Below are positions 1 to 64,000 of a stretch of DNA of 64,000 nucleotides, in pieces. The stretch is taken from positions 82,747 through 146,746 of the forward strand of contig NZ_AXVA01000019.1 in assembly GCF_000482325.1 (NCBI RefSeq), read 5' to 3'. The translations under genes and the position numbers were made by a program. The DNA is from Bacillus sp. UNC438CL73TsuS30 (GTDB taxonomy: Bacteria; Bacillota; Bacilli; Bacillales; Cytobacillaceae). The notes beneath the pieces are model-generated. The model saw nothing but the letters and a program-made list of their open reading frames with translations. It was not told the origin of the DNA and did no database searches. The first letter of the stretch is position 1. Each line of letters starts with the position of its first letter.

Positions 1-2
1 GC

Positions 3-1118
3 GATACTTCGATTCATTTTTTTCAAAAAGATGATATTAACCGCTATTCAGATCATTATAATGAAGCGTTGAAAATTGCCTCATTTTTACAAGAAAGTAC
101 ACTATCATTATTAAATAATAAGCTGACAGACTATCAAAGATTTTATGGTGAAATCGAATTGCAAAACCATTACTACAAATTAATGGCGATTTCCCTTTTT
201 GCTGCCACTTTTTTTCTTAGTACCTTACTTGCTCTGTGGATTTCAGGTGGAATTACGAAACCAATCCGCCAGCTTTCGAAGGCGGCAAAAGAAATTTCGA
301 AAGGAAATTTTTCCGGGGAGGATATTAAGGTTTCCACAAATGATGAATTAAAATTATTAACAGAAACGTTTAACCAAATGCGGACGAATATCCGGCAGCT
401 GGTCATTGAAATCAAACAAAAGTCCGAATTGGACAAGCTCTTAAAGGAGCTGGAATTGAAGAGTCTGCAAAATCAAATCAATCCACATTTTCTTTTTAAC
501 ACGTTGAACACCGTTTCTAAAATGGCGTACCTAGAGGACGCAGAAGAGACTTCAAGATTAATTGAAGCGGTTGCGGCCTTGCTCCGTTATAATCTTGGTG
601 ATTTAAACAAGGCATCCACGCTTCGAGATGAGGTTAGAGTGGTGAAAGAGTATTTTTATATCCAGCAAACAAGATTTGGGGAACGGATTCAGTTTAAGAC
701 AGATATTCAAAAGGATTGTTTAGATATTGAAATGCCAAGTTTAATTCTTCAGCCTTTGGTTGAAAACGCATTCATCCATGGAGTGGAGGAATACGAGGAA
801 AATGCGGTGATCAGCTTAAATATTTATCGGCTAGCGGACCGAATTTTCGTGGAAGTGAAGGATAACGGGGGAGGCATGGATGCGGCAACCAAGAAAAAAC
901 TTCAAGACTATGTTCAAGGGATTGAAAAAGAAGAGAACTTTGAGCTGGAAAAATCGACGGGCCATTCGACGGGCATTGGCGTTAAAAATGTAATTAAACG
1001 GCTGCAGTTATTTTATCAGCGAAACGAGATCGTTGAAATTGAATCTGAACTAGAGAAAGGGACAACGTTTAGAATAGTCCTGCCTGATGAAGGGGAAGGT
1101 GGAGGAGAACGTGCTTAG
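3..1118 (+). CDS. Sensor histidine kinase, YesM family (5' partial)
   Basis: C-terminal 371 residues of a membrane sensor kinase; the frame is open to the left edge, so the extracellular sensor domain is mostly missing. Visible in order: one membrane segment (about nt 178-250), a HAMP linker, the His_kinase box with NPHFLFNTL (phospho-accepting His codon at 486-488), and an HATPase domain with N-box [12 protein letters not shown]1 box DNGGGM and G2 box TGIGVKN. It should autophosphorylate in response to an extracytoplasmic ligand and phosphorylate the regulator encoded immediately downstream, which it overlaps by 8 nt. Because the next genes are an MglBAC-type importer, a galactoside signal is a reasonable inference, not shown by the sequence. 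Confidence 0.93.
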
Positions 1119-2706
1119 AATTCTACTTGTCGATGATGAAGCCCTTGAGCGGAAGGCAATCGGAAAAATGATTCAAAAAGGCATGGAAGATGTTGAAGTA
1201 ATTGGTGAAGCCCCGAATGGGAGGAAAGCGGTAGAACTGGCCGTCGAACTTAATCCCGACATTATTTTTATGGATATCAAAATGCCGGGAATGGATGGGG
1301 TGCAAGCTGTAAAGGAAATCAAAAAGCTCAACGCGGCCATTAAATTCATCATGGTTTCGGCCTTTAATACGTTTGAATATGCCAAAGAAGTTATGCAGCA
1401 GGGAGTTAAGGAGTATATTCTTAAACCCAGCAGAAAACAGGATATTTTAGACTCCCTCGCGCGGGTTTCCTCTGAAATTCAGGAAGAGCGCAAACAGCAG
1501 GAAGAACAGCAAAGCCTGCGGGAAAGCCTAAACCGTGCGGTAACCCTCGCACAAAAAGAATGGGTCTCTTCCCTTATTATTAACCAAGTTCAGGACATCA
1601 CCTTTGAAGAATGGGGACAATTGTTAGGTGTGGAAATTACCACCGGCTATATCATGCTTTTCTCTCTAAAGCCCAAGGACCAAAGGGAATTTACTGCTAA
1701 GGAGAAACAAAATTGGTACAACTGGTTGAAGGAGGCCCTGCATTCTGTCGTAAAAAAGCAAGAAATCATGATTGGCCCATTAATAGAATTACAAGTGCCT
1801 GTATTGTTTCTTTGGAAAAAATCGAACGAGAAATTGCTGTTTAAATCGCTATCACAGTATATAATTGAAAGTTTATTGACCCTTTTTCAAAAAGAGTCCC
1901 TTCATGCAGAGTTACGGATTGGCGTTGGCCACCCTTACCTTCATGCCTATGAACTCAATAAATCCTATCATGAGGCTGTGATGGCATTAAACCACCTCAT
2001 GAAAAATCCAAACCAAAAGTATTTAATCGGGGTAAAACAAGCTGAACGAGAAGAAAATTCAACCATTGCTTCAGAAATCCTTGAGATGGAGAAGAAATTA
2101 TTAGAAGCGGTTCGTCAAGGCGATGTGAATAAGGTATTATTTCTCTTTGATTCCTTTATTACCAAACACCAGTCGAACTCAAAGATAGAGGCTGCTGTTG
2201 TAAAAAAATCATTTGATGAGCTCTTTATATTGATTTCCCGTATGCTGCATGATCTAGGTGTGAATTTGGAACGAACTCCTGTGGTTCATCAGACAGAGGA
2301 TGTTGCTGAGATGCTTGAAGCCGGAAAAGCACACCTTATATCCATTGTCCAATCCGTGCAGCAATGGCGGACCAATCATGCGAAAGGAATGCTGCAAAAA
2401 GCAAAGGATTATATTGAAACGAATTTTGCCGATACAATTACATTAGAATCTGTTGCAGAGTATGTCGAGCTAAGTCCGTTTTATTTTAGCAAATTGTTTA
2501 AGGACCGGTTTGGGATGACGTTTATCGATTATTTAACAGAAATTAGGATTAAAGAGGCAAAGGCCTTAATGGAGGATCCTGGGAAAAGCTTGAAGGAGAT
2601 TTGTTATTCCGTTGGCTACAAGGATCCCAATTATTTTAGCCGTGTGTTTAAAAAGCTGACAGGCTCATCACCATCAGAATTCCGCAAGGTGGTAATAAAA
2701 GAATAA
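1111..2706 (+). CDS. Response regulator, YesN type (REC + AraC HTH)
   Basis: 531-residue regulator. The receiver domain begins LLVDDE and has its phosphorylatable Asp at about residue 55 (MDIKMPG) and the conserved Lys in ILKPS. A long middle region separates it from a C-terminal AraC-type double HTH ([18 protein letters not shown] and [20 protein letters not shown]). I chose the GTG at 1111 rather than the ATG at 1087, because a GGTGGAGGAG ribosome site lies at 1099-1108 and the receiver domain begins directly after the GTG. It overlaps the kinase stop, so the pair is translationally coupled. The likely target is the mglBAC operon starting 200 nt downstream. A terminator follows. Confidence 0.93.
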
Positions 2707-2714
2707 TAGCTTAT

Positions 2715-2743
2715 AAGACCAAATCGGATTTGGTCTTATTTTT
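2715..2743 (+). terminator. Rho-independent terminator of the two-component operon
   Basis: Inverted repeat AAGACCAAATC / GGATTTGGTCTT followed by a T-rich run. It separates the two-component operon from the mgl operon. Confidence 0.85.
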
Positions 2744-2810
2744 ATGGAGAAATTCCCGAAAAACAAAATAGTCTAGATAATCACAAATTAGTGCTATTGT
2801 TTTGAACTAT

Positions 2811-2875
2811 TTGAAAAATAAGCCCCATGCTACCATAAATGTAAGGGTTTACATCAAATGCTGAAACCGGTTCCA
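2811..2875 (+). promoter_or_regulatory. Putative mgl promoter with cre-like operator
   Basis: TTGAAA (2811-2816), a 17-nt spacer and CATAAA (2834-2839) form a plausible SigA promoter. TGAAACCGGTTCCA at 2862-2875 fits a catabolite-responsive element (TG-N-AA-N-CG core with terminal CA), placed just after the expected start of transcription. CcpA repression of this sugar operon is inferred. Confidence 0.45.
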
Positions 2876-2904
2876 ATAACTTAATCATAAAGGAGATTGA
2901 TTCG

Positions 2905-3963
2905 ATGTTTAATAAGAAAAAAGGCCTCATCCTTTCATTAACGGTTGCTTCTAGTATTCTTCTAGCTACGGGCTGCAGCAGCTCAACCTCTGGAAATTCT
3001 GCAAGCGGCAAGGACGGTGACCTGCCAGCTGTAGGTGCTACGATTTATAAGTTTGACGATAACTTCATGTCCTATGTACGCCGTTCAATGGAAGACTCGG
3101 CAAAAGGCAATGTGAAATTAATGTTGAATGACTCTCAAAATGACCAATCCAAACAAATTGAGCAAGTGGATACACTGATTGCAAAAGGCGCAAAATCACT
3201 GGCTATTAATCTAGTCGATCCAAAAGCGGCTCAAACGATTATCGATAAAGCGAAACCGAAAAACATCCCAGTTATCTTCTTTAACAAAGAGCCGGATGCG
3301 GCTGTATTGAAGGGCTACGATAAAGCTTACTATGTTGGTACAACTTCATCTGAATCAGGTGTCCTTCAAGGTGAATTAATTGCCAAGGCTTGGGAAGCAA
3401 ACAAAGATAAATGGGACAAAAACCATGATGGAAAACTTCAATACGTACTATTAAAAGGTGAGCCAGGGCACCCGGATGCAGAGGCGCGTACGAAATATGC
3501 GGTTGATACGATCAAAGAAAAAGGCATTCAGGTAGAACAGTTAGCGTTAGATACCGCCATGTGGGATGCAACAAAAGCGACAGAGAAAATGGATGCTTGG
3601 TTAGCAAAATACAGCGACAAAATTGAATTTGTTATTGCTAACAACGACGGCATGGCCTTAGGTGCGATTGCTTCTCTTGAAAAAGCAGGATACTTCACTG
3701 GAGACAAATTCATGCCGGTTGTAGGGGTTGACGCGATTCCGGAAGCACTTGAAATGATTGAAAAAGGCAAAATGGTTGGAACCATCTTGAATGATGCGAA
3801 AAACCAAGGAAAAGCTACGATTGACCTAGCTGCAAATGCTGCAAAAGGCAAGGATGTTTTAGACGGAACTCAGTGGAAGCTGGACGATGCAAAAGCAGTT
3901 CGTGTACCTTACGTGCAAATCACTAAGGATAACATCCAAGAAGGTAAAGACGCTTATAAGTAA
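2905..3963 (+). CDS. mglB: Galactose/methylgalactoside-binding lipoprotein MglB
   Basis: 352-residue periplasmic-binding-protein-like lipoprotein of a sugar ABC importer. The signal peptide ends in lipobox LLATGC, so the mature protein is anchored to the outer face of the membrane. The mature part is the ribose/galactose-binding fold (Peripla_BP_4), and a calcium-binding loop typical of the glucose/galactose-binding protein is visible as DKNHDGKLQ near residue 172. Phrases such as [21 protein letters not shown] and [13 protein letters not shown] match MglB. It is followed by the ATPase and permease, with a structured repeat in between that may allow extra binding protein. Ribosome site AAAGGAGATTG lies ahead of the ATG. 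Confidence 0.92.
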
Positions 3964-4002
3964 GCTTTTACTAAACAATAGTTTCATAGAGACAGCGCCT
4001 AA

Positions 4003-4111
4003 GTCCAGCACCTTGAGTTGATCGCAAGGGGCATGGCGCTCCTCGAACGAAGGAAAAGATCATGCTTTTCCTTCGTTCGGGGTTAGGCTTCCGTTGTTAG
4101 CGAAGCTGGAC
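4003..4111. repeat. Structured intergenic repeat between mglB and mglA
   Basis: A 109-nt element bounded by GTCCAGC (4003-4009) and its complement GCTGGAC (4105-4111). It contains a perfect 15-bp stem (CGAACGAAGGAAAAG 4044-4058 with 4065-4079) around a 6-nt loop. The layout resembles the bcr-like dispersed repeats of Bacillus genomes. Only this copy is in the window. As RNA it could block 3' exonucleases and raise mglB mRNA over mglA/mglC. Confidence 0.7.
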
Positions 4112-4170
4112 ACTTTTTCATCCTAATATATTCCTGATCGAAGTTTCACCTTACGCGAGGAGGTTCGCTC

Positions 4171-5676
4171 ATGTCAGAATCAAGTACTACTAATCTACTT
4201 GAAATGCTAAATATAACAAAAAGATTCCCAGGAGTTATCGCACTGCAAGATGTTTCGTTAAAAGTAAAAGCGGGATCCGTTCATGCCTTGATGGGTGAAA
4301 ATGGTGCTGGAAAGTCGACGTTGATGAAATGCCTATTCGGGATTTATTCCATGGACGAAGGCAAGATTGTTTTTGACGGAAAAGAAGTAGCATTTGCAAA
4401 TTCCAAGCAAGCACTTGAAAACGGAGTTTCCATGGTTCACCAGGAGCTCAATCAAGTCCGTCAGCAAAATCTCATGGATAATATCTGGCTCGGCCGCTAT
4501 CCGAAAAAAGGTTTTTTCATTGATGAGAAAAAAATGTATGACGATACTGTCGCTATTTTTAAAAGTCTTGATATTAATCTTGATCCGCGCAGCAAGGTAA
4601 GTACTTTATCTGTTTCCGAAATGCAAATGGTGGAAATTGCAAAAGCAGTCTCCTACCATTCTAAGATCATTGTGATGGATGAACCGACATCATCCCTAAC
4701 AGAGAATGAAGTAAATCATTTGTTTAAAATCATTAAGAAACTGCAAAGCGAAAATGTGGCGATCATTTATATTTCACACAAAATGGAAGAGATTTTAAAA
4801 ATTTCTGATGAAGTAACGATCATGCGTGATGGACAGTACATCGCAACAAAGAGTGCGCAGGACTTAACTACCGACGAAATTATCAAGCTAATGGTTGGAC
4901 GAGATCTTTCACAGCGCTTCCCTACAAAAATCAATCAGCCAGGGGAAGTCATCCTAAAGGTGTCCGATTTAACAGCGGAAGCAGAAGGTTCTTTTTCGAA
5001 TGTGGATTTTGAACTTCGAAAAGGCGAAATCTTAGGAATTGCCGGCTTAGTGGGTTCGAAGCGAACAGAAGTGGTGGAATCGTTATTTGGAATGAGGTCA
5101 CTAAAATCCGGGACGATTGAAGTCAATGGCAAAGTGATTCAAAATCCGACTCCGCAGCATGCCATTAAAAATGGTTTTGCCCTTGTTACCGAGGAACGAA
5201 GGACAACGGGAATCTATCCAGAGCTGAGTATCAGCTTTAACTCTATCATTTCAAATCTGAAGCAATATAAGACAAATGGATTGTTCTTATCTGATAAAGG
5301 GGTTTTTGATGATACCAAATGGGTGATTGACTCGATGAAAGTAAAGACACCTTCGCAAAAGACCTCCATTGGTAGTTTATCTGGCGGGAATCAGCAGAAG
5401 GTGATCATTGGCCGCTGGTTGTTAACCAAACCCAATATTCTATTACTAGATGAACCAACACGGGGGATTGACGTAGGGGCGAAGTTCGAAATCTATCAAT
5501 TAATCAACCAATTAGCCGCTGAAGGAAAAGGAATCATTATGATTTCATCTGAAATGCCTGAGCTTTTAGGGACTACTGATCGCATTTTAGTCATGAGTAA
5601 TGGAAGAGCAGCTGGAATCGTGGAAACGGCCACAACGTCGCAAGAAGAAATCATGCGATTAGCAGCTTTGTATTAG
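4171..5676 (+). CDS. mglA: Galactose/methylgalactoside import ATPase MglA
   Basis: 501 residues with two tandem ABC domains, as in sugar ATPases of the CUT2 class (MglA/RbsA/AraG). Domain 1 has Walker [10 protein letters not shown], signature LSVSEMQ and Walker [12 protein letters not shown]. Domain 2 has the degenerate P-loop usual for this class (GLVGSKRTE), with signature LSGGNQQK and Walker [12 protein letters not shown]. It powers import through MglC of sugar delivered by MglB. Ribosome site GAGGAGG lies just ahead of the ATG. The gene runs directly into mglC with 12 nt between stop and start. Confidence 0.95.
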
Positions 5677-5688
5677 GAGGAGATGCAA

Positions 5689-6711
5689 ATGAATAATCAA
5701 GTTTCACAAAAAACTACTATCTCTAAATGGCTCTTTAATAATGTAATCTATGTGTTTTTAATTCTATTAGTCGTGGGAATTGTCATTGCTTCTCCGGACT
5801 TTTTATCCGTTACGAACTTAATCAATATATTAAGTCAATCATCTTCTCGGATCATTATTGCCCTTGGGATGGCTGGGATTTTGATTACTGCGGGTACAGA
5901 CTTGTCGGCTGGACGGATGGTCGGACTTGCAGCAGTTGTGTCTGCATCTCTTTTACAGGCATCTGACTATGCGTATAAAATGTACCCTCATCTTCATGAA
6001 TTGCCGCTTTTTGTACCAATTTTAATTGCAATGGCCATCACGGGACTTATTGGAGTACTAAATGGTGTGATTGTTTCTAAATTCCATGTTCCTCCGTTCA
6101 TTGCCACTTTAGGGATGATGATTGGTGTTTACGGAATCACTTCCATCTATTTCGACCGCCCTCCGTACGGGGCGCAGCCAATCGGTGGATTAAGTCAAAA
6201 ATTTACTACTTTCGCGCAGCGGGGAATTCCTATTGGACAATACGAGATTCCTAATCTAGTGCTTTATGCGATTATTGTTACGGCTATCATTTGGGTAGTT
6301 TGGAATAAAACGACACTTGGTAAAAACATGTACGCAATCGGTGGAAATCCAGAAGCTGCAAAGGTATCTGGGGTAAACGTTGCCAGAAATATTATTATTA
6401 TCTATATGATTGCCGGTATTTTGTACGGTTTCTCTGGAACACTTGAAGCGGGCCGTGTCGGCAGTGCCACCAACAATACTGGTAATATGTATGAGCTGGA
6501 TGCAATCGCAGCCTGCGTTGTCGGCGGGGTGTCCTTATCTGGCGGAATCGGAACCGTACCTGGCGTGATCACCGGAGTACTGATTTTCCAAATCATCAAC
6601 TACGGCCTAGCCTTCCTCGGCGTAAGCCCATACATCCAATTCATCGTCAAAGGCGCCATCATCATCGTCGCAGTAGCCTTCGACATGCGCAAACACGCAA
6701 AGAAAAAATAA
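5689..6711 (+). CDS. mglC: Galactose/methylgalactoside ABC permease MglC
   Basis: 340-residue multi-span membrane protein of the BPD_transp_2 family (RbsC/MglC). Family phrases include AGTDLSAGRMVGL, ATLGMMIGVYG and GGNPEAAKVSGVNV. The ATG at 5689 is preferred over that at 5683, because the AGGAGG at 5675-5680 is 8 nt from the former and only 2 nt from the latter. The last 36 codons (6601-6708) hold 23 C-ending and no T-ending codons, whereas the first 36 hold 5 and 16. The stop codon TAA is the first three bases of a 13-bp tandem repeat. Confidence 0.94.
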   Translation: MNNQVSQKTTISKWLFNNVIYVFLILLVVGIVIASPDFLSVTNLINILSQSSSRIIIALGMAGILITAGTDLSAGRMVGLAAVVSASLLQASDYAYKMYPHLHELPLFVPILIAMAITGLIGVLNGVIVSKFHVPPFIATLGMMIGVYGITSIYFDRPPYGAQPIGGLSQKFTTFAQRGIPIGQYEIPNLVLYAIIVTAIIWVVWNKTTLGKNMYAIGGNPEAAKVSGVNVARNIIIIYMIAGILYGFSGTLEAGRVGSATNNTGNMYELDAIAACVVGGVSLSGGIGTVPGVITGVLIFQIINYGLAFLGVSPYIQFIVKGAIIIVAVAFDMRKHAKKK

Positions 6712-6747
6712 TACGGAGCCTTAATACGGAGCCTTAATACGGTGCCT
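6709..6747. repeat. Three tandem 13-bp units at the mglC stop
   Basis: TAATACGGAGCCT (6709-6721), TAATACGGAGCCT (6722-6734) and TAATACGGTGCCT (6735-6747). The third unit runs into the GGTGCC head of the palindromic repeat at 6741. Confidence 0.95.
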
Positions 6748-6796
6748 GACACCGTTCGTGGACTTTTACCTTGATTTGTCCACGTGTGACGGACAC
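6741..6796. repeat. Palindromic intergenic repeat, copy A
   Basis: Head GGTGCCTGACACC, then GTTCGTGGAC, then a GTCCACG complement and a GGACA tail. It is one of five related copies in the window (others near 15959, 18844, 41417 and 50050). Confidence 0.8.
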
Positions 6797-6824
6797 ATCT
6801 GAAACGAATACAATATTGATCACA

Positions 6825-6858
6825 AAGTCTGGCTCTTGGTTGAGCCGGGCTTTTTTTA
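6825..6858 (+). terminator. Rho-independent terminator of the mgl operon
   Basis: Stem AAGTCTGGCTC / GAGCCGGGCTT with a 6-nt loop and a long T run. Together with copy A it fills the gap before the next operon; the short open frame crossing here is not considered a gene. Confidence 0.85.
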
Positions 6859-6899
6859 TTTTTTTTCGAATCCCTCTTTTCTTTTGGAAGCAGATGGAA

Positions 6900-6917
6900 T
6901 ATAATACAACTGTATTA
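6900..6917 (+). promoter_or_regulatory. -10 box overlapped by a palindromic GntR operator
   Basis: TATAAT at 6900-6905 overlaps the perfect palindrome TAATACA-AC-TGTATTA (6902-6917). Placement in front of a GntR gene suggests autorepression, as known for YtrA. The -35 box is weak. Confidence 0.55.
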
Positions 6918-6954
6918 CGAATAATAGTACACTTAGTACAGATGGGGGGTCTTT

Positions 6955-7344
6955 ATGTTTGAGCTTGATATTCGAAGCCGTAAGCCCATTTATGAACAGC
7001 TTGTCGACAAAATGAAGGAATTGATTATGAATGAGGTGGTCAAAGCAGATGAGCAGCTGCCATCGGTCCGGGCGCTTGCCACTGAACTATCCATCAATCC
7101 CAATACCATCCAGAAGGCTTATCGGGAACTTGAGACCCAAGGATTTATCTACTCCATAAAAGGCAAAGGCAGCTTTGTCAGTCCGAACAACCAGGTGAAG
7201 GACAATGAGAAAATCACTGAGGTTAAAAAGGAGCTAGAGAAGCTAATCATAGAGGCACTATACCTGGGAATCCAGGCAAAAGAAATCATCGAATTAATCG
7301 AAGTCGTAGACGCTTCAAAAGGGGGAGGCGAAAGCAATGATTGA
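6955..7344 (+). CDS. GntR-family regulator, YtrA subfamily
   Basis: 129 residues: an N-terminal winged HTH (PIYEQLVDKMKELIMNE..LPSVRALATELSINPNTIQKAYRELE) and a short helical tail instead of a large ligand domain, which defines the YtrA subfamily. Such proteins repress adjacent ABC transporter operons and often respond to cell-wall antibiotics. Start ATG follows GATGGGGGG. The stop overlaps the next ATG. A palindrome over the -10 box ahead of the gene is the probable operator. Confidence 0.92.
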   Translation: MFELDIRSRKPIYEQLVDKMKELIMNEVVKADEQLPSVRALATELSINPNTIQKAYRELETQGFIYSIKGKGSFVSPNNQVKDNEKITEVKKELEKLIIEALYLGIQAKEIIELIEVVDASKGGGESND

Positions 7345-8236
7345 AATGAACAAGGTCAGCAAAACATTTGATCGCTTTAAAGCAATAGACCAAGTAAATC
7401 TTTCCATCCAAAAAGGATCGATTTACGGATTAATCGGATCTAATGGGGCTGGGAAAACAACCTTAATCAAGCTGCTTGCTGGTATTTACCGCCAAGAGTC
7501 AGGCAGAATTACGGTGGAGGGCCAACCAGTATTTGAAAACATCAGCCTGAAACAGAAAGTTTTTTATATACCAGATCAGCCGTATTTTTTATCCCATTAT
7601 ACAACCAAGCAAATGGCCCGTTTTTATAAAAACATCTATCCAACCTGGAGTGAGGAGCGTTTTTATAAACTGGCTGAGCTGTTTGAAGTCAACCTTTCCA
7701 AGAAAATCCACACGTTTTCAAAAGGCTGGCAAAGGCAAATTGCTTTCATTCTGGCCCTTTCTTCGAATCCTGAAATTCTCATTCTAGACGAACCGATGGA
7801 TGGACTGGATCCAGTTGTGAGGAAAAAAGTGAAGAATCTGCTAATTAATGATGTGGCCGAACGGGAAATGACGATCTTGATTTCATCTCATAATTTGCGT
7901 GAAATTGAGGATATTTGCGACCATATCGGAATCATCCATAAGGGAAAGCTCATCATACAAAAAGAATTGGATGATTTAAAGGCGAATGTTCAAAAAGTTC
8001 AGGTTGCTTATAAGGATGGACTTCCAAAACAGTTGCTGAAAAATCTGGACCTGCTCCATCAAGAAAAACGGGGCAGCATCTACCTGTTCATTATTAGAGG
8101 CGACGAGGATCAAATCGCAAAACAAGTCCGCCAGACGAATCCGGTCATTTTTGACTTGCTGCCGCTCACTCTCGAAGAAATTTTTATTTACGAAATGGGG
8201 GATATCGGCTATGCCATCAAAAATGTCATTGTTTAA
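7337..8236 (+). CDS. ABC transporter ATP-binding protein
   Basis: 299-residue single ABC domain: Walker A GSNGAGKTT, signature FSKGWQRQ (variant of LSGGQ), Walker B ILILDEPMDGLD and switch His in ISSHNL. The C-terminal extension is typical of exporter-type ATPases of the YtrB group. It overlaps the regulator by 8 nt and the membrane protein gene by 26 nt, so the three are one translational unit. Substrate unknown; antibiotic or lipid-linked intermediates would fit the regulator class. Confidence 0.93.
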   Translation: MIEMNKVSKTFDRFKAIDQVNLSIQKGSIYGLIGSNGAGKTTLIKLLAGIYRQESGRITVEGQPVFENISLKQKVFYIPDQPYFLSHYTTKQMARFYKNIYPTWSEERFYKLAELFEVNLSKKIHTFSKGWQRQIAFILALSSNPEILILDEPMDGLDPVVRKKVKNLLINDVAEREMTILISSHNLREIEDICDHIGIIHKGKLIIQKELDDLKANVQKVQVAYKDGLPKQLLKNLDLLHQEKRGSIYLFIIRGDEDQIAKQVRQTNPVIFDLLPLTLEEIFIYEMGDIGYAIKNVIV

Positions 8237-10184
8237 TAGAGAACTAATCATGCAGATTGGCAGGGGTACGGGCTGGATTTCCATCGTTTATTTTTTTGGA
8301 CTGTTGTTTGCACTGCCGCTGCAGCTGATCATGAGGTATTCTTCGGAAGAAAATAGGGCCTTTTACATGAAGCCTGAAAACCTTTTTCAATTTTATTATG
8401 ATATTCAAATTACCTTAATGATTACAGTTCCTATTTTGCTGGCGGTGTTTTTATTCCGTTTTTTACATGTAAAACAGGCTTCAGACCTGATGCATAGTAT
8501 CCCGCTTAAAAGAGATAAAATTTTCCATCATTATGCGCTCAGTGGAATCATCCTTTTGGTTTTACCGGTTGCGATAACAACGATTTTGCTATTAATCATT
8601 CGGATCAATCTTGATATTACGGCGATTTATAGCAAAACCGATATTCTTATTTGGGCAGGAACCACGATTTTATTTGACCTGCTGTTGTATATAGCAGGTG
8701 TCTTTATTGCAATGATGACTGGAATTTCGGCGGTTCAGGCAGTGCTCACCTATGTATTTGTCCTGTTCCCTGTAGGAATAACAGTATTGGTTTGCTCTAA
8801 TTTAAAAATATTATTATATGGTTTTCCAAGCGATTATCTTTTGAATCGGGACTTGGAAAAGATGTCACCGATTACGACGGCGATCACCCTTAATAATGCC
8901 GATTTAAAATGGGAGTATGTTGTTATTTATTTGCTTTTATCGGTGGTCCTTTATGGTCTTGCATTGTTTTTTTATAAAAAAAGAAAATTGGAAACAGTTT
9001 CCGAAGCGATTGCGATTGTCCGCTTACGTTCGGTTTTCAAATATGGTGTAACGATTTGCGTTATGTTCCTAGGCGGAGTGTATTTTAGTGAAGTACAAAT
9101 TGCTAATACCGGCTGGATTATTTTTGGATATGTGATTGGGGCAGTAATCGGCTATTTTATTGCGGAAATGGTTCTGCAAAAAACATGGCGCGTGTTCAGC
9201 CTAAGCCGATTAAAGGGTTTGGTTGTTTTTTCAGCCATATTCGCAGTGTTAATCCTTGGGGTTAAGACACTAGGAGTCTATGAAAAACGAGTACCGAACC
9301 AAATGGAAATTCAAAACGTTTTAATTACGGATAACCCATACCTTTTTAAGAGTCAATATTCATCAACTGAAGAATATCGTGTACCAGAACCATTGAAAGA
9401 AGAAGCAAATATTGAGGCGGTTCGAAAGCTCCATAAGCAAATTATTGCGAATGAGAAGCTAAATAAGGGGCATATCTCTGAGCAGACACAGGATTTGTTT
9501 TTACGATATAAATTGAAAAACGGAAGATATGTAACTCGAGAATACAGGGTGGATAAGCGTCTTTACGCGGATTTATTTAAAACGATTAATGAATCGAAGG
9601 AATATAAACTTGCTACGAATGAGATTTTTAAAATCAATGTGAATCAAATCAGATCGATTCGTATTAGTACGAATGGACCGGTTGGCAAAGAGGCCGCTTT
9701 TGCCGATCCAATCGAGATAAAAGAGGCTATTTCACTCTTACGGTCCGATATATTAGCGGAATCCTATGAGGACAATCTTTATTACCAGGACCGAGGTTCC
9801 GGGATTGAAGTGGATATGGGAAGAGGCAGAAATATCTATCTTACTTTAAGACCGTCCTTTGTAAATTTTACAGAGTGGTTAAAGAAACAGAAACAGCTGG
9901 AAAGGGTGACTATTACACACAAGGATATTTCAAAAATCCTGGTCGTAAAGAAGGATTACTCAAATGCATTTGATTCAGAGGAACCAATTCCACAGTTGGA
10001 AAAGGATAAAAATTCGCTAAAAAGCACAAACAAGCAGCAAATTGAACTTGCACTGCAAAGGGCGGGAAGTCATCCCAAAAAGGATTATACTGTCGTTTTT
10101 TACTATAAGAGGGGTAACTATAAAGAGGTTTTATTTTTCGATGAAGCACATGTGCCGGATTTTGTAAAAGAACATTTCAGATAA
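8211..10184 (+). CDS. Large ABC permease-like membrane protein
   Basis: 657 residues. The N-terminal half has about eight hydrophobic spans (nt 8270-9270); the C-terminal ~300 residues are hydrophilic and follow the last span, so they may be extracytoplasmic. It resembles the Bacillus YtrC/YtrD-like permeases with a C-terminal domain of unknown function (possibly DUF6449). I chose the ATG at 8211, preceded by GGGGGAT at 8197-8203; the frame is open further upstream inside the ATPase gene, but no ribosome site supports an earlier start. It forms the membrane part for the ATPase upstream. Function otherwise unknown. Confidence 0.82.
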   Translation: MPSKMSLFNRELIMQIGRGTGWISIVYFFGLLFALPLQLIMRYSSEENRAFYMKPENLFQFYYDIQITLMITVPILLAVFLFRFLHVKQASDLMHSIPLKRDKIFHHYALSGIILLVLPVAITTILLLIIRINLDITAIYSKTDILIWAGTTILFDLLLYIAGVFIAMMTGISAVQAVLTYVFVLFPVGITVLVCSNLKILLYGFPSDYLLNRDLEKMSPITTAITLNNADLKWEYVVIYLLLSVVLYGLALFFYKKRKLETVSEAIAIVRLRSVFKYGVTICVMFLGGVYFSEVQIANTGWIIFGYVIGAVIGYFIAEMVLQKTWRVFSLSRLKGLVVFSAIFAVLILGVKTLGVYEKRVPNQMEIQNVLITDNPYLFKSQYSSTEEYRVPEPLKEEANIEAVRKLHKQIIANEKLNKGHISEQTQDLFLRYKLKNGRYVTREYRVDKRLYADLFKTINESKEYKLATNEIFKINVNQIRSIRISTNGPVGKEAAFADPIEIKEAISLLRSDILAESYEDNLYYQDRGSGIEVDMGRGRNIYLTLRPSFVNFTEWLKKQKQLERVTITHKDISKILVVKKDYSNAFDSEEPIPQLEKDKNSLKSTNKQQIELALQRAGSHPKKDYTVVFYYKRGNYKEVLFFDEAHVPDFVKEHFR

Positions 10185-10215
10185 TGGTGGTTTTTCTCAT
10201 AAAGGGGGTAGATTC

Positions 10216-10737
10216 ATGGGCTCCATTGATTTTAATCAAATAGTTAGCGAGCATTCACAGCGCCTGCACTATATCGCTTATTCCTACGTCAAGGATCGAT
10301 TTATCGCAGAGGATATCGTTCAGGAAGCCTTTTTGAAAGCCTATAAGAAACTGGATACAGTCGAAGATTCGAATAAATTGGGTGCCTGGTTGTCCGCCAT
10401 TACAGTCAGGACCGCGATTGATTTTTTACGAATGGAAAAAAGAACAAACTGGATGCTCGTAGACCCTGCGATCATAGAACCGATCATCGGACTAGAACGG
10501 TCCGGGGAAAATCTCGAGGAAGAGGTTGGAGTCCGTCTTTTTAAAGAAGAGGTAAACGAGACGCTGGGCTGTTTATCAAAAGAATTTCAGGAAGTGATGA
10601 TTCTGAAAATCCATTATGGTTTAAAAGAAAATGAGATTGCCAGTCTGTTAAATCTTAAAGCAGCAACTGTTAAAACCCGTCTGTACCGGGCCCGAAAGCA
10701 ACTGAAGCATGTATATGCTGAAAAAGTATCAGCTTGA
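10216..10737 (+). CDS. ECF-type sigma factor (sigma-70 family)
   Basis: 173 residues with region 2 (AEDIVQEAFLKAYKKL) and region 4 HTH (LKENEIASLLNLKAATVKTRLYRARKQLK), lacking regions 1 and 3 as in ECF sigma factors. Ribosome site AAAGGGGGTAG. It follows the ABC operon by 31 nt with no terminator between, so it is probably co-transcribed. No separate anti-sigma gene is adjacent: the next gene is on the other strand. The hydrophilic C-terminal domain of the preceding membrane protein is a conceivable partner, but that is speculation. Confidence 0.9.
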   Translation: MGSIDFNQIVSEHSQRLHYIAYSYVKDRFIAEDIVQEAFLKAYKKLDTVEDSNKLGAWLSAITVRTAIDFLRMEKRTNWMLVDPAIIEPIIGLERSGENLEEEVGVRLFKEEVNETLGCLSKEFQEVMILKIHYGLKENEIASLLNLKAATVKTRLYRARKQLKHVYAEKVSA

Positions 10738-10750
10738 TCTATGGAAACCT

Positions 10751-10790
10751 GATCCTGCCACTCTTATTAGGAGGGCAGGATCGTTTTTTA
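10751..10790. terminator. Bidirectional terminator
   Basis: GATCCTGCC (10751-10759) pairs with GGCAGGATC (10774-10782), then TTTTTT. It lies between convergent genes and reaches the stop codon of the minus-strand gene. Confidence 0.85.
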
Positions 10791-11603
10791 ATGAGAAAAA
10801 TATTTTTTTAGAAGATTACGAGTTTCCTCAAGTAATACCGCTTTTTCATCCGGGTGAACGCCCTCAATTAACCGGGCAGCCATGACAGGTATGGTCCATT
10901 TTTCGAGGTCTTCTAAAGTAAATGATGCTTGTGTCCGATATTCCTCAAGATAATAGGTGCAAAATCTGTTTCGCACTCGCTCAAGTGAAGCTCTTACAAA
11001 AGCTGGCATATTTTTTGGCAAATAGGCATGCTTTAAAATAATATAGGTTCGCGCAATATCTCCCAAAGGGTTACCGCAAGTTGCAGTCATCCAATCAATC
11101 ACTTTGACTTGCTTCTTGGAGACAAGTATATTGTCGGGGTGAAAGTCGCCATGGCAGACTTGATTACCTTCAGGAAGATGTTGCAAAAAATCACACATAG
11201 CTAGCTTTTCTTCAGTGGTTAATAAATCGGTGTGTTGAATATTTCTTGTGAGGTAGGTTGTTTGTTTCGGAAGGTTGGCGCCATCTTTTTCATGAATTTG
11301 CTGGTGTAATTGTGAAAAAAGTTTTGCCTTGTCCCGGATTGCAAAGGGATTCCTTGTAAGCTGTTTTGTCAGACTATTGCCGTTAATTTTTTCATAGATA
11401 ATCGCTTTCTTTCCATCTATTTCTGTTTTCCCTTTTACGAGTGGGGAAGGTAGTTGCAAACCTTGCATCAGTATATTAGATTGATATTCTTCATCTACTA
11501 GACTTTCTGGAATCCGCTGATCAAAAAGTTTAATGACCTCGTTTTCCCCCCATTCATACACTTCTGCTGTATTTCCACGGCCAATCAATTTTCCTAATGT
11601 CAT
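10788..11603 (-). CDS. Phosphotransferase-like protein (APH/choline kinase fold)
   Basis: 271 residues. Kinase-like N lobe beginning LGKLIGRGNTAEVYEWGENEVIKLF, a Brenner motif HGDFHPDNIL with catalytic Asp, and metal-binding Asp in VKVIDWMTA. The family phosphorylates small molecules such as aminoglycosides, choline, sugars or fructosamine; the substrate cannot be read from sequence, and resistance should not be assumed. A ribosome site AAGGTGA precedes the ATG on the minus strand. It is monocistronic, convergent with the sigma gene and divergent from the riboswitch-controlled operon. Confidence 0.88.
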   Translation of the reverse strand: MTLGKLIGRGNTAEVYEWGENEVIKLFDQRIPESLVDEEYQSNILMQGLQLPSPLVKGKTEIDGKKAIIYEKINGNSLTKQLTRNPFAIRDKAKLFSQLHQQIHEKDGANLPKQTTYLTRNIQHTDLLTTEEKLAMCDFLQHLPEGNQVCHGDFHPDNILVSKKQVKVIDWMTATCGNPLGDIARTYIILKHAYLPKNMPAFVRASLERVRNRFCTYYLEEYRTQASFTLEDLEKWTIPVMAARLIEGVHPDEKAVLLEETRNLLKKYFSH

Positions 11604-11737
11604 GGATTATCACCTTATTTTTTAGATAAATATTACCAATATCTAGAATCGAAAACAATTAAACTTGAAAAAATAATTCTATTACTATATATTGATTCTA
11701 TTGAGAAATAAAACAACTACATATTGTATTAGCCTTA

Positions 11738-11912
11738 AGTTAGGATGCCGTACGGCTTAAAAGGGAATCTGGTGAGAATCCAGAGCTGCCCCCGCAACTG
11801 TAAATGCAGACGAAATGAGCGATGACCACTGTATAAGTTTCTTGTGAAAACAGGTGCTTATACGGGAAGGGCTCAGAGTAGGGAGAAGCATGAGTCAGGA
11901 GACCTGTCCTAA
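11738..11912 (+). ncRNA. Cobalamin (B12) riboswitch
   Basis: Core phrases of the adenosylcobalamin aptamer are present in order: GGGAATCTGGTGAGAATCC, GCTGCCCCCGCAACTGTAA, a GACCACTG block, CGGGAAGG, and the closing GTCAGGAGACCTG (11894-11906). It lies about 150 nt ahead of nrdA, with a terminator hairpin between. B12 would be expected to switch the reductase off. Confidence 0.95.
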
Positions 11913-12013
11913 TTTGAGATGTTTCACTTCCTCGGGGATTGGGAGCTGGAACGGTGGCAAATTAGGATCAGGAAGGCATATTTACCTTGTATCCTCTTTT
12001 CTGTTGTCGTTTC

Positions 12014-12047
12014 ATCCGCTCGAATCCGCCCCGAGCGGATTTTTTTA
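12014..12047 (+). terminator. Riboswitch expression platform terminator
   Basis: ATCCGCTCG (12014-12022) pairs with CGAGCGGAT (12032-12040), followed by seven T. It sits between the aptamer and the nrdA ribosome site (GGGAGGA, 12052-12058), the position expected of a regulated terminator. Confidence 0.85.
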
Positions 12048-12066
12048 TTATGGGAGGAATTTTTCA

Positions 12067-14334
12067 ATGATCACGAAAGAATACGTTTCCGAGGTAATCG
12101 GGCAAGCGGCGGAGCAATATAGTCTTAATACAGCAGAACTGGTCCAAAAAATTCTAGATGTACCAGAAAAAGAAAAAACACAGCAAGCTCTTATGTACGC
12201 ACTCAACCGGATTGCGATGGATCAGCCCAATTGGACGTTTGTCGCTGCACGATTGTATTTGCAGGAATTATATATGGAGGCAGCACGCAACCGTGGTTTT
12301 TCACAGGAGGAGCAGTATGGAGACTTTTATCAGTTAATTGGGACCTTAACGGAAAAAGGAATCTACTCTAGTGAACTATTAGATTCTTACTGTCGAGATG
12401 AAATCGATCAACTGGGCAAGGAAATTTTGCCGGAGAAGGATCAGTTGTTTAACTACATAGGATTATTTTTATTGGCAGATCGTTATCTGGCCAAGGACCA
12501 TGAGCGAAATTTATATGAGCTTCCACAGGAGAGATTCATGGTAATTGCGATGACCTTGATGCAAAACGAGCAGCCCCACCGCCGATTGGACTTGGTTAGA
12601 GAAGCCTACTGGGCCATGAGCAATCTTTATATGACCGTGGCTACACCGACTTTGTCTAACGCAGGAAAAAGTTTTGGCCAGTTGTCGTCCTGTTTTATTG
12701 ATACTGTCGATGACTCGCTTGATGGGATTTATTTAAACAATTGGGACAGTGCCAGGTTAAGTAAGGATGGCGGTGGAATCGGCATTTACTTTGGCAAGGT
12801 GCGCGCCCTTGGCTCCGATATTAAAGGGTTTAAAGGCAATTCTTCAGGTGTTGTCCCGTGGATCCGGCTGATCAATGATACAGCGGTCAGCGTTGACCAG
12901 TTAGGCCAAAGGCAGGGAGCCATCGCGGTTTATCTGGATATTTTTCATAAAGATATTATGAATGGATTTCTTGATTTAAAAACAAACAATGGTGATGAGC
13001 GGCGCAAAGCTCATGATATTTTTACAGGTGTCTCAATCCCAGATTTATTTATGAAAAAGCTTGAAGAAGTCGACGAGAATGGTAGAAGTATTGGACAGTG
13101 GTGCACGTTCTGTCCGCATCAAGTGAAGCAGATCATGGGCTGGAAGGACAAGTTTGGTCATCCGCTTGGCTTAGAAGATTTTTACGATGAGGAGGACAAG
13201 CTTTATTTTACCGAAAAATATGAGGAAGCTGTCCGGAATCCGCTTCTTCCGCGCAAAACTTATCGGGCAATGGAGATTATGGCTCGGATTATGGTTTCAC
13301 AGCTGGAAACCGGGACTCCTTATATGTTCTATCGAGATGAAGTGAACAGGCAAAATCCAAATAAACACTTATTAGGGGCGGGGCGGACTTCTATTTATTG
13401 CAGCAATTTGTGTACGGAAATTGCGCAAAACATGTCTGCTTCTACCGTTGTTAAAGAGCAAGTTGATGAGGATGGAAATATTGTTATTGTCCGCAGACCT
13501 GGGGATTTCGTCGTTTGTAATCTATCGTCTATTAATCTGGCAAAGGCGGTGCCGGCTAATGTATTGGAACGGTTGATATCGATTCAGGTCCGGATGCTGG
13601 ATAATGTGATTGATTTAAATACGATTGCGGTCGGGCAGGCACAGGTAACGAACCAAAAATATCGCGGCATCGGGCTCGGAACCTTTGGCTGGCACCATTT
13701 GCTTGCCTTGAAAAAAATTCATTGGGAATCGGAGGATGCGGTCCGGTTGGCTGATGAGCTTTATGAGGAAATTGCCTATTATACGATTCGTTCTTCGGCT
13801 GAGCTTGCTAGCGAAAAAGGCTCCTACAGCAAGTTTGAGGGTTCGGAGTGGCAGACCGGGGCATATTTTGAGCGTAAAAAGTATCGCTCGGACCGCTGGC
13901 TTTCATTGCAGCAGGAGGTTTCGAGGGTCGGAGTACGCAATGGCTGGTTATTGGCGGTTGCTCCGAATTCTTCTACGGCTAAAATTGGCGGGTCCACGGA
14001 TGGAATCGATCCAATTTATTCTGTTGAGTACGCGGAGGAAAAGAAAAACTTTAAATTCAAGGTAACGGCTCCAGATTTGGATCATCTGACGTATGAGTAT
14101 TATCGCCGGGCCCGGCATGACTTGGACCAGGTCTGGAGTATTAAGCAAAACGCTGCCCGCCAGCGCCACGTTGACCAAGCGATCAGTTTTAATCTGTATG
14201 TTCGTCACGATATTAAGGCACGAGAGTTATTAAATCTTCATCTGGAGGCATGGAAGCAGGGGCTGAAAACTACTTATTATGTCCGGAGTACATCCCAGGC
14301 GGAGATTGAGGAGTGCGAAGCGTGTCATAGCTAA
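12067..14334 (+). CDS. nrdA: Class I ribonucleotide reductase large subunit (alpha)
   Basis: 755 residues. It reduces ribonucleoside diphosphates to deoxy forms using a radical passed from NrdB. Catalytic cysteines by alignment with the family: C209 (QLSSCF), radical-bearing C449 in SNLCTE with N447 and E451, and C484 (VVCNLSS). Radical-transfer tyrosines are in TTYYVRS, and the C-terminal redox pair is C750/C753. No typical ATP-cone is visible at the N-terminus, so dATP activity control is probably absent. The frame is open back to 11854 through the riboswitch, but the ATG at 12067 with GGGAGGA is the true start. The B12 riboswitch upstream implies a B12-dependent reductase elsewhere in the genome. 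Confidence 0.94.
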   Translation: MITKEYVSEVIGQAAEQYSLNTAELVQKILDVPEKEKTQQALMYALNRIAMDQPNWTFVAARLYLQELYMEAARNRGFSQEEQYGDFYQLIGTLTEKGIYSSELLDSYCRDEIDQLGKEILPEKDQLFNYIGLFLLADRYLAKDHERNLYELPQERFMVIAMTLMQNEQPHRRLDLVREAYWAMSNLYMTVATPTLSNAGKSFGQLSSCFIDTVDDSLDGIYLNNWDSARLSKDGGGIGIYFGKVRALGSDIKGFKGNSSGVVPWIRLINDTAVSVDQLGQRQGAIAVYLDIFHKDIMNGFLDLKTNNGDERRKAHDIFTGVSIPDLFMKKLEEVDENGRSIGQWCTFCPHQVKQIMGWKDKFGHPLGLEDFYDEEDKLYFTEKYEEAVRNPLLPRKTYRAMEIMARIMVSQLETGTPYMFYRDEVNRQNPNKHLLGAGRTSIYCSNLCTEIAQNMSASTVVKEQVDEDGNIVIVRRPGDFVVCNLSSINLAKAVPANVLERLISIQVRMLDNVIDLNTIAVGQAQVTNQKYRGIGLGTFGWHHLLALKKIHWESEDAVRLADELYEEIAYYTIRSSAELASEKGSYSKFEGSEWQTGAYFERKKYRSDRWLSLQQEVSRVGVRNGWLLAVAPNSSTAKIGGSTDGIDPIYSVEYAEEKKNFKFKVTAPDLDHLTYEYYRRARHDLDQVWSIKQNAARQRHVDQAISFNLYVRHDIKARELLNLHLEAWKQGLKTTYYVRSTSQAEIEECEACHS

Positions 14335-14429
14335 TCGCCTGCTCACCAAAAGAGATGTCCTTCAAGCAACTTGTAAATTACAAAACTACCTAAATGGCCC
14401 GACATAATTTTTCAGAGGAGGTCTTCAAA

Positions 14430-15476
14430 ATGAATACTCATCAACCACTTAAAAAAATAAAACTACTAAACCCGGAATATCCAAATAAATCAACCGGAAT
14501 CATCAACGGGAAATCCTCCGGTCTGCTGAACTGGAATGACATTGCCTACCCGCAAATGTATGATCTCTATCAAACCTTGCTATCAAACTTCTGGAAAGCC
14601 CAGGAGATTAATATGCAGGATGACCTGAAGCAGTGGGAGTTCCTTTCGCCAGTGGAGCAAGATGTTTTTCTAAGAATTAATACTCAATTAGCTTCCCTAG
14701 ACAGCCTGCAAACACCGACCATGAGCCAGGTCATGGATTATGTGACGGACTCCAGCTTTAAGGCGATTTTTGCCGTGATTTCACAGCAGGAGGCAGTACA
14801 TACCGAATCATATTCCTATATTTTGAGTTCTCTAGTACCGTTAAGTGAACAAAACAATCGGTTTGACCAAGCAAAAAATGATCCAATTGTACAAAAACGG
14901 AATCAATTAATCTTAGATTCATATGAGAACTTCCGGCAAAGCCCAACGCCACAAAATCTCTTTAAACTTGCAGTGAATTCTATCAATCTGGAAGGAATCT
15001 ATTTTTATGCAGGGTTTGCCTTTTTCTATCATCTTGCCCGCCAGCAAAAGATGCTCAAAACGAGCACGATGATCAGTTATATTCAGCGGGATGAAATGCA
15101 GCACGCTTATTTTATTGCCCAGTTTATCCGTATTCTTTTAAGTGAAAATCCGGAGCTGAATACAGAGGAAAATGTGGAGTATATCTACCAAACGATAGAC
15201 CGGGCAGTAAAGCTTGAAAATGAATGGGCTGCGTTTATCTTAAAAGATATAGAGGGAATTGATTTGGAGGAATTCAGCAGCTATGTTGAGTACCTGGCAA
15301 ATAAACGCCTGCGGCAGCTGGGCTTACAAAATCTCTATTATGACCGTGACAACCCAATGCCGTGGATTCATGTGTTTAGCGATGAAATGATTAATGAAAC
15401 GAAGTCGGATTTCTTTGAGCAAAAATCAAGAACATATTCAAAGGTAACACAATCGAATGGGTTTGATGAACTGTAG
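14430..15476 (+). CDS. nrdB: Class I ribonucleotide reductase small subunit (beta)
   Basis: 348 residues, ferritin-like radical subunit. Metal ligands fit the class I pattern: Asp in SLDSLQT, E121 and H124 in EAVH, Glu in NLEGIYF, and Glu/His in RDEMQH. The radical tyrosine is present as Y128 (EAVHTESY), arguing for a tyrosyl-radical enzyme rather than a tyrosine-less variant. AGAGGAGG at 14414-14421 selects the ATG at 14430; the frame is open 36 nt further upstream. It partners NrdA encoded 95 nt upstream, in the same riboswitch-controlled operon. Confidence 0.94.
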   Translation: MNTHQPLKKIKLLNPEYPNKSTGIINGKSSGLLNWNDIAYPQMYDLYQTLLSNFWKAQEINMQDDLKQWEFLSPVEQDVFLRINTQLASLDSLQTPTMSQVMDYVTDSSFKAIFAVISQQEAVHTESYSYILSSLVPLSEQNNRFDQAKNDPIVQKRNQLILDSYENFRQSPTPQNLFKLAVNSINLEGIYFYAGFAFFYHLARQQKMLKTSTMISYIQRDEMQHAYFIAQFIRILLSENPELNTEENVEYIYQTIDRAVKLENEWAAFILKDIEGIDLEEFSSYVEYLANKRLRQLGLQNLYYDRDNPMPWIHVFSDEMINETKSDFFEQKSRTYSKVTQSNGFDEL

Positions 15477-15488
15477 GAGGAGAAGGGA

Positions 15489-15956
15489 ATGAAGTTAGCC
15501 ATCGTTTATACCTCGATTACAGGGAATACGAAAGAACTCGCAACGATTTTAGGGGAATTAATCAAGGGCTATGACTTAGATGTTCAGTTGTTTACAATTG
15601 AAGAGTTTCCTCTATGGCAATTAAGTCATTTTGACGCGGTTGTAGTCGGAACGTATACATGGGGAAACGGAGAAATTCCCGGAGAGATGCTGCCTTTGTA
15701 TAGGGCATTTGAGAACCAGGATACCCATTCAATCGTAACGGGTGTATTCGGTACAGGGGATCAATTTTATCCACATTATTGCGGGGCCGTCGACAAGTTC
15801 CGGGATATGCTTTATGTTCAAAGTGAATTGGCGGTTACCCTAAAGGTGGAGTTAACACCTCAGCTCCAGGATCTTAAACGGTGTCGAAAGTTTGCAGAAC
15901 TACTGATGTGGCGGTTGCGACAAAACTGTCCATCTGGAATGAACAAAATAAGCTAA
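15489..15956 (+). CDS. Flavodoxin, probable reductase electron donor
   Basis: 155 residues with a flavodoxin FMN-phosphate loop YTSITGNTKE and the second FMN loops GTYTWGNGEIP and FGTGDQFYPHYCGAVD. It lies 12 nt after nrdB with its own GGAGGAGAAGGG site. Position suggests it reduces the diiron/dimanganese centre or helps maintain the radical, as NrdI does for class Ib enzymes; it is closer to ordinary short-chain flavodoxins, so NrdI identity is not claimed. The C-terminal ~15 residues look less conserved. Confidence 0.88.
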   Translation: MKLAIVYTSITGNTKELATILGELIKGYDLDVQLFTIEEFPLWQLSHFDAVVVGTYTWGNGEIPGEMLPLYRAFENQDTHSIVTGVFGTGDQFYPHYCGAVDKFRDMLYVQSELAVTLKVELTPQLQDLKRCRKFAELLMWRLRQNCPSGMNKIS

Positions 15957-15958
15957 AT

Positions 15959-16018
15959 GTCCACGAAGGGTGCCTGTCACCCATGTGAATTCTTCACATG
16001 GTGACAGGCATCTTTTTG
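15959..16018. terminator. Terminator built from the palindromic repeat (copy E)
   Basis: GTCCACGAA (complement of the repeat's TTCGTGGAC) precedes GGTGCCTGTCACC; a second inverted head GGTGACAGGCA follows. The two heads pair in an 18-bp hairpin (15971-15989 with 15993-16010, one bulge) ending in TCTTTTT, so the repeat acts as the nrd operon terminator. Confidence 0.8.
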
Positions 16019-16047
16019 TATTTGTTGAATTATTTTCCAAAAATGTA

Positions 16048-16095
16048 TTGTTATGATTTGGAAATTATAATATACTACATTACAACACTAATGTA
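16048..16095 (+). promoter_or_regulatory. Promoter and GntR-type operator of the second ABC operon
   Basis: TTGTTA (16048-16053), 17 nt, TATACT (16071-16076). The palindrome TACATTA-CAACAC-TAATGTA (16076-16095) begins at the end of the -10 box. Its TAATRTA half-sites resemble those of the operator at 6902. Confidence 0.55.
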
Positions 16096-16119
16096 CTGTG
16101 TTAGGGGAGGAGGAGAAGG

Positions 16120-16500
16120 GTGATTCCTCATTTGGATGGATCGAAGCCAATTTATGTTCAGATATCAGAGTGGCTGGAGACTGAAATTTTGAACGAAAAT
16201 ATTGAAAAGGATCAAAAAATTTACTCCCAGTACCAGCTAGCGGAGATGTTTAACATTAATCCAGCGACAGCAGCAAAGGGCCTCAATTTATTGGCTGATG
16301 AAGCAATTCTCTATAAGAAACGCGGTCTGGGGATGTTTGTTGCAGACACCGCAAAGGACAAAATTCTAAAAAGACGCAAAAGCCAAACACTAAAGCGCTT
16401 GGTTTCTGAAATCGTTATCGAAGCCGCAAGACTCAATGTAAGCAAGGATGAATTAATTGAAATGATCAGAAAGGAAGAAATAGGGGAGGAAGAGGAATGA
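16120..16500 (+). CDS. GntR-family regulator, YtrA subfamily (second copy)
   Basis: 126 residues: winged HTH (KPIYVQISEWLETEIL..YSQYQLAEMFNINPATAAKGLNLLADEAIL) and a short charged helical tail. Starts with GTG at 16120 after GGGGAGGAGGAG. It overlaps the ATPase gene by 4 nt (ATGA). It has the same architecture as the regulator at 6955 but is clearly diverged in the recognition helix, so the two should control different operators. Confidence 0.9.
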   Translation: MIPHLDGSKPIYVQISEWLETEILNENIEKDQKIYSQYQLAEMFNINPATAAKGLNLLADEAILYKKRGLGMFVADTAKDKILKRRKSQTLKRLVSEIVIEAARLNVSKDELIEMIRKEEIGEEEE

Positions 16501-17399
16501 ATGTAATTGAATGCGATCGATTGATCAAAGTCTATGGGGAAGAAAATGCGCTAAACGCGATAACGTTCCAAATTGCTGAAAATAAAATTACCGGACTGAT
16601 TGGCAGAAATGGTGCTGGGAAAACGACCTTGCTAAAAATCATTGCCGGTCATTTAAAAGAGACATCTGGTGAAATAAAGGTTTTTTCTGAAAATCCCTTT
16701 AACAATCTTAAGGTTTCGGCAAACCTAATCTTTATCCATGAGCAAATGACTCTTCCTTCAGCATTAGGTTTGATGGAGATTTTAGAAACAGCTGCTGGCT
16801 TTTATGAAAACTGGGATGAGGAGCTTGCTCATCGTCTTTTTGACTATTTCTCCTTTCACCCGCTGCAGCAATTTGATGGTCTATCAAAAGGGATGAAAAG
16901 TACGTTTAAGATGATTTTAGGATTGGCGGCAAAATGCCCGATTACCATTTTTGATGAGCCAACATCTGGAATGGATGCAGCTGTCCGTAAAGATTTTTAT
17001 CGCGCCTTACTAAAGGATTACATTGCCCATCCCCGAACAATTATCATTTCGAGTCATCACTTGAACGAGATAGAGGATTTAATCGAGGATGTTCTGCTGA
17101 TAAAAGGCGGAAAAGAACTGCTTCATATCCCGGCAGCTGATTTGAAGGAATGGGCAGTAGGGCTGCAGGGGAGTGCTGCTCTTGTAACGAAATGGGTAGA
17201 AGATAGGGGAATCCTTTATTCCCAGGGGATCGGAGAGAATTATTTATATGTTGTGGTGAAAAATGGCTTTTCTCCAGCGGAGTTAAAAGAGGTTCGTGCA
17301 GCTGGAATTGAGATTTCGCCAGTGGACTCTAGTGACCTATGTGTCTATTTAACTGGTAAAACGAAAGGTGGAATTGATGATGTCTTTATCAAATCCTAG
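16497..17399 (+). CDS. ABC transporter ATP-binding protein
   Basis: 300 residues: Walker A GRNGAGKTT, signature LSKGMKST, Walker B ITIFDEPTSGMD and switch His in ISSHHL. The 80-residue C-terminal extension matches exporter ATPases of the YtrB type. The gene is inside a four-gene overlapping unit: the regulator stop and the permease start both overlap it. Substrate unknown. Confidence 0.92.
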   Translation: MNVIECDRLIKVYGEENALNAITFQIAENKITGLIGRNGAGKTTLLKIIAGHLKETSGEIKVFSENPFNNLKVSANLIFIHEQMTLPSALGLMEILETAAGFYENWDEELAHRLFDYFSFHPLQQFDGLSKGMKSTFKMILGLAAKCPITIFDEPTSGMDAAVRKDFYRALLKDYIAHPRTIIISSHHLNEIEDLIEDVLLIKGGKELLHIPAADLKEWAVGLQGSAALVTKWVEDRGILYSQGIGENYLYVVVKNGFSPAELKEVRAAGIEISPVDSSDLCVYLTGKTKGGIDDVFIKS

Positions 17400-18114
17400 T
17401 CTGGGTGATGTGGTCAAAAAACAATTTTGTTATAAACTCAAAGCCTATCAACAGGTTTTTACTACACTCGTCATTATTCAGGTGATTGCGATATTCTTTT
17501 CCTTTAACGGTGTTGGATCGATGGGTTCAGGTAGTCAAAGCATCAATATTGATATCCGATATTATTCAGCTGACATGGTCGTCGGTTTTACGATTTTTTG
17601 GGCGTTTGTTACCGCGATTAACCTAACGACAAAAGCGTATCGTTATGATGATTTCGCATTTATAACAAATAGAGTCAGCAGTAATTTATCGAATATACTG
17701 TTTCTGCTGGCGGCAAGTGTCATTGGCGGGAGCACATCAGTGCTTTCCACTTCGTTACTAAAGGTCATTATGGTGTATTTTAGAGGGGAGCAATTGGTGG
17801 CTTCTTCGAGCAAAATGTTTGTCCCTTTAGAATTTCTACTTGGTATTATGACCACTAGTTTTTATATTTTTCTATTTTGTGCATTAGGTTATTTTGTCGG
17901 GATGCTTGTTCAAATCAATAAAATATTTATCATTGTGCTGCCCGCTATTTTCTTAGGAATTGGAATTGGTAAGGAAAAACTGCTAATCAATCTATTTGCT
18001 ATTTTCTTTACAGAGTCATCGCTTTTACTATTTATCGTTAAGGTGGCCATTGCTGTTGCATTGCTATTTTACTGTTCAGTGATTTTATCCAATCGAATGG
18101 AGGTCAAGTCATGA
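17380..18114 (+). CDS. ABC transporter membrane subunit
   Basis: 244 residues, about six hydrophobic spans, almost no extracellular loops. No Pfam family recognised with certainty; size and position make it the permease for the ATPase upstream. The start is ATG 17380 (8 nt after AAGGTGG) or ATG 17377; the gene overlaps the ATPase by about 20 nt and the next gene by 4 nt. Confidence 0.8.
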   Translation: MSLSNPSLGDVVKKQFCYKLKAYQQVFTTLVIIQVIAIFFSFNGVGSMGSGSQSINIDIRYYSADMVVGFTIFWAFVTAINLTTKAYRYDDFAFITNRVSSNLSNILFLLAASVIGGSTSVLSTSLLKVIMVYFRGEQLVASSSKMFVPLEFLLGIMTTSFYIFLFCALGYFVGMLVQINKIFIIVLPAIFLGIGIGKEKLLINLFAIFFTESSLLLFIVKVAIAVALLFYCSVILSNRMEVKS

Positions 18115-18839
18115 TGGTTGCAAACCTGCTGCCGATTATCATCATTATTGTTATCGGAATGATCATTGCCTTCTTTGTAGTAAAAATGATGAATGGAAGT
18201 GGTAAGCGAAAAGGCAGATATAATTTTAGAAAAAGAGTTTATTGGATTTTAGGAGGCTATATTACGGTTTTATTGGTCTGTTTTATTATAGATATTGCAC
18301 ATCCAGTAAACGGCATGATGACAGACCGAAAAATAGTTAAAGAAAAAGATCTTGCTCAAGAAAACTCGGAATTATATGTAGCAGCTTTAGAAGGGAAAAT
18401 TGCTGAAACTGGAAACCCATTTGTCGTAAAAAAATGGGACTTTGATTATCAAGGGAAAAAGCTGAACATCAAGACTGAAAACGGGGAGTTCTTCGATGCA
18501 AGAGTCGTAGTAGAACGGAAGAAGGAAAATGACGGGAAAATCGATGCCATCTACTATCATACAAGGTCAAGTGTGGATCAGCGGGAAATTACTGAGAAGA
18601 AGCGCCCAATTAGAATACAATTATCAGAAGGTACACTCATGCTGGGGCAACCAGAAAGAGTCGAATTAAAATTCTCACAGTTTGAAAATGTCTTTACCAT
18701 TAACCAATTTACCGGTACAGGCTGGTTCCAACATGAATCCAACTTCTTCGAAGGACAAGGTATCCTCTATCTCCAAATTCCAAAAAAACTTGACCTCAAC
18801 GCACAATCCGAACTAGACCTTCAGTACGTAAACAACTGA
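18111..18839 (+). CDS. Membrane-anchored protein of unknown function
   Basis: 242 residues with two N-terminal hydrophobic spans (residues ~6-28 and ~45-65) and a hydrophilic, beta-rich C-terminal domain of about 170 residues that should face outside. I do not recognise the family. It starts ATGATG in overlap with the permease stop and is the last gene of the second GntR/ABC operon, so it is probably an accessory subunit of that transporter. In the last 42 codons C-ending codons outnumber T-ending ones 18 to 7, and copy B of the palindromic repeat begins 4 nt after the stop. Confidence 0.75.
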   Translation: MMVANLLPIIIIIVIGMIIAFFVVKMMNGSGKRKGRYNFRKRVYWILGGYITVLLVCFIIDIAHPVNGMMTDRKIVKEKDLAQENSELYVAALEGKIAETGNPFVVKKWDFDYQGKKLNIKTENGEFFDARVVVERKKENDGKIDAIYYHTRSSVDQREITEKKRPIRIQLSEGTLMLGQPERVELKFSQFENVFTINQFTGTGWFQHESNFFEGQGILYLQIPKKLDLNAQSELDLQYVNN

Positions 18840-18843
18840 AAGC

Positions 18844-18899
18844 GGTGACAGGCACCGTTCGTGGACATTTTCGTGATTTTGTCCTCCTGTGGTGGACAC
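18844..18899. repeat. Palindromic intergenic repeat, copy B
   Basis: Head GGTGACAGGCACC (18844-18856), GTTCGTGGACA, a T-rich middle with TTTTGTCC, and a GGTGGACA tail. It starts 4 nt after a stop codon. Confidence 0.85.
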
Positions 18900-18932
18900 T
18901 TGTTGCTGAAGTGGAAAAATTTAATTTTAAAA

Positions 18933-18985
18933 ATTATTCTGAAAAAACATTGACAGGGCTGTCCATAAGTTATATTCTGAAAACA
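18933..18985 (+). promoter_or_regulatory. Promoter with two CodY-like boxes
   Basis: TTGACA (18950-18955), 17 nt, TATTCT (18973-18978). ATTATTCTGAAAAAA (18933-18947) and TATATTCTGAAAACA (18971-18985) each match 11 of 15 positions of the CodY box AATTTTCWGAAAATT; one lies just upstream of -35 and one covers -10. Repression by CodY with branched-chain amino acids is inferred. Confidence 0.5.
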
Positions 18986-19033
18986 TTAAAAATTACATCA
19001 GAGAGATAAAATCAGAAAAGGGAGATTACTAGT

Positions 19034-20218
19034 ATGAAAAAGAAAATGGCAAAACTTTTTATGGCATCGAGCCTAGTGGCTGGAATTCTAGCTGGATGCT
19101 CAGGAGCAAATAGCAGTTCAGGTTCAGGCTCCGACAATAGCAAATCTATTAAAGTTGGGGTAAACTTGGAGCTCTCTGGCGGGGTTGCATCTTACGGTGA
19201 ATCGCTGCTTGACGGGATTAATATTGCAGTCGATGAAATCAATAAAAAAGGTGGAGTTGACGGCAAAAAGATTGAGATGGTAAAAGTCGATAATAAATCA
19301 GATGCAGCCGAAGCAACCAACGGTGCGGTTAAGTTATCAAGCCAAGACCATGTAACAGCTATTATTGGAGCAGCAACCAGCGGTGACACCCTTGCACAGG
19401 CGCAAATCGCAAATGATACGAAAACGGTTTTATTAACACCATCGGGTACAGCCCCGAACGTAACAGTTGATGACAAAGGAAAGTTGAATGAATTTGTTTT
19501 CCGTACATCATTTATCGATCCATTCCAAGGAACAGTTGCAGCAAACTTTGCAGCGCAAAAATTAAAGGTTAAAAACGCAGCTATTTTCGCAGACAGCTCT
19601 AGTGATTACGCTAAAGGTCTTTCTGCATCCTTCAAAAAGACTTTTGAAGCAGATGGGGGCAAGGTTATAGCTGAAGATGCTTATGTTGCTAAAGATACTG
19701 ATTTCCGCTCTCAATTAACTCGTATTAAGGCGAAAAAGCCTGAATTCATCTTTATCCCTGGATACTATGAAGAAGTAGGTTTAATCATTAAGCAGGCTCG
19801 TGAATTAGGAATCACTGTACCGTTTATGGGTGCTGACGGCTGGGATTCTCCAAAGTTAATTGAAATCGCAGGAAAAGATGCATTGAATAACACGTATATT
19901 ACAAACCATTATTCATCTGAAGATCCAGACAAAAAGATCCAAGACTTTGTTACACTCTTTAAAGATAAGAACAAGGGCGAATCACCAAATGCCTTCAACG
20001 CACTTGGCTATGATACCGTTTATATGTTAGCCGATGCAATCAAGCGTGCCGGCAGCACGGACTCAACCAAAATCAAAGACGAATTGGCAAAAACGAAAGA
20101 TCTATCACTTGTAACCGGAATTGTATCTATTGATAAAAATCATAACCCAATTAAATCAGCAACAATCCTAGAATATAAAGATGGTAAACAAGTCTTCAAT
20201 ACAAAAATTAATCCTTAA
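19034..20218 (+). CDS. Branched-chain amino acid-type ABC binding lipoprotein
   Basis: 394-residue lipoprotein (lipobox ILAGC followed by a Ser/Gly linker) with the Peripla_BP_6 (LivJ) fold: VGVNLELSGGVASYGESLLDG, VKLSSQDHVTAIIGAATSGDTLA and LLTPSGTAPNVT. LivJ-type proteins bind leucine, isoleucine and valine, and sometimes amides or urea. No LivHMGF permease or ATPase genes are adjacent, so it is an orphan or works with a transporter elsewhere. CodY-like boxes over its promoter support an amino-acid ligand. A terminator follows. Confidence 0.9.
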   Translation: MKKKMAKLFMASSLVAGILAGCSGANSSSGSGSDNSKSIKVGVNLELSGGVASYGESLLDGINIAVDEINKKGGVDGKKIEMVKVDNKSDAAEATNGAVKLSSQDHVTAIIGAATSGDTLAQAQIANDTKTVLLTPSGTAPNVTVDDKGKLNEFVFRTSFIDPFQGTVAANFAAQKLKVKNAAIFADSSSDYAKGLSASFKKTFEADGGKVIAEDAYVAKDTDFRSQLTRIKAKKPEFIFIPGYYEEVGLIIKQARELGITVPFMGADGWDSPKLIEIAGKDALNNTYITNHYSSEDPDKKIQDFVTLFKDKNKGESPNAFNALGYDTVYMLADAIKRAGSTDSTKIKDELAKTKDLSLVTGIVSIDKNHNPIKSATILEYKDGKQVFNTKINP

Positions 20219-20230
20219 TAATGAAGAAAG

Positions 20231-20262
20231 AAGTGGAGGGGCAGCTGCCTCCCACTTTTTTT
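20231..20262 (+). terminator. Rho-independent terminator
   Basis: AGTGGAGGGGCAG pairs with CTGCCTCCCACT, followed by seven T. Confidence 0.85.
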
Positions 20263-20429
20263 GTTGGGTAGAACTTTACAAACTATAAAACAATTTATGG
20301 AAAAGATTTTATGTTTTGTCTAATGACAACGAGCTAGAATAGTATATAATTTTATATACAAGTCTGAATATTTACATACGGGTATAACTATAGCTGTTTG
20401 AAACAAGGATTACCAACACTTTTAAAAAC

Positions 20430-20443
20430 TGCATACGCTTACA
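20430..20443 (+). promoter_or_regulatory. cre-like site upstream of the M20 hydrolase
   Basis: TGCATACGCTTACA matches 12 of 14 cre positions. It lies between two direct copies of GGATTACCAA (20408-20417 and 20455-20464), whose role is unknown. Confidence 0.35.
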
Positions 20444-20514
20444 ATTGATTTCTCGGATTACCAAGTGTTATGAAACTGGTCTGCAAAACTATCAGTAAAA
20501 AGGAGTGGTTAATC

Positions 20515-21747
20515 ATGCAACGTCAAAAGTTATTGGTTAATGGAGAAAGACTTCACCAGGAGTTAGAACGGTTCGCGGATTTTGGCCGAACAGAAAACAA
20601 TGGGGTCACCCGACTCGCTCTCTCGGAGCAGGACCGTCTAGTAAGAAACTATTTCAAGTCCACCTGTGAAGAACTCGGCTTAACCGTAAAGATCGATGAT
20701 ATGGGTTGTATGTACGCCACCCTTGCAGGGACGGAAGAAAAACCTCCAATTGTCATCGGCTCACATCTGGATACGGTAAAAAAGGGCGGCCGCTTTGACG
20801 GAGTACTGGGGGTTGTAGCCGGATTAGAAGTAGTCCGAACACTCGTGGAAAATGGAGTAAAGCCGAAAATTCCGATTACGATTGTGAACTGGACAAATGA
20901 AGAGGGAGCAAGATTTGAGCCTTCAATGATGGCTTCCGGTGTTATTGCCGGCAAATTTGACAAAGCCACCATGTTGCAAAAGAAAGACGCAGACGGCACT
21001 ACATTTGGGGATGCATTAAAGGCAATCGGGTACGTTGGCGAAGAGGCAAACCGCTTGAAAGAAGCAACTGCTCTTTTAGAATTGCATATCGAGCAAGGAC
21101 CAATCCTTGAAAAAGAAGCACTCGCCATTGGCGTTGTCGAATGCGTTGTCGGAATGGCCTGCTTCGAAATTGAAGTAACTGGTGAATCCGACCATGCCGG
21201 AACCACCCCAATGAGTATGAGAAAAGATGCCTTATTTGCGACAAATAATCTAATCAATGAAATCCGCAGCCGTTTAGGCTCACTTGATGAAGACTTAGTA
21301 TTTACAATCGGGCGGGTAAATGTATTTCCAAGTATCCATACCGTTATTCCAAATAAGGTCGTCTTTTCATTGGAAGCTCGTCACAAGGATACGGAAATTG
21401 TCAGTACCTTTAAGGACTTTGTCCAAAGCCTGCCACATCTCGGTTTAGATGAAGGTTGTGAGATTAAAGTGACTAAGCTGTGGGAGCGTGACACGGTTTG
21501 GTTTAATGATGAAGTAGTCAATCACTTAGAGCAATCTGCCCAGTCACTGGGATATTCCAATAAGCGCATGGTCAGCGGCGCCGGACATGATGCTCAATTC
21601 ATTGCAAGCCTTGTTCCTACAGCCATGCTGTTCGTTCCAAGCAAAAATGGAAAAAGCCATTGCGAGGAAGAACTGACCACATGGGAAGAATGCGAAAAAG
21701 GTGTAAACGTCCTATTAGATACGACGCTCGCACTATTATCGAAATAA
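20515..21747 (+). CDS. M20-family N-carbamoyl-L-amino-acid hydrolase/allantoate amidohydrolase
   Basis: 410-residue binuclear zinc hydrolase of the hydantoinase/carbamoylase family. Zinc and catalytic residues appear in GSHLDTVKKGGRFDG, WTNEEGARF, ELHIEQGP and a final His in KSHCEEE; the dimerisation lid carries GESDHAGTTPM. It removes a carbamoyl or ureido group from amino acids or ureides. The ATG at 20515 has AAAAGGAG 10 nt upstream; the frame extends 45 nt further without a ribosome site. It follows the orphan amino-acid binding protein, but a terminator lies between them. Exact substrate uncertain. Confidence 0.9.
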   Translation: MQRQKLLVNGERLHQELERFADFGRTENNGVTRLALSEQDRLVRNYFKSTCEELGLTVKIDDMGCMYATLAGTEEKPPIVIGSHLDTVKKGGRFDGVLGVVAGLEVVRTLVENGVKPKIPITIVNWTNEEGARFEPSMMASGVIAGKFDKATMLQKKDADGTTFGDALKAIGYVGEEANRLKEATALLELHIEQGPILEKEALAIGVVECVVGMACFEIEVTGESDHAGTTPMSMRKDALFATNNLINEIRSRLGSLDEDLVFTIGRVNVFPSIHTVIPNKVVFSLEARHKDTEIVSTFKDFVQSLPHLGLDEGCEIKVTKLWERDTVWFNDEVVNHLEQSAQSLGYSNKRMVSGAGHDAQFIASLVPTAMLFVPSKNGKSHCEEELTTWEECEKGVNVLLDTTLALLSK

Positions 21748-21757
21748 GAAATAAGGG

Positions 21758-21790
21758 AAATGCAGGCAAAAATTATGCCTGCATTTTTTT
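21758..21790 (+). terminator. Rho-independent terminator
   Basis: AAATGCAGGCA / TGCCTGCATTT with a 5-nt loop and T run. Confidence 0.88.
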
Positions 21791-21865
21791 GTGCTAAAAT
21801 GAGGTAAAAGCACTACTCGGAAATTACAGAATATTTGTATACCTTTTAAGGAAGGGGGAATTAAT

Positions 21866-23422
21866 ATGACATCTCCAGAACTTTGCAGAACACTTATAGT
21901 TGATGATGAACTATTGATCAGACAAGGGATAAAACATTATATCGATTGGGAAAAGGAAGGTTTTGTAATTGTTGGCGAAGCCGCCAATGGTCAGGAAGCA
22001 TTTGAATTAATTGAGGCAGCGAACCCGCATATTATCATCACGGATATTGTAATGCCGATCATGGACGGGGAAGAATTAACGAGACTGGTAAAGGATAAAT
22101 ACCCCAATATTGAAATCATTATTCTTAGTAGTTTTGGCGAGTTTGATTATGTAAGGTCTACCTTCCAAAGCGGAGTCGTGGATTATATATTAAAACCGAA
22201 ACTTGATGCGAACAGCCTGTTACAGGCATTAAATACGGCCCGGGAAAGAATTCCCTCGCTTCAAGATGTGGGGAATCAGGTAGAAGCCAATCTTTCTATC
22301 GGCCAAATCATACAAAAATTGATTTCAGGATACGAGGTCGATTTTGATTCGGTGACCATCTCCAAAGCTTTTCCATATCGTCACTTCTGTTTATTAGGTG
22401 CTGACATTAAGAATCATCCATCAAAAGGAACGGTTGAATTTACGGAACGAATTAAAGAGAATGTCGAAAATGCTCTCAAAACAAACTTAAAAGAGGCAGC
22501 ATGCCACTTCTATCCCTTTGACCAGGCAATTCAGGTATTTCTCATTAATTTTATTTCTGAAGGAGTGGACAAGGTCATAGAACTCGCTAAACAGCTAGCA
22601 ATGTCCGATTCTAACATTGGTTACGCCTTAACAGATGCATTCGACCATTTTTCTCAACTTGGTACACAATATAAAGAGGGTCTAATAAAGCTATTAAATT
22701 ATCGATTCTATTTGCCGGATGTTCCTCTTTTAATGGAGAAAAGTCTACCAGAACTACCTCCTAAAAGTGACAATTTTAATCTGGATTGGTTTACAAATGA
22801 GTTTAAGCGCAGGCAGTTTGATTCAGCATTAAGTTATTTAGTCGATCATGTTCATTCAGTATCTAGCTGCTATACGATGGATGTCTTTGAATATAAAGCT
22901 TTCTTTGGAAACATCATTTTTAACATCACTGTCCTCCTTAACAATATGGAATACGATGTAAAGGAATTAGAGAACGCAAGATATTCGTATTTTCGGGCAA
23001 TTGATGAAGCTCAAACGGCCGGTGAAACCGTTCAATTGCTGGATCGTTTTATTGAGGAAGTCAAGAAATGTATCAATTCTTCCCAAAATCAGCCCGAAAA
23101 TCTTAGTATGAAAAAGCTAATGGAATACATGAGAGAGCATTATGCTGAAGCGATTACCTTAAAGGAAGTAGCGAAGCATTTTCATTTTAATCCTTCTTAT
23201 CTATCAAGTTATTTTTCTGCACATAATAATGAAGGATTCATTGAATATTTGAATAGAATTCGGATTGAGGAAGCTGCAAAGCTGCTGATAAAGGGTGAAG
23301 CAAACATTTCCGAGATTAGTGCGATGGTCGGCTATTCCGATCATAGTTATTTTTGTAAAGTATTCAAAAAAATAAAGGGATTGTCTCCCAGCCAATTTAA
23401 GAGAAAACAAAACTTCAGATAA
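21866..23422 (+). CDS. Response regulator, YesN type (REC + AraC HTH)
   Basis: 518 residues. Receiver domain with LIVDDE at the start, phosphoacceptor Asp at about residue 60 (ITDIVMPIMDG) and Lys in YILKPK. A divergent middle domain is followed by an AraC-type double HTH (EVAKHFHFNPSYLSSYFSAH and EISAMVGYSDHSYFCKVFKK). ATG after GGAAGGGGG. It is paired with the kinase starting 3 nt later and precedes a sugar ABC importer, the usual arrangement for YesMN-type control of carbohydrate uptake. The likely target is the promoter upstream of the binding-protein gene at 25382. Confidence 0.93.
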   Translation: MTSPELCRTLIVDDELLIRQGIKHYIDWEKEGFVIVGEAANGQEAFELIEAANPHIIITDIVMPIMDGEELTRLVKDKYPNIEIIILSSFGEFDYVRSTFQSGVVDYILKPKLDANSLLQALNTARERIPSLQDVGNQVEANLSIGQIIQKLISGYEVDFDSVTISKAFPYRHFCLLGADIKNHPSKGTVEFTERIKENVENALKTNLKEAACHFYPFDQAIQVFLINFISEGVDKVIELAKQLAMSDSNIGYALTDAFDHFSQLGTQYKEGLIKLLNYRFYLPDVPLLMEKSLPELPPKSDNFNLDWFTNEFKRRQFDSALSYLVDHVHSVSSCYTMDVFEYKAFFGNIIFNITVLLNNMEYDVKELENARYSYFRAIDEAQTAGETVQLLDRFIEEVKKCINSSQNQPENLSMKKLMEYMREHYAEAITLKEVAKHFHFNPSYLSSYFSAHNNEGFIEYLNRIRIEEAAKLLIKGEANISEISAMVGYSDHSYFCKVFKKIKGLSPSQFKRKQNFR

Positions 23423-23425
23423 GAG

Positions 23426-25207
23426 ATGGTAGCGATGAGACTTGTTCCTGAACGTCTTAAACATAATGGTTTATTTATTAATATGTTCCTAATCACAATG
23501 GTCATTATCATCATTGTTTCCACCACCATAGCGTGGACAACTATTCGAATGGCCGAGCAATTCTTTTTTCAAAGATTTAGTATCATGAATGCTAAAGTAA
23601 TGAACCAGGTAAAAGAGCGCTTTGAAACATTTAATTACTCGATCGTTACATCCGCAAACAATATTCTTGAGAGTGGTACAATCCGCTCCGTACTAACCGA
23701 AAAACAAACTACTGTCCAACAAATGACCTCTTTTTATACGGTAGGGCAGCAGTTAAAACACATCCAATCCAATTTGGACCCATATGAAATAGAAATAATC
23801 CTTTTAGGTAGGAATGGAGTAAGCTTCCGAACAGATCGGAATGTTTGGACGATTTCGGATCAAGAATTGAAAGACAGTACTCTTGTCAAGAATACTCTTG
23901 GACAGCCGAAAAAACTGATGTACCAATACGACCAGCGTCCCTATACAGCTTCAGAAACAGGAGATCAGCAGTTTATCGTTGCTTCCAAGTCCTTAATGGA
24001 TCGGATTTCCGGAACTGTCTATGGTTCAATGTATTTTGCCATTCGAGAAAATGAATTCCGTCAATTCTATAGCAACTATACAAGCCCCGGTAATCATGTG
24101 TTTCTAGTGGACAAGTTAGGCGGTATTGTCTCAAGTGATAGAACGAAGCTGATCGGAGAAAAATCAAAAGAGCTTTTAGGTTATGCGGATAAGTTAAAAA
24201 ACCAATCACACCAATATATCGTCGGCAAATTTATGGGGAAAAATCAAATCATTTTAATGGACTATCTCCCCCAATTTGATATGTATCTGTTTAATATTAT
24301 CGACAAGCAAACTGCCTTCGGCGATTTAATTGACAAAAAGGCGATTGCACTAGTTGCAATGGCGATAGTCTTGTTGGCGCTCATGATTGTTTTCCTTGCC
24401 TCAAGAAGATTAACGAACTCGTTAACAAGCCTAGTCAAGCAAATTGGAAGTGCCCCAAAACATGACTTCGATCAGTATGTTTCTGTATCAGGTACGTATG
24501 AAACAAGACAAATTGGCAATGCGTTTAATTCTATGCTTGATGAATTGCATGAGTATGTCGAGCAATTGATCTTGTCGCAAAAGGAAAAACGAAATGCGGA
24601 ACTGGCGGCCCTGCAGCAGCAAATTAACCCTCATTTTTTATACAATACACTGACTTCCATTAAATTTATGGTAAATCAGGGGGAGAAGCAAGAGACAGAA
24701 GCGACCATTCATGCCTTGATATCCTTGCTCCAAAATACAATCGGTAATGTGAGTGAAACCATCTCGGTCAAACAAGAGATCGAGAACCTAAAAAATTACG
24801 TTCTCATTAATCAAAAACGCTATGGTGACCGGGTCAAGGTCAACTATTTTCTAGCGCCGGATTGTATGGACTTTCAAATTCCGAAACTGATTTTACAGCC
24901 GTTCATGGAAAATTCATTTTTCCATGGGTTTAACCGCAAAGCGGGAGGTTACATTAATGTATTGGTATGGAGAGATAGTGAAAACTTGATTTGTGAAGTG
25001 GTTGATAATGGGGATGGTATGGAAGTTGGGGTCGATAATACGATTCCGAAAACAAAGCGCAAACAACAGCTTTTCTCCGGAATTGGCGTACGGAATGTCC
25101 ATGAGCGGATTCAGCTGATTTATGGGGAAGAATATGGAGTAACAATTTCTAGTGAACCGGGAAACGGAACTAAGGTCCGGATCCTCTTGCCTATTCATTC
25201 AATCTAA
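23426..25207 (+). CDS. Sensor histidine kinase, YesM family
   Basis: 593 residues. Order: N-terminal membrane span (~residues 18-40), extracellular sensor of about 260 residues (Cache-like by size), second span (~305-325), HAMP linker, His_kinase box with QQINPHFLYNTL (His near residue 403), and HATPase with QPFMENSFFHG, DNGDGM and GIGVRN. Start is ATG 23426 or ATG 23435; the ribosome site (AAGAGATGG) is weak and would suit 23435 better. It should sense an extracellular sugar or the loaded binding protein. Confidence 0.92.
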   Translation: MVAMRLVPERLKHNGLFINMFLITMVIIIIVSTTIAWTTIRMAEQFFFQRFSIMNAKVMNQVKERFETFNYSIVTSANNILESGTIRSVLTEKQTTVQQMTSFYTVGQQLKHIQSNLDPYEIEIILLGRNGVSFRTDRNVWTISDQELKDSTLVKNTLGQPKKLMYQYDQRPYTASETGDQQFIVASKSLMDRISGTVYGSMYFAIRENEFRQFYSNYTSPGNHVFLVDKLGGIVSSDRTKLIGEKSKELLGYADKLKNQSHQYIVGKFMGKNQIILMDYLPQFDMYLFNIIDKQTAFGDLIDKKAIALVAMAIVLLALMIVFLASRRLTNSLTSLVKQIGSAPKHDFDQYVSVSGTYETRQIGNAFNSMLDELHEYVEQLILSQKEKRNAELAALQQQINPHFLYNTLTSIKFMVNQGEKQETEATIHALISLLQNTIGNVSETISVKQEIENLKNYVLINQKRYGDRVKVNYFLAPDCMDFQIPKLILQPFMENSFFHGFNRKAGGYINVLVWRDSENLICEVVDNGDGMEVGVDNTIPKTKRKQQLFSGIGVRNVHERIQLIYGEEYGVTISSEPGNGTKVRILLPIHSI

Positions 25208-25330
25208 AAAAAGTCTTACTATCTAAAAAAAGTACAAATTCAGAGAATGTAACCGTATTCATTTTACAAAAATATTACCAGATTAGAAAAATATCGTCCT
25301 AACGATTGCTCTTAGGCAGATGCTAACATT

Positions 25331-25359
25331 AAGTATGTAAGGATAACGCTTACATACTT
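25331..25359 (+). promoter_or_regulatory. Inverted repeat with cre-like core before the sugar importer
   Basis: AAGTATGTAAG (25331-25341) is the exact complement of CTTACATACTT (25349-25359), followed by TTTTTTT. The segment GGATAACGCTTACA inside matches 12 of 14 cre positions. It ends 7-8 nt before the ATGGGGGA ribosome region, so it may be an operator, an attenuator or both. Confidence 0.55.
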
Positions 25360-25381
25360 TTTTAAAATGGGGGAAAGATCG

Positions 25382-26668
25382 ATGAAGAAAGTACTGGCAC
25401 TGTTATTAGTAAGCATACTGTTATTGTCTGCCTGCTCTTCTGGAACAAAAGAGAAAGCTTCCAGCAGCGCGAAAGACACCAAAGAAATAACCGTATTGGC
25501 TTGGGATCCTAATTTTAATATCAAAGCAATGAATCTAGCAAAAGAGGCTTACAAATCCGTTGATTCAAAGCTTAATATTAAAATCGTTGAAAACGCACAG
25601 GCGGATATTGTTCAAAAACTCAACACTTCATTAAGCTCTGGAACAACAAAAGGGCTGCCAAACATTGTATTAATTGAAGATTATCGTGCGCAAAGTTTCC
25701 TTAAAGCATATCCAGACGCATTCTATGATTTAAGCAAAACATTTAATGCCGATGACTTTGCCCAATACAAACTTGCTACAACTAGCTTGAACGGTAAGCA
25801 CTACGGACTTCCATTTGATACGGGTGTTACAGGATTATATGTAAGAACAGATTATTTGAAAAAAGCAGGCTACACAATCGATGATCTAAAAGGTATCGAT
25901 TGGAACAAATATATTGAAATTGGTAAAAAAGTAAAAGCTGCAACTGGTAAAGAAATGTTAACGCAGGATCCAAAAGACCTTGGACTTATCCGTATGATGA
26001 TCCAGTCTGCCGGTTCATGGTATTTAAAAAATGATGGGACAACACCTGACCTAGCAAACAACGCTGCATTGAAAGATGCTTTTAAAACTTATAAAGCAAT
26101 TTTAGATGCTGGTCTTGTAAAACCGGTTTCTGACTGGAGCCAATTTGTTGCCGGTTTTAACAGCGGGGCAGTTGCTACTGTTCCAACTGGTAACTGGATT
26201 AACGCATCCATCAAAGCTGAGGCGTCACAATCTGGCAAGTGGGCAGTTGCTCCGCTTCCAAAGCTTCCTGGTGTAGAAACTTCTGTTAATGCCTCTAACC
26301 TAGGCGGCAGCTCATGGTACGTTCTAAATGTGCCAGGAAAAGAAAAGGCAGCAGAATTCTTAGCAAAAACCTTTGGTTCTAATGTTGATTTTTATCAAAC
26401 ATTAGTTAAAGAAATTGGGGCAATTGGAACTTACAAGCCGGCTGCTGAGGGTGAGGCTTATAAAGCAAGTGATGAATTCTTCGGAGGTCAAAAAGTTATT
26501 ACTGATTTTGCAAATTGGACTACTCAAATTCCTCAAGTAAACTACGGCTTACACACTTACGCTATTGAGGACATTCTTGCTGTTGCCATGCAGGATTATT
26601 TAAAAGGTAAAGACCTTGATAAAGTGCTCGCAGATGCTCAAAAGCAAGCGGAAGAGCAAATTAAATAA
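25382..26668 (+). CDS. Sugar ABC importer binding lipoprotein (galactoside type inferred)
   Basis: 428 residues, solute-binding family 1 (CUT1). Signal peptide with lipobox LLSAC, then VLAWDPNFNIKAMN, GLPFDTGVTGLYVRTDYL and a C-terminal lobe with NASNLGGSSWYV. The ATG at 25382 is 7 nt after a GGGGGA site; the ATG at 25367 lies upstream of that site and is unlikely. Two permeases and two galactosidases follow, so galacto-oligosaccharides or beta-/alpha-galactosides are the inferred ligands. No ATPase is encoded here; a shared MsmX-like ATPase is expected elsewhere, as known for Bacillus CUT1 importers. Confidence 0.9.
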   Translation: MKKVLALLLVSILLLSACSSGTKEKASSSAKDTKEITVLAWDPNFNIKAMNLAKEAYKSVDSKLNIKIVENAQADIVQKLNTSLSSGTTKGLPNIVLIEDYRAQSFLKAYPDAFYDLSKTFNADDFAQYKLATTSLNGKHYGLPFDTGVTGLYVRTDYLKKAGYTIDDLKGIDWNKYIEIGKKVKAATGKEMLTQDPKDLGLIRMMIQSAGSWYLKNDGTTPDLANNAALKDAFKTYKAILDAGLVKPVSDWSQFVAGFNSGAVATVPTGNWINASIKAEASQSGKWAVAPLPKLPGVETSVNASNLGGSSWYVLNVPGKEKAAEFLAKTFGSNVDFYQTLVKEIGAIGTYKPAAEGEAYKASDEFFGGQKVITDFANWTTQIPQVNYGLHTYAIEDILAVAMQDYLKGKDLDKVLADAQKQAEEQIK

Positions 26669-26692
26669 AACACAAAACTTTATGAGAAAAAT

Positions 26693-26772
26693 AGCCTCAG
26701 GAATTCGCTAGCTTCTCCTACTCGGTTTAATGGAGCAAACTGATGGGCAGGCGGGATTTCCGGGGCTTTTTC
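26693..26772 (+). terminator. Intra-operon attenuator after the binding-protein gene
   Basis: AGCCTCAGGAATTCGC (from 26693) pairs imperfectly with GCGGGATTTCCGGGGCT (26751-26767), followed by TTTTT; the interior has a smaller CTCC/GGAG stem. An imperfect terminator here would give more binding protein than permease. Confidence 0.6.
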
Positions 26773-26792
26773 TTTAAAGGTAAAGGAGTTGA

Positions 26793-27722
26793 TTGAGCGT
26801 GATACCCGCAAAAGCCGAGAAAAGCCTTCCTGTAGTAAAATCGAACCGAAACCTTCGGGTGAAAAATACCTTGATTGGCTGGTCCTTTATTGCTATTGCA
26901 ACCGTAATGATAGGCTTATTTTATTTCTACCCGATGATTCAATCCCTCATCCTGTCCTTTAAGTCAGGTACTGGAGTCAGTTTGAAGTTTGTTGGTTTTG
27001 AAAATTACGTTCGTTTATTCAAGGACCCAGTGTTCCTCACCACTGTAAAAAATACCGTGATCTACCTGATCATTCAAGTACCGATTATGATTATTCTCGC
27101 TTTATTTCTATCGGTTTTACTGAATAATAAAAAACTTAAGCTAAAGGGTTTCTTTCGGACCGCAATCTTTTTACCGTGTGTAACTTCCCTTGTTGCCTAT
27201 TCTGTTATTTTTAAATATTTATTTGGTCAAGATGGCATCATTAACTTCATGCTCATGAAGATTGCGCTTATTTCAGAACCCATCCAATGGCTGACAGACC
27301 CTTTTTGGGCCAAAATTACAATTATCATTGCGATTACTTGGCGCTGGACGGGATATAACATGATTTTCTTTTTATCCGGTTTGCAGAACATTGATGAATC
27401 CATATATGAAGCGGCCAAAATTGATGGGGCCTCGTCCATTCAGCAATTTTTCAAAATAACGATTCCCGTGATGAAGCCAATTATCTTATTCACAACCATC
27501 ACATCAACAATTGGTACACTGCAATTGTTTGACGAAGTTATGAATATTACCAAAGGCGGACCAGGAAATGCAACGATGACAATTTCCGAGTACATCTATA
27601 ATGTCTCATTCAAATATACACCTGATTTTGGCTATGCAGCGACAGTCTCTTATGCCATTGTGATTCTAATTATCTTTTTCTCTATTATTCAGTTCAAAGT
27701 AGCAGGTGATAAAAATGACTAA
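26793..27722 (+). CDS. Sugar ABC permease, first subunit (LacF/GanP-like)
   Basis: 309 residues, six predicted spans, with the EAA loop of binding-protein-dependent permeases (YEAAKIDGASSIQQFFKITIPVMKP). Start is TTG 26793, about 4 nt after AAAGGAG, or GTG 26799, 10 nt after it; the latter spacing is acceptable too. The stop overlaps the next permease start by 8 nt. It forms a heterodimer with the next gene product. Confidence 0.9.
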   Translation: MSVIPAKAEKSLPVVKSNRNLRVKNTLIGWSFIAIATVMIGLFYFYPMIQSLILSFKSGTGVSLKFVGFENYVRLFKDPVFLTTVKNTVIYLIIQVPIMIILALFLSVLLNNKKLKLKGFFRTAIFLPCVTSLVAYSVIFKYLFGQDGIINFMLMKIALISEPIQWLTDPFWAKITIIIAITWRWTGYNMIFFLSGLQNIDESIYEAAKIDGASSIQQFFKITIPVMKPIILFTTITSTIGTLQLFDEVMNITKGGPGNATMTISEYIYNVSFKYTPDFGYAATVSYAIVILIIFFSIIQFKVAGDKND

Positions 27723-28539
27723 TCTTAAACGTGTCTGCACCTATGCAGTCCTTATCATTGCTTCGATTATTTCTATTTTTCCATTTTTGTGGATGATTGT
27801 CAGCTCAACGAATAAGTCTGTGGATGTTACAAAGGGCAGATTGCTGCCTGGCAGTCATTTTATGCAAAATCTTCACAATTTGTTGGATACAGCAGACCTT
27901 GGCACAGCGTTAATGAATTCAGCGAAGATTTCCATTACTACGACCGTATTAGCGATGCTCATCGCCTCCTTGGCCGGCTATGGTTTTGAAATTTATAAAA
28001 GCAAAGCAAAGGATGTCGTGTTTAATATCTTATTGCTTTCCATGATGATTCCGTTTGCGGCTTTAATGGTACCGTTATTCCGAATGTTCGGAACGATTTC
28101 ACAAACAGTCCCGGTACTTGGAATCGATACTCTTACAGCTGTCGTATTGCCGACTGTCACAACAGCCTTTCTTATTTTCTTTTTTAGACAAAGCACAAAG
28201 ATGTTTCCAAAAGAAATTTTGGAAGCAGGCCGGATTGATGGTTTAACGGAACTGGGGTTATTCTTTAGAATTTATATTCCAACGATGAAGACCTCTTATT
28301 CCGCGGCAGCCATCATTACCTTTATGGCGAGCTGGAATAGTTACTTATGGCCGCTCGTTATTTTACAATCACCCGAAAATCAGACAATTCCATTACTGAT
28401 CTCCAATCTTGGGTCTAGTTACGCACCCGATTATGGAATTATTATGACAGCGATTGTCATTGCAACCTTGCCGGCAGCGCTTATTTTCTTCCTCATGCAA
28501 AGGCATTTTGTTGCAGGGATGATGGGTTCAGTCAAATAA
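27715..28539 (+). CDS. Sugar ABC permease, second subunit (LacG/GanQ-like)
   Basis: 274 residues, six predicted spans and an EAA loop (LEAGRIDGLTELGLFFRIYIPTMKT). ATG 27715 follows GCAGGTG by about 7 nt and is preferred to GTG 27706. It overlaps the first permease gene by 8 nt and is followed after 27 nt by the beta-galactosidase. Confidence 0.91.
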   Translation: MTNLKRVCTYAVLIIASIISIFPFLWMIVSSTNKSVDVTKGRLLPGSHFMQNLHNLLDTADLGTALMNSAKISITTTVLAMLIASLAGYGFEIYKSKAKDVVFNILLLSMMIPFAALMVPLFRMFGTISQTVPVLGIDTLTAVVLPTVTTAFLIFFFRQSTKMFPKEILEAGRIDGLTELGLFFRIYIPTMKTSYSAAAIITFMASWNSYLWPLVILQSPENQTIPLLISNLGSSYAPDYGIIMTAIVIATLPAALIFFLMQRHFVAGMMGSVK

Positions 28540-28566
28540 ATGATCGAGATAGGAAGGAAAATCACA

Positions 28567-31500
28567 ATGACCACAATTCCAACAATTAATTGGCTTACGG
28601 ACGTAAATGTGTTTGCAGTTAATCGTCTTCCTGCACACTCTGACCACAAGTATTATGAGACGGTGGAAGAGGCAAAAAGTACTGTGCCGATGGCGATGCG
28701 ACATGTTTTGAACGGAGATTGGAAATTTAATTATGCAGTAAATCCAGCGTCGAGACCGGAGTCTTTTTTCAAAAAAGACTTTGATTGTTCAGGCTGGGGG
28801 AATATTACGGTCCCAGGACATATCCAGCTTCAGGGCTATGGGAAACCTCAGTATGTTAATACCATGTATCCTTGGGATGGGCATAATGAGATCCGGCCGC
28901 CCGAAATACCGATGGACCATAATCCGGTCGGCAGCTATGTGAAGATGTTTCATCTGCCGGACAAAATGAAAAATAAACCTGTATTTATTAGCTTCCAAGG
29001 AGTGGAATCTGCCTTTTATGTGTGGTTGAACGGTGAGTTTGTCGGCTACAGTGAAGACTCTTTTACTCCAGCGGAATTTGAACTTACTCCTTTTTTAATA
29101 GAAGGAGAGAATAAGCTGGCAGTTGAGGTGTATCAGCGCAGTACAGGAAGCTGGCTCGAGGATCAGGATTTCTGGCGGTTTTCAGGAATCTTCAGGGATG
29201 TCTATCTTTACACGGTGCCGGAGATTCACGTTCAGGATCTTTTTGTCCGTACAGAGCTGGACAAATCTTTTTTAAAAGGAGATCTTACCGCGGATCTGAA
29301 ATTTTTATCGGGACCTCCTGCGAAAATTGTAGCTGAGTTGTATGATGCAATGGATAGATTAGTAGTCTCAGTGAATGGTTCTCTTGCGGGAGATAAAGGA
29401 TCCATTTCGCTTTCTGTCGATGCACCGAAGCTGTGGAGTGCGGAGGATCCTTATTTATACAAACTATATGTTCAAGTTTTTAACGAGGAGGACCAATTGG
29501 TAGAGGTAGTTCCACAAATAGTGGGTTTCCGACGATTTGAGCTTGTGAATAAAATTATGCACCTTAATGGTGAGCGGATTGTATTTAAGGGTGTGAATCG
29601 CCATGAATTCAATTGCCGCCGCGGACGGGCAGTAACAAAAGAAGATATGCTCTGGGATATTAAAACGTTGAAGCAGAACAACATTAATGCGGTTCGGACC
29701 TCCCATTATCCAAACCAAAGCGATTGGTATGAGCTTTGTGACGAATACGGGATTTATGTGATCGATGAAATGAATTTAGAAACGCATGGATCGTGGCAAA
29801 AGATGGGGGCCGTTGAGCCATCTTGGAATATTCCGGGTAATAGACATGAGTGGCAGGAAATTGTCATGGACCGGGCGATATCGATGGTAGAACGAGATAA
29901 AAATCATCCTTCCATATTGATTTGGTCTTGTGGAAATGAATCATACGCAGGTGAGGTGATTCTCAATGTCTCCCGCTATTTTAAATCTGTTGACCCAAGC
30001 CGGTTGGTCCATTATGAGGGAGTATTTCATAATCGCGATTATAATGAGACAAGTGATATGGAAAGCAGGATGTATGCGAAGCCTGCGGATATTGAAAAAT
30101 ATCTATCGGAAAATCCAGAGAAGCCTTATATTAGCTGCGAATATATGCATGCGATGGGAAATTCGCTTGGCGGAATGCATAAATACACGGAGTTGGAACG
30201 GAAATACCCGATGTATCAAGGCGGTTTTATCTGGGATTATATTGACCAATCAATTATGAAAAAAGACCGATATGGTCAGGAGTTTTTAGCTTACGGCGGT
30301 GATTTTGATGATCGTCCAACAGACTACGGGTTCTGTACGAACGGAATCGTCTATGCAAATCGGGAGCTTTCTCCAAAGATGCAGGAAGTGAAATTTTTAT
30401 ATCAAAATTTGAAGCTTACTCCTGGTCGCAATGGCGTGACGATTACGAATGAAAATCTTTTCATTGATACATCAGATTATGATTTAGAATATGTCCTTCA
30501 TCTTGAAGGGAAGGAACTCTACCGCAAAAAGCTTGATTTTGTTGTTGCTCCTTTGAGTGATGGACGGGTGGAATTTGACTGGCCAAAGGATATCGCAAGT
30601 GCAGCTGGTGAGTATTGTGTCCATGTCTTCTGCAGGTTGAAGGAAAAGCAGCTTTGGGCAGATGCTGGTTATGAGATTGCCTTCGGACAATATGTGTTTA
30701 ACGGGGAAAGTTTAATTGAGACTCCTCAGCCTGAAGGGGAAATCAGGGTTGTCCATGGCGATGTGAATATTGGTGTGCATGGCAGGGGGTTCTCGGCGAT
30801 TTTCTCGAAACAGGCTGGCAGTCTGATCTCATTAAATTATGCCGGAAAAGAAATGATTGCTTATCCTCCTGCGCCATTATTCTGGAGGGCGACTACGGAT
30901 AACGATAGAGGTTTTTCACAGGATTACCATTCTGGGGTTTGGTATATGGCAAGCTTGGCCCGAAAATGCGTTGGTTTTGAAGTGGAGGAGATGGAAGGCT
31001 TTGTTACGATTTCCTTTACTTATAAATTTTCGATTAGCGATGCGGCAGAAGTAAAGGTAGCCTACAGGGTGTATCCAGATGGCAGCATTCGCGTGAAATC
31101 AAGTTATCACGGAGTAGAAAATCTCCCGGAAATGCCGACTTTCGCCTTTGCTTTTAAAGTACCGGCGGATTATGACCAATTAGAATGGTATGCGATGGGG
31201 CCTGAGGAAAATTACGCTGACCGTAATAATGGGGCAAGGCTCGGCCTTTTTAAGAACACGGTTGCCGATAATCTTTCTGGTTATGTAATGCCGCAAGAAT
31301 CGGGGAATCGGACCGGAGTCCGACGGGTAAATCTCACAAATCAGGATGGGCAGGGAATTCGGATTTCCTCTGTCAGCGAACCGCTAGAGTGCAATTTTTC
31401 ACCATATACAGCGTTCGAGCTCGAAAATGCGAAGCATCATTATGAACTGCCAAATATACATTACACCGTCGTAACGATTGCGGGTAAGCAGATGGGTGTC

Positions 31501-31596
31501 GGCGGGGATGACAGCTGGGGGGCGCCAGTGCACGATGAGTATTTAATCCGTCCGGACCAGGATATGGAATTTGAGTTTATGATTCAGAGAATCTAG
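28567..31596 (+). CDS. lacZ: Beta-galactosidase, glycoside hydrolase family 2
   Basis: 1009 residues, the length of E. coli LacZ. Sugar-binding and immunoglobulin-like domains precede the TIM barrel; acid/base Glu458 lies in WSCGNES and nucleophile Glu525 in SCEYMHAMGNS. The C-terminal beta-gal small-chain domain (PLFWRATTDNDRG, WYAMGPEENYADR) is complete. No signal peptide, so it hydrolyses imported lactose or galacto-oligosaccharides in the cytoplasm. AGGAAGG at 28551-28557 selects ATG 28567 over the ATG at 28540 that abuts the permease stop. Confidence 0.95.
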   Translation: MTTIPTINWLTDVNVFAVNRLPAHSDHKYYETVEEAKSTVPMAMRHVLNGDWKFNYAVNPASRPESFFKKDFDCSGWGNITVPGHIQLQGYGKPQYVNTMYPWDGHNEIRPPEIPMDHNPVGSYVKMFHLPDKMKNKPVFISFQGVESAFYVWLNGEFVGYSEDSFTPAEFELTPFLIEGENKLAVEVYQRSTGSWLEDQDFWRFSGIFRDVYLYTVPEIHVQDLFVRTELDKSFLKGDLTADLKFLSGPPAKIVAELYDAMDRLVVSVNGSLAGDKGSISLSVDAPKLWSAEDPYLYKLYVQVFNEEDQLVEVVPQIVGFRRFELVNKIMHLNGERIVFKGVNRHEFNCRRGRAVTKEDMLWDIKTLKQNNINAVRTSHYPNQSDWYELCDEYGIYVIDEMNLETHGSWQKMGAVEPSWNIPGNRHEWQEIVMDRAISMVERDKNHPSILIWSCGNESYAGEVILNVSRYFKSVDPSRLVHYEGVFHNRDYNETSDMESRMYAKPADIEKYLSENPEKPYISCEYMHAMGNSLGGMHKYTELERKYPMYQGGFIWDYIDQSIMKKDRYGQEFLAYGGDFDDRPTDYGFCTNGIVYANRELSPKMQEVKFLYQNLKLTPGRNGVTITNENLFIDTSDYDLEYVLHLEGKELYRKKLDFVVAPLSDGRVEFDWPKDIASAAGEYCVHVFCRLKEKQLWADAGYEIAFGQYVFNGESLIETPQPEGEIRVVHGDVNIGVHGRGFSAIFSKQAGSLISLNYAGKEMIAYPPAPLFWRATTDNDRGFSQDYHSGVWYMASLARKCVGFEVEEMEGFVTISFTYKFSISDAAEVKVAYRVYPDGSIRVKSSYHGVENLPEMPTFAFAFKVPADYDQLEWYAMGPEENYADRNNGARLGLFKNTVADNLSGYVMPQESGNRTGVRRVNLTNQDGQGIRISSVSEPLECNFSPYTAFELENAKHHYELPNIHYTVVTIAGKQMGVGGDDSWGAPVHDEYLIRPDQDMEFEFMIQRI

Positions 31597-31608
31597 AAAA
31601 AGTTGATA

Positions 31609-31702
31609 CGCAAATAAATATGGTTCATTCGCAAATAAAGGTAATACATTCGCAAATAAAAAAAGTTAATTCGCAAATAAAACTAAAAAAATCGCAAATA
31701 AA
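31609..31702. repeat. Five-copy 21-bp tandem array (CGCAAATAAA core)
   Basis: CGCAAATAAA starts at 31609, 31630, 31651, 31672 and 31693, exactly 21 bp apart; the 11 bp between cores are AT-rich and variable. The array fills the gap between the beta-galactosidase stop and a terminator. Confidence 0.95.
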
Positions 31703-31733
31703 CCCTTAAGAATCACATCTTAAGGGGGTTTTT
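31701..31733 (+). terminator. Rho-independent terminator after the beta-galactosidase
   Basis: AACCCTTAAG pairs with CTTAAGGGGGTT around an 8-nt loop, followed by T. Confidence 0.85.
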
Positions 31734-31788
31734 GCTATAAGAATCCCTTTATTTTGTATATCAACCAAAGAAGAGATAGGTGAAAGAT

Positions 31789-34017
31789 ATGTTAATCCAT
31801 GTAAATCAAGAAACCAAGCAATTTCATTTAACCAATGGCCAAGTAAGTTATATTTTTCATGTGATGAAAAATGGCCAGCTTGGCCACCTATATTATGGGA
31901 AGGGATTAAGGCATCGATCGGATTTTTCGCATTTGCAAACCTATGATGTTCCAACTGCTGCAAGCTGTCATCCATATGCGGATGACCCTGCCTTTAGCTT
32001 GGAAACATTACGGCAGGAGTACCCGGCCTACGGTAATTCCGATTTTCGTGAACCTGCTATTAGTATCAGTAGACACGACGAACATCATATTCCAAACTTT
32101 CAATATCAAACTTTTAAAATACTAGACGGAAAACCAAGACTCGAGGGGCTGCCGGCAACATATGTTGAAGACGTGCAAGTTGCCAGTACGCTTCAACTCC
32201 TCTTAAAGGATGACCACCTTCAAGCGGAGTTGACGTTAAATTATACAATATTCCGCTGCCTTCCCGTTATTGCGAGAAGTGCTCAGGTAGTGAATGTTGG
32301 CTCGCAGAAATTAGTCATTGATCGGATGATGGGAGCCTCGATTGATCTACCCGATAAAGATTTTAAATTTGTCCACTTAGCAGGGACGTGGTCGCGTGAA
32401 CGTCATGTTAAGGAACGAAAGCTAGAAGCGGGTATTCAGTCCATTTCCAGTCTGCGCGGTGCCAGTTCCCATCACCATAATCCGTTTTTAGCCTTAAAAA
32501 GGCCGCATACAACAGAGAATTCCGGTGAAGTTTATGGCTTTAATTTTGTCTACAGCAGTAATTTTATCATGCAGGCAGAGGTGGACCATTATGATGTGAC
32601 GCGGGTGATGGCAGGGATTCATCCATTTGGTTTTAAGTGGGGGCTTATGCCGCAGGATTCTTTCCAAACCCCGGAGGTTGTAATGGTGTACTCTGCCCAA
32701 GGTTTAAATGGGATGAGTCAAGCTTTTCATTCGCTTTATAGGGAGCATCTGATTCGGGCTCAGTGGAAGAAGCAAGACCGCCCGATTTTGATAAATAACT
32801 GGGAAGCCACCTATTTTGACTTTAATGAGGAAAGGCTCGTAAACATCGCAAAATCAGCGAAGGAATTAGGAATTGAATTGTTTGTCCTTGATGATGGCTG
32901 GTTTGGAAAAAGAAATGACGATACGACCTCGCTAGGTGATTGGGATGTAGATTTCAATAAGCTTCCGAATGGGCTAGAAAGCTTGGCGGAGAAAATTAAT
33001 GGGCTGGGAATGAAATTTGGGCTTTGGTTTGAACCGGAAATGATTAGTCCCGACAGCGATTTATATCGGGAGCATCCTGACTGGGCTGTAGGGATGCCCC
33101 ATTTACCGCAAACGCTTGGCCGTAACCAGCTTGTACTTGATTTTTCAAGGCCAGAAATTGTTGAATATCTTTATGAAAAAATGTCCAATATCATCAGGCG
33201 GACAAACCTTTCTTATATTAAGTGGGATATGAATCGGAATATTACGGAGGCGTTTTCGCAAAGACTTGCTGCAAACCAGCAGGGTGAATTTTTCCATCGT
33301 TATATATTAGGTGTTTATCGATTATACGAGCGGTTGACTGCTGTATTTCCTGAGGTACTGTTTGAATCCTGTGCTGGAGGCGGAGGGCGATTTGATCCTG
33401 GGATGATGTATTATGCGCCGCAAGCTTGGACGAGTGATGATACGGATGCGGTCGAAAGGCTGAAAATCCAATACGGAACATCGTTCGCCTATCCAATTTA
33501 TAGTATGGGGTCACATGTATCGGCTGTCCCGAATCACCAAACGTTACGGTTAACCCCTTTATCTACCAGGGCAAACACAGCCTACTTTGGAACTTTTGGG
33601 TATGAACTAAATCCATTGTCATTAACGGATCAAGAGCGGGAAGAAATTAAAGAGCAGGTTGTTTTTTATAAACAGCATCGCAGGTTGGTACGCGACGGCC
33701 ATTATTATCGTCTGTTAAGTCCGTTTGAAGGGAATGAAACGGCTTGGATGATTGTGAGCCCGGATAAATCGGAGGCGTTAGTTGGCTGGTATAAGGTGTT
33801 AGCCACACCGACCTCCTTGAAGCAGCAAACAGTAAAACTAATGGGGTTAGACCCATCGAAATTCTATAGTGTATTTGGACGGGATCAGATTTTTTATGGA
33901 GATGAGCTCATGCAGGTGGGACTTCAACTTTCAACGGAATTTAATGGTGTTAATAGGGATTCCGCAGAACGTGGCGGCGACTATCAATCCCAGGTTTTTT
34001 ATTTATCAGGTAAGTGA
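31789..34017 (+). CDS. Alpha-galactosidase, glycoside hydrolase family 36
   Basis: 742 residues, typical of tetrameric bacterial GH36 enzymes. N-terminal beta-supersandwich, then catalytic barrel with LDDGWFGKRNDD, nucleophile Asp480 in KWDMNRN, SCAGGGGRFD, and acid/base Asp550 in SDDTDAVER. It releases galactose from melibiose- and raffinose-type sugars in the cytoplasm (no signal peptide). ATG 31789 is preferred, with a weak AGGTG site; GTG 31780 is the alternative. It is flanked by terminators on both sides, so it may be read through from the lac operon or have its own promoter, which I could not identify. Confidence 0.94.
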   Translation: MLIHVNQETKQFHLTNGQVSYIFHVMKNGQLGHLYYGKGLRHRSDFSHLQTYDVPTAASCHPYADDPAFSLETLRQEYPAYGNSDFREPAISISRHDEHHIPNFQYQTFKILDGKPRLEGLPATYVEDVQVASTLQLLLKDDHLQAELTLNYTIFRCLPVIARSAQVVNVGSQKLVIDRMMGASIDLPDKDFKFVHLAGTWSRERHVKERKLEAGIQSISSLRGASSHHHNPFLALKRPHTTENSGEVYGFNFVYSSNFIMQAEVDHYDVTRVMAGIHPFGFKWGLMPQDSFQTPEVVMVYSAQGLNGMSQAFHSLYREHLIRAQWKKQDRPILINNWEATYFDFNEERLVNIAKSAKELGIELFVLDDGWFGKRNDDTTSLGDWDVDFNKLPNGLESLAEKINGLGMKFGLWFEPEMISPDSDLYREHPDWAVGMPHLPQTLGRNQLVLDFSRPEIVEYLYEKMSNIIRRTNLSYIKWDMNRNITEAFSQRLAANQQGEFFHRYILGVYRLYERLTAVFPEVLFESCAGGGGRFDPGMMYYAPQAWTSDDTDAVERLKIQYGTSFAYPIYSMGSHVSAVPNHQTLRLTPLSTRANTAYFGTFGYELNPLSLTDQEREEIKEQVVFYKQHRRLVRDGHYYRLLSPFEGNETAWMIVSPDKSEALVGWYKVLATPTSLKQQTVKLMGLDPSKFYSVFGRDQIFYGDELMQVGLQLSTEFNGVNRDSAERGGDYQSQVFYLSGK

Positions 34018-34205
34018 TTGGCGACAATTTTGGTATGGTAGCGAGGTAAAATGTCGCGTATAAGCTCGATAGGGGTCAAAATCAGGTTTAACTAGAGTAG
34101 AGGTGTCGCGTATAGGGCCGATAGGCGACAAAACCGGGTTGATCCAGAATAAAAATGTCGCCAATAGCCAGGATAGGCGACAATTTAAGCCAAATAGTCG
34201 CCAAC
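34016..34205. repeat. 52-bp tandem array of GTCGC/GCGAC hairpin units
   Basis: TGTCGC begins at 34052, 34104 and 34156 (period 52), with a shorter fourth unit at 34196 (AGTCGC). Most units hold a later GGCGACAA, which pairs with the GTCGC start. A partial unit GGCGACAATTT begins 3 nt after the GH36 stop. Confidence 0.85.
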
Positions 34206-34227
34206 AAACCAAGACACTATAGCCCCT

Positions 34228-34258
34228 AAAAAGAACGGACTAAACCCCGTTCTTTTTT
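34228..34258 (+). terminator. Rho-independent terminator after the alpha-galactosidase
   Basis: AAAAAGAACGG pairs with CCGTTCTTTTTT around an 8-nt loop. Confidence 0.88.
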
Positions 34259-34277
34259 AATAAATTTTAGTAAAAAT

Positions 34278-34309
34278 TTTAGTAAAATTATTGCGCTAAT
34301 TTTACTAAA
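34278..34309 (+). promoter_or_regulatory. Palindromic operator upstream of galK
   Basis: TTTAGTAAAATTA (34278-34290) and its exact complement TAATTTTACTAAA (34297-34309) flank TTGCGC; an extra direct TTTTAGTAAAA copy lies at 34265-34275. Best explained as the binding site of the LacI-family regulator that ends this operon. Confidence 0.65.
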
Positions 34310-34360
34310 GGCGGTAAAATAAAATTAAAGAAAGATTCCTAGATAACGGAGGACACTGAA

Positions 34361-35542
34361 ATGAACGTCACCACCTTAAAAACAACCTTTCAAGATTTGT
34401 TTCAAAGCGAGCCTGAAAAAGCATTCTTTGCACCAGGCAGAATCAATTTAATCGGCGAGCACACCGATTATAACGGCGGCCATGTGTTTCCCTGCGCCAT
34501 TACCTATGGAACCTATGCGGTTGCGAAAAAGCGGGACGATCAGCTAGTCCGCTTGTACTCAGCAAACTTTCCTGAAAAAGGCATTATCGAATTTGACTTA
34601 AATCATCTAGAGTATGCAAAAGAAGATAACTGGGCCAATTACCCAAAAGGGATGATTCACTATATCATCAAAGCGGGGTACCCAATTTCAACTGGCCTCG
34701 ATTGCGTCATCCAAGGAAATATCCCAAATGGCGCCGGACTTTCCTCCTCTGCTTCCATTGAATTGTTAACAGGCGTCCTTTTGAATGGACTATATGATCT
34801 AGAGATACCACGCCTTAAGTTAATCAAATTAGGAAAACAGGTTGAAAATCAATTTATCGGCGTTAACAGCGGAATCATGGACCAATTTGCAATCGGAATG
34901 GGCCAAAAAGATGCTGGAATCTTACTAGATTGCCAGACATTAAGCTATGAATATGCCCCAATCAAACTTGAAAACCACAAAATCTTAATCATAAACACGA
35001 ACAAACGCCGTGAACTAGCGGATTCGAAATACAATGAGCGCAGAGACGAATGTGAAAAGGCCCTCTTGCAACTTCAGCAAAAACTGCCAATCGAAGCGCT
35101 TGGACAGCTTTCAGAAGAAGAGTTTGATGCCAATCAATCCCTCATCACAAACGAAACCGTTCGCAAACGGGCGAAACATGCTGTCTATGAGAATGCGAGA
35201 ACTTTGAAGGCACTGCAAGAATTAAAGGCTGGAAACCTGGAGGTCTTTGGTCAATTAATGAATCAATCCCATCTATCCTTACGGGATGACTACGAGGTTA
35301 CCGGAAACGAGCTTGATCGCTTAGTAGAAGCGGCTTGGAAACAGCCTGGAGTTCTTGGGGCACGGATGACGGGAGCGGGATTTGGCGGCTGTGCGATTGC
35401 AATTGTCGAAAATAAAAAAGTTGAGAGCTTTATAACCAACGTCGGCGCAGCCTATCGCGAAAAAATTGGCTATGATGCCGATTTCTATGTAGCAAGTATT
35501 GGTGATGGAGCAAAAGAAGTAGAAATGGAGGCGGTAAGATGA
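34361..35542 (+). CDS. galK: Galactokinase
   Basis: 393 residues, GHMP kinase. Galactokinase signature PGRINLIGEHTDYNGGHVFP at residues ~22-41, ATP loop PNGAGLSSSASIE, catalytic Asp region SGIMDQFAIGMG and C-terminal GARMTGAGFGGCAIA. It phosphorylates galactose at C1, the first Leloir step. ATG follows ACGGAGGAC. The stop overlaps the galE start by 4 nt (ATGA). A strong palindrome lies upstream. Confidence 0.97.
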   Translation: MNVTTLKTTFQDLFQSEPEKAFFAPGRINLIGEHTDYNGGHVFPCAITYGTYAVAKKRDDQLVRLYSANFPEKGIIEFDLNHLEYAKEDNWANYPKGMIHYIIKAGYPISTGLDCVIQGNIPNGAGLSSSASIELLTGVLLNGLYDLEIPRLKLIKLGKQVENQFIGVNSGIMDQFAIGMGQKDAGILLDCQTLSYEYAPIKLENHKILIINTNKRRELADSKYNERRDECEKALLQLQQKLPIEALGQLSEEEFDANQSLITNETVRKRAKHAVYENARTLKALQELKAGNLEVFGQLMNQSHLSLRDDYEVTGNELDRLVEAAWKQPGVLGARMTGAGFGGCAIAIVENKKVESFITNVGAAYREKIGYDADFYVASIGDGAKEVEMEAVR

Positions 35543-36534
35543 GTATTCTCGTTTTAGGTGGGGCTGGCTATATTGGTTCACACGCTGTATATCAATTAAT
35601 CGATCAAAATTTCCAAGTCGTTGTCATCGATAATTTGCAAACAGGACATCGGGAGGCAATCCATCCAAAAGCAAACTTTTACGAAGGAGATATCCGTGAC
35701 CGCAAGTTTATGCGATCGGTTTTTGAAAAAGAAACCATTGAGGGTATCCTTCATTTTGCTGCGAACTCTCTTGTCGGCGAATCAATGACAGAGCCATTAA
35801 AATACTTTGATAACAATGTGTACGGAACACAAATCGTGCTAGAAATGATGAAGGAATTCGGAGTAAAAAACATCGTCTTTTCTTCAACAGCTGCGGTATA
35901 TGGTGAACAAATGGTCATGCCGATTACAGAAGCCGCGGCTACGAATCCAACCAATACGTACGGCGAAACCAAACTGACGATGGAAAAAATGATGTCCTGG
36001 TGTGAAAAAGCCTTTGATCTCAAGTATGTTTCACTTCGCTATTTTAATGTAGCCGGAGCCAGAGGAGACGGACAAATTGGTGAGGACCACAACCCTGAAA
36101 CACATCTAATCCCTGTTGTTTTGGAAGCGGCACTCGGAAAAAGACCTGCCGTTACCGTATTTGGTAAGGATTATGACACAGAAGATGGAACCTGTGTCCG
36201 CGATTATATCCACGTCGAGGACTTAATTGCAGCCCACTTGTTGGCCCTAAAGTATTTGCAAAATGGCGGCGGGAGCAACGTGTTCAATCTGGGCAGCAGC
36301 CAAGGATTTTCAGTAAAAGAAATTATTGAGACTGCAAAACAGGTAACGGGCATCGAACTTCCTGTTGTCATGGGCGAACGACGTTCCGGGGATCCGAGCA
36401 CGCTTATCGCTTCCTCAGAAAAAGCAAAGCAAGTGCTGGGTTGGAACCCATCTCGAACATCCATCCGTGAAATTATCCGTGATGCGTGGAACTGGCATCA
36501 GCATCACCCGAACGGCTACCAAAAAAAGAGGTGA
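35539..36534 (+). CDS. galE: UDP-glucose 4-epimerase
   Basis: 331 residues, extended SDR. NAD-binding GGAGYIGSH at the N-terminus, catalytic SSTAAVYG and YxxxK as TYGETKLTME, and the typical C-terminal region HPNGY. It interconverts UDP-galactose and UDP-glucose. Translationally coupled to galK; galT begins 5 nt after its stop. Confidence 0.97.
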   Translation: MSILVLGGAGYIGSHAVYQLIDQNFQVVVIDNLQTGHREAIHPKANFYEGDIRDRKFMRSVFEKETIEGILHFAANSLVGESMTEPLKYFDNNVYGTQIVLEMMKEFGVKNIVFSSTAAVYGEQMVMPITEAAATNPTNTYGETKLTMEKMMSWCEKAFDLKYVSLRYFNVAGARGDGQIGEDHNPETHLIPVVLEAALGKRPAVTVFGKDYDTEDGTCVRDYIHVEDLIAAHLLALKYLQNGGGSNVFNLGSSQGFSVKEIIETAKQVTGIELPVVMGERRSGDPSTLIASSEKAKQVLGWNPSRTSIREIIRDAWNWHQHHPNGYQKKR

Positions 36535-36539
36535 AAAAA

Positions 36540-38015
36540 ATGATTGATCACGTTATTCAGCAATTACTAAATCAAGCGCTTGCTGTCCAATTAATACAGA
36601 AGGAAGATGAGATTTATGCCCGAAATCAAATCTTGTCTCTGCTGCAATTAACAGATTTTAAGGAATCCGACCCACTAACAGAATCAGATCTCTCTATCCC
36701 CGATTTGCTTGATCAGATTGTCGATTATGCTTGCGGGCAAGGGATTATTGAGGATTTTTTTGATGAAAAAGAAATTTTTTCAAGTAAGGTGATGAACGGT
36801 TTGACGGCAAGACCGTCAACGGTGAATCAGTTATTTTATGAAAAATATAAACAAAGTCCTCAAACAGCAACCGACTATTTTTATGACTTAAGTAAAAACA
36901 GTAACTATATTCAAATGAAACGGATTTCCAAAAATATTGAGTATAAAGCGGCTACCGAATATGGTGAATTAGATATAACGATTAATCTATCAAAGCCCGA
37001 AAAAGATCCGAAGAGTATTGCACTAGAGCGGGAAGCGAAAAAGAATGATTACCCGAAATGTCTGCTTTGTATTGAGAATGAGGGCTATGCTGGGCGAATT
37101 GGCCACCCGGCCCGCTCCAATCACCGGATGATCCGCGTGAATCTTTTGGAGAAAAACTGGTATTTACAATACTCGCCCTATGTGTACTACAATGAGCATT
37201 GCATTGTCTTGTCTGAGAACCATACCGATATGAAAATAAGTCCGCAAACCTTTTTGCGAATCTTAACATTTGTGGACCTATTTCCTCATTATTTTCTTGG
37301 TTCGAATGCGGACCTGCCGATTGTCGGCGGCTCGATTTTATCCCATGACCACTACCAGGGCGGCAACCATGAATTTGCGATGGCCAAGGCAGAAGCTGAT
37401 TGGACTTTTACACTAGATAGATTTCCAGATGTTCAAGGTTCAGTGGTGAAATGGCCAATGTCGGTTATCCGCCTCCGTTCGGAGCAAAAAGCAGGCCTTG
37501 TGGATGCCGCCACACATATCTTAACGAAATGGAAAAACTATAGTGATGATTCGCTCGGAATTCTGGCGGCTACAGATGGAACACCGCACAATACGATAAC
37601 CCCGATTGCTCGTAAAAAGGGGAACTTTTTCGAATTGGATTTAGTCCTTCGTAACAACCGGACGAGTGAGAAGTATCCGCTGGGAATCTTCCATCCACAT
37701 CAAGATGTTCATCATATTAAAAAGGAAAACATTGGCCTGATTGAAGTGATGGGACTTGCTGTTTTACCGGCACGTTTAAAGGATGAGTTGGAAGAGGTGG
37801 AAATGTTCATTGAAGGCCAATCAGCAGTGGTTGCAGACTATCATTTGGAGTGGGCTGAGCAGTTAAAATCACGTTTTGCAGGCGAAATGAATACGGGATT
37901 ATTCGTAAAAGAAGAAGTGGGTAAGAAGTTCTTGCGGGTTCTCGAGGATGCCGGTGTATTTAAACGAAATGAAGATGGAGCAGCCGGGTTTAAACGTTTT
38001 ATTGCGTCATTATAA
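36540..38015 (+). CDS. galT: UDP-glucose--hexose-1-phosphate uridylyltransferase
   Basis: 491 residues, the longer Gram-positive GalT type. Active-site region ILSHDHYQGGNHEFAMAKAEADW; further family phrases NEGYAGRIGHPARSNHR and EHCIVLSENHTDM. It exchanges UMP between UDP-glucose and galactose-1-phosphate. ATG 36540 follows AGAGGTG; the open frame extends upstream into galE without a ribosome site. Confidence 0.96.
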   Translation: MIDHVIQQLLNQALAVQLIQKEDEIYARNQILSLLQLTDFKESDPLTESDLSIPDLLDQIVDYACGQGIIEDFFDEKEIFSSKVMNGLTARPSTVNQLFYEKYKQSPQTATDYFYDLSKNSNYIQMKRISKNIEYKAATEYGELDITINLSKPEKDPKSIALEREAKKNDYPKCLLCIENEGYAGRIGHPARSNHRMIRVNLLEKNWYLQYSPYVYYNEHCIVLSENHTDMKISPQTFLRILTFVDLFPHYFLGSNADLPIVGGSILSHDHYQGGNHEFAMAKAEADWTFTLDRFPDVQGSVVKWPMSVIRLRSEQKAGLVDAATHILTKWKNYSDDSLGILAATDGTPHNTITPIARKKGNFFELDLVLRNNRTSEKYPLGIFHPHQDVHHIKKENIGLIEVMGLAVLPARLKDELEEVEMFIEGQSAVVADYHLEWAEQLKSRFAGEMNTGLFVKEEVGKKFLRVLEDAGVFKRNEDGAAGFKRFIASL

Positions 38016-38033
38016 ACGAAGGAGCAACAATCC

Positions 38034-39083
38034 ATGAAAATAATAGATCAAGTTTTCGGAGATAATCATGGCAAGCAGGTAATCGAATATACACTGGTCA
38101 ATGATTCTGGTATGTCTATCTCGTGTTTGAATTACGGTTGTGTGATTACGAAAATTATGGTCCCAGACCGGAACGGAACGATCGAAAATGTTGTGCTCGG
38201 ATTCGACAACTTTAATGATTACTTAGCGTGGTCTCCGTATTTTGGCGCCGTTGTCGGCCGGGTGGCAGGCCGAATTAAAGATGCCCGTTTTAAGTTGGAT
38301 GGGAAAGAATATCTTCTTGCGAAAAATGAGGGAGCTAACCATCTTCACGGCGGTCAAAAAGGCCTTAACTCCGTAATTTGGCAGGCTGAAAAACTGGAAA
38401 AAGACCAGGCAATCGGTATAAAGTTTTTTTATCACTCTCCGGATGGTGAAGAGGGCTATCCAGGTAATTTAGAGACAGCAGTTACGTATCTATTAACCAA
38501 TAATAATGAATTACAAATAACGTTCGAAGCGAGAACTGACCAAAAAACGCTGGTCAATTTAACGAATCATTCTTATTTTAATTTGAGCGGTCATACAAAA
38601 CGGGATATTACTGAACACATCCTGCAGCTGGACAGCCATCGCTTTTTAGAATTGGGGCCAGATTTAATTCCAACTGGTAAAATGATCGAGACTGCCGGGA
38701 CTCCGTTTGATTTTAGCCAAGGAAGAAAGTTGCAGGTTGGGATGAATTCAACGTACGATCAAAATGTTTTGGTTGGAAATGGCTACGACCACCCGCTGAT
38801 TTTTTCAAAAAAAGGTGAGAATTGCGTTTGGCTCAAAGATGAAGGAAGTGGACGTGCGCTTGAGGTAACAACAGATCAACCATGTGTTGTCCTCTATACT
38901 GGCAATTTTTTAGAGGGGCCCTATTCCATTTCAGGTGTTTCGGCTCGGGATTATTTAGGCGTGTGTCTGGAAACACAGGGTTTTCCAGATGCGATTCATC
39001 ATCCATCGTTTCCATCTATCATTTTGAATCCAGAAGAAGTATACTTTGGGAAAACAACGTACCGTTTCTTTGTTAATCAGTAA
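38034..39083 (+). CDS. galM: Aldose 1-epimerase (mutarotase)
   Basis: 349 residues, galactose mutarotase fold. Characteristic YFGAVVGRVAGRI, NHLHGGQKGLNSVIW, catalytic His in LTNHSYFNLSGH and the Glu-containing VCLETQGFPDAIHHPSFP. It converts beta- to alpha-galactose for GalK. GAAGGAGCAAC lies ahead of the ATG, 18 nt after galT. Confidence 0.96.
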   Translation: MKIIDQVFGDNHGKQVIEYTLVNDSGMSISCLNYGCVITKIMVPDRNGTIENVVLGFDNFNDYLAWSPYFGAVVGRVAGRIKDARFKLDGKEYLLAKNEGANHLHGGQKGLNSVIWQAEKLEKDQAIGIKFFYHSPDGEEGYPGNLETAVTYLLTNNNELQITFEARTDQKTLVNLTNHSYFNLSGHTKRDITEHILQLDSHRFLELGPDLIPTGKMIETAGTPFDFSQGRKLQVGMNSTYDQNVLVGNGYDHPLIFSKKGENCVWLKDEGSGRALEVTTDQPCVVLYTGNFLEGPYSISGVSARDYLGVCLETQGFPDAIHHPSFPSIILNPEEVYFGKTTYRFFVNQ

Positions 39084-40085
<1,002 letters not shown>

Positions 40086-40087
40086 AC

Positions 40088-40118
40088 GCATGGAACGTTT
40101 AGTTCCATGCATTTTTTT
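40088..40118 (+). terminator. Terminator of the gal operon
   Basis: GCATGGAAC / GTTCCATGC with a 5-nt loop and a run of seven T. Confidence 0.9.
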
Positions 40119-40126
40119 GATTAATT

Positions 40127-40729
40127 TCAAGGAGTTCTTAATCTTATTCTTCTTTTTCGCTGATAGGTATAAATAATAATGGTGACCAGAATGAAAAGGA
40201 TGATTAAAATAATGCTGTATCTCGAAAAATACCCTGCGACAGCTGTCCAATTTTCTCCCAATATCCTTCCTAAAGTAATAAAGCTAAAACACCAAATCAC
40301 TGCACCCGAATAAGCAAATAAGACAAACTTTTTATAGGTATAGCGATTAATCCCGGCAAGATAGGCGGTAATATGGCGGATTCCGGGAATAAAAAAGCCA
40401 ATCAACAAGAGGAAGGGTCCCATTTTCATAAATAATTTTTTCGTTCGATTCACTCGTTCTTCTGTAATATGCAGCTTCGGCCCATAACGATTTAAAAAAG
40501 GCACCCCTAATTTTACTCCTAAGAAATAGCTTAATGTGATCCCCCCGCAAGCTCCGGCTGCGGCACAAAGAAGGGAAGGGATGTAGCTAAGGTTTCCTTG
40601 AAAAACGTTATATCCCACATAGGTAAGAAGAACCTCATCTGGAATCGGCAGTCCAATAATACCGCCAATTAAGGCGATAATAATTCCCATGTATCCGAAA
40701 TGAGCAATTAAGTAACTTAGTTGATGCAT
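40127..40729 (-). CDS. DedA-family membrane protein
   Basis: 200 residues with four to five hydrophobic stretches. The SNARE-associated/DedA region shows PIPDEVLLTYVGY, the F/Y-x-G-x-R core as FFIPGIRHITAYLAGI and a Gly-rich reentrant loop CGGITLSYFLGVKLG. DedA proteins are proton-driven lipid transporters or flippases (undecaprenyl phosphate or phosphatidylethanolamine) in the cytoplasmic membrane. Convergent with the gal operon; the start region faces guaD. Confidence 0.9.
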   Translation of the reverse strand: MHQLSYLIAHFGYMGIIIALIGGIIGLPIPDEVLLTYVGYNVFQGNLSYIPSLLCAAAGACGGITLSYFLGVKLGVPFLNRYGPKLHITEERVNRTKKLFMKMGPFLLLIGFFIPGIRHITAYLAGINRYTYKKFVLFAYSGAVIWCFSFITLGRILGENWTAVAGYFSRYSIILIILFILVTIIIYTYQRKRRIRLRTP

Positions 40730-40944
40730 GTTTTTAACACTTCCAGTTAGATTTATAATTTCTTACCCATGTATTTTTCCTAAAATGAATCGGGATATAC
40801 AATTTGTTTTTGTTTGATCATTTATTGTGAGGGGAGGAAATGGAGGGAATCTTCGCTCCCTATAGACAATATACTAGAAGTGAATAAAAACACGGTAATT
40901 GTTTTATTTTTTATAAAGTTTTATTGGAATTAGGGGGGATAACG

Positions 40945-41412
40945 ATCGATAACCTATTTATGAAAGAGGCTGTTGATATTGCTCTTAACAATGTGCTGAC
41001 AAACAGCGGGGGTCCGTTCGGTGCCGTTATTGTTAAAAACGGAAAGGTTATTAGCATGGGTCGGAATCAAGTCGTGGCGGGGAATGACCCAACGGCCCAT
41101 GCGGAGGTTCAAGCCATTCGGTCTGCCTGTTTGCATTTAAACACCTATGACCTGACTGATTGCGAAATATACACAAGCTGCGAGCCATGCCCAATGTGTT
41201 TAGGAGCCATCTATTGGGCGAAAATCAAAGCCGTTTATTATGCAAATACCTCAGAGGATGCGGCCCAAATCGGCTTTAACGACCAATTTATCTATGAACA
41301 ACTTTGTCTGCCAAAGAACCAGCGCACCATCCCAATGACCCAAATCCTCACACAAAACTACCAACAACCCTTCCAAGCCTGGCAGCAAACCTCCGCCAAA
41401 ACACGATATTAA
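40945..41412 (+). CDS. guaD: Guanine deaminase GuaD
   Basis: About 155 residues, cytidine/deoxycytidylate deaminase fold with zinc motif HAEVQAIR (catalytic Glu) and PCPMC, plus the GuaD-specific tail RTIPMTQ..PFQAW. It converts guanine to xanthine. The start is a problem: AGGGGGG at 40932-40938 has no ATG, GTG or TTG at proper distance; an ATC at 40945 is 6 nt away and gives a protein aligned with B. subtilis GuaD. ATG 40960 and TTG 40924 are poorly placed alternatives. In the last 31 codons C-ending codons outnumber T-ending ones 15 to 1, and a palindromic repeat follows. Confidence 0.88.
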   Translation: MDNLFMKEAVDIALNNVLTNSGGPFGAVIVKNGKVISMGRNQVVAGNDPTAHAEVQAIRSACLHLNTYDLTDCEIYTSCEPCPMCLGAIYWAKIKAVYYANTSEDAAQIGFNDQFIYEQLCLPKNQRTIPMTQILTQNYQQPFQAWQQTSAKTRY

Positions 41413-41416
41413 CATA

Positions 41417-41470
41417 GGTGACAGGCACCGTTCATGGACTTTTCGCCTGTTTTGTCCGCATGGGGTGGAC
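41417..41470. repeat. Palindromic intergenic repeat, copy C
   Basis: GGTGACAGGCACC (41417-41429), GTTCATGGAC, TTTTGTCC and GGTGGACA. It starts 4-5 nt after the guaD stop, in the same orientation as copy B. Confidence 0.85.
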
Positions 41471-41553
41471 ATCACTTCGGTTTTAAAAGAAAGTGCAGGG
41501 GAAATTTTTCTCTTGTATTTTCTTTTTTTTGTTGGAAAAAAATTTTTTTGTAG

Positions 41554-41567
41554 TGTAAACGCCTACA
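41554..41567 (+). promoter_or_regulatory. cre-like site upstream of the MFS gene
   Basis: TGTAAACGCCTACA matches 13 of 14 cre positions. A TATAAT at 41604-41609 follows, with no good -35 box. CcpA control is inferred. Confidence 0.5.
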
Positions 41568-41644
41568 TGAGTGGAAATTTCTATATTCGAAATAAATATA
41601 GAGTATAATATGAGGAAGAAAAAAATGACCAGGAGTAGAGACCA

Positions 41645-42913
41645 TTGAATAAACAAAATAGCAAATACCGTTGGGTGGTTTTTGCCTCGGTATTGTTTAC
41701 GTATTTTTTAATTGTCAGCCAAAGAACGGCACCGGGATTAATTACGGACCAATTAATGAAGGATTTTAATTTAACCGCATCCACCATCGGGTTAATGACA
41801 AGTATTCAATTTTTGGCCTATGCCGGATTGCAAATTCCAATCGGTATTTTGTCAGACAGGTTTGGCCCAAATTTTTTCCTTATTATTGGTACCTTGCTGA
41901 ACGCGATTGGAACGGTAGTTTATAGTCTTGCTCCTAATGGGGCAATCCTTGTTTTTTCCCGATTATTAGTGGGGATGGGAGATGCGACTATTTGGGTGAA
42001 CTTGGTATTAATATTAAGCCAATGGTTCAAAGTTAAAGAATTTGTGGGGCTGCTGGGGCTGGCCGGTGTATCGGGAAGTATGGGCTTTTTGCTGGCGACC
42101 GTTCCATTTTCAACATGGATCTCCTTATTTGGCTGGCGCACGCCCTTTTTGGTTATTGGTATTATTTTATGCCTTTGTGCACTGCTGCTTTATTTCGTTC
42201 TGGTTAAAAAACCAAAACAGATTTTTAAGAACGAGGCACCTAAGGTTAAAATGGTGAAGAAACAGGATAATCCATTGCAGTTGCTGCGCCGGATTTTCTC
42301 TGCAAGGCAGGCATGGGCGACCTTCTTTTGCCATTTTGGCGCTGTCGGTACGTATGTAGGATTTATCGGATCATGGGCAGTACCATACGGCATGCATGTT
42401 TACGGATTGACGCGGTCGCATGCCAGCCAGTTCATCATGATCGGCTTAATTGGGGCAATTATCGGGGCACCGCTGACCACCTGGATTTCCAATCGGGTTG
42501 ATTCGATTAAACGCCCTTATTTGGTGGTTCATATAATCATCTTTATAAGCTGGGCTGCATTTCTTTTATTTAATGGTAAGCCGCCATTCTATATGCTAAT
42601 GATTCTATATTTTATGATTGGTTATGGGAACGGGGCAAGTGCGTTAACCTTTGCGGTCGTTCGGAAATCCTTCCCGATGAAAGAGGTTGGTGTCGTATCG
42701 GGATTTGCCAATACAGGTGGATTTTTAAGTGCCGTCCTTTTGCCAACGATTTTTGGGAAGGTTTTAGATCATTTTCATACTTCGGCAGCAAGTGTTGGCT
42801 ACCAATACGGTTTTATCATTCCCGTCATGTTCACTCTGTTAGGCTTGCTTGGGGGAATCTTAATTAAAGAGCAACGTCAAGAGGCAAAGCGGCCGAGTGA
42901 AGTAAGAGTATAG
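41645..42913 (+). CDS. MFS transporter, substrate unknown
   Basis: 422 residues, 12 predicted spans. Loop 2-3 motif GILSDRFGPN matches the MFS G-x-x-x-D-R-x-G signature, and GWRTPFLVIG follows span 5-6. Starts with TTG at 41645, 9 nt after AGGAG. The sequence resembles uptake transporters of the YfkF/nitrate-oxalate type, but the substrate is not deducible. Monocistronic, with a cre-like site upstream and a bidirectional terminator shared with modA. Confidence 0.85.
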   Translation: MNKQNSKYRWVVFASVLFTYFLIVSQRTAPGLITDQLMKDFNLTASTIGLMTSIQFLAYAGLQIPIGILSDRFGPNFFLIIGTLLNAIGTVVYSLAPNGAILVFSRLLVGMGDATIWVNLVLILSQWFKVKEFVGLLGLAGVSGSMGFLLATVPFSTWISLFGWRTPFLVIGIILCLCALLLYFVLVKKPKQIFKNEAPKVKMVKKQDNPLQLLRRIFSARQAWATFFCHFGAVGTYVGFIGSWAVPYGMHVYGLTRSHASQFIMIGLIGAIIGAPLTTWISNRVDSIKRPYLVVHIIIFISWAAFLLFNGKPPFYMLMILYFMIGYGNGASALTFAVVRKSFPMKEVGVVSGFANTGGFLSAVLLPTIFGKVLDHFHTSAASVGYQYGFIIPVMFTLLGLLGGILIKEQRQEAKRPSEVRV

Positions 42914-42924
42914 GTTTTTTTGAA

Positions 42925-42954
42925 AAAAGAGGAAGCAAAATTGCTTCCTCTTTT
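42925..42954. terminator. Bidirectional terminator
   Basis: AAAAGAGGAAGCAA and its complement TTGCTTCCTCTTTT around two A; runs of A and T on both sides serve both convergent genes. Confidence 0.9.
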
Positions 42955-43747
42955 ATTGAAGTCCTTTAAATCCGTATTTTTCCAAAATATTTATGGATGT
43001 TTGACCTTGAAGATAATCGTAAAATAACTGCGCCTCTTTTGGGTGGGAACTATTCTTGATCACCCCTACAGGATAAATAATCGGTCCATGACTATCTTCC
43101 TTAGCCATCGCAGCAATTTTAACCTTCGGAGAAATTAATGCATCCGTTTTATAAACAATCCCTGCATCCACATTGTTCGTTTCCACATATGTAAGCACTT
43201 GGCGGACATCCTTGGCATAGACCGCTTTTCCTTCAATCGCTTTCCAAGCATGTAAATGTTCTAAAGTTTCCTTAGCATACTGACCTGCCGGTACAGACTC
43301 TGGTGTCCCAATCGCAATCTTATTTGCTTTTACAAGGTCTTCAAATGCATGAATTCCTTTATTACCATCCTTTGGAACAACCAACACTAGCTCATTTCCA
43401 ACGAGATCTGTTCGTTTTGATCTTTCAATAAGTCCGTCTTGTACTAATTTATCAAATTTATCCTCAGCGGCTGAGAAGAAAAGATCGACAGGTGCTCCTT
43501 GTGAAATTTGTTGTTGAAGAGCACCGGAAGCTCCAAAATTATAGTTGATCACGATATTTGGATGTTCCTTCTCAAACTTCGTTTTAATGTCATTCAAGGC
43601 ATTTTGTAAACTCGCAGCGGCTGAAACTGTTAGTTCCACCTTTTTTTGTTCCTTTGGCTTTTTTGCCTGTTGATTGGATGAACACCCAGCCATAATCATT
43701 ATAAGCAGTATTAGCGAAAGAAATAAAAGATATCGTTTTTGCATCAT
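42953..43747 (-). CDS. modA: Molybdate-binding lipoprotein ModA (orphan)
   Basis: 264 residues. Lipobox IMAGC, then the ModA fold: TVSAAASLQNALNDIKTKFE, NYNFGASGALQQQISQGAPVDLFFSA and AGIVYKTDA. It captures molybdate or tungstate for a ModBC importer. No modB or modC genes lie nearby: the neighbours are an MFS gene and an HxlR regulator. Start at the first of two ATG codons, after AAGGGAGATGG on the minus strand. Confidence 0.92.
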   Translation of the reverse strand: MMQKRYLLFLSLILLIMIMAGCSSNQQAKKPKEQKKVELTVSAAASLQNALNDIKTKFEKEHPNIVINYNFGASGALQQQISQGAPVDLFFSAAEDKFDKLVQDGLIERSKRTDLVGNELVLVVPKDGNKGIHAFEDLVKANKIAIGTPESVPAGQYAKETLEHLHAWKAIEGKAVYAKDVRQVLTYVETNNVDAGIVYKTDALISPKVKIAAMAKEDSHGPIIYPVGVIKNSSHPKEAQLFYDYLQGQTSINILEKYGFKGLQ

Positions 43748-43799
43748 CCATCTCCCTTTATGAATAGCTGAAATTCTACAGCCTTCTACTTGTCTATCT

Positions 43800-44168
43800 T
43801 TACTTCAATGGATCATTTAATACGTTTTCCTCTAAGACTGAAAATTTATCCCCATATACCATAGTAATATGTTTTTCTCCCCATGCACAGAGAGAGTCTA
43901 AAATGTCTTTTAAACTCCAGCCATATTCACTAAGCTCATACTCCACTTTCGGCGGGACTTGGTTATGGACAATCCGCTTTACAACCCCGTCTTCTTCCAA
44001 TTCCCGTAATTGCTGAGTCAGCATTTTTTGCGTAATGTTGGGCATGAGGCGTTTCAATTCACTTGTTCTTTTTTTTCCATGTGTAAGATGGCAAAGAATC
44101 ACACATTTCCATTTTCCGCCGATTACTTCCAGCGTAGCTTCAACTGAGATATTATATTTCTTCTGCAT
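43800..44168 (-). CDS. HxlR-family transcriptional regulator
   Basis: 122 residues with a single winged HTH of the HxlR/MarR-like type: the LEVIGGKWKCVILCHL opening, SELKRLMPNITQKMLTQQLRELEEDGVV recognition region and YELSEYG wing. Members sense electrophiles or oxidants through a conserved N-terminal cysteine; here Cys occurs in KWKCVILC. It is divergent from the MFS/aldo-keto reductase pair, which it probably controls. Confidence 0.92.
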   Translation of the reverse strand: MQKKYNISVEATLEVIGGKWKCVILCHLTHGKKRTSELKRLMPNITQKMLTQQLRELEEDGVVKRIVHNQVPPKVEYELSEYGWSLKDILDSLCAWGEKHITMVYGDKFSVLEENVLNDPLK

Positions 44169-44185
44169 TTTTCTCCCCTTCTCTA

Positions 44186-44248
44186 TAGGCGCCTAAAAGT
44201 ACCTATATAACTTTTTGGTTCCTATATCACTTTAAAGTGCGTACTTTT
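44186..44248. promoter_or_regulatory. Divergent regulatory region of the HxlR/MFS pair
   Basis: Contains the palindrome TAGGCGCCTA (44186-44195), two direct copies CCTATATAAC (44202-44211) and CCTATATCAC (44221-44230), and AAAAGTAC (44195-44202) facing GTACTTTT (44241-44248). These are candidate HxlR sites. Confidence 0.5.
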
Positions 44249-44351
44249 CTTTATGTTCACTATAACCCATAATAACATTTGCCGGCTGATTAAAACCACA
44301 CATTTTATATATAGTTTGCCAGAAACAACTATTTCAATAAGGAGGAGAAAA

Positions 44352-45557
44352 ATGGGTTTAGATAAAAAAAGAAGTACATTGGCTCTGCTCGCTTTAGCTG
44401 TCAGTGCTTTTGCGATTGGCACAACTGAGTTTATCAGTGTCGGATTATTACCGTTGATCGCTAAGGACTTAAAAATATCGGTTACAACTGCTGGTTTAAC
44501 GGTTTCGTTATATGCATTAGGGGTTACTTTTGGAGCACCGATTCTAACCTCGCTAACATCGAGAATGTCGCGAAAATCATTATTACTGTGGATCATGGTT
44601 GTTTTTATCATCGGCAATAGTATTGCTGCCAGTGCAACAATGGTGTGGGTGTTGCTGTTGGCCCGTGTTGTATCTGCATTTTCACATGGGGTTTTTATGT
44701 CAATCGGCTCTACCATCGCAGCGAACCTAGTGCCGGAAAATCGTCGGGCGAGTGCAATTTCGATTATGTTTACAGGCCTCACTGTTGCCACCGTCACGGG
44801 TGTTCCGTTCGGAACCTTTATTGGTCAGCAATTTGGCTGGAGATTTGCCTTTATAACCATTGTGGCAGTTGGCGTGATAGCATTTATTGCGAACATACTA
44901 TTAATACCAGCTGAATTACCAAAAGGAATCAAAACCAGATTGCGAGATCAGGTGAAGCTTATTACCAATGGAAGGTTATTACTTTTATTCATCATTACCG
45001 CTTTAGGATATGGCGGAACGTTTGTAGTTTTTACCTATCTATCGCCATTACTTCAAGAAATTACGGGATTTAAACAGGGGTCTGTAGCGGTGATTTTACT
45101 CGTCTATGGACTTGCGATTGCCATTGGAAATGTGATTGGCGGAAAAGCAGCCAACCGAAAGCCGATTTCAGCCTTATTTTATATGTTTATCCTACAAGCC
45201 ATTGTGCTGTTTATCTTAACCTTTACGGCTCCATTTAAGGTAGCGGGTTTACTCACAATTATTTTTATGGGGGTATTGGCTTTCATGAACGTTCCTGGAT
45301 TACAGGTATATGTCGTAATGCTGGCGGAACGTTATGTCCCAAGCGCAGTGGATGTCGCTTCTGCAATCAATATCGCCGCATTTAACGCAGGAATTGCGAT
45401 TGGGTCCTATCTTGGAGGTGTGATTACCGATTCAATTGGACTCATTCATACAGCATGGGTTGGTGCACTGATGGTTTTTGGTGCTGTTATTTTAACAGGT
45501 TGGAGTCGTGCTTTAGAACGAAAAGATGAAAAAATGGTTTTACAAAAAATTTCTTAA
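44352..45557 (+). CDS. MFS efflux transporter, DHA1/AraJ type
   Basis: 401 residues, 12 predicted spans, drug-efflux group signature in the first loop (GTTEFISVGLLPLIAKDL) and GWRFAFI after span 5. GGAGGAG selects ATG 44352. It is followed 17 nt later by an aldo-keto reductase and is divergent from an HxlR regulator; such modules respond to reactive carbonyls or toxic aromatic compounds. Exported compound unknown. Confidence 0.88.
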   Translation: MGLDKKRSTLALLALAVSAFAIGTTEFISVGLLPLIAKDLKISVTTAGLTVSLYALGVTFGAPILTSLTSRMSRKSLLLWIMVVFIIGNSIAASATMVWVLLLARVVSAFSHGVFMSIGSTIAANLVPENRRASAISIMFTGLTVATVTGVPFGTFIGQQFGWRFAFITIVAVGVIAFIANILLIPAELPKGIKTRLRDQVKLITNGRLLLLFIITALGYGGTFVVFTYLSPLLQEITGFKQGSVAVILLVYGLAIAIGNVIGGKAANRKPISALFYMFILQAIVLFILTFTAPFKVAGLLTIIFMGVLAFMNVPGLQVYVVMLAERYVPSAVDVASAINIAAFNAGIAIGSYLGGVITDSIGLIHTAWVGALMVFGAVILTGWSRALERKDEKMVLQKIS

Positions 45558-45574
45558 CAATGAGGAGAATCATT

Positions 45575-46414
45575 ATGAATACATTACAAGATAAAACAAC
45601 ATTAAATAACGGTGTGAAAATGCCTTGGTTTGGCATTGGTGTATTTAAAGTAGAGGAAGGACCTGAGCTAGTCAATGCTGTTAAAACAGCAATAAAGCAT
45701 GGTTATCGCAGTGTGGATACAGCGGCGATTTACGGAAATGAAGAAGGAGTCGGACAGGGTATCCGTGAAGGAATAGAAGCGGCCGAAATTTCAAGAGAAG
45801 AATTATTTGTAACTTCTAAGGTTTGGAATTCTGATTTAGGCTATGAATCCACTCTAGCAGCCTATGAAACAAGCCTGCAGAAACTAGGTGTAGAGTACTT
45901 GGATTTATATCTTATTCACTGGCCTGTTGATGGGAAATATAAAGAGGCCTGGAGAGCATTAGAAACCCTTTATAAAGAGGGACGGGTAAAAGCAATTGGG
46001 GTGAGTAATTTTCAAATCCACCATCTTGAGGATTTAATGAAGGATGCGGAAATTAAACCGGTGATTAATCAGGTAGAGTATCATCCTCGACTAACCCAAA
46101 AAGCACTTCAGGAATTTTGCCGAGAGCATGATATACAGTTGGAGGCCTGGTCTCCACTGATGCAAGGGCAATTACTTGATAACCCTGTTCTGAAAGAAAT
46201 AGCTTCAAAGTATCAAAAATCGGCTGCTCAAATCATTTTGCGCTGGGACCTGCAAAACGGGGTTGTAACGATTCCAAAATCTACGAAAGAACATCGTATT
46301 GTTGAGAACGCCTCGGTCTTTGATTTTACGCTGACCAAAGATGAGATGGATCAGATTGATCGTTTGAATCAGAATCATCGTGTTGGACCAGATCCAGATC
46401 ATATTGACTTTTAA
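45575..46414 (+). CDS. Aldo/keto reductase (YvgN/YtbE-like)
   Basis: 279 residues, NADPH-dependent AKR barrel. Catalytic tetrad visible: Asp and Tyr in SVDTAAIYGNEEGVG, Lys in VTSKVW, His in LIHWPV. Cofactor region IPKSTKEHRIVENASVFDF. It reduces aldehydes such as methylglyoxal. ATG 45575 after TGAGGAGA, in operon with the efflux gene. A terminator follows. Confidence 0.94.
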   Translation: MNTLQDKTTLNNGVKMPWFGIGVFKVEEGPELVNAVKTAIKHGYRSVDTAAIYGNEEGVGQGIREGIEAAEISREELFVTSKVWNSDLGYESTLAAYETSLQKLGVEYLDLYLIHWPVDGKYKEAWRALETLYKEGRVKAIGVSNFQIHHLEDLMKDAEIKPVINQVEYHPRLTQKALQEFCREHDIQLEAWSPLMQGQLLDNPVLKEIASKYQKSAAQIILRWDLQNGVVTIPKSTKEHRIVENASVFDFTLTKDEMDQIDRLNQNHRVGPDPDHIDF

Positions 46415-46423
46415 CATAACCAT

Positions 46424-46464
46424 GGAGATATCAGGGGGTGAGACCTGATGTCTCCTTTTTTTTT
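46424..46464 (+). terminator. Rho-independent terminator
   Basis: GGAGATATCAGG pairs with CCTGATGTCTCC, followed by nine T. Confidence 0.9.
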
Positions 46465-46566
46465 CGTGTTTGTCGAAAAACAGAGGAATTTTACCGAAAA
46501 CTAAACTCTTTTATTTTGGTAACATATGGTATGATATTGCTAGTTTCATAGAAAAGAGGGGTATCC

Positions 46567-49500
46567 ATGAAGTCGGTTTGGCGAAAATTAAGTGCCATTG
46601 GAATTGGCGCAACACTGATGACATCCACGCTATTGACCACCACTGTCGAGGTATCGGCAGCAAGCAAGTTTGGAACATCCAAAGCATTGATTCAACAGAA
46701 AACAAATTCACTAAAGGAAAAGCTCGAGGAAAACAAGACCCCATTATTTAGCGAAGATACGCTCATCATCAAGTATAAGCAGCCGCTCTTGCTCGGTGAA
46801 GTAAAAGGAGCAAACAAAGATTATATTATCGTTCAAAATGTGGAAAAGCTGGGATACATGGTGGTCAAGCTTCTAAAAAAAGACTCCCTTCAAAAAGTAA
46901 CCCAGGCCTTTCAAAAGAACAGTAAGGTTCTTTCTGTGGAAAGAAGTGTTCTATATAAACCATTTTCTGTTCCATCAGATCCAAAAACAAAGGATGAATA
47001 CTATCTATCCATGTTAAAGATCCCCGAAGCCCAAAAACTGAAAGGGAAAAATAAAATAACTGTTGCTGTCATTGATACAGGGATTGATGGAAATCATCCG
47101 GAACTAAAGGGAAAAGTGCTCCCAGCCGTAAATGAAATCAATCCAATGAATCATGGAGTTCCTGATCAGCATGGTACCCATGTGACCGGTATTATTGCTG
47201 CAGCAAAAGGAAATGGCATTGGCGGTTATGGAATCAACCCAAATGTGAAAATCCTGCCGATTGATGTTTTTGACCGCGATGGTTTTATAACGGACTATAC
47301 GATTGCCCAAGCAGTGCTATATGCAGCGAACCACGGTGCAAAGGTAATTAATATGAGTCTTGGTTCGCCCATTCCGTCATCCATTTTAGGAGATGCGGTT
47401 AAAACTGCGATTCAAAAAGGAGTAACCGTTGTCGCCGCTTCAGGAAATGATGGGACTTCCGCTCCGAATTATCCTGCCAGCTACGAAGGAGTCATTGGAG
47501 TTGGTTCGATCAATAAATCGAAGCACTTAAGTTATTTCTCGTCCTACGGTCCTTCGATGGACATCGTGGCACCAGGGGAGGATATTTACGCGCCGTTTTA
47601 TGATTATGAGAAAAAATCAACCTTTCAAACTCTGAGCGGAACCTCCATGGCGTCACCAATGGTGGCGGGGGCAGCCTCCTTGCTTTTATCCAAGCATCCG
47701 AAATTAAAACCGGCACAGGTTGAATATATTCTTGAGCATACGACCAATGATTTGGGAGCGAAAGGGTACGATGTGAAATATGGAAAGGGCCTTGTTAATC
47801 CTGTCGCAGCCTTAAAGTATGATATTAAGAAGCTTCCTTCTTTTGTAAATACTGTCTGGACGAAAAAAGAAATTTTGCAAAATGCAACCGCACTTTCAAT
47901 GAAAAAGACAAAGTCAGTAACAGGATCTTTAACGAAACCACGGCAGCAAAAGTGGTATCAGCTCCCTGTTCAAAAAGGTGAGTATATCCAAACCGTGCTT
48001 GCGGGGGCAAAACAATATGATTATAAAATGACCCTTCGCGTTTATGGAGAGAACCAGAGCCTTTCGATTGACGTAAACAAAGTACAAGCGGGAAAAACGG
48101 AAGGGAAATTAATCCAGGTTCCTTTTTCCGGAATAATGGCAATTGGTGTGAATGATACCAATGGAAATTATGATGATTCCTCTGCGAAACAATCTACTTT
48201 TCATCTTTCCATTAAACGCTCTGCTGTACAGCCGGTTGACGAGTCGACTTCGGATGCGCCAATAGCGGTGAAATCCCTGCCGTATACATCCGCACCGCAA
48301 ACGTTAATGGGGGAAAATGGGGATGATGATTACTTTTACCTTAAGACCAAAAATGAGAATGCTGCGAAAGTAGTGCTCTCGGGAATTCCGGGGATTGATA
48401 CGAATATTCAAGTCTATAGTCTGTCTGTGGTGAATGAAGAAACGGAAAAAAATGATGAAAACGTCATGGAGGATAATGTCCCGCTTGATCAGCTCCCGCC
48501 AATTGCAGCGGCAGATAGTAAAGGAATAGGGGATGGGGAAACGTTGACATTCCCTGCTCAGCCTAATACAGAATATTTAGTCAAGGTTTCGAGTAAACCA
48601 ATGCTAGATTTTGCAGATGAAAAAGGGATGGTTCTAGTTGACAAGTCAAGTGAGGAAGCGCAGGCATCCCTTGAACCCTACACCGTCAAAATTCAAGGCA
48701 AGGTGATACCACCGGATGAAGATAACAGCGCTAATACAAATCCGGATGGATCTCTTTCTGATTATTATCAATCGATTTTGGATGGCACCGTTTCTTCGCC
48801 TGCTGGTAAAACACTTGTCGGCTATTTGCAAACGCCGGAGGATGAGGATTGGTATGAGGTTAAGCCATCTAAAACGGGAATTTATCAATATAGTCTGCCT
48901 AAAGGATTAGGAGTGAAACCGTATATTGAGATTGTACATGTAATGAATGGCAAGGATGAAAATGGCAGGGACATTGTTGATTTTAATTTAGTTGGAACCA
49001 ATATGAATGATGCGAATTGGGTATCAGGGGAATTAAGTGATACCATTTTTGCTGGTTTGAAAAAGAATGAAACATATTTGATTCATTTCATGGGGAATCC
49101 AATGACAGGGGGAGGTATTTCCCTTGATCCGTATCAATTGTCTTCTAAGTTACTGATTTCGAATACCGGAGATAAATATGAGGATAATGATTCAGTTCCT
49201 AAAAATTTACCATCCTCAACAGTCCATGGAAATTTTGCAGCGCCAAATGATGTGGACATGTTTTATTTAAAAGGGAAGAAATCAAGTATTTACAGTCTGT
49301 TATTTGAGAGCGGCAAGCCAAGTGCTGCCATGCTGAAAAAGTATCCAAAAGAGCTATTCTCACAAATTTACGGAGCTGCGATTGTTTACAAGGATGTCAA
49401 TAAGAACCGGAAAATTGATGGGGCAGACGCTGAAATGGCCAGTGTGATGGCGAAGGGGCTTTTCGAGGGTGCATCAAATAATTACGGATCCTTTAAAGTG

Positions 49501-49977
49501 GAAAAGGGAAGTAACTATATTGTCGTCATTATTGGGCTCACGGCCAGTTCTTCTCAAATATCTTTAGTACCGTATAATTTATCCATTGCCCCTGTCCCGA
49601 CAAAAGATGAAGACGCAAAATCGAAAGTAAAGAACAATGTACCATCCAAACCTCTTACTTTGAAAAAGAAAGGCTCCCATACGCTGATGGCTTCTGGTAA
49701 TTTAAACAGCGGGGTAGGGTATGGCGATGAAGATTGGTATGTATTGAATGTAAAAGACAAATGGAACGGATACATTTCGGTATCGGGCGGCCCAGAGATT
49801 GATGCGGTCATCTCCCTTTACCATAAAGGTAAAAGAGTCTCCCTTGCTGATTATTATGCACAAGGACAATCCGAAGTCATGCGTGTCCATCTCAAAAAAG
49901 GAAAATACTATATCAAAGTCAAGGATGTTAATGGCAACGCAACAATCAAGCCATATACAATAAAAGTAACAAAATAA
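46567..49977 (+). CDS. Secreted subtilisin-like serine protease (S8) with C-terminal repeats
   Basis: 1136 residues. Signal peptide (KLSAIGIGATLMTSTLLTTTVEVSA), propeptide-like segment, then an S8 domain with catalytic Asp170 (VIDTGIDG), His202 (HGTHVTG) and Ser360 (GTSMASP). The remaining ~740 residues hold about five PPC-like beta modules, recognised by D-E/D-D-W/Y-F-Y phrases (KWYQLPV ~455, DDDYFYLK ~590, DEDWYEVK ~760, NDVDMFYLK ~898, DEDWYVLN ~1055), and one calcium-loop segment DVNKNRKIDGAD near residue 942. No cell-wall sorting signal seen, so it is secreted. Ribosome site AGAGGGG. Monogenic, strong terminator. Confidence 0.93.
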   Translation: MKSVWRKLSAIGIGATLMTSTLLTTTVEVSAASKFGTSKALIQQKTNSLKEKLEENKTPLFSEDTLIIKYKQPLLLGEVKGANKDYIIVQNVEKLGYMVVKLLKKDSLQKVTQAFQKNSKVLSVERSVLYKPFSVPSDPKTKDEYYLSMLKIPEAQKLKGKNKITVAVIDTGIDGNHPELKGKVLPAVNEINPMNHGVPDQHGTHVTGIIAAAKGNGIGGYGINPNVKILPIDVFDRDGFITDYTIAQAVLYAANHGAKVINMSLGSPIPSSILGDAVKTAIQKGVTVVAASGNDGTSAPNYPASYEGVIGVGSINKSKHLSYFSSYGPSMDIVAPGEDIYAPFYDYEKKSTFQTLSGTSMASPMVAGAASLLLSKHPKLKPAQVEYILEHTTNDLGAKGYDVKYGKGLVNPVAALKYDIKKLPSFVNTVWTKKEILQNATALSMKKTKSVTGSLTKPRQQKWYQLPVQKGEYIQTVLAGAKQYDYKMTLRVYGENQSLSIDVNKVQAGKTEGKLIQVPFSGIMAIGVNDTNGNYDDSSAKQSTFHLSIKRSAVQPVDESTSDAPIAVKSLPYTSAPQTLMGENGDDDYFYLKTKNENAAKVVLSGIPGIDTNIQVYSLSVVNEETEKNDENVMEDNVPLDQLPPIAAADSKGIGDGETLTFPAQPNTEYLVKVSSKPMLDFADEKGMVLVDKSSEEAQASLEPYTVKIQGKVIPPDEDNSANTNPDGSLSDYYQSILDGTVSSPAGKTLVGYLQTPEDEDWYEVKPSKTGIYQYSLPKGLGVKPYIEIVHVMNGKDENGRDIVDFNLVGTNMNDANWVSGELSDTIFAGLKKNETYLIHFMGNPMTGGGISLDPYQLSSKLLISNTGDKYEDNDSVPKNLPSSTVHGNFAAPNDVDMFYLKGKKSSIYSLLFESGKPSAAMLKKYPKELFSQIYGAAIVYKDVNKNRKIDGADAEMASVMAKGLFEGASNNYGSFKVEKGSNYIVVIIGLTASSSQISLVPYNLSIAPVPTKDEDAKSKVKNNVPSKPLTLKKKGSHTLMASGNLNSGVGYGDEDWYVLNVKDKWNGYISVSGGPEIDAVISLYHKGKRVSLADYYAQGQSEVMRVHLKKGKYYIKVKDVNGNATIKPYTIKVTK

Positions 49978-49984
49978 CAAAAGT

Positions 49985-50029
49985 AAGGCGGTTAGCTGGT
50001 GCACAGGGATGTGCTCAGCTAACCGCCTT
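49985..50029 (+). terminator. Rho-independent terminator of the subtilase gene
   Basis: AAGGCGGTTAGCTG pairs with CAGCTAACCGCCTT, with a second GTGC stem inside the loop. Confidence 0.9.
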
Positions 50030-50031
50030 TT

Positions 50032-50055
50032 CACATTGGTGCCCACATTGGTGCC
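50032..50055. repeat. Two tandem 12-bp units at the edge of repeat copy D
   Basis: CACATTGGTGCC (50032-50043) is repeated exactly at 50044-50055; the second unit supplies the first six bases of the GGTGCCTGTCACC head. Confidence 0.95.
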
Positions 50056-50106
50056 TGTCACCGTTCGTGGACAAAAATGGTATTTTTGTGCGCCTGCGGT
50101 GGACAG
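50050..50106. repeat. Palindromic intergenic repeat, copy D
   Basis: GGTGCCTGTCACC, GTTCGTGGACA, a T-rich middle, and GCGGTGGACAG. Head in the opposite loop orientation to copies B and C. Confidence 0.85.
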
Positions 50107-50163
50107 TGTTACAAAAGAATAAATGTAAGGGGTTTATAAGGGCATATTAAAGATAAAAAGTTC

Positions 50164-50231
50164 TTGCACAAAATTCTAAAAATAGTTACTATAATGGTAG
50201 TAACCAAAACAAACGTTTGTAAGCGTCTACA
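50164..50231 (+). promoter_or_regulatory. nupC promoter, palindromic operator and cre site
   Basis: TTGCAC (50164-50169), 17 nt, TACTAT (50187-50192). The palindrome GTTACTATAATGGTAGTAAC (50185-50204) covers the -10 box. TGTAAGCGTCTACA (50218-50231) matches 13 of 14 cre positions. This suggests a specific repressor plus CcpA control. Confidence 0.7.
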
Positions 50232-50266
50232 AGAGGCTGACGTTTGATATCATCTGGGGGTAATGT

Positions 50267-51448
50267 ATGAAATATGTCATTTCGATTATTGGTCTTCTTT
50301 TTGTATTCGGTTTAGCATTATTAGTCAGTAAAGATCGGAAAAGGGTAAGAGTAAAACCGATTATCATCATGGTGGTCATTCAAATTCTTTTGTCCTGGAT
50401 CCTCCTGAATACCGAAATTGGTTTAATCATAATTCGGGCAATCTCTACTGTTTTCAGTAAATTGCTGGAATACGCGAATGAAGGGGTAAGCTTCGTGTTT
50501 GGCGGGCTGGCAAATAAAGGAGAGGCACCTTTCTTTTTAAATGTGCTGCTGCCAATTGTGTTTATTTCTGTGTTAATCGGGATTTTCCAGTATCTAAAAA
50601 TTCTCCCCCTTATCATGAAAGGAATTGGACTTGTTCTTAGTAAGGTAAATGGGATGGGGAAATTGGAATCGTATAATGCTGTAGCATCGATGATGGTCGG
50701 ACAATCGGAAGTATTTATTACGGTTAAAAAACAGCTTGGACAGCTGCCGGAGCATCGCTTGTATACACTATGTGCCTCTGCGATGTCCACCGTTTCGATG
50801 TCGATTGTCGGGGCCTATATGAATATGCTTCAGCCGAAATTTGTTGTAACGGCTCTTATCCTTAACCTATTTGGCGGTTTTATCGTTACATCCATCATTA
50901 ACCCCTACAGGGTGGAACCAAGTGAAGATATTTTGGTGATCCATGAAGAAGCGAAACAGTCCTTCTTTGAAATGCTTGGTGAGTATATCCTAGATGGATT
51001 TAAGGTGGCTATAATCGTAGGTGCAATGCTAATTGGATTTGTTGCCTTAATGGCTGCAATTAATCATTTATTTCAATTATTGTTCTCGATTTCCTTCCAG
51101 CAGCTATTAGGATATATTTTTGCACCAGTGGCATTTATTATGGGAATCAACCCAGCTGAAACCGTTCGTGCTGGTGGAATCATGGCGACAAAACTTGTAA
51201 CGAATGAATTTGTGGCGATGATGGATTTATCGAAAGAGGTAAAAAGTTTTGACCAGCGGACTGTTGGAATTCTTTCAGTATTTTTAGTATCCTTTGCGAA
51301 CTTTGCGTCAATCGGAATTATTGCCGGTGCTGTTAAAGGCTTAAATGAAAAACAAGGAAATGTCGTGGCCCGCTTCGGTTTAAAACTTCTTTATGGAGCC
51401 ACACTTGTCAGCGTTTTGTCTGGTGTGATTGTAAGTTTTGTCTTATAA
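50267..51448 (+). CDS. nupC: Concentrative nucleoside transporter NupC
   Basis: 393 residues, CNT family. N-terminal spans, gate-like domain and nucleoside-binding core with [36 protein letters not shown] and the C-terminal [12 protein letters not shown]. It couples nucleoside uptake to protons or sodium. CTGGGGG precedes the ATG. It heads a purine nucleoside module (pbuE, deoD downstream) and shares an operator with pbuE. Confidence 0.94.
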
Positions 51449-51453
51449 AAGTT

Positions 51454-51486
51454 AAACCTAGTGATTTCACTAGGTTTATTTTATTG
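51454..51486 (+). terminator. Terminator between nupC and pbuE
   Basis: AAACCTAGTGA / TCACTAGGTTT around TT, then a T-rich tail. Confidence 0.85.
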
Positions 51487-51499
51487 TAAAAAAACCTCT

Positions 51500-51540
51500 T
51501 GCCATAAAGGGTTAATGGAGGTTACTATAGTAGTAGTAAC
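51500..51540 (+). promoter_or_regulatory. pbuE-deoD promoter with palindromic operator
   Basis: TTGCCA (51500-51505), 17 nt, TACTAT (51523-51528), overlapped by GTTACTATAGTAGTAGTAAC (51521-51540). Half-sites are identical to those at nupC, with a different 6-bp centre. No adenine riboswitch is present, unlike B. subtilis pbuE. Confidence 0.7.
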
Positions 51541-51593
51541 TAATGGGAAAGCATTCATAATAAATAACCAATCGAAGGGAGGAGAGTCACCAC

Positions 51594-52772
51594 GTGAATT
51601 TTAGAATCTATCTTTTAGCGATTGTTTCATTTGTGGTCGGAATGGCTGAGCTGATTGTCGGTGGGATTCTTGACATCGTCTCAGATGGCCTTGGCATTTC
51701 AATTAGTGCTGCGGGAGAACTTATTACGATATATTCACTTGTTTTTGCGATCGCCTCACCGGTCCTTTTAACGGTAACCGCGAAAATTGAAAGAAAGCGG
51801 CTGTTGCTTTGGACATTGCTGATCTTCTTATGCGGGAATATGATCGCCTTCATCAGCCCTAATTTTATTGTTTTATTTCTTTCAAGAATTATCTCTGCTG
51901 CAAGTGGATCTCTTTTAGTGGTTCTTTCCGTAACCATTGCTTCAAGTATTGTAAAAGAAGAATATCGTGCGCGGGCAATAGGAGTCATCTTTATGGGAAT
52001 CAGCGGATCCCTCGTATTGGGGGTGCCGATTGGACTTGTGATTGGGAATCATTTCGGCTGGCGCTCACCATTTCTGTTTATCGCTGTGCTAACACTGATT
52101 TCAATGGCAGGGGTATATGCCTTCTTAAATAAAATCGACCCTAAACCAATGATTTCACTAAAACAGCAATTACAAACCTTGAAAAATTCAAAGATTTTAT
52201 CAGCGCAGTTAACTTCTGTTTTATTTTTAACGGGGCATTTAACTCTCTATGCGTATCTAACCCCGTTTTTAAAAACAACCCTACATTTAGATGCAACCTG
52301 GGTCAGCATTTTTTACTTTATTTTTGGTATTTCAGCTGTTTTTGGAGGAGGCTTTGGGGGCTGGCTGGCCGACAAATGGGGTTCAAAGAAAAGCATTTTA
52401 ACCATCGTAACCGTGTTTGCCGTCGCCCTGTTTGTCCTGCCAAATGTCACTTTTTCCATTACGCTTTTTGTCATCGTAATGATGGTGTGGAGTGCGTTAA
52501 GCTGGGCGATTACACCGGCACAGCAAAACTATTTAATTGAAACGGCGCCGGAAACATCGGATATCCAGCAAAGTTTGAATAATTCAGCCTTGCATATCGG
52601 GATTGCACTAGGCTCTGTAATCGGTGGAATGGTCATCAACCAGTATTCGGTTCAAGCGAATGCATCAGTAGGTGGGGTATTTATCATCATTGCCTTACTA
52701 TGTGCCATTTTTTCTATTACAAGAAAACCAACTGAAAATAGACAAGAGGAGGTGAGCATGATGGTGGAGTAG
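51594..52772 (+). CDS. pbuE: Purine base efflux transporter PbuE (MFS)
   Basis: 392 residues, 12 predicted spans, closely resembling B. subtilis PbuE: MAELIVGGILDIVSDGLGIS, EYRARAIGVIFMGIS and the late PAQQNYLIETAPETSDIQQS. It exports hypoxanthine, adenine and related compounds. GTG start at 51594 after AGGGAGGAG. The last codons contain a perfect ribosome site (AGGAGGTG, 52747-52754) and the 5' arm of a hairpin that leads to deoD. Confidence 0.9.
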   Translation: MNFRIYLLAIVSFVVGMAELIVGGILDIVSDGLGISISAAGELITIYSLVFAIASPVLLTVTAKIERKRLLLWTLLIFLCGNMIAFISPNFIVLFLSRIISAASGSLLVVLSVTIASSIVKEEYRARAIGVIFMGISGSLVLGVPIGLVIGNHFGWRSPFLFIAVLTLISMAGVYAFLNKIDPKPMISLKQQLQTLKNSKILSAQLTSVLFLTGHLTLYAYLTPFLKTTLHLDATWVSIFYFIFGISAVFGGGFGGWLADKWGSKKSILTIVTVFAVALFVLPNVTFSITLFVIVMMVWSALSWAITPAQQNYLIETAPETSDIQQSLNNSALHIGIALGSVIGGMVINQYSVQANASVGGVFIIIALLCAIFSITRKPTENRQEEVSMMVE

Positions 52773-52802
52773 GGATATCCTCTCCAGCATCATGATCGAA
52801 TG
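52747..52802 (+). promoter_or_regulatory. Hairpin-spaced ribosome binding site of deoD
   Basis: AGGAGGTG (52747-52754) is the only good ribosome site for deoD but lies 45 nt before its ATG (52800). The interval folds into a hairpin (54-69 of 527xx with 82-97, two mismatches, inner 3-bp stem and GATAT loop) that removes about 42 nt and leaves GA before the ATG. The pbuE stop codon is in the loop. Confidence 0.7.
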
Positions 52803-53498
52803 AGTGTTCATATCAATGCAAAACAAGGGGAAATTGCAGAAAATATTTTATTACCGGGAGATCCTTTACGTGCCAAGTATATCGCGGAGACTTTTTTGGA
52901 AGATGTGACTTGTTATAATGAAGTGCGCGGCATGCTTGGTTTTACAGGTATGTATAAAGGAAAAAGAGTATCTGTTCAAGGAACAGGGATGGGAATTCCG
53001 TCGATTTCCATCTATGCGAATGAGTTAATTCGTGAATACGGTGTAAAAAATTTAATTCGTGTTGGTTCCTGCGGGGCAATCCAGAAGGATATAAAGGTCC
53101 GGGATGTGGTTCTAGCGATGACATCTTCAACTGATTCGAATACAAACCGCCTGGCTTTTCCAGGAATTGATTATGCACCGTGTGCTAACTTTAATTTACT
53201 GCAGAATGCCTATCAAGCAGGCACGCAAAAGGGCCTGGAAATAAAGGTTGGAAATGTGTTGTCAGCGGATGTATTCTACCGGGACAGCATGGATATTGTA
53301 AAAAAACTAGCTGATTATGGTGTGCTCGCAGTGGAGATGGAAACCACCGCATTATATACACTGGCTGCAAAATATGGTGTGAACGCGCTATCGATTTTAA
53401 CCGTCAGTGATCATATTTTCACCGGGGAAGAAACGACAGCCGAAGAACGTCAAACCACGTTTAATGACATGGTGATCATGGCGCTTGAGGCATTATAA
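52800..53498 (+). CDS. deoD: Purine nucleoside phosphorylase, DeoD type
   Basis: 232 residues, the hexameric low-specificity PNP. Family phrases: [29 protein letters not shown] (start), phosphate-binding [24 protein letters not shown] and catalytic Asp in [11 protein letters not shown]. It cleaves purine nucleosides to base and ribose-1-phosphate. No local ribosome site; see the hairpin entry. Operon with pbuE and functionally linked to NupC. Confidence 0.96.
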
Positions 53499-53504
53499 GA
53501 TAAA

Positions 53505-53533
53505 GGCAGCGGGATCATCCCGCTGCCATTTTA
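53505..53533. terminator. Bidirectional terminator
   Basis: GGCAGCGGGAT / ATCCCGCTGCC with a single-base centre; T-rich on both strands. Lies between convergent deoD and the regulator. Confidence 0.88.
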
Positions 53534-54292
53534 ATATCTTAACCTCATTAAGAGGTTTTTGATTTCCTCATCCTGCATTAATGTATCTTCAAATCTTTTC
53601 GTGATTTTTGCTAAGGCTAAATCATGGTAAAAAAAGTCAACGAAAAATTTTACGAAGGGTGGTGACTTTGTGATCATCGCCTGCCATGCACCGTTTTCCA
53701 CACCGGCGAACAAAATTTCCTCTTCATCCGTTATGATTAGACGGCTATTCTCTAACATCCGATGCTCTTCATTCGGAGATAGAATCGTGAGCGAGGATAG
53801 TGCTGCATCAACATCCCCGACAACAAGTGCCTCTACCTTTACACCCGCATGTTCTTTTTCGAGTAAAACTGGCAAAAAGTCATGAAAATCTTCTTTCCAT
53901 AGAGAAATTTGAATTGATTTCTTCGCCTCTTGCAGCAGCTGTTTACATTTTAGTTGAATTGAGGAATCGACTTTTAGACTCCATACCCGGTCATCGGTTA
54001 TTTGTTTTTTGGATGAATTTTGTTTCAAACGATCGATATTGGTCTGAAATTGCTTTGTCAGCATTTCAATGACCAGATTTAACGGCAGAGCAGAATAGAG
54101 CTTTTTCTTTTCTGAAACAGAATCCAGCACCAGCCCTTTTTCAATCATTCGCGTCAACACTTCATATACCTTTGCTTTTGGAACCCCGGAGTATTTTACA
54201 ATTTGTGTCGCATCCAGCGGTTCATCATTGGAGGAAAGGATCTCATAAACCTTGCTTTCATACTGTGAAAAACCAAACTTTTGCAGCATCAT
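53531..54292 (-). CDS. TrmB-like transcriptional regulator
   Basis: 253 residues. N-terminal winged HTH of the TrmB type (FGFSQYESKVYEILSS..DATQIVKYSGVPKAKVYEVLTRMIEKGLV), a coiled linker, then a sensor half resembling the PLD-like TrmB effector domain. Convergent with deoD. Because nupC and pbuE-deoD share a palindromic operator and no other regulator is in the module, this protein is the best candidate to bind it; the effector might be a nucleoside or sugar phosphate. Starts at either of two adjacent ATG codons. Confidence 0.88.
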   Translation of the reverse strand: MMLQKFGFSQYESKVYEILSSNDEPLDATQIVKYSGVPKAKVYEVLTRMIEKGLVLDSVSEKKKLYSALPLNLVIEMLTKQFQTNIDRLKQNSSKKQITDDRVWSLKVDSSIQLKCKQLLQEAKKSIQISLWKEDFHDFLPVLLEKEHAGVKVEALVVGDVDAALSSLTILSPNEEHRMLENSRLIITDEEEILFAGVENGAWQAMITKSPPFVKFFVDFFYHDLALAKITKRFEDTLMQDEEIKNLLMRLRY

Positions 54293-54514
54293 TACGCCCT
54301 CTTTTTAAGAAAAATTCGTCATATAGTCTATCATATTGGAATACAGAATGTTTGTAAAATCATCTTTAATTCAAGCCTTAGACACATCTTATCATTCTGT
54401 AAGGTATAGGTCTTTTTTACTCTAAAATCGAATAATGGAAGAAATACGTTAGTTTTTAGAAATAGAGGGAATTATATAATCAGTTACCAATCATGAAAGC
54501 CAGGAAGTGAAAGT

Positions 54515-56056
54515 ATGTCAGATACAGATATATCGAAATATGAAAAGAAAATTATCATCCGCAATATACGTGTTGAAGATATTGATGCCATTATCGACTT
54601 AGGGAAGGTTTGTTTCCCTAATATGGATCCCTGGAAAAGGGAGCAATTACTTAGTCACATCCGAATTTTCCCTGAGGGTCAGTTTTGTGTCGAATATGAG
54701 GACAAGATTGTTGGTTCTTGTTCCAGTCTAATCGTTAATTTTGATGAATATGATGACCAGCACACATGGGATGTCATCACGGACAACGGGTATATTACCA
54801 ATCATGACCCGGATGGATTTAACTTATATGGGATAGAGGTAATGGTGGACCCCGAATACCGTCGAATGAAATTAGGCCACCGTCTATACGAGGCACGTAA
54901 GGATCTGGCAGTTCGATTAAATCTAAAAAGCATTATCATTGGAGGAAGAATCCCGAATTACCACAAATACAAGGAAGAAATGACAGCCCGTGAATATGTT
55001 GCGGCCGTTGAGAAGCATAGCATTTATGACCCGGTGCTATCCTTCCAGCTCCTTCAAGGATTTGCGATTAAAAGGATTAACACAAGGTATCTGCCGGATG
55101 ACAAAGCATCTGATTCGATGGCGACCTTGATGGAATGGAACAATGTTGATTATCGTCCAAAATCCAAACGGATCTATCGTACAGCGTTTCCCATTCGAAT
55201 TTGTGCCGTGCAGTATATGATGAAGAAAATTGATTCGTTTCAGAATTTTAGCCGGCAAGTCGAGTACTATGTGGATGTCGCCGCTGATTTCGGATCGGAT
55301 TTTGTTGTATTTCCAGAAATTTTTACCACCCAATTAATGTCCTTTCTCGAAGAAAAACGACCCGATCAGGCAGTACGAAGACTCGCCACCTATACCGATC
55401 AATACATTGAATTGTTTACACAACTTGCTGTACGCTATAACATCAACATTGTCGGGGGATCACATTTTGTAGAAGAGAATGGGGAGTTGTACAATGTTGG
55501 TTTCCTATTCCGCCGCGACGGTACGATAGAGAAGCAATCCAAAATTCACGCTACTCCTGATGAGCGTAAATGGTGGGGGATATCAGAAGGAAACGAAATC
55601 AATGTATTTGAGACCGATTGCGGAAAGATTGCTATCCAAATTTCGTATGATGTTGAGTTTCCGGAGCTCGCAAGGATTGCCGTGGATAAAGGGGCAAATA
55701 TCATTTTCGTGCCTTTTTGTACGGAGGACCGTCAGGCATACCTTCGTGTTCGCTGCTGTGCGCAGGCACGGGCAATTGAAAACCAAGTATATACGTGTAT
55801 TGCAGGAACTGTGGGCAATTTAACACATGTGGAAAATATGGATATTCAGTATGCTCAGTCAGGAATTTATTCCCCTTCTGATTTTGAGTTTGCAAGAGAC
55901 GGGATTGTTGGGGAATGTGACGCAAATATTGATACAGTGGTGGTAGGTGATGTTGACCTTGAGAAATTGAGGCGCTCTCGGAACTCGGGATCACTAAGGC
56001 AATTGCGTGACCGCAGACATGATTTATATCGAGTGGAATGGAAAAATTTAAGCTAA
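54515..56056 (+). CDS. yhcX: GNAT acetyltransferase-nitrilase fusion (YhcX-like), nucleophile Cys replaced
   Basis: 513 residues, full length for the family. Residues ~10-200 are a GNAT acetyltransferase (VMVDPEYRRMKLGHRLYEARKDL is the acetyl-CoA loop); ~225-500 are a carbon-nitrogen hydrolase. Of the hydrolase triad Glu268 (FPEIFT) and Lys343 (QSKIHA) are present, but the nucleophile position in I-x-Y-D-V-E-F-P-E is Ser377 (TCG) instead of Cys. Amidase activity is therefore probably lost or altered, while the frame is intact and conserved around it. AGGAAGTGA precedes the ATG. Upstream 54293-54514 shows no clear promoter. It is next to, but separated by a terminator from, the sigma-54 cluster. 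Confidence 0.9.
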   Translation: MSDTDISKYEKKIIIRNIRVEDIDAIIDLGKVCFPNMDPWKREQLLSHIRIFPEGQFCVEYEDKIVGSCSSLIVNFDEYDDQHTWDVITDNGYITNHDPDGFNLYGIEVMVDPEYRRMKLGHRLYEARKDLAVRLNLKSIIIGGRIPNYHKYKEEMTAREYVAAVEKHSIYDPVLSFQLLQGFAIKRINTRYLPDDKASDSMATLMEWNNVDYRPKSKRIYRTAFPIRICAVQYMMKKIDSFQNFSRQVEYYVDVAADFGSDFVVFPEIFTTQLMSFLEEKRPDQAVRRLATYTDQYIELFTQLAVRYNINIVGGSHFVEENGELYNVGFLFRRDGTIEKQSKIHATPDERKWWGISEGNEINVFETDCGKIAIQISYDVEFPELARIAVDKGANIIFVPFCTEDRQAYLRVRCCAQARAIENQVYTCIAGTVGNLTHVENMDIQYAQSGIYSPSDFEFARDGIVGECDANIDTVVVGDVDLEKLRRSRNSGSLRQLRDRRHDLYRVEWKNLS

Positions 56057-56058
56057 TA

Positions 56059-56091
56059 AGCTGCTCCCACGGTTGGGGCAGCTATTTTTTA
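56059..56091 (+). terminator. Rho-independent terminator
   Basis: AGCTGCTCC pairs with GGGGCAGCT around a short loop, followed by six T. Confidence 0.82.
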
Positions 56092-56246
56092 TAAACTTGA
56101 TGTCGAAAAAACTACACCGAAGGGGGTTAGGCCACTTTCCGACTAATGCATGCGCTTACTCTTTTCGTATAACCGTGGTATCATATGGATAGTAAAAAAG
56201 TTATTGCAACATTATGATTTTAGCAGCGGGAAAGGAAGAAATTCAC

Positions 56247-57980
56247 TTGAATTATAATAAAGACTTTGCCGTCATCAATGTCTCAACAAATGTAAGGGAA
56301 GCCTTGGATACGATGATTCAAGCTAGTATCCGGTTATTAGTTATAGAATCAGAAGGGAAACCTGTCGGGGTCTGTGATAGCTTTCACCTATTAATGCAAA
56401 AAAAACAGCCTGAACAAAAAGTGGCTTTTCATACGGATTTTATCCTAACAACCAGCAAGAATATCTTTTCCCTTGCCGATGACGATTTCTCCTATGCCCT
56501 CATTGAGGATGATACTGCGGAAATAATCGGTTGGACGGATCAGAAATCAGTGGAAATTGATCATATAAAACAAGCATATTCGAAAGACCTAGGAGCCATA
56601 ACAACCGATTTGGAAGCAATTGTCGATTCGATATATGATGAAGTTTTAGTTGTTGACAGTCTTGGAAAAATTATTCGGGTTTCTAATCGAAGCACCCACC
56701 AATTATGGGGAGTAGACCCCGAAACGGTTATTGGTCAAAATATTTTAGAACTTGAAGAAAAGGGATGGTTTAAGCCTTCTGTTACAAGAAAAGTATTGGA
56801 GGAAAAGAAGAAAGTTTCAATTGTCCAGCATAACCGCTTCGGCAGGAAAATACTAGCTGTAGGAAATCCGGTTTTTAATCAAAAAAATGAATTAGAACGA
56901 ATTGTCATTGCTTCCCGTGATATTACAGCCGTTAAAAAATTAGAGGAAGAACTTGAAGAGGCGAAAACACTAAAAGAAAAATATCGCAAAGAGGTAGATA
57001 TCTTAAAGAAAGTCCAGCATGGAAATGAGAAGAAGATTATCTATCAATCTGAACAAATTAAAAATTTAATGTTTGAGGTCGAAAGGGTGGCCCGAGTTGA
57101 ATCAACGGTTACCTTATATGGAGAATCAGGGGTAGGGAAAGAGTTGTTTGCTCAAGCCATCCATCAGCTGAGCCCAAGGGCGGAAAATCCATTTATTCGC
57201 ATTAATTGCGGATCCATCCCTGAAAATTTATTGGAGAGCGAGCTATTTGGCTATGAAAAAGGTGCCTTTACCGGCGCCCTAAGCAATGGAAAAAAGGGCT
57301 TGTTCGAATTAGCCAATGAAGGAACTCTTTTTTTAGATGAGATTGGTGAGTTACCGCTTAATTTACAGGTAAAGCTTTTAAGGGCGATACAAGAACGGGA
57401 AATTATGAAAATTGGCGGCAGCAAAGCAATCCCAATTAATATTCGTATTATTACAGCAACCAATAAAAATTTGGAGGAAATGGTTGCGAAAGGAACCTTC
57501 CGCGAGGATTTATTTTATCGAATTCATGTTATTCCGTTATTTATTCCACCATTAAGGGAAAGAATCGCAGATATTGAACCTATTGTTTATCATTTCCTAG
57601 AATATTATAATGAAAGATTTTCGTCGAAGAAATATTTTTCCGAGGATGCAATGGAAGTGTTAAAAACATATAAGTGGCCAGGGAATATCCGGCAGCTGCA
57701 AAACGTAACAGAACGGGCCATGGTGGTTACGGCGGAGCAAATGATCACTGCGAATGACCTTGTGAAAATATTGGACAATCGTCAGAAAAACCAACATCCT
57801 GTGGAAGTGCATACCATTATCCCCCTTCAGCATGCAGTCCAGGATACGGAAAGACAGCTGCTTCAATTAGCTTTATTGAAATATAAGACGCTAACAAAAG
57901 TGGCTGAAGTGTTAGAGGTGAGTCAGCCGACTATCAGCAGACTTTATAATAAACTGAAGAACAGTCTTCAGGTTCGTTAA
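56247..57980 (+). CDS. Sigma-54-dependent transcriptional activator (PAS + AAA+ + Fis HTH)
   Basis: 577 residues from the TTG at 56247, which has AAAGGAAG 8 nt upstream; the ATG at 56214 has no ribosome site. Order: N-terminal CBS-like segment, PAS domain (~ residues 120-240, [20 protein letters not shown]), AAA+ domain with Walker A GESGVGKE, sigma-54 contact loop GAFTGA, Walker B LFLDEIGE and Arg finger region, and a Fis-type HTH ([22 protein letters not shown]). It should bind the ATTCA-N4-TGAAT sites and activate the two -24/-12 promoters downstream. In the B. cereus group a comparable activator (GabR) controls gabTD with SigL. Confidence 0.93.
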
Positions 57981-58019
57981 AAAATAGTACAATTGTTTTT
58001 CTAATATAGCCAAATGAGC

Positions 58020-58064
58020 AGTTCATTCATTTTTGAATAATTATCATTCAAAAATGAATGAACT
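58020..58064 (+). promoter_or_regulatory. Upstream activating sequence, 19-bp perfect inverted repeat
   Basis: Arms 58020-58038 and 58046-58064 are exact complements around AATTATC. Each arm contains an inner palindrome ATTCA-N4-TGAAT (58025-58038 and 58046-58059), centres 21 bp (two helical turns) apart. About 50-90 bp upstream of the -24/-12 promoter, the usual place for activator binding. Confidence 0.75.
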
Positions 58065-58111
58065 ATCGTTTTATATCTATAAACATAGTTGATATGTCGA
58101 TATTTAAAGGA

Positions 58112-58129
58112 TTGGCACGAAATATGCAT
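58112..58129 (+). promoter_or_regulatory. Sigma-54 (-24/-12) promoter of the permease gene
   Basis: TTGGCACGAAATATGCAT with invariant GG and GC separated by 10 nt. The transcript would have a leader of about 185 nt; a weak cre-like AGATAGCGTTTACA lies at 58259-58272. Nothing else is seen in the gap 57981-58323. Confidence 0.85.
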
Positions 58130-58323
58130 ATTAGAATAATAGGGATAGTTTAAAAGTATAAGGGTAGAGGGAAAGTTGTACTGCCATAATAAGTGAGGGA
58201 GGAATCAAAGCCACGGCTATAATTTTCTGACTTTTCCAATAAGGGTGACTAGTCAAATAGATAGCGTTTACAAAAAATGAACGTTATCTTATAAGTTTTA
58301 CGACAACTTAAGGGGGAACATAT

Positions 58324-59676
58324 ATGGAAAAACAAGAGGTATCGTTTGAACGATCACTTACATTAACACATCTAGTTTTATTTGGACTTGCTTATTTAGC
58401 TCCGATGATTGTGTTTGGAATCTATGGGACGGTTGCAGAAGTAACCCATGGACTTGAGGCAAGCGCTTATTTGGTTGCCTTAATTGCAATGTTTTTTACT
58501 GCCTTCAGCTATACGCATATGGTTAAAGCTTATCCTGTTGCCGGATCTGCCTATACCTATACACGTAAATCTCTTAATTCACACCTCGGATTTATGGTCG
58601 GCTGGGCTACCCTGCTCGATTATGTCTTTATACCAATGGCCATCTGGCTGATTGGAAGTGCTTATTTGAATGCGGCATTTCCTTCTGTACCATCATGGTT
58701 ATGGATCCTCTTATTTATATTTGTTACAACCGCAATCAATATTCTTGGAATCAAATTGAGTACTAAGGTCAACTTTCTTATGATGGTGTTTCAATTTTTA
58801 GTTATTGCACTATTTATTATTTTAAGTATTAAGAGCGTATTAGGCGGTGGCGGTGCCGGTACACTTCTTTCCGTAAGCCCGTTCGTGAATACTCATGTTT
58901 CGTTTTCATTTGTCCTGGCTGGAGCATCAATTGCCTGCTACTCATTCTTAGGTTTTGATGCCATTTCAACCTTTACCGAAGAAACAAGAAATCCTGAAAA
59001 AACGATCCCAAGAGCCATCATTTTGACAACTGTTATCGGTGGATTGATTTTTGTTGTTTCTACCTATTTCACTCATTTAGCTCACCCGGATTTTACGCAT
59101 TTCAAAGCGGTAGATTCTGCAGGGTTTGAAATTGCTAAGCAAATAGGCGGGAACTTATTTAGCGCCATTTTCTTAGCAGGGATTATTATCGCCCAGTTTG
59201 CTTCAGGAATTTCCGCTCAAGCAAGTGCATCAAGATTGCTGTATGCAATGGGCCGCGATTCCGTACTTCCGAAAAAAATCTTTGGCTATCTCCATCCAAA
59301 GTTTAAAACACCTGTACTGAATATTCTTGTTGTAGCTGTGATTGGGTTACTGTCATTAAAGCTAAGTGTGTCAACTTCCACCTCATTTATAAACTTTGGT
59401 GCGTTTGTTGCCTTTATTTTAGTAAACGTTTCCGTTATTGCTCACTTTTATATAAAAGGCGGTAAACGGGCAGGAAAAGAAAAGATTTTCTATTTATTAT
59501 TTCCAGCCATAGGCTGCTGCTTCGATATTTGGCTGTTTGTAAATCTTGATAAAAATGCACTAATTTTAGGCGGTACTTGGGCAGTAATCGGATTTGTCTA
59601 TTTACTTGTTCTTACAAAAATGTTTAAAAAGCAGCCGCCGGAAATGCATTTTGAGGAAATGGATGAGGCTGTATAA
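58324..59676 (+). CDS. APC-family amino acid permease
   Basis: 450 residues, 12 predicted spans, amino acid-polyamine-organocation fold. Substrate-site phrase GIYGTVAEVTHG in span 1 and SFLGFDAISTFTEETRNPEKTIPRAI around span 6. AAGGGGGA precedes the ATG. First gene after the sigma-54 promoter, so it should import the inducing substrate: GABA, putrescine-type or another omega-amino acid is inferred from gabT/gabD. Confidence 0.92.
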   Translation: MEKQEVSFERSLTLTHLVLFGLAYLAPMIVFGIYGTVAEVTHGLEASAYLVALIAMFFTAFSYTHMVKAYPVAGSAYTYTRKSLNSHLGFMVGWATLLDYVFIPMAIWLIGSAYLNAAFPSVPSWLWILLFIFVTTAINILGIKLSTKVNFLMMVFQFLVIALFIILSIKSVLGGGGAGTLLSVSPFVNTHVSFSFVLAGASIACYSFLGFDAISTFTEETRNPEKTIPRAIILTTVIGGLIFVVSTYFTHLAHPDFTHFKAVDSAGFEIAKQIGGNLFSAIFLAGIIIAQFASGISAQASASRLLYAMGRDSVLPKKIFGYLHPKFKTPVLNILVVAVIGLLSLKLSVSTSTSFINFGAFVAFILVNVSVIAHFYIKGGKRAGKEKIFYLLFPAIGCCFDIWLFVNLDKNALILGGTWAVIGFVYLLVLTKMFKKQPPEMHFEEMDEAV

Positions 59677-59690
59677 GGATGAAAATAAGG

Positions 59691-59717
59691 GAAGGGCTTA
59701 GATGAAGCCCTTCTTTT
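59691..59717 (+). terminator. Terminator after the permease gene
   Basis: GAAGGGCTT / AAGCCCTTC around a 5-nt loop, then TTTTA. Read-through would be needed to express the next gene from the same promoter. Confidence 0.75.
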
Positions 59718-59739
59718 ATCGCTAATGGGAGGCATATAA

Positions 59740-60528
59740 GTGGAAAAAATCTATAGAATTGCACTCGCACAGCTAGCTGTAGCGGATGGAAATAAAGAAG
59801 AAAATTTAATAAAAATGGAATCTGCCGTTAAGAATGCGTGGAAGGAATCGGCAGATCTCTTGATTTTACCGGAATTAAACCTGACCGGCTTAGTATCGAA
59901 GGACCAATTGACAGGAATAGCAGAACCGCGCGAAGGGGAGAGTTTTAACCGGATTCAACGCATGCTGGCAGATTACCCTGTATCATTACTGTATTCTTTT
60001 CCAGAGTATGTCTCTGATGAGGAAATCTATATTACCTCCTGCTTGGTAGGGAAAGATGGCGAGGCATTGGCTTATTATCGTAAAACACATCTCTTTACTG
60101 AAGAAAATGAACTATTCAGCAAGGGGAACGAGCTTATAGCCTTGAGCCAAGACGGCCTTTCATTGGGGTTTCTCACCTGCTATGATATAGAATTTCCTGA
60201 GCCGGCAAGGGCACTTGCATTACAAGGGATAAATCTCTTAATCGTCAATTCGGCCAATATGGCACCATACGAATATATCCATCGCTTATTTATTCAGTCA
60301 AGAGCGCTCGAAAATCAAATCTTTGTGGTTTACTGTAATCGCATCGGGGCAAATTCAAAATATGAGTATCATGGGCAAAGTGCAGTCATTGGGCCGGATG
60401 GAAAAATCATTACGGAAATTGCTGACGATGTTGAAACGGTGCAAATCATTGATCTTTCTTTCGAGAATTTTAAAAAATCTAGCGCTGTTTTCGACTATTT
60501 ATCTGACAGGAGAAGAGAACTCTATTAA
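59740..60528 (+). CDS. Carbon-nitrogen hydrolase (nitrilase family amidase)
   Basis: 262 residues, complete catalytic triad: Glu45 (LPELNLTG), Lys115 (YYRKTHLF) and Cys147 (LTCYDIEFPE). GTG start after GGGAGG. Family members hydrolyse amides or N-carbamoyl compounds in the cytoplasm. Placement between an amino acid permease and gabT suggests it releases an omega-amino acid or keto acid from an amide, for example 4-aminobutyramide or 5-aminovaleramide; this is inference. Confidence 0.88.
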   Translation: MEKIYRIALAQLAVADGNKEENLIKMESAVKNAWKESADLLILPELNLTGLVSKDQLTGIAEPREGESFNRIQRMLADYPVSLLYSFPEYVSDEEIYITSCLVGKDGEALAYYRKTHLFTEENELFSKGNELIALSQDGLSLGFLTCYDIEFPEPARALALQGINLLIVNSANMAPYEYIHRLFIQSRALENQIFVVYCNRIGANSKYEYHGQSAVIGPDGKIITEIADDVETVQIIDLSFENFKKSSAVFDYLSDRRRELY

Positions 60529-60540
60529 TCCATTTAATTA

Positions 60541-60566
60541 TGAATAGCGATTATTCACTTTTGAAT
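60541..60566 (+). promoter_or_regulatory. Upstream activating sequence for gabT
   Basis: ATTCA-CTTT-TGAAT at 60553-60566 has the same half-sites as those at 58025 and 58046; an extra TGAAT lies at 60541-60545. Confidence 0.7.
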
Positions 60567-60608
60567 GATATTTCTCTGTGATTGATTGTAAAATGGGAAT
60601 TAACGCGC

Positions 60609-60625
60609 TTGGCACACTTCTTGCA
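60609..60625 (+). promoter_or_regulatory. Sigma-54 (-24/-12) promoter of gabTD
   Basis: TTGGCACACTTCTTGCA is a near-perfect match to the sigma-54 consensus with GG-N10-GC. It lies 43 nt after the activator site and 44 nt before the gabT ATG. Confidence 0.93.
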
Positions 60626-60668
60626 TTATAGATTAGTAGTTGAATAAATTAAAAAAGGGGTTAATAAC

Positions 60669-62012
60669 ATGAGTACAACAACTAAAACAATTGAACTTAA
60701 AACATCTATTCCAGGGCCAAAAGCACAAGCCCTTTTAGAAAGAAGAGCAAATAATGTACCGGTTGGAGTATCGAATAATGTTCCATCCTTTGCAGCAAAA
60801 GGTAATGGAGCAATCTTAGAAGATGTGGACGGAAATGTTTATATTGATTTAGCTGGAGCGATTGGTACACAAAATACAGGTCATTGCCCGCCAAAAGTGG
60901 TTGAAGCATTAACAGAGCAAATTCAAAAGTATCTTCACCCAGGCTTTAACGTGATGATGTACGAACCATATATTGAACTTGCTGAAAAGTTAAACGAAAT
61001 TACACCTGGTTCCCATGCGAAAAAGACCTTTTTCCTAAACAGCGGTGCAGAAGCAGTTGAAAATGCAGTGAAAATTGCTCGTAAATATACAGGAAGAAAG
61101 GCTATTCTCTCTTTTGACCGTGCCTTCCATGGTAGAACACTACTGGCAATGTCATTAACAAGTAAAGTGAAACCTTACAAATTTGGTTTTGGTCCATTTG
61201 CACCGGATACGTATAAAGTACGCTACCCTTATTATTATCGTGCGCCATTCGGTGTAAGCCAGGAAGAGCTTGATGCAAATCTATTACATCAACTTGAGGA
61301 CTTTTTCAAATCTGAAGTTCCTGCAGAAGAAATTGCAGCGATTATTATGGAACCCGTTCAAGGTGAAGGCGGATTTATTGTTCCGTCCAAGACCTTTGTA
61401 CAAGGCGTGAAACGGATTTGTGAACAACATGGTATTCTATTTATTGCGGATGAAATCCAAACCGGTTTTGGACGAACAGGGAAAATGTTCGCGATTGAAC
61501 ACTTTGATGTTGTTCCAGACCTGATGACTATGTCAAAATCAATCGCTGCCGGGTTGCCACTTAGTGCTGTAACAGGCCGTGCTGAAATTATGGATGCTGC
61601 TGCACCGGGAGAAATTGGCGGCACGTATGGCGGAAGTCCGCTTGGATGTGTGGCCGGCTTAAAGGTAATTGAAACGATTGAAGAAGATCAACTTCTCGAT
61701 CGCGCAAATGTAATTGGCGAAAAAATTATCTCTCGTTTCAACAGTTTAAAAGAAACATATGATGTAATTGGTGATGTCCGCGGATTAGGTGCAATGTGTG
61801 CGGTTGAACTTGTAAAAGATCCGCAAACAAAAGAGCCTGACAAGGACTTAACGAACAAGCTTGTTGCAGAATGTCAAAAGCAAGGTGTGATTGTACTAAG
61901 TGCTGGATTATACGGTAATGTACTTCGCTTCCTTTCTCCGCTTGTCATTACCGATGATCAATTAGATGAGGCTCTTGATATAATTGAAGCCATATTTAAA
62001 AAATTGGTTTAA
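60669..62012 (+). CDS. gabT: 4-Aminobutyrate aminotransferase
   Basis: 447 residues, class III PLP aminotransferase. Cofactor residues in NSGAEAVENAVKIARKYTGR, the Asp of FIADEIQTGFGRTG and the PLP-Lys in MTMSKSIAAGLP. It transfers the amino group of GABA (or a related omega-amino acid) to 2-oxoglutarate. AAAAGGGG ahead of ATG; gabD starts 19 nt later. Controlled by the sigma-54 promoter directly upstream. Confidence 0.94.
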   Translation: MSTTTKTIELKTSIPGPKAQALLERRANNVPVGVSNNVPSFAAKGNGAILEDVDGNVYIDLAGAIGTQNTGHCPPKVVEALTEQIQKYLHPGFNVMMYEPYIELAEKLNEITPGSHAKKTFFLNSGAEAVENAVKIARKYTGRKAILSFDRAFHGRTLLAMSLTSKVKPYKFGFGPFAPDTYKVRYPYYYRAPFGVSQEELDANLLHQLEDFFKSEVPAEEIAAIIMEPVQGEGGFIVPSKTFVQGVKRICEQHGILFIADEIQTGFGRTGKMFAIEHFDVVPDLMTMSKSIAAGLPLSAVTGRAEIMDAAAPGEIGGTYGGSPLGCVAGLKVIETIEEDQLLDRANVIGEKIISRFNSLKETYDVIGDVRGLGAMCAVELVKDPQTKEPDKDLTNKLVAECQKQGVIVLSAGLYGNVLRFLSPLVITDDQLDEALDIIEAIFKKLV

Positions 62013-62031
62013 AAGAATAGGAGTGTTTTAG

Positions 62032-63450
62032 ATGAAAAAGCATCTTTTAATAGATGGACAATGGAAGGAAACGAAAGAGTACCGTCCATTATACAGTCCT
62101 TACAATAATGAACTGCTGGCTGAAATTGCCTATGCTGATGCACAGGATGTAGATGATGCGATTGCAGCTGCCGAGAAGGCAAGACCTGTTATGGCAAAAA
62201 TGCCGGCACATCAACGTGCATCGATTTTAGAAAAATTAGTCGAGCTTTTAACGAAAAATGAAGAAGAATGTACCCGTTTGCTCGCACTTGAAGCGGCAAA
62301 GCCTTGGACGACAGCAAAGGCTGAGGTAGCGCGGACAATTATGACCTATAAATTTGCAGCGGAAGAAGCAAGACGTATTCATGGGGAAACGATTCCTCTG
62401 GATGCAGCCCCAGGCGGAGAAGGCCGGATTACGTTTACGTTAAGGGAGCCAGTCGGCGTAGTGGCAGCGATTACTCCATTTAACTTTCCGATGAATTTAG
62501 TGGCTCATAAAGTTGGTCCAGCGATTGCAGCAGGGAATACAGTCGTATTGAAGCCGGCATCACAAACGCCGTTAACTTCCATTTTCTTAGCGGAACTGCT
62601 TCAAGAAGCGGGCTTACCTGATGGCGCCATCAATGTGGTAACAGGAAGTGGAAGTGTTGTCGGCGACCGCTTAATCCAGGATGACCGTGTAAAAGTCATT
62701 ACCTTTACAGGCAGTCCTGCGGTAGGAATTGGTCTCCGCAATAAAGCCGGATTGAAGAAGGTAACCCTTGAGCTTGGCTCCAACTCTGCGCTAATCGTTG
62801 ATAAAGGTGTCGACATTGATTCGATTATCCCAAGAACCGTTACTGGTGCCTTTTCCTTTGCCGGCCAGGTTTGTATTTCATTACAAAGGGTTTATGTCCA
62901 TGAAGACCTATATGAGGAGTTTATCGAAAAATTCGTTGCCCAAACGAAGACATTGAAACTCGGCAGCCCGCTTGATCCAAGCACAGATGTTTCTGCTGTT
63001 ATCAGTCCGAAAGATGCTGAAAGAGCACTATCGTGGATTGAGGAAGCAAGGCAGTCCGGCGCAGTTGTTGCAGCGGGTGGCGGGCGTGAAGGAAATATTG
63101 TTGAGCCAACCGTTCTATTAAATGTTGATCCGAAACAAAAGGTTTCCTGCCAAGAGGTATTTGCACCAATTGTTATGATTAACAAAGTGGCTTCCGTTGA
63201 AGAAGCTATTGCCTATGTGAATGATTCAAGATACGGACTTCAAGCGGGAATCTACACAAATGACATCTTTAAAGCACTTCATGCAGCCGAAGAACTAGAA
63301 GTAGGCGGCGTCATGATTAACGACATCCCAACCTTCCGCGTCGACCACATGCCTTACGGCGGCGTAAAAGAAAGCGGAATCGGACGCGAAGGCCTAAAGT
63401 ATGCCATTGAAGAAATGACCGAAATAAAATTAATCAGCATTAAAAAATAG
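62032..63450 (+). CDS. gabD: Aldehyde dehydrogenase, probable succinate-semialdehyde dehydrogenase
   Basis: 472 residues, ALDH superfamily. Catalytic Cys in GQVCISLQ, Glu in LELGSNS, NAD motif FTGSPAVGIGL. The GQVCISLQRV active-site version is found in several semialdehyde dehydrogenases besides GabD, so the exact aldehyde is less sure than for GabT. It completes conversion of GABA to succinate. The last 49 codons have 23 C-ending against 5 T-ending codons; the first 36 have 4 and 13. A palindromic terminator follows. Confidence 0.9.
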   Translation: MKKHLLIDGQWKETKEYRPLYSPYNNELLAEIAYADAQDVDDAIAAAEKARPVMAKMPAHQRASILEKLVELLTKNEEECTRLLALEAAKPWTTAKAEVARTIMTYKFAAEEARRIHGETIPLDAAPGGEGRITFTLREPVGVVAAITPFNFPMNLVAHKVGPAIAAGNTVVLKPASQTPLTSIFLAELLQEAGLPDGAINVVTGSGSVVGDRLIQDDRVKVITFTGSPAVGIGLRNKAGLKKVTLELGSNSALIVDKGVDIDSIIPRTVTGAFSFAGQVCISLQRVYVHEDLYEEFIEKFVAQTKTLKLGSPLDPSTDVSAVISPKDAERALSWIEEARQSGAVVAAGGGREGNIVEPTVLLNVDPKQKVSCQEVFAPIVMINKVASVEEAIAYVNDSRYGLQAGIYTNDIFKALHAAEELEVGGVMINDIPTFRVDHMPYGGVKESGIGREGLKYAIEEMTEIKLISIKK

Positions 63451-63466
63451 AGTGTGAATTAGACAA

Positions 63467-63497
63467 AATTCGGGTGGTGCCACCACCCGAATTTTTC
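63467..63497 (+). terminator. Rho-independent terminator of gabTD
   Basis: AATTCGGGTGGTG and CACCACCCGAATT form a perfect 13-bp palindrome around one C, followed by T. The GGTGGTGCCACC centre resembles the intergenic repeat head. Confidence 0.9.
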
Positions 63498-63534
63498 ATT
63501 TTTGTTTTTCCGATTTTAAATCTAAAAAAATATA

Positions 63535-63647
63535 TTGACGAATGTGTTTTAATGTTATATTCTAATTAAGTCGCTTCGGAAGTGAGTGAAACAAAAATTA
63601 TTCAAAAATAACTTTTTGTTGACTTACCTCAAACGAAATGATACAAT
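63535..63647 (+). promoter_or_regulatory. Tandem rRNA operon promoters
   Basis: P1: TTGACG (63535-63540), 17 nt, TATTCT (63558-63563). P2: TTGACT (63619-63624), 17 nt, TACAAT (63642-63647). Both have optimal spacing, as in Bacillus rrn operons. A boxA-like TGTTCTTTGAAAACT follows at 63683-63697. Confidence 0.85.
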
Positions 63648-63788
63648 AAATCTTGCCGCTTAAACGAGCGGTAAAGAAAATTTGTTCTTTGAAAACTAAA
63701 CAAACAAAAACGTCAACAAACAATAATAATCATGTTTCTTCTATTATATAGAGAACATGAGCCAACGTAACAAATGAGCTATATCAAC

Positions 63789-64000
63789 TTTCTTGGAGAG
63801 TTTGATCCTGGCTCAGGACGAACGCTGGCGGCGTGCCTAATACATGCAAGTCGAGCGAATCAATAGGAGCGCAGCTCTTTTGGTTAGCGGCGGACGGGTG
63901 AGTAACACGTGGGCAACCTGCCTGTAAGACTGGGATAACTTCGGGAAACCGGAGCTAATACCGGATAATCCTTTTCCTCTCATGAGGAAAAGCTGGAAGT
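63789..64000 (+). rRNA. 16S ribosomal RNA (5' partial)
   Basis: Conserved start GGAGAGTTTGATCCTGGCTC and hypervariable V1 (GAATCAATAGGAGCGCAGCT) with GGCGGACGGGTGAGTAACAC; cut by the right edge. The mature 5' end is placed by analogy with B. subtilis and may be off by a few bases. The V1 sequence is of Bacillaceae type. Confidence 0.97.

Follow-up and report, generated by a model that had tools for sequence, protein, structure and literature searches.

We report that deoD of Bacillus sp. UNC438CL73TsuS30 begins behind a conserved hairpin that is predicted, and very probably serves, as a structural spacer between a distal Shine-Dalgarno (SD) sequence and the deoD ATG. What our comparisons establish at the level of sequence is that the start has no local SD motif, that a distal SD is present, that the stem has changed on both sides between relatives, that the SD-ATG spacing is near-constant once the hairpin is excised, and that the hairpin is missing from Neobacillus fumarioli (N. 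fumarioli below), a natural loss.

The window, that is, the whole 64,000-nt stretch of contig NZ_AXVA01000019.1 analyzed here, comes from a host genome of 5.6 Mb in 40 contigs. Its deoD product belongs to the DeoD-type purine-nucleoside phosphorylases (PRK05819, 396.6 bits with a cut-off of 230; TIGR00107, 360 bits with a cut-off of 232), with Bacillus sp. MUM 116 as nearest relative among the named loci (94% identity; best 80 of 108 loci). The ATG at 52800 comes first in the frame, there being no ATG, GTG or TTG between the preceding stop and this position. The name pbuE for the upstream MFS gene was given by the earlier note; the family models give MFS_1, the NCBIfam matches all lie below their cut-offs, and pbuE is not confirmed. 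This frame spans the SD, enters the 5' arm of the hairpin and ends there with a TAG (52770-52772). Since terminator-like hairpins flank the pair and none is listed between, the pbuE-like gene and deoD look like one transcription unit. Just 5' of the pair, on the other side of the first of these terminator-like hairpins, lies a NupC-like nucleoside transporter (50267-51448; Pfam Nucleos_tra2_N, Nucleos_tra2_C and Gate), and this region looks like a nucleoside salvage cluster. Beyond deoD, and judged by eye, a 253-aa ORF facing it on the minus strand (53531-54292) reads as a TrmB-type regulator, and a 513-aa ORF (54515-56056) reads as a carbon-nitrogen hydrolase domain preceded by an acetyltransferase domain. 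The host genome carries a second deoD (L004, G000:C10, ~139456-139656) with an ordinary SD, TTGGAGGATTATTAATG, which is a useful internal control for the hairpin deoD.

Table 1. Features at and around the deoD start, in positions of the window
Feature	Position	Strand	Basis
Terminator-like hairpin upstream of the MFS gene	51453..51478		terminator listing
MFS gene, PbuE-like, 392 aa, GTG start	51594..52772	+	ORF list; Pfam MFS_1 (E 6.6e-49)
Distal SD, AGGAGGTG	52747..52754	+	sequence; predicted anti-SD duplex -18.2 kcal/mol
Hairpin 5' arm: core 52757-52763 (pairs with 52788-52794), upper stem 52765-52769 (pairs with 52782-52786)	52757..52769	+	fold, junction comparison
Decoy ATG beside the SD, in the 5' arm; would encode MMVE, then stop	52758..52772	+	sequence; not conserved
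Hairpin top with the MFS-gene stop: U bulge 52770, loop 52774-52778, inner stem of 3 bp (52771-52773/52779-52781)	52770..52781	+	fold
Hairpin 3' arm: 52782-52786 and core 52788-52794	52782..52794	+	fold, junction comparison
3' linker ATCGA, hairpin to start codon	52795..52799	+	junction comparison
deoD, purine-nucleoside phosphorylase, 232 aa	52800..53498	+	ORF list; NCBIfam
Terminator-like hairpin after deoD	53505..53527		terminator listing

The earlier note had proposed an SD 45 nt from the deoD ATG, bridged by a hairpin, and its description of the junction stands in nearly every part. The SD lies where it was placed, 45 nt from the ATG (47 nt from GGAGG to ATG), with a predicted anti-SD duplex of -18.2 kcal/mol compared with -1.5 kcal/mol for the local match; all anti-SD energies in this work are based on an assumed 16S tail. 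The arms that the note gave (52754-52769 and 52782-52797) do complement each other except at two positions, G52756/A52795 and G52764/G52787, and the inner 3-bp stem appears in our fold. The spacing is suitable too: the TGAG (5') and ATCGA (3') linkers leave an SD-ATG distance of 9 nt when the hairpin is excised. The stop codon of pbuE is at the position reported, but not in the loop, since the predicted fold has its U as a bulge and the next positions in the inner stem. The window junction folds at -24.9 kcal/mol, with a shuffle mean of -14.1 kcal/mol (z -4.0; 0 of 200 shuffles as good). With the SD and start region held unpaired, the core stem is predicted to form with a probability that falls from 0.998 at 37°C to 0.955 at 65°C, and the stability is -23.3 kcal/mol, within a range of -11.1 to -32.8 kcal/mol for the 42 distinct intervals described below.

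We collected deoD starts by searching the DNA of 61 genomes of the genus, by scanning named genomes (best 80 of 108 loci), and by looking for DeoD in 299, 193 and 398 genomes of the order, the family and the class, respectively. The order search gave matches in 226 of 299 genomes; 30 loci were read, plus a few fetched, and those 30 divide into 12 with the hairpin and 18 with an ordinary SD. The family and class searches contributed only their nearest DeoDs, those matching at E ≤1e-122. Counting starts as distinct by their 60 upstream nucleotides and first 60 residues, dropping those with less than 60 nt upstream (except the N. fumarioli loci L011/L038), and selecting hairpin junctions by GGAGG or AGAGGTG at the place of the distal SD, we classified 130 distinct starts: 42 with a distal SD and hairpin, 72 with a strong local SD and no hairpin, and 16 with neither. 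A local SD motif of the GGAG/GAGG type occurs in 0 of the 42 hairpin starts versus 72 of the 88 others. Three of the 16 (L060, L199 and L209) fold as mismatched hairpins whose contiguous pairing is not outstanding (p 0.13, 0.04 and 0.17, respectively); the remaining 13, from ten spirochaetes, one Clostridium, one alphaproteobacterium and one Metasolibacillus, have no hairpin. Hairpin junctions thus total 45 when the three mismatched stems are included, and distinct intervals number 42.

Among the named loci (best 80 of 108), the genera seen include Neobacillus, Niallia, Mesobacillus, Metabacillus, Halalkalibacter, Fictibacillus and Brevibacillus. All 12 new loci from the class search (L199-L210, from the E ≤1e-122 matches) fold as a bridging hairpin, two of them sharing intervals with named Brevibacillus loci. 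Folding is stronger than in shuffles at z ≤-3.3 in 26 of 29 junctions; the other three are L058 (z -1.8), L038 of N. fumarioli, which has no hairpin, and L056, which needed its true SD. The shortest contiguous stems among flagged junctions are those of L208 and L210, from one family (f63), with 6 pairs and an excised distance of 7 nt, possibly a weaker form of the element. On a DeoD tree of 124 rows, the hairpin label changes 4 times, of which 2 are forced, with a mean of 35.1 changes for shuffled labels. The label being clustered in this way, the 42 hairpin starts are not independent events, and the split between hairpin and local SD may partly reflect kinship.

Spacing points to what the hairpin does. 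Over the 42 distinct intervals, the linear SD-ATG distance runs from 34 to 71 nt (sd 7.5), too far for direct use of the SD, and there is none near the start, whereas the distance left by excising the predicted stem is 7-13 nt, with a mean of 9.7 and an sd of 1.3 (the registers of L060, L199 and L209 were set by hand in this count). Ordinary deoD SDs sit 5-12 nt from their ATG (mean 7.7; the 59 of 72 having GGAGG). The hairpins span 25-60 nt, and their core helix starts 4-6 nt past GGAGG and ends 5-7 nt before the ATG in 28 of 28 junctions. Predicted anti-SD duplexes at hairpin starts average -16.9 kcal/mol for the distal site (weakest -13.7) and -4.3 kcal/mol for the local match, as against -11.5 kcal/mol for the SDs of the 72 ordinary starts. 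In some Fictibacillus junctions a weak anti-SD match occurs close to the ATG, the strongest (-9.2 kcal/mol, L046) being far below its distal site.

The stem itself has been rewritten while its pairing was kept. Its letters read CATGATG in the window, ACCGTTACA in Fictibacillus, GCCGCTACGG in L157 and GCCGTCGCGC in L202. In an alignment of 11 junctions in one register, seven of nine pairs have changed on both sides, a count reached by 3 of 500 shuffles; 97.9% of 97 cells are paired and the covariation score is 0.673, values that 0 of 500 shuffles reach in either case, and slid registers pair at 22-55%. MAFFT misaligned groups of different register when given all stems, and pairs were counted on a separate alignment and in scripts; a further alignment, which includes antisense and chance matches, does not enter the counts. 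With 8 pair levels scored in each of the 42 intervals, the share of paired cells is 97.9%, versus 49% with partners redealt, and two-sided cells number 157 versus about 42, figures for which the register was chosen per locus, raising the percentage paired; two-sided changes at 8 of 8 levels are uninformative here, with a mean of 7.9 in shuffles. Because of this choice of register, redealing the 3' sides and re-optimizing the register is the fairer control: own partners form a mean of 9.1 Watson-Crick pairs, redealt ones a mean of 4.0 (5.05 in the top of 500 trials), and at least 6 pairs are formed by 39 of 42 intervals with their own partners and by at most 19 of 42 with strangers (500 trials). 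The earlier note had held that homologous junctions without a conserved stem would count against its proposal; when checked, these junctions keep their stems through compensatory changes.

A natural deletion bears on the same point. In N. fumarioli (L011/L038), CAGGGAGG is followed by a putative remnant of the 3' arm and the ATG, with no hairpin and GGAGG 12 nt from the ATG; the end of pbuE is retained upstream, as 19 residues with 58% identity at the edge of the contig. As this DeoD nests within the hairpin clade of the 124-row tree, the hairpin was most likely lost and direct spacing took its place, which is the outcome that a distance-setting role of the hairpin predicts.

Could ribosomes instead reach deoD by translational coupling, finishing pbuE, or a mini-ORF that starts with the decoy ATG, and reinitiating at the deoD ATG, with the hairpin opened or incidental? 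The end of pbuE lies at most 29 nt from the ATG in four distinct intervals (the window, L007, L012 and L187), and by eye the decoy mini-ORFs of L008, L009 and L013 reach the ATGA or TAATG of deoD. Yet these four are the only ones among 34 distinct linked intervals to have the pbuE stop inside the hairpin, the other 30 having it upstream of the SD, and an ATG within 12 nt of GGAGG is present in 14 of 42 intervals and absent in 28. A tblastn search of the 1,500 nt upstream places pbuE before 37 of 45 hairpin junctions and gives no match for the other eight (L156, L199, L200, L204, L205, L207, L208 and L210); a nearest-upstream-ORF test agrees on linkage for 45 of 45. Among starts with no hairpin, pbuE is upstream in 1 of 85 by tblastn, that of N. 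fumarioli. With the stop mostly upstream of the SD and eight junctions lacking pbuE in the 1,500 nt upstream, there is in general no need for termination of pbuE or for coupling, and coupling leaves the constant excised spacing and the two-sided changes unexplained; we regard it as very unlikely. A leader peptide from the decoy ATG was likewise rejected as a general reading on the 28 intervals that have no such ATG; neither an upstream ORF nor a stop beside the start is conserved. The switch envisaged by the earlier note, in which a ribosome finishing pbuE would open the structure, is for the same reasons not borne out as a general mechanism. In the lineage of the window, ribosomes translating pbuE would enter the 5' arm and could open the stem, with a possible negative effect on deoD.

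Equally improbable, in our judgment, is that the hairpin is the target of a regulatory protein, a ligand or an RNase, controlling or stabilizing deoD mRNA, and that the bridging geometry is a by-product. A conserved structure at a purine gene and an SD of such unusual predicted strength would fit this explanation, but the sequence and size of the loop vary freely among junctions, and a by-product would neither fix the two linkers as tightly as observed nor accompany a missing local SD. An Rfam search at the gathering score found 0 matches in 45000-60000, and thus no known cis-regulatory element there; a riboswitch was rejected on this result. That the inverted repeat, intergenic as it is, works as a double-stranded DNA operator or an intrinsic terminator is extremely unlikely, since the sequence of an operator should be conserved while the letters of the deoD stem change in pairs, and no terminator is listed on the plus strand in 52700-52900, nor a T-run after the window stem.

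We return to the hairpin as spacer and to how far it is confined to deoD. A sequence-free descriptor (distal SD, no local SD, ORF of at least 80 aa, at least 7 contiguous Watson-Crick pairs) was run on 864 kb of the host genome; its 7-pair threshold was set after an 8-pair version gave 0 matches in the window, where the stem has 7 contiguous pairs and then a mismatch. There, 896 start codons pass the SD and ORF filters and 6 of them also fit the stem, of which deoD alone looks like a gene start. Of the others, three are preceded by 109 to 386 codons and lie deep within longer frames; the remaining two, with 17 and 28 codons ahead of them, most likely represent internal starts in genes that are presumably RuvB-like and lipoprotein-like. 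Three triplet-shuffled versions gave 0, 0 and 0 matches; as such shuffles break long ORFs, the 5 other real matches per 896 are the better chance rate. On the fetched loci (822 kb, redundant), the 8-pair descriptor gave 60 matches at deoD starts and 6 elsewhere, 4 of these being N. mesonae deoD read from a GTG one codon earlier and 2 chance.

A covariance model (R1), run on the 61 genus genomes with stricter filters that lose weak matches, has strong matches (E ≤1.6e-9) in 8 genomes, all at deoD, the next best being at E 0.0029. Twenty weaker loci (L124-L145 without L132 and L133) appeared to have ordinary SDs by their own ATG, unrelated repeats or weak folds, and a weak match in the host genome (contig C2), in a gene that is presumably menD/menH-like, looked ordinary. 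R1 also matched an unrelated long-stem repeat, CCTGATTACA.../...TGTAATCAGG, in three genus genomes (L134, L135 and L136). Since R1 leans to CATGAT-like stems, other genes may share the same build.

In two phage T4 genes, structure shortens the SD-AUG distance, from 22 to 5 nt in gene 38 and from 27 to 11 nt in gene 25, the latter structure being kept in close T-even phages (PMC3014915). The T4 stretches that we fetched fold between SD and AUG. The likeness to gene 38 suggested by the earlier note is well founded: as in the T4 cases, the deoD SD is too far from its start, and a predicted intervening structure, here with conserved stems, would restore a functional distance. From its geometry and covariation, the deoD hairpin appears to work like the accommodated, or split, ribosome-binding sites of genes 38 and 25, and we claim likeness, not membership. 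There are differences as well. The deoD hairpins take out 25-60 nt, compared with 16-17 nt for the T4 structures; deoD is a chromosomal metabolic gene with an extended SD, found with and without pbuE upstream; and across several families compensatory changes have replaced the letters of its stem.

In the split ribosome-binding site of E. coli thrS, a hairpin domain precedes the SD and so, unlike the deoD hairpin, does not come between SD and AUG. This domain is reported to lie at -14 to -48, and the ribosome to accommodate such a long hairpin in its mRNA contact region with no unfolding (PMC3936740), much as we propose for deoD. A study on S. aureus ribosomes reports extended SD-anti-SD helices and spacings that exceed those of E. 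coli by 2-3 nt (PMC13009471), which is compatible with the deoD SD GGAGGTGA and its usual spacing of 9-11 nt; the word 'hairpin' has 0 occurrences in the main text of that article. Among the matches listed from the open-licence literature of PubMed Central, we found no description of such a hairpin at deoD, which does not in itself prove novelty, and the SD-AUG bridging structures found among them belong to phage genes. As far as the literature searched shows, a bacterial metabolic gene as host, the size of the hairpin and the breadth of its conservation are new relative to the T4 cases.

Taken together, these features suggest how deoD would be initiated. The 30S subunit would bind the very strong distal SD while the hairpin stays folded and bulges out, so that the start codon would come to lie in the P site at a normal distance of ~7 to 13 nt. 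The default state would be open for initiation, the core stem being predicted to form with both the SD and the ATG unpaired, and opening of the stem by anything would be expected to lower deoD initiation. We infer that the stem is formed in vivo, that ribosomes make use of the SD while the stem stays intact, and that this arrangement sets DeoD output. More tentatively, and with rather more doubt than confidence, the hairpin may be an ancestral, vertically kept cis-RNA gate of one DeoD subfamily across the class Bacilli, which would be on in the folded state and off once a ribosome, a helicase, a nuclease or heat had opened it.

With dozens of natural versions, hairpins of 25-60 nt, the N. fumarioli deletion and a paralogue with an ordinary SD, the handling of a structured spacer by the 30S subunit becomes directly testable. 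The starts of the hairpin deoD genes form a class beyond the reach of any gene finder that relies on a fixed SD window. If the gate were real, it would mean that bacterial ribosomes routinely start on mRNAs with a helix of 10-20 bp as SD-AUG spacer, and that start-site finders miss such genes.
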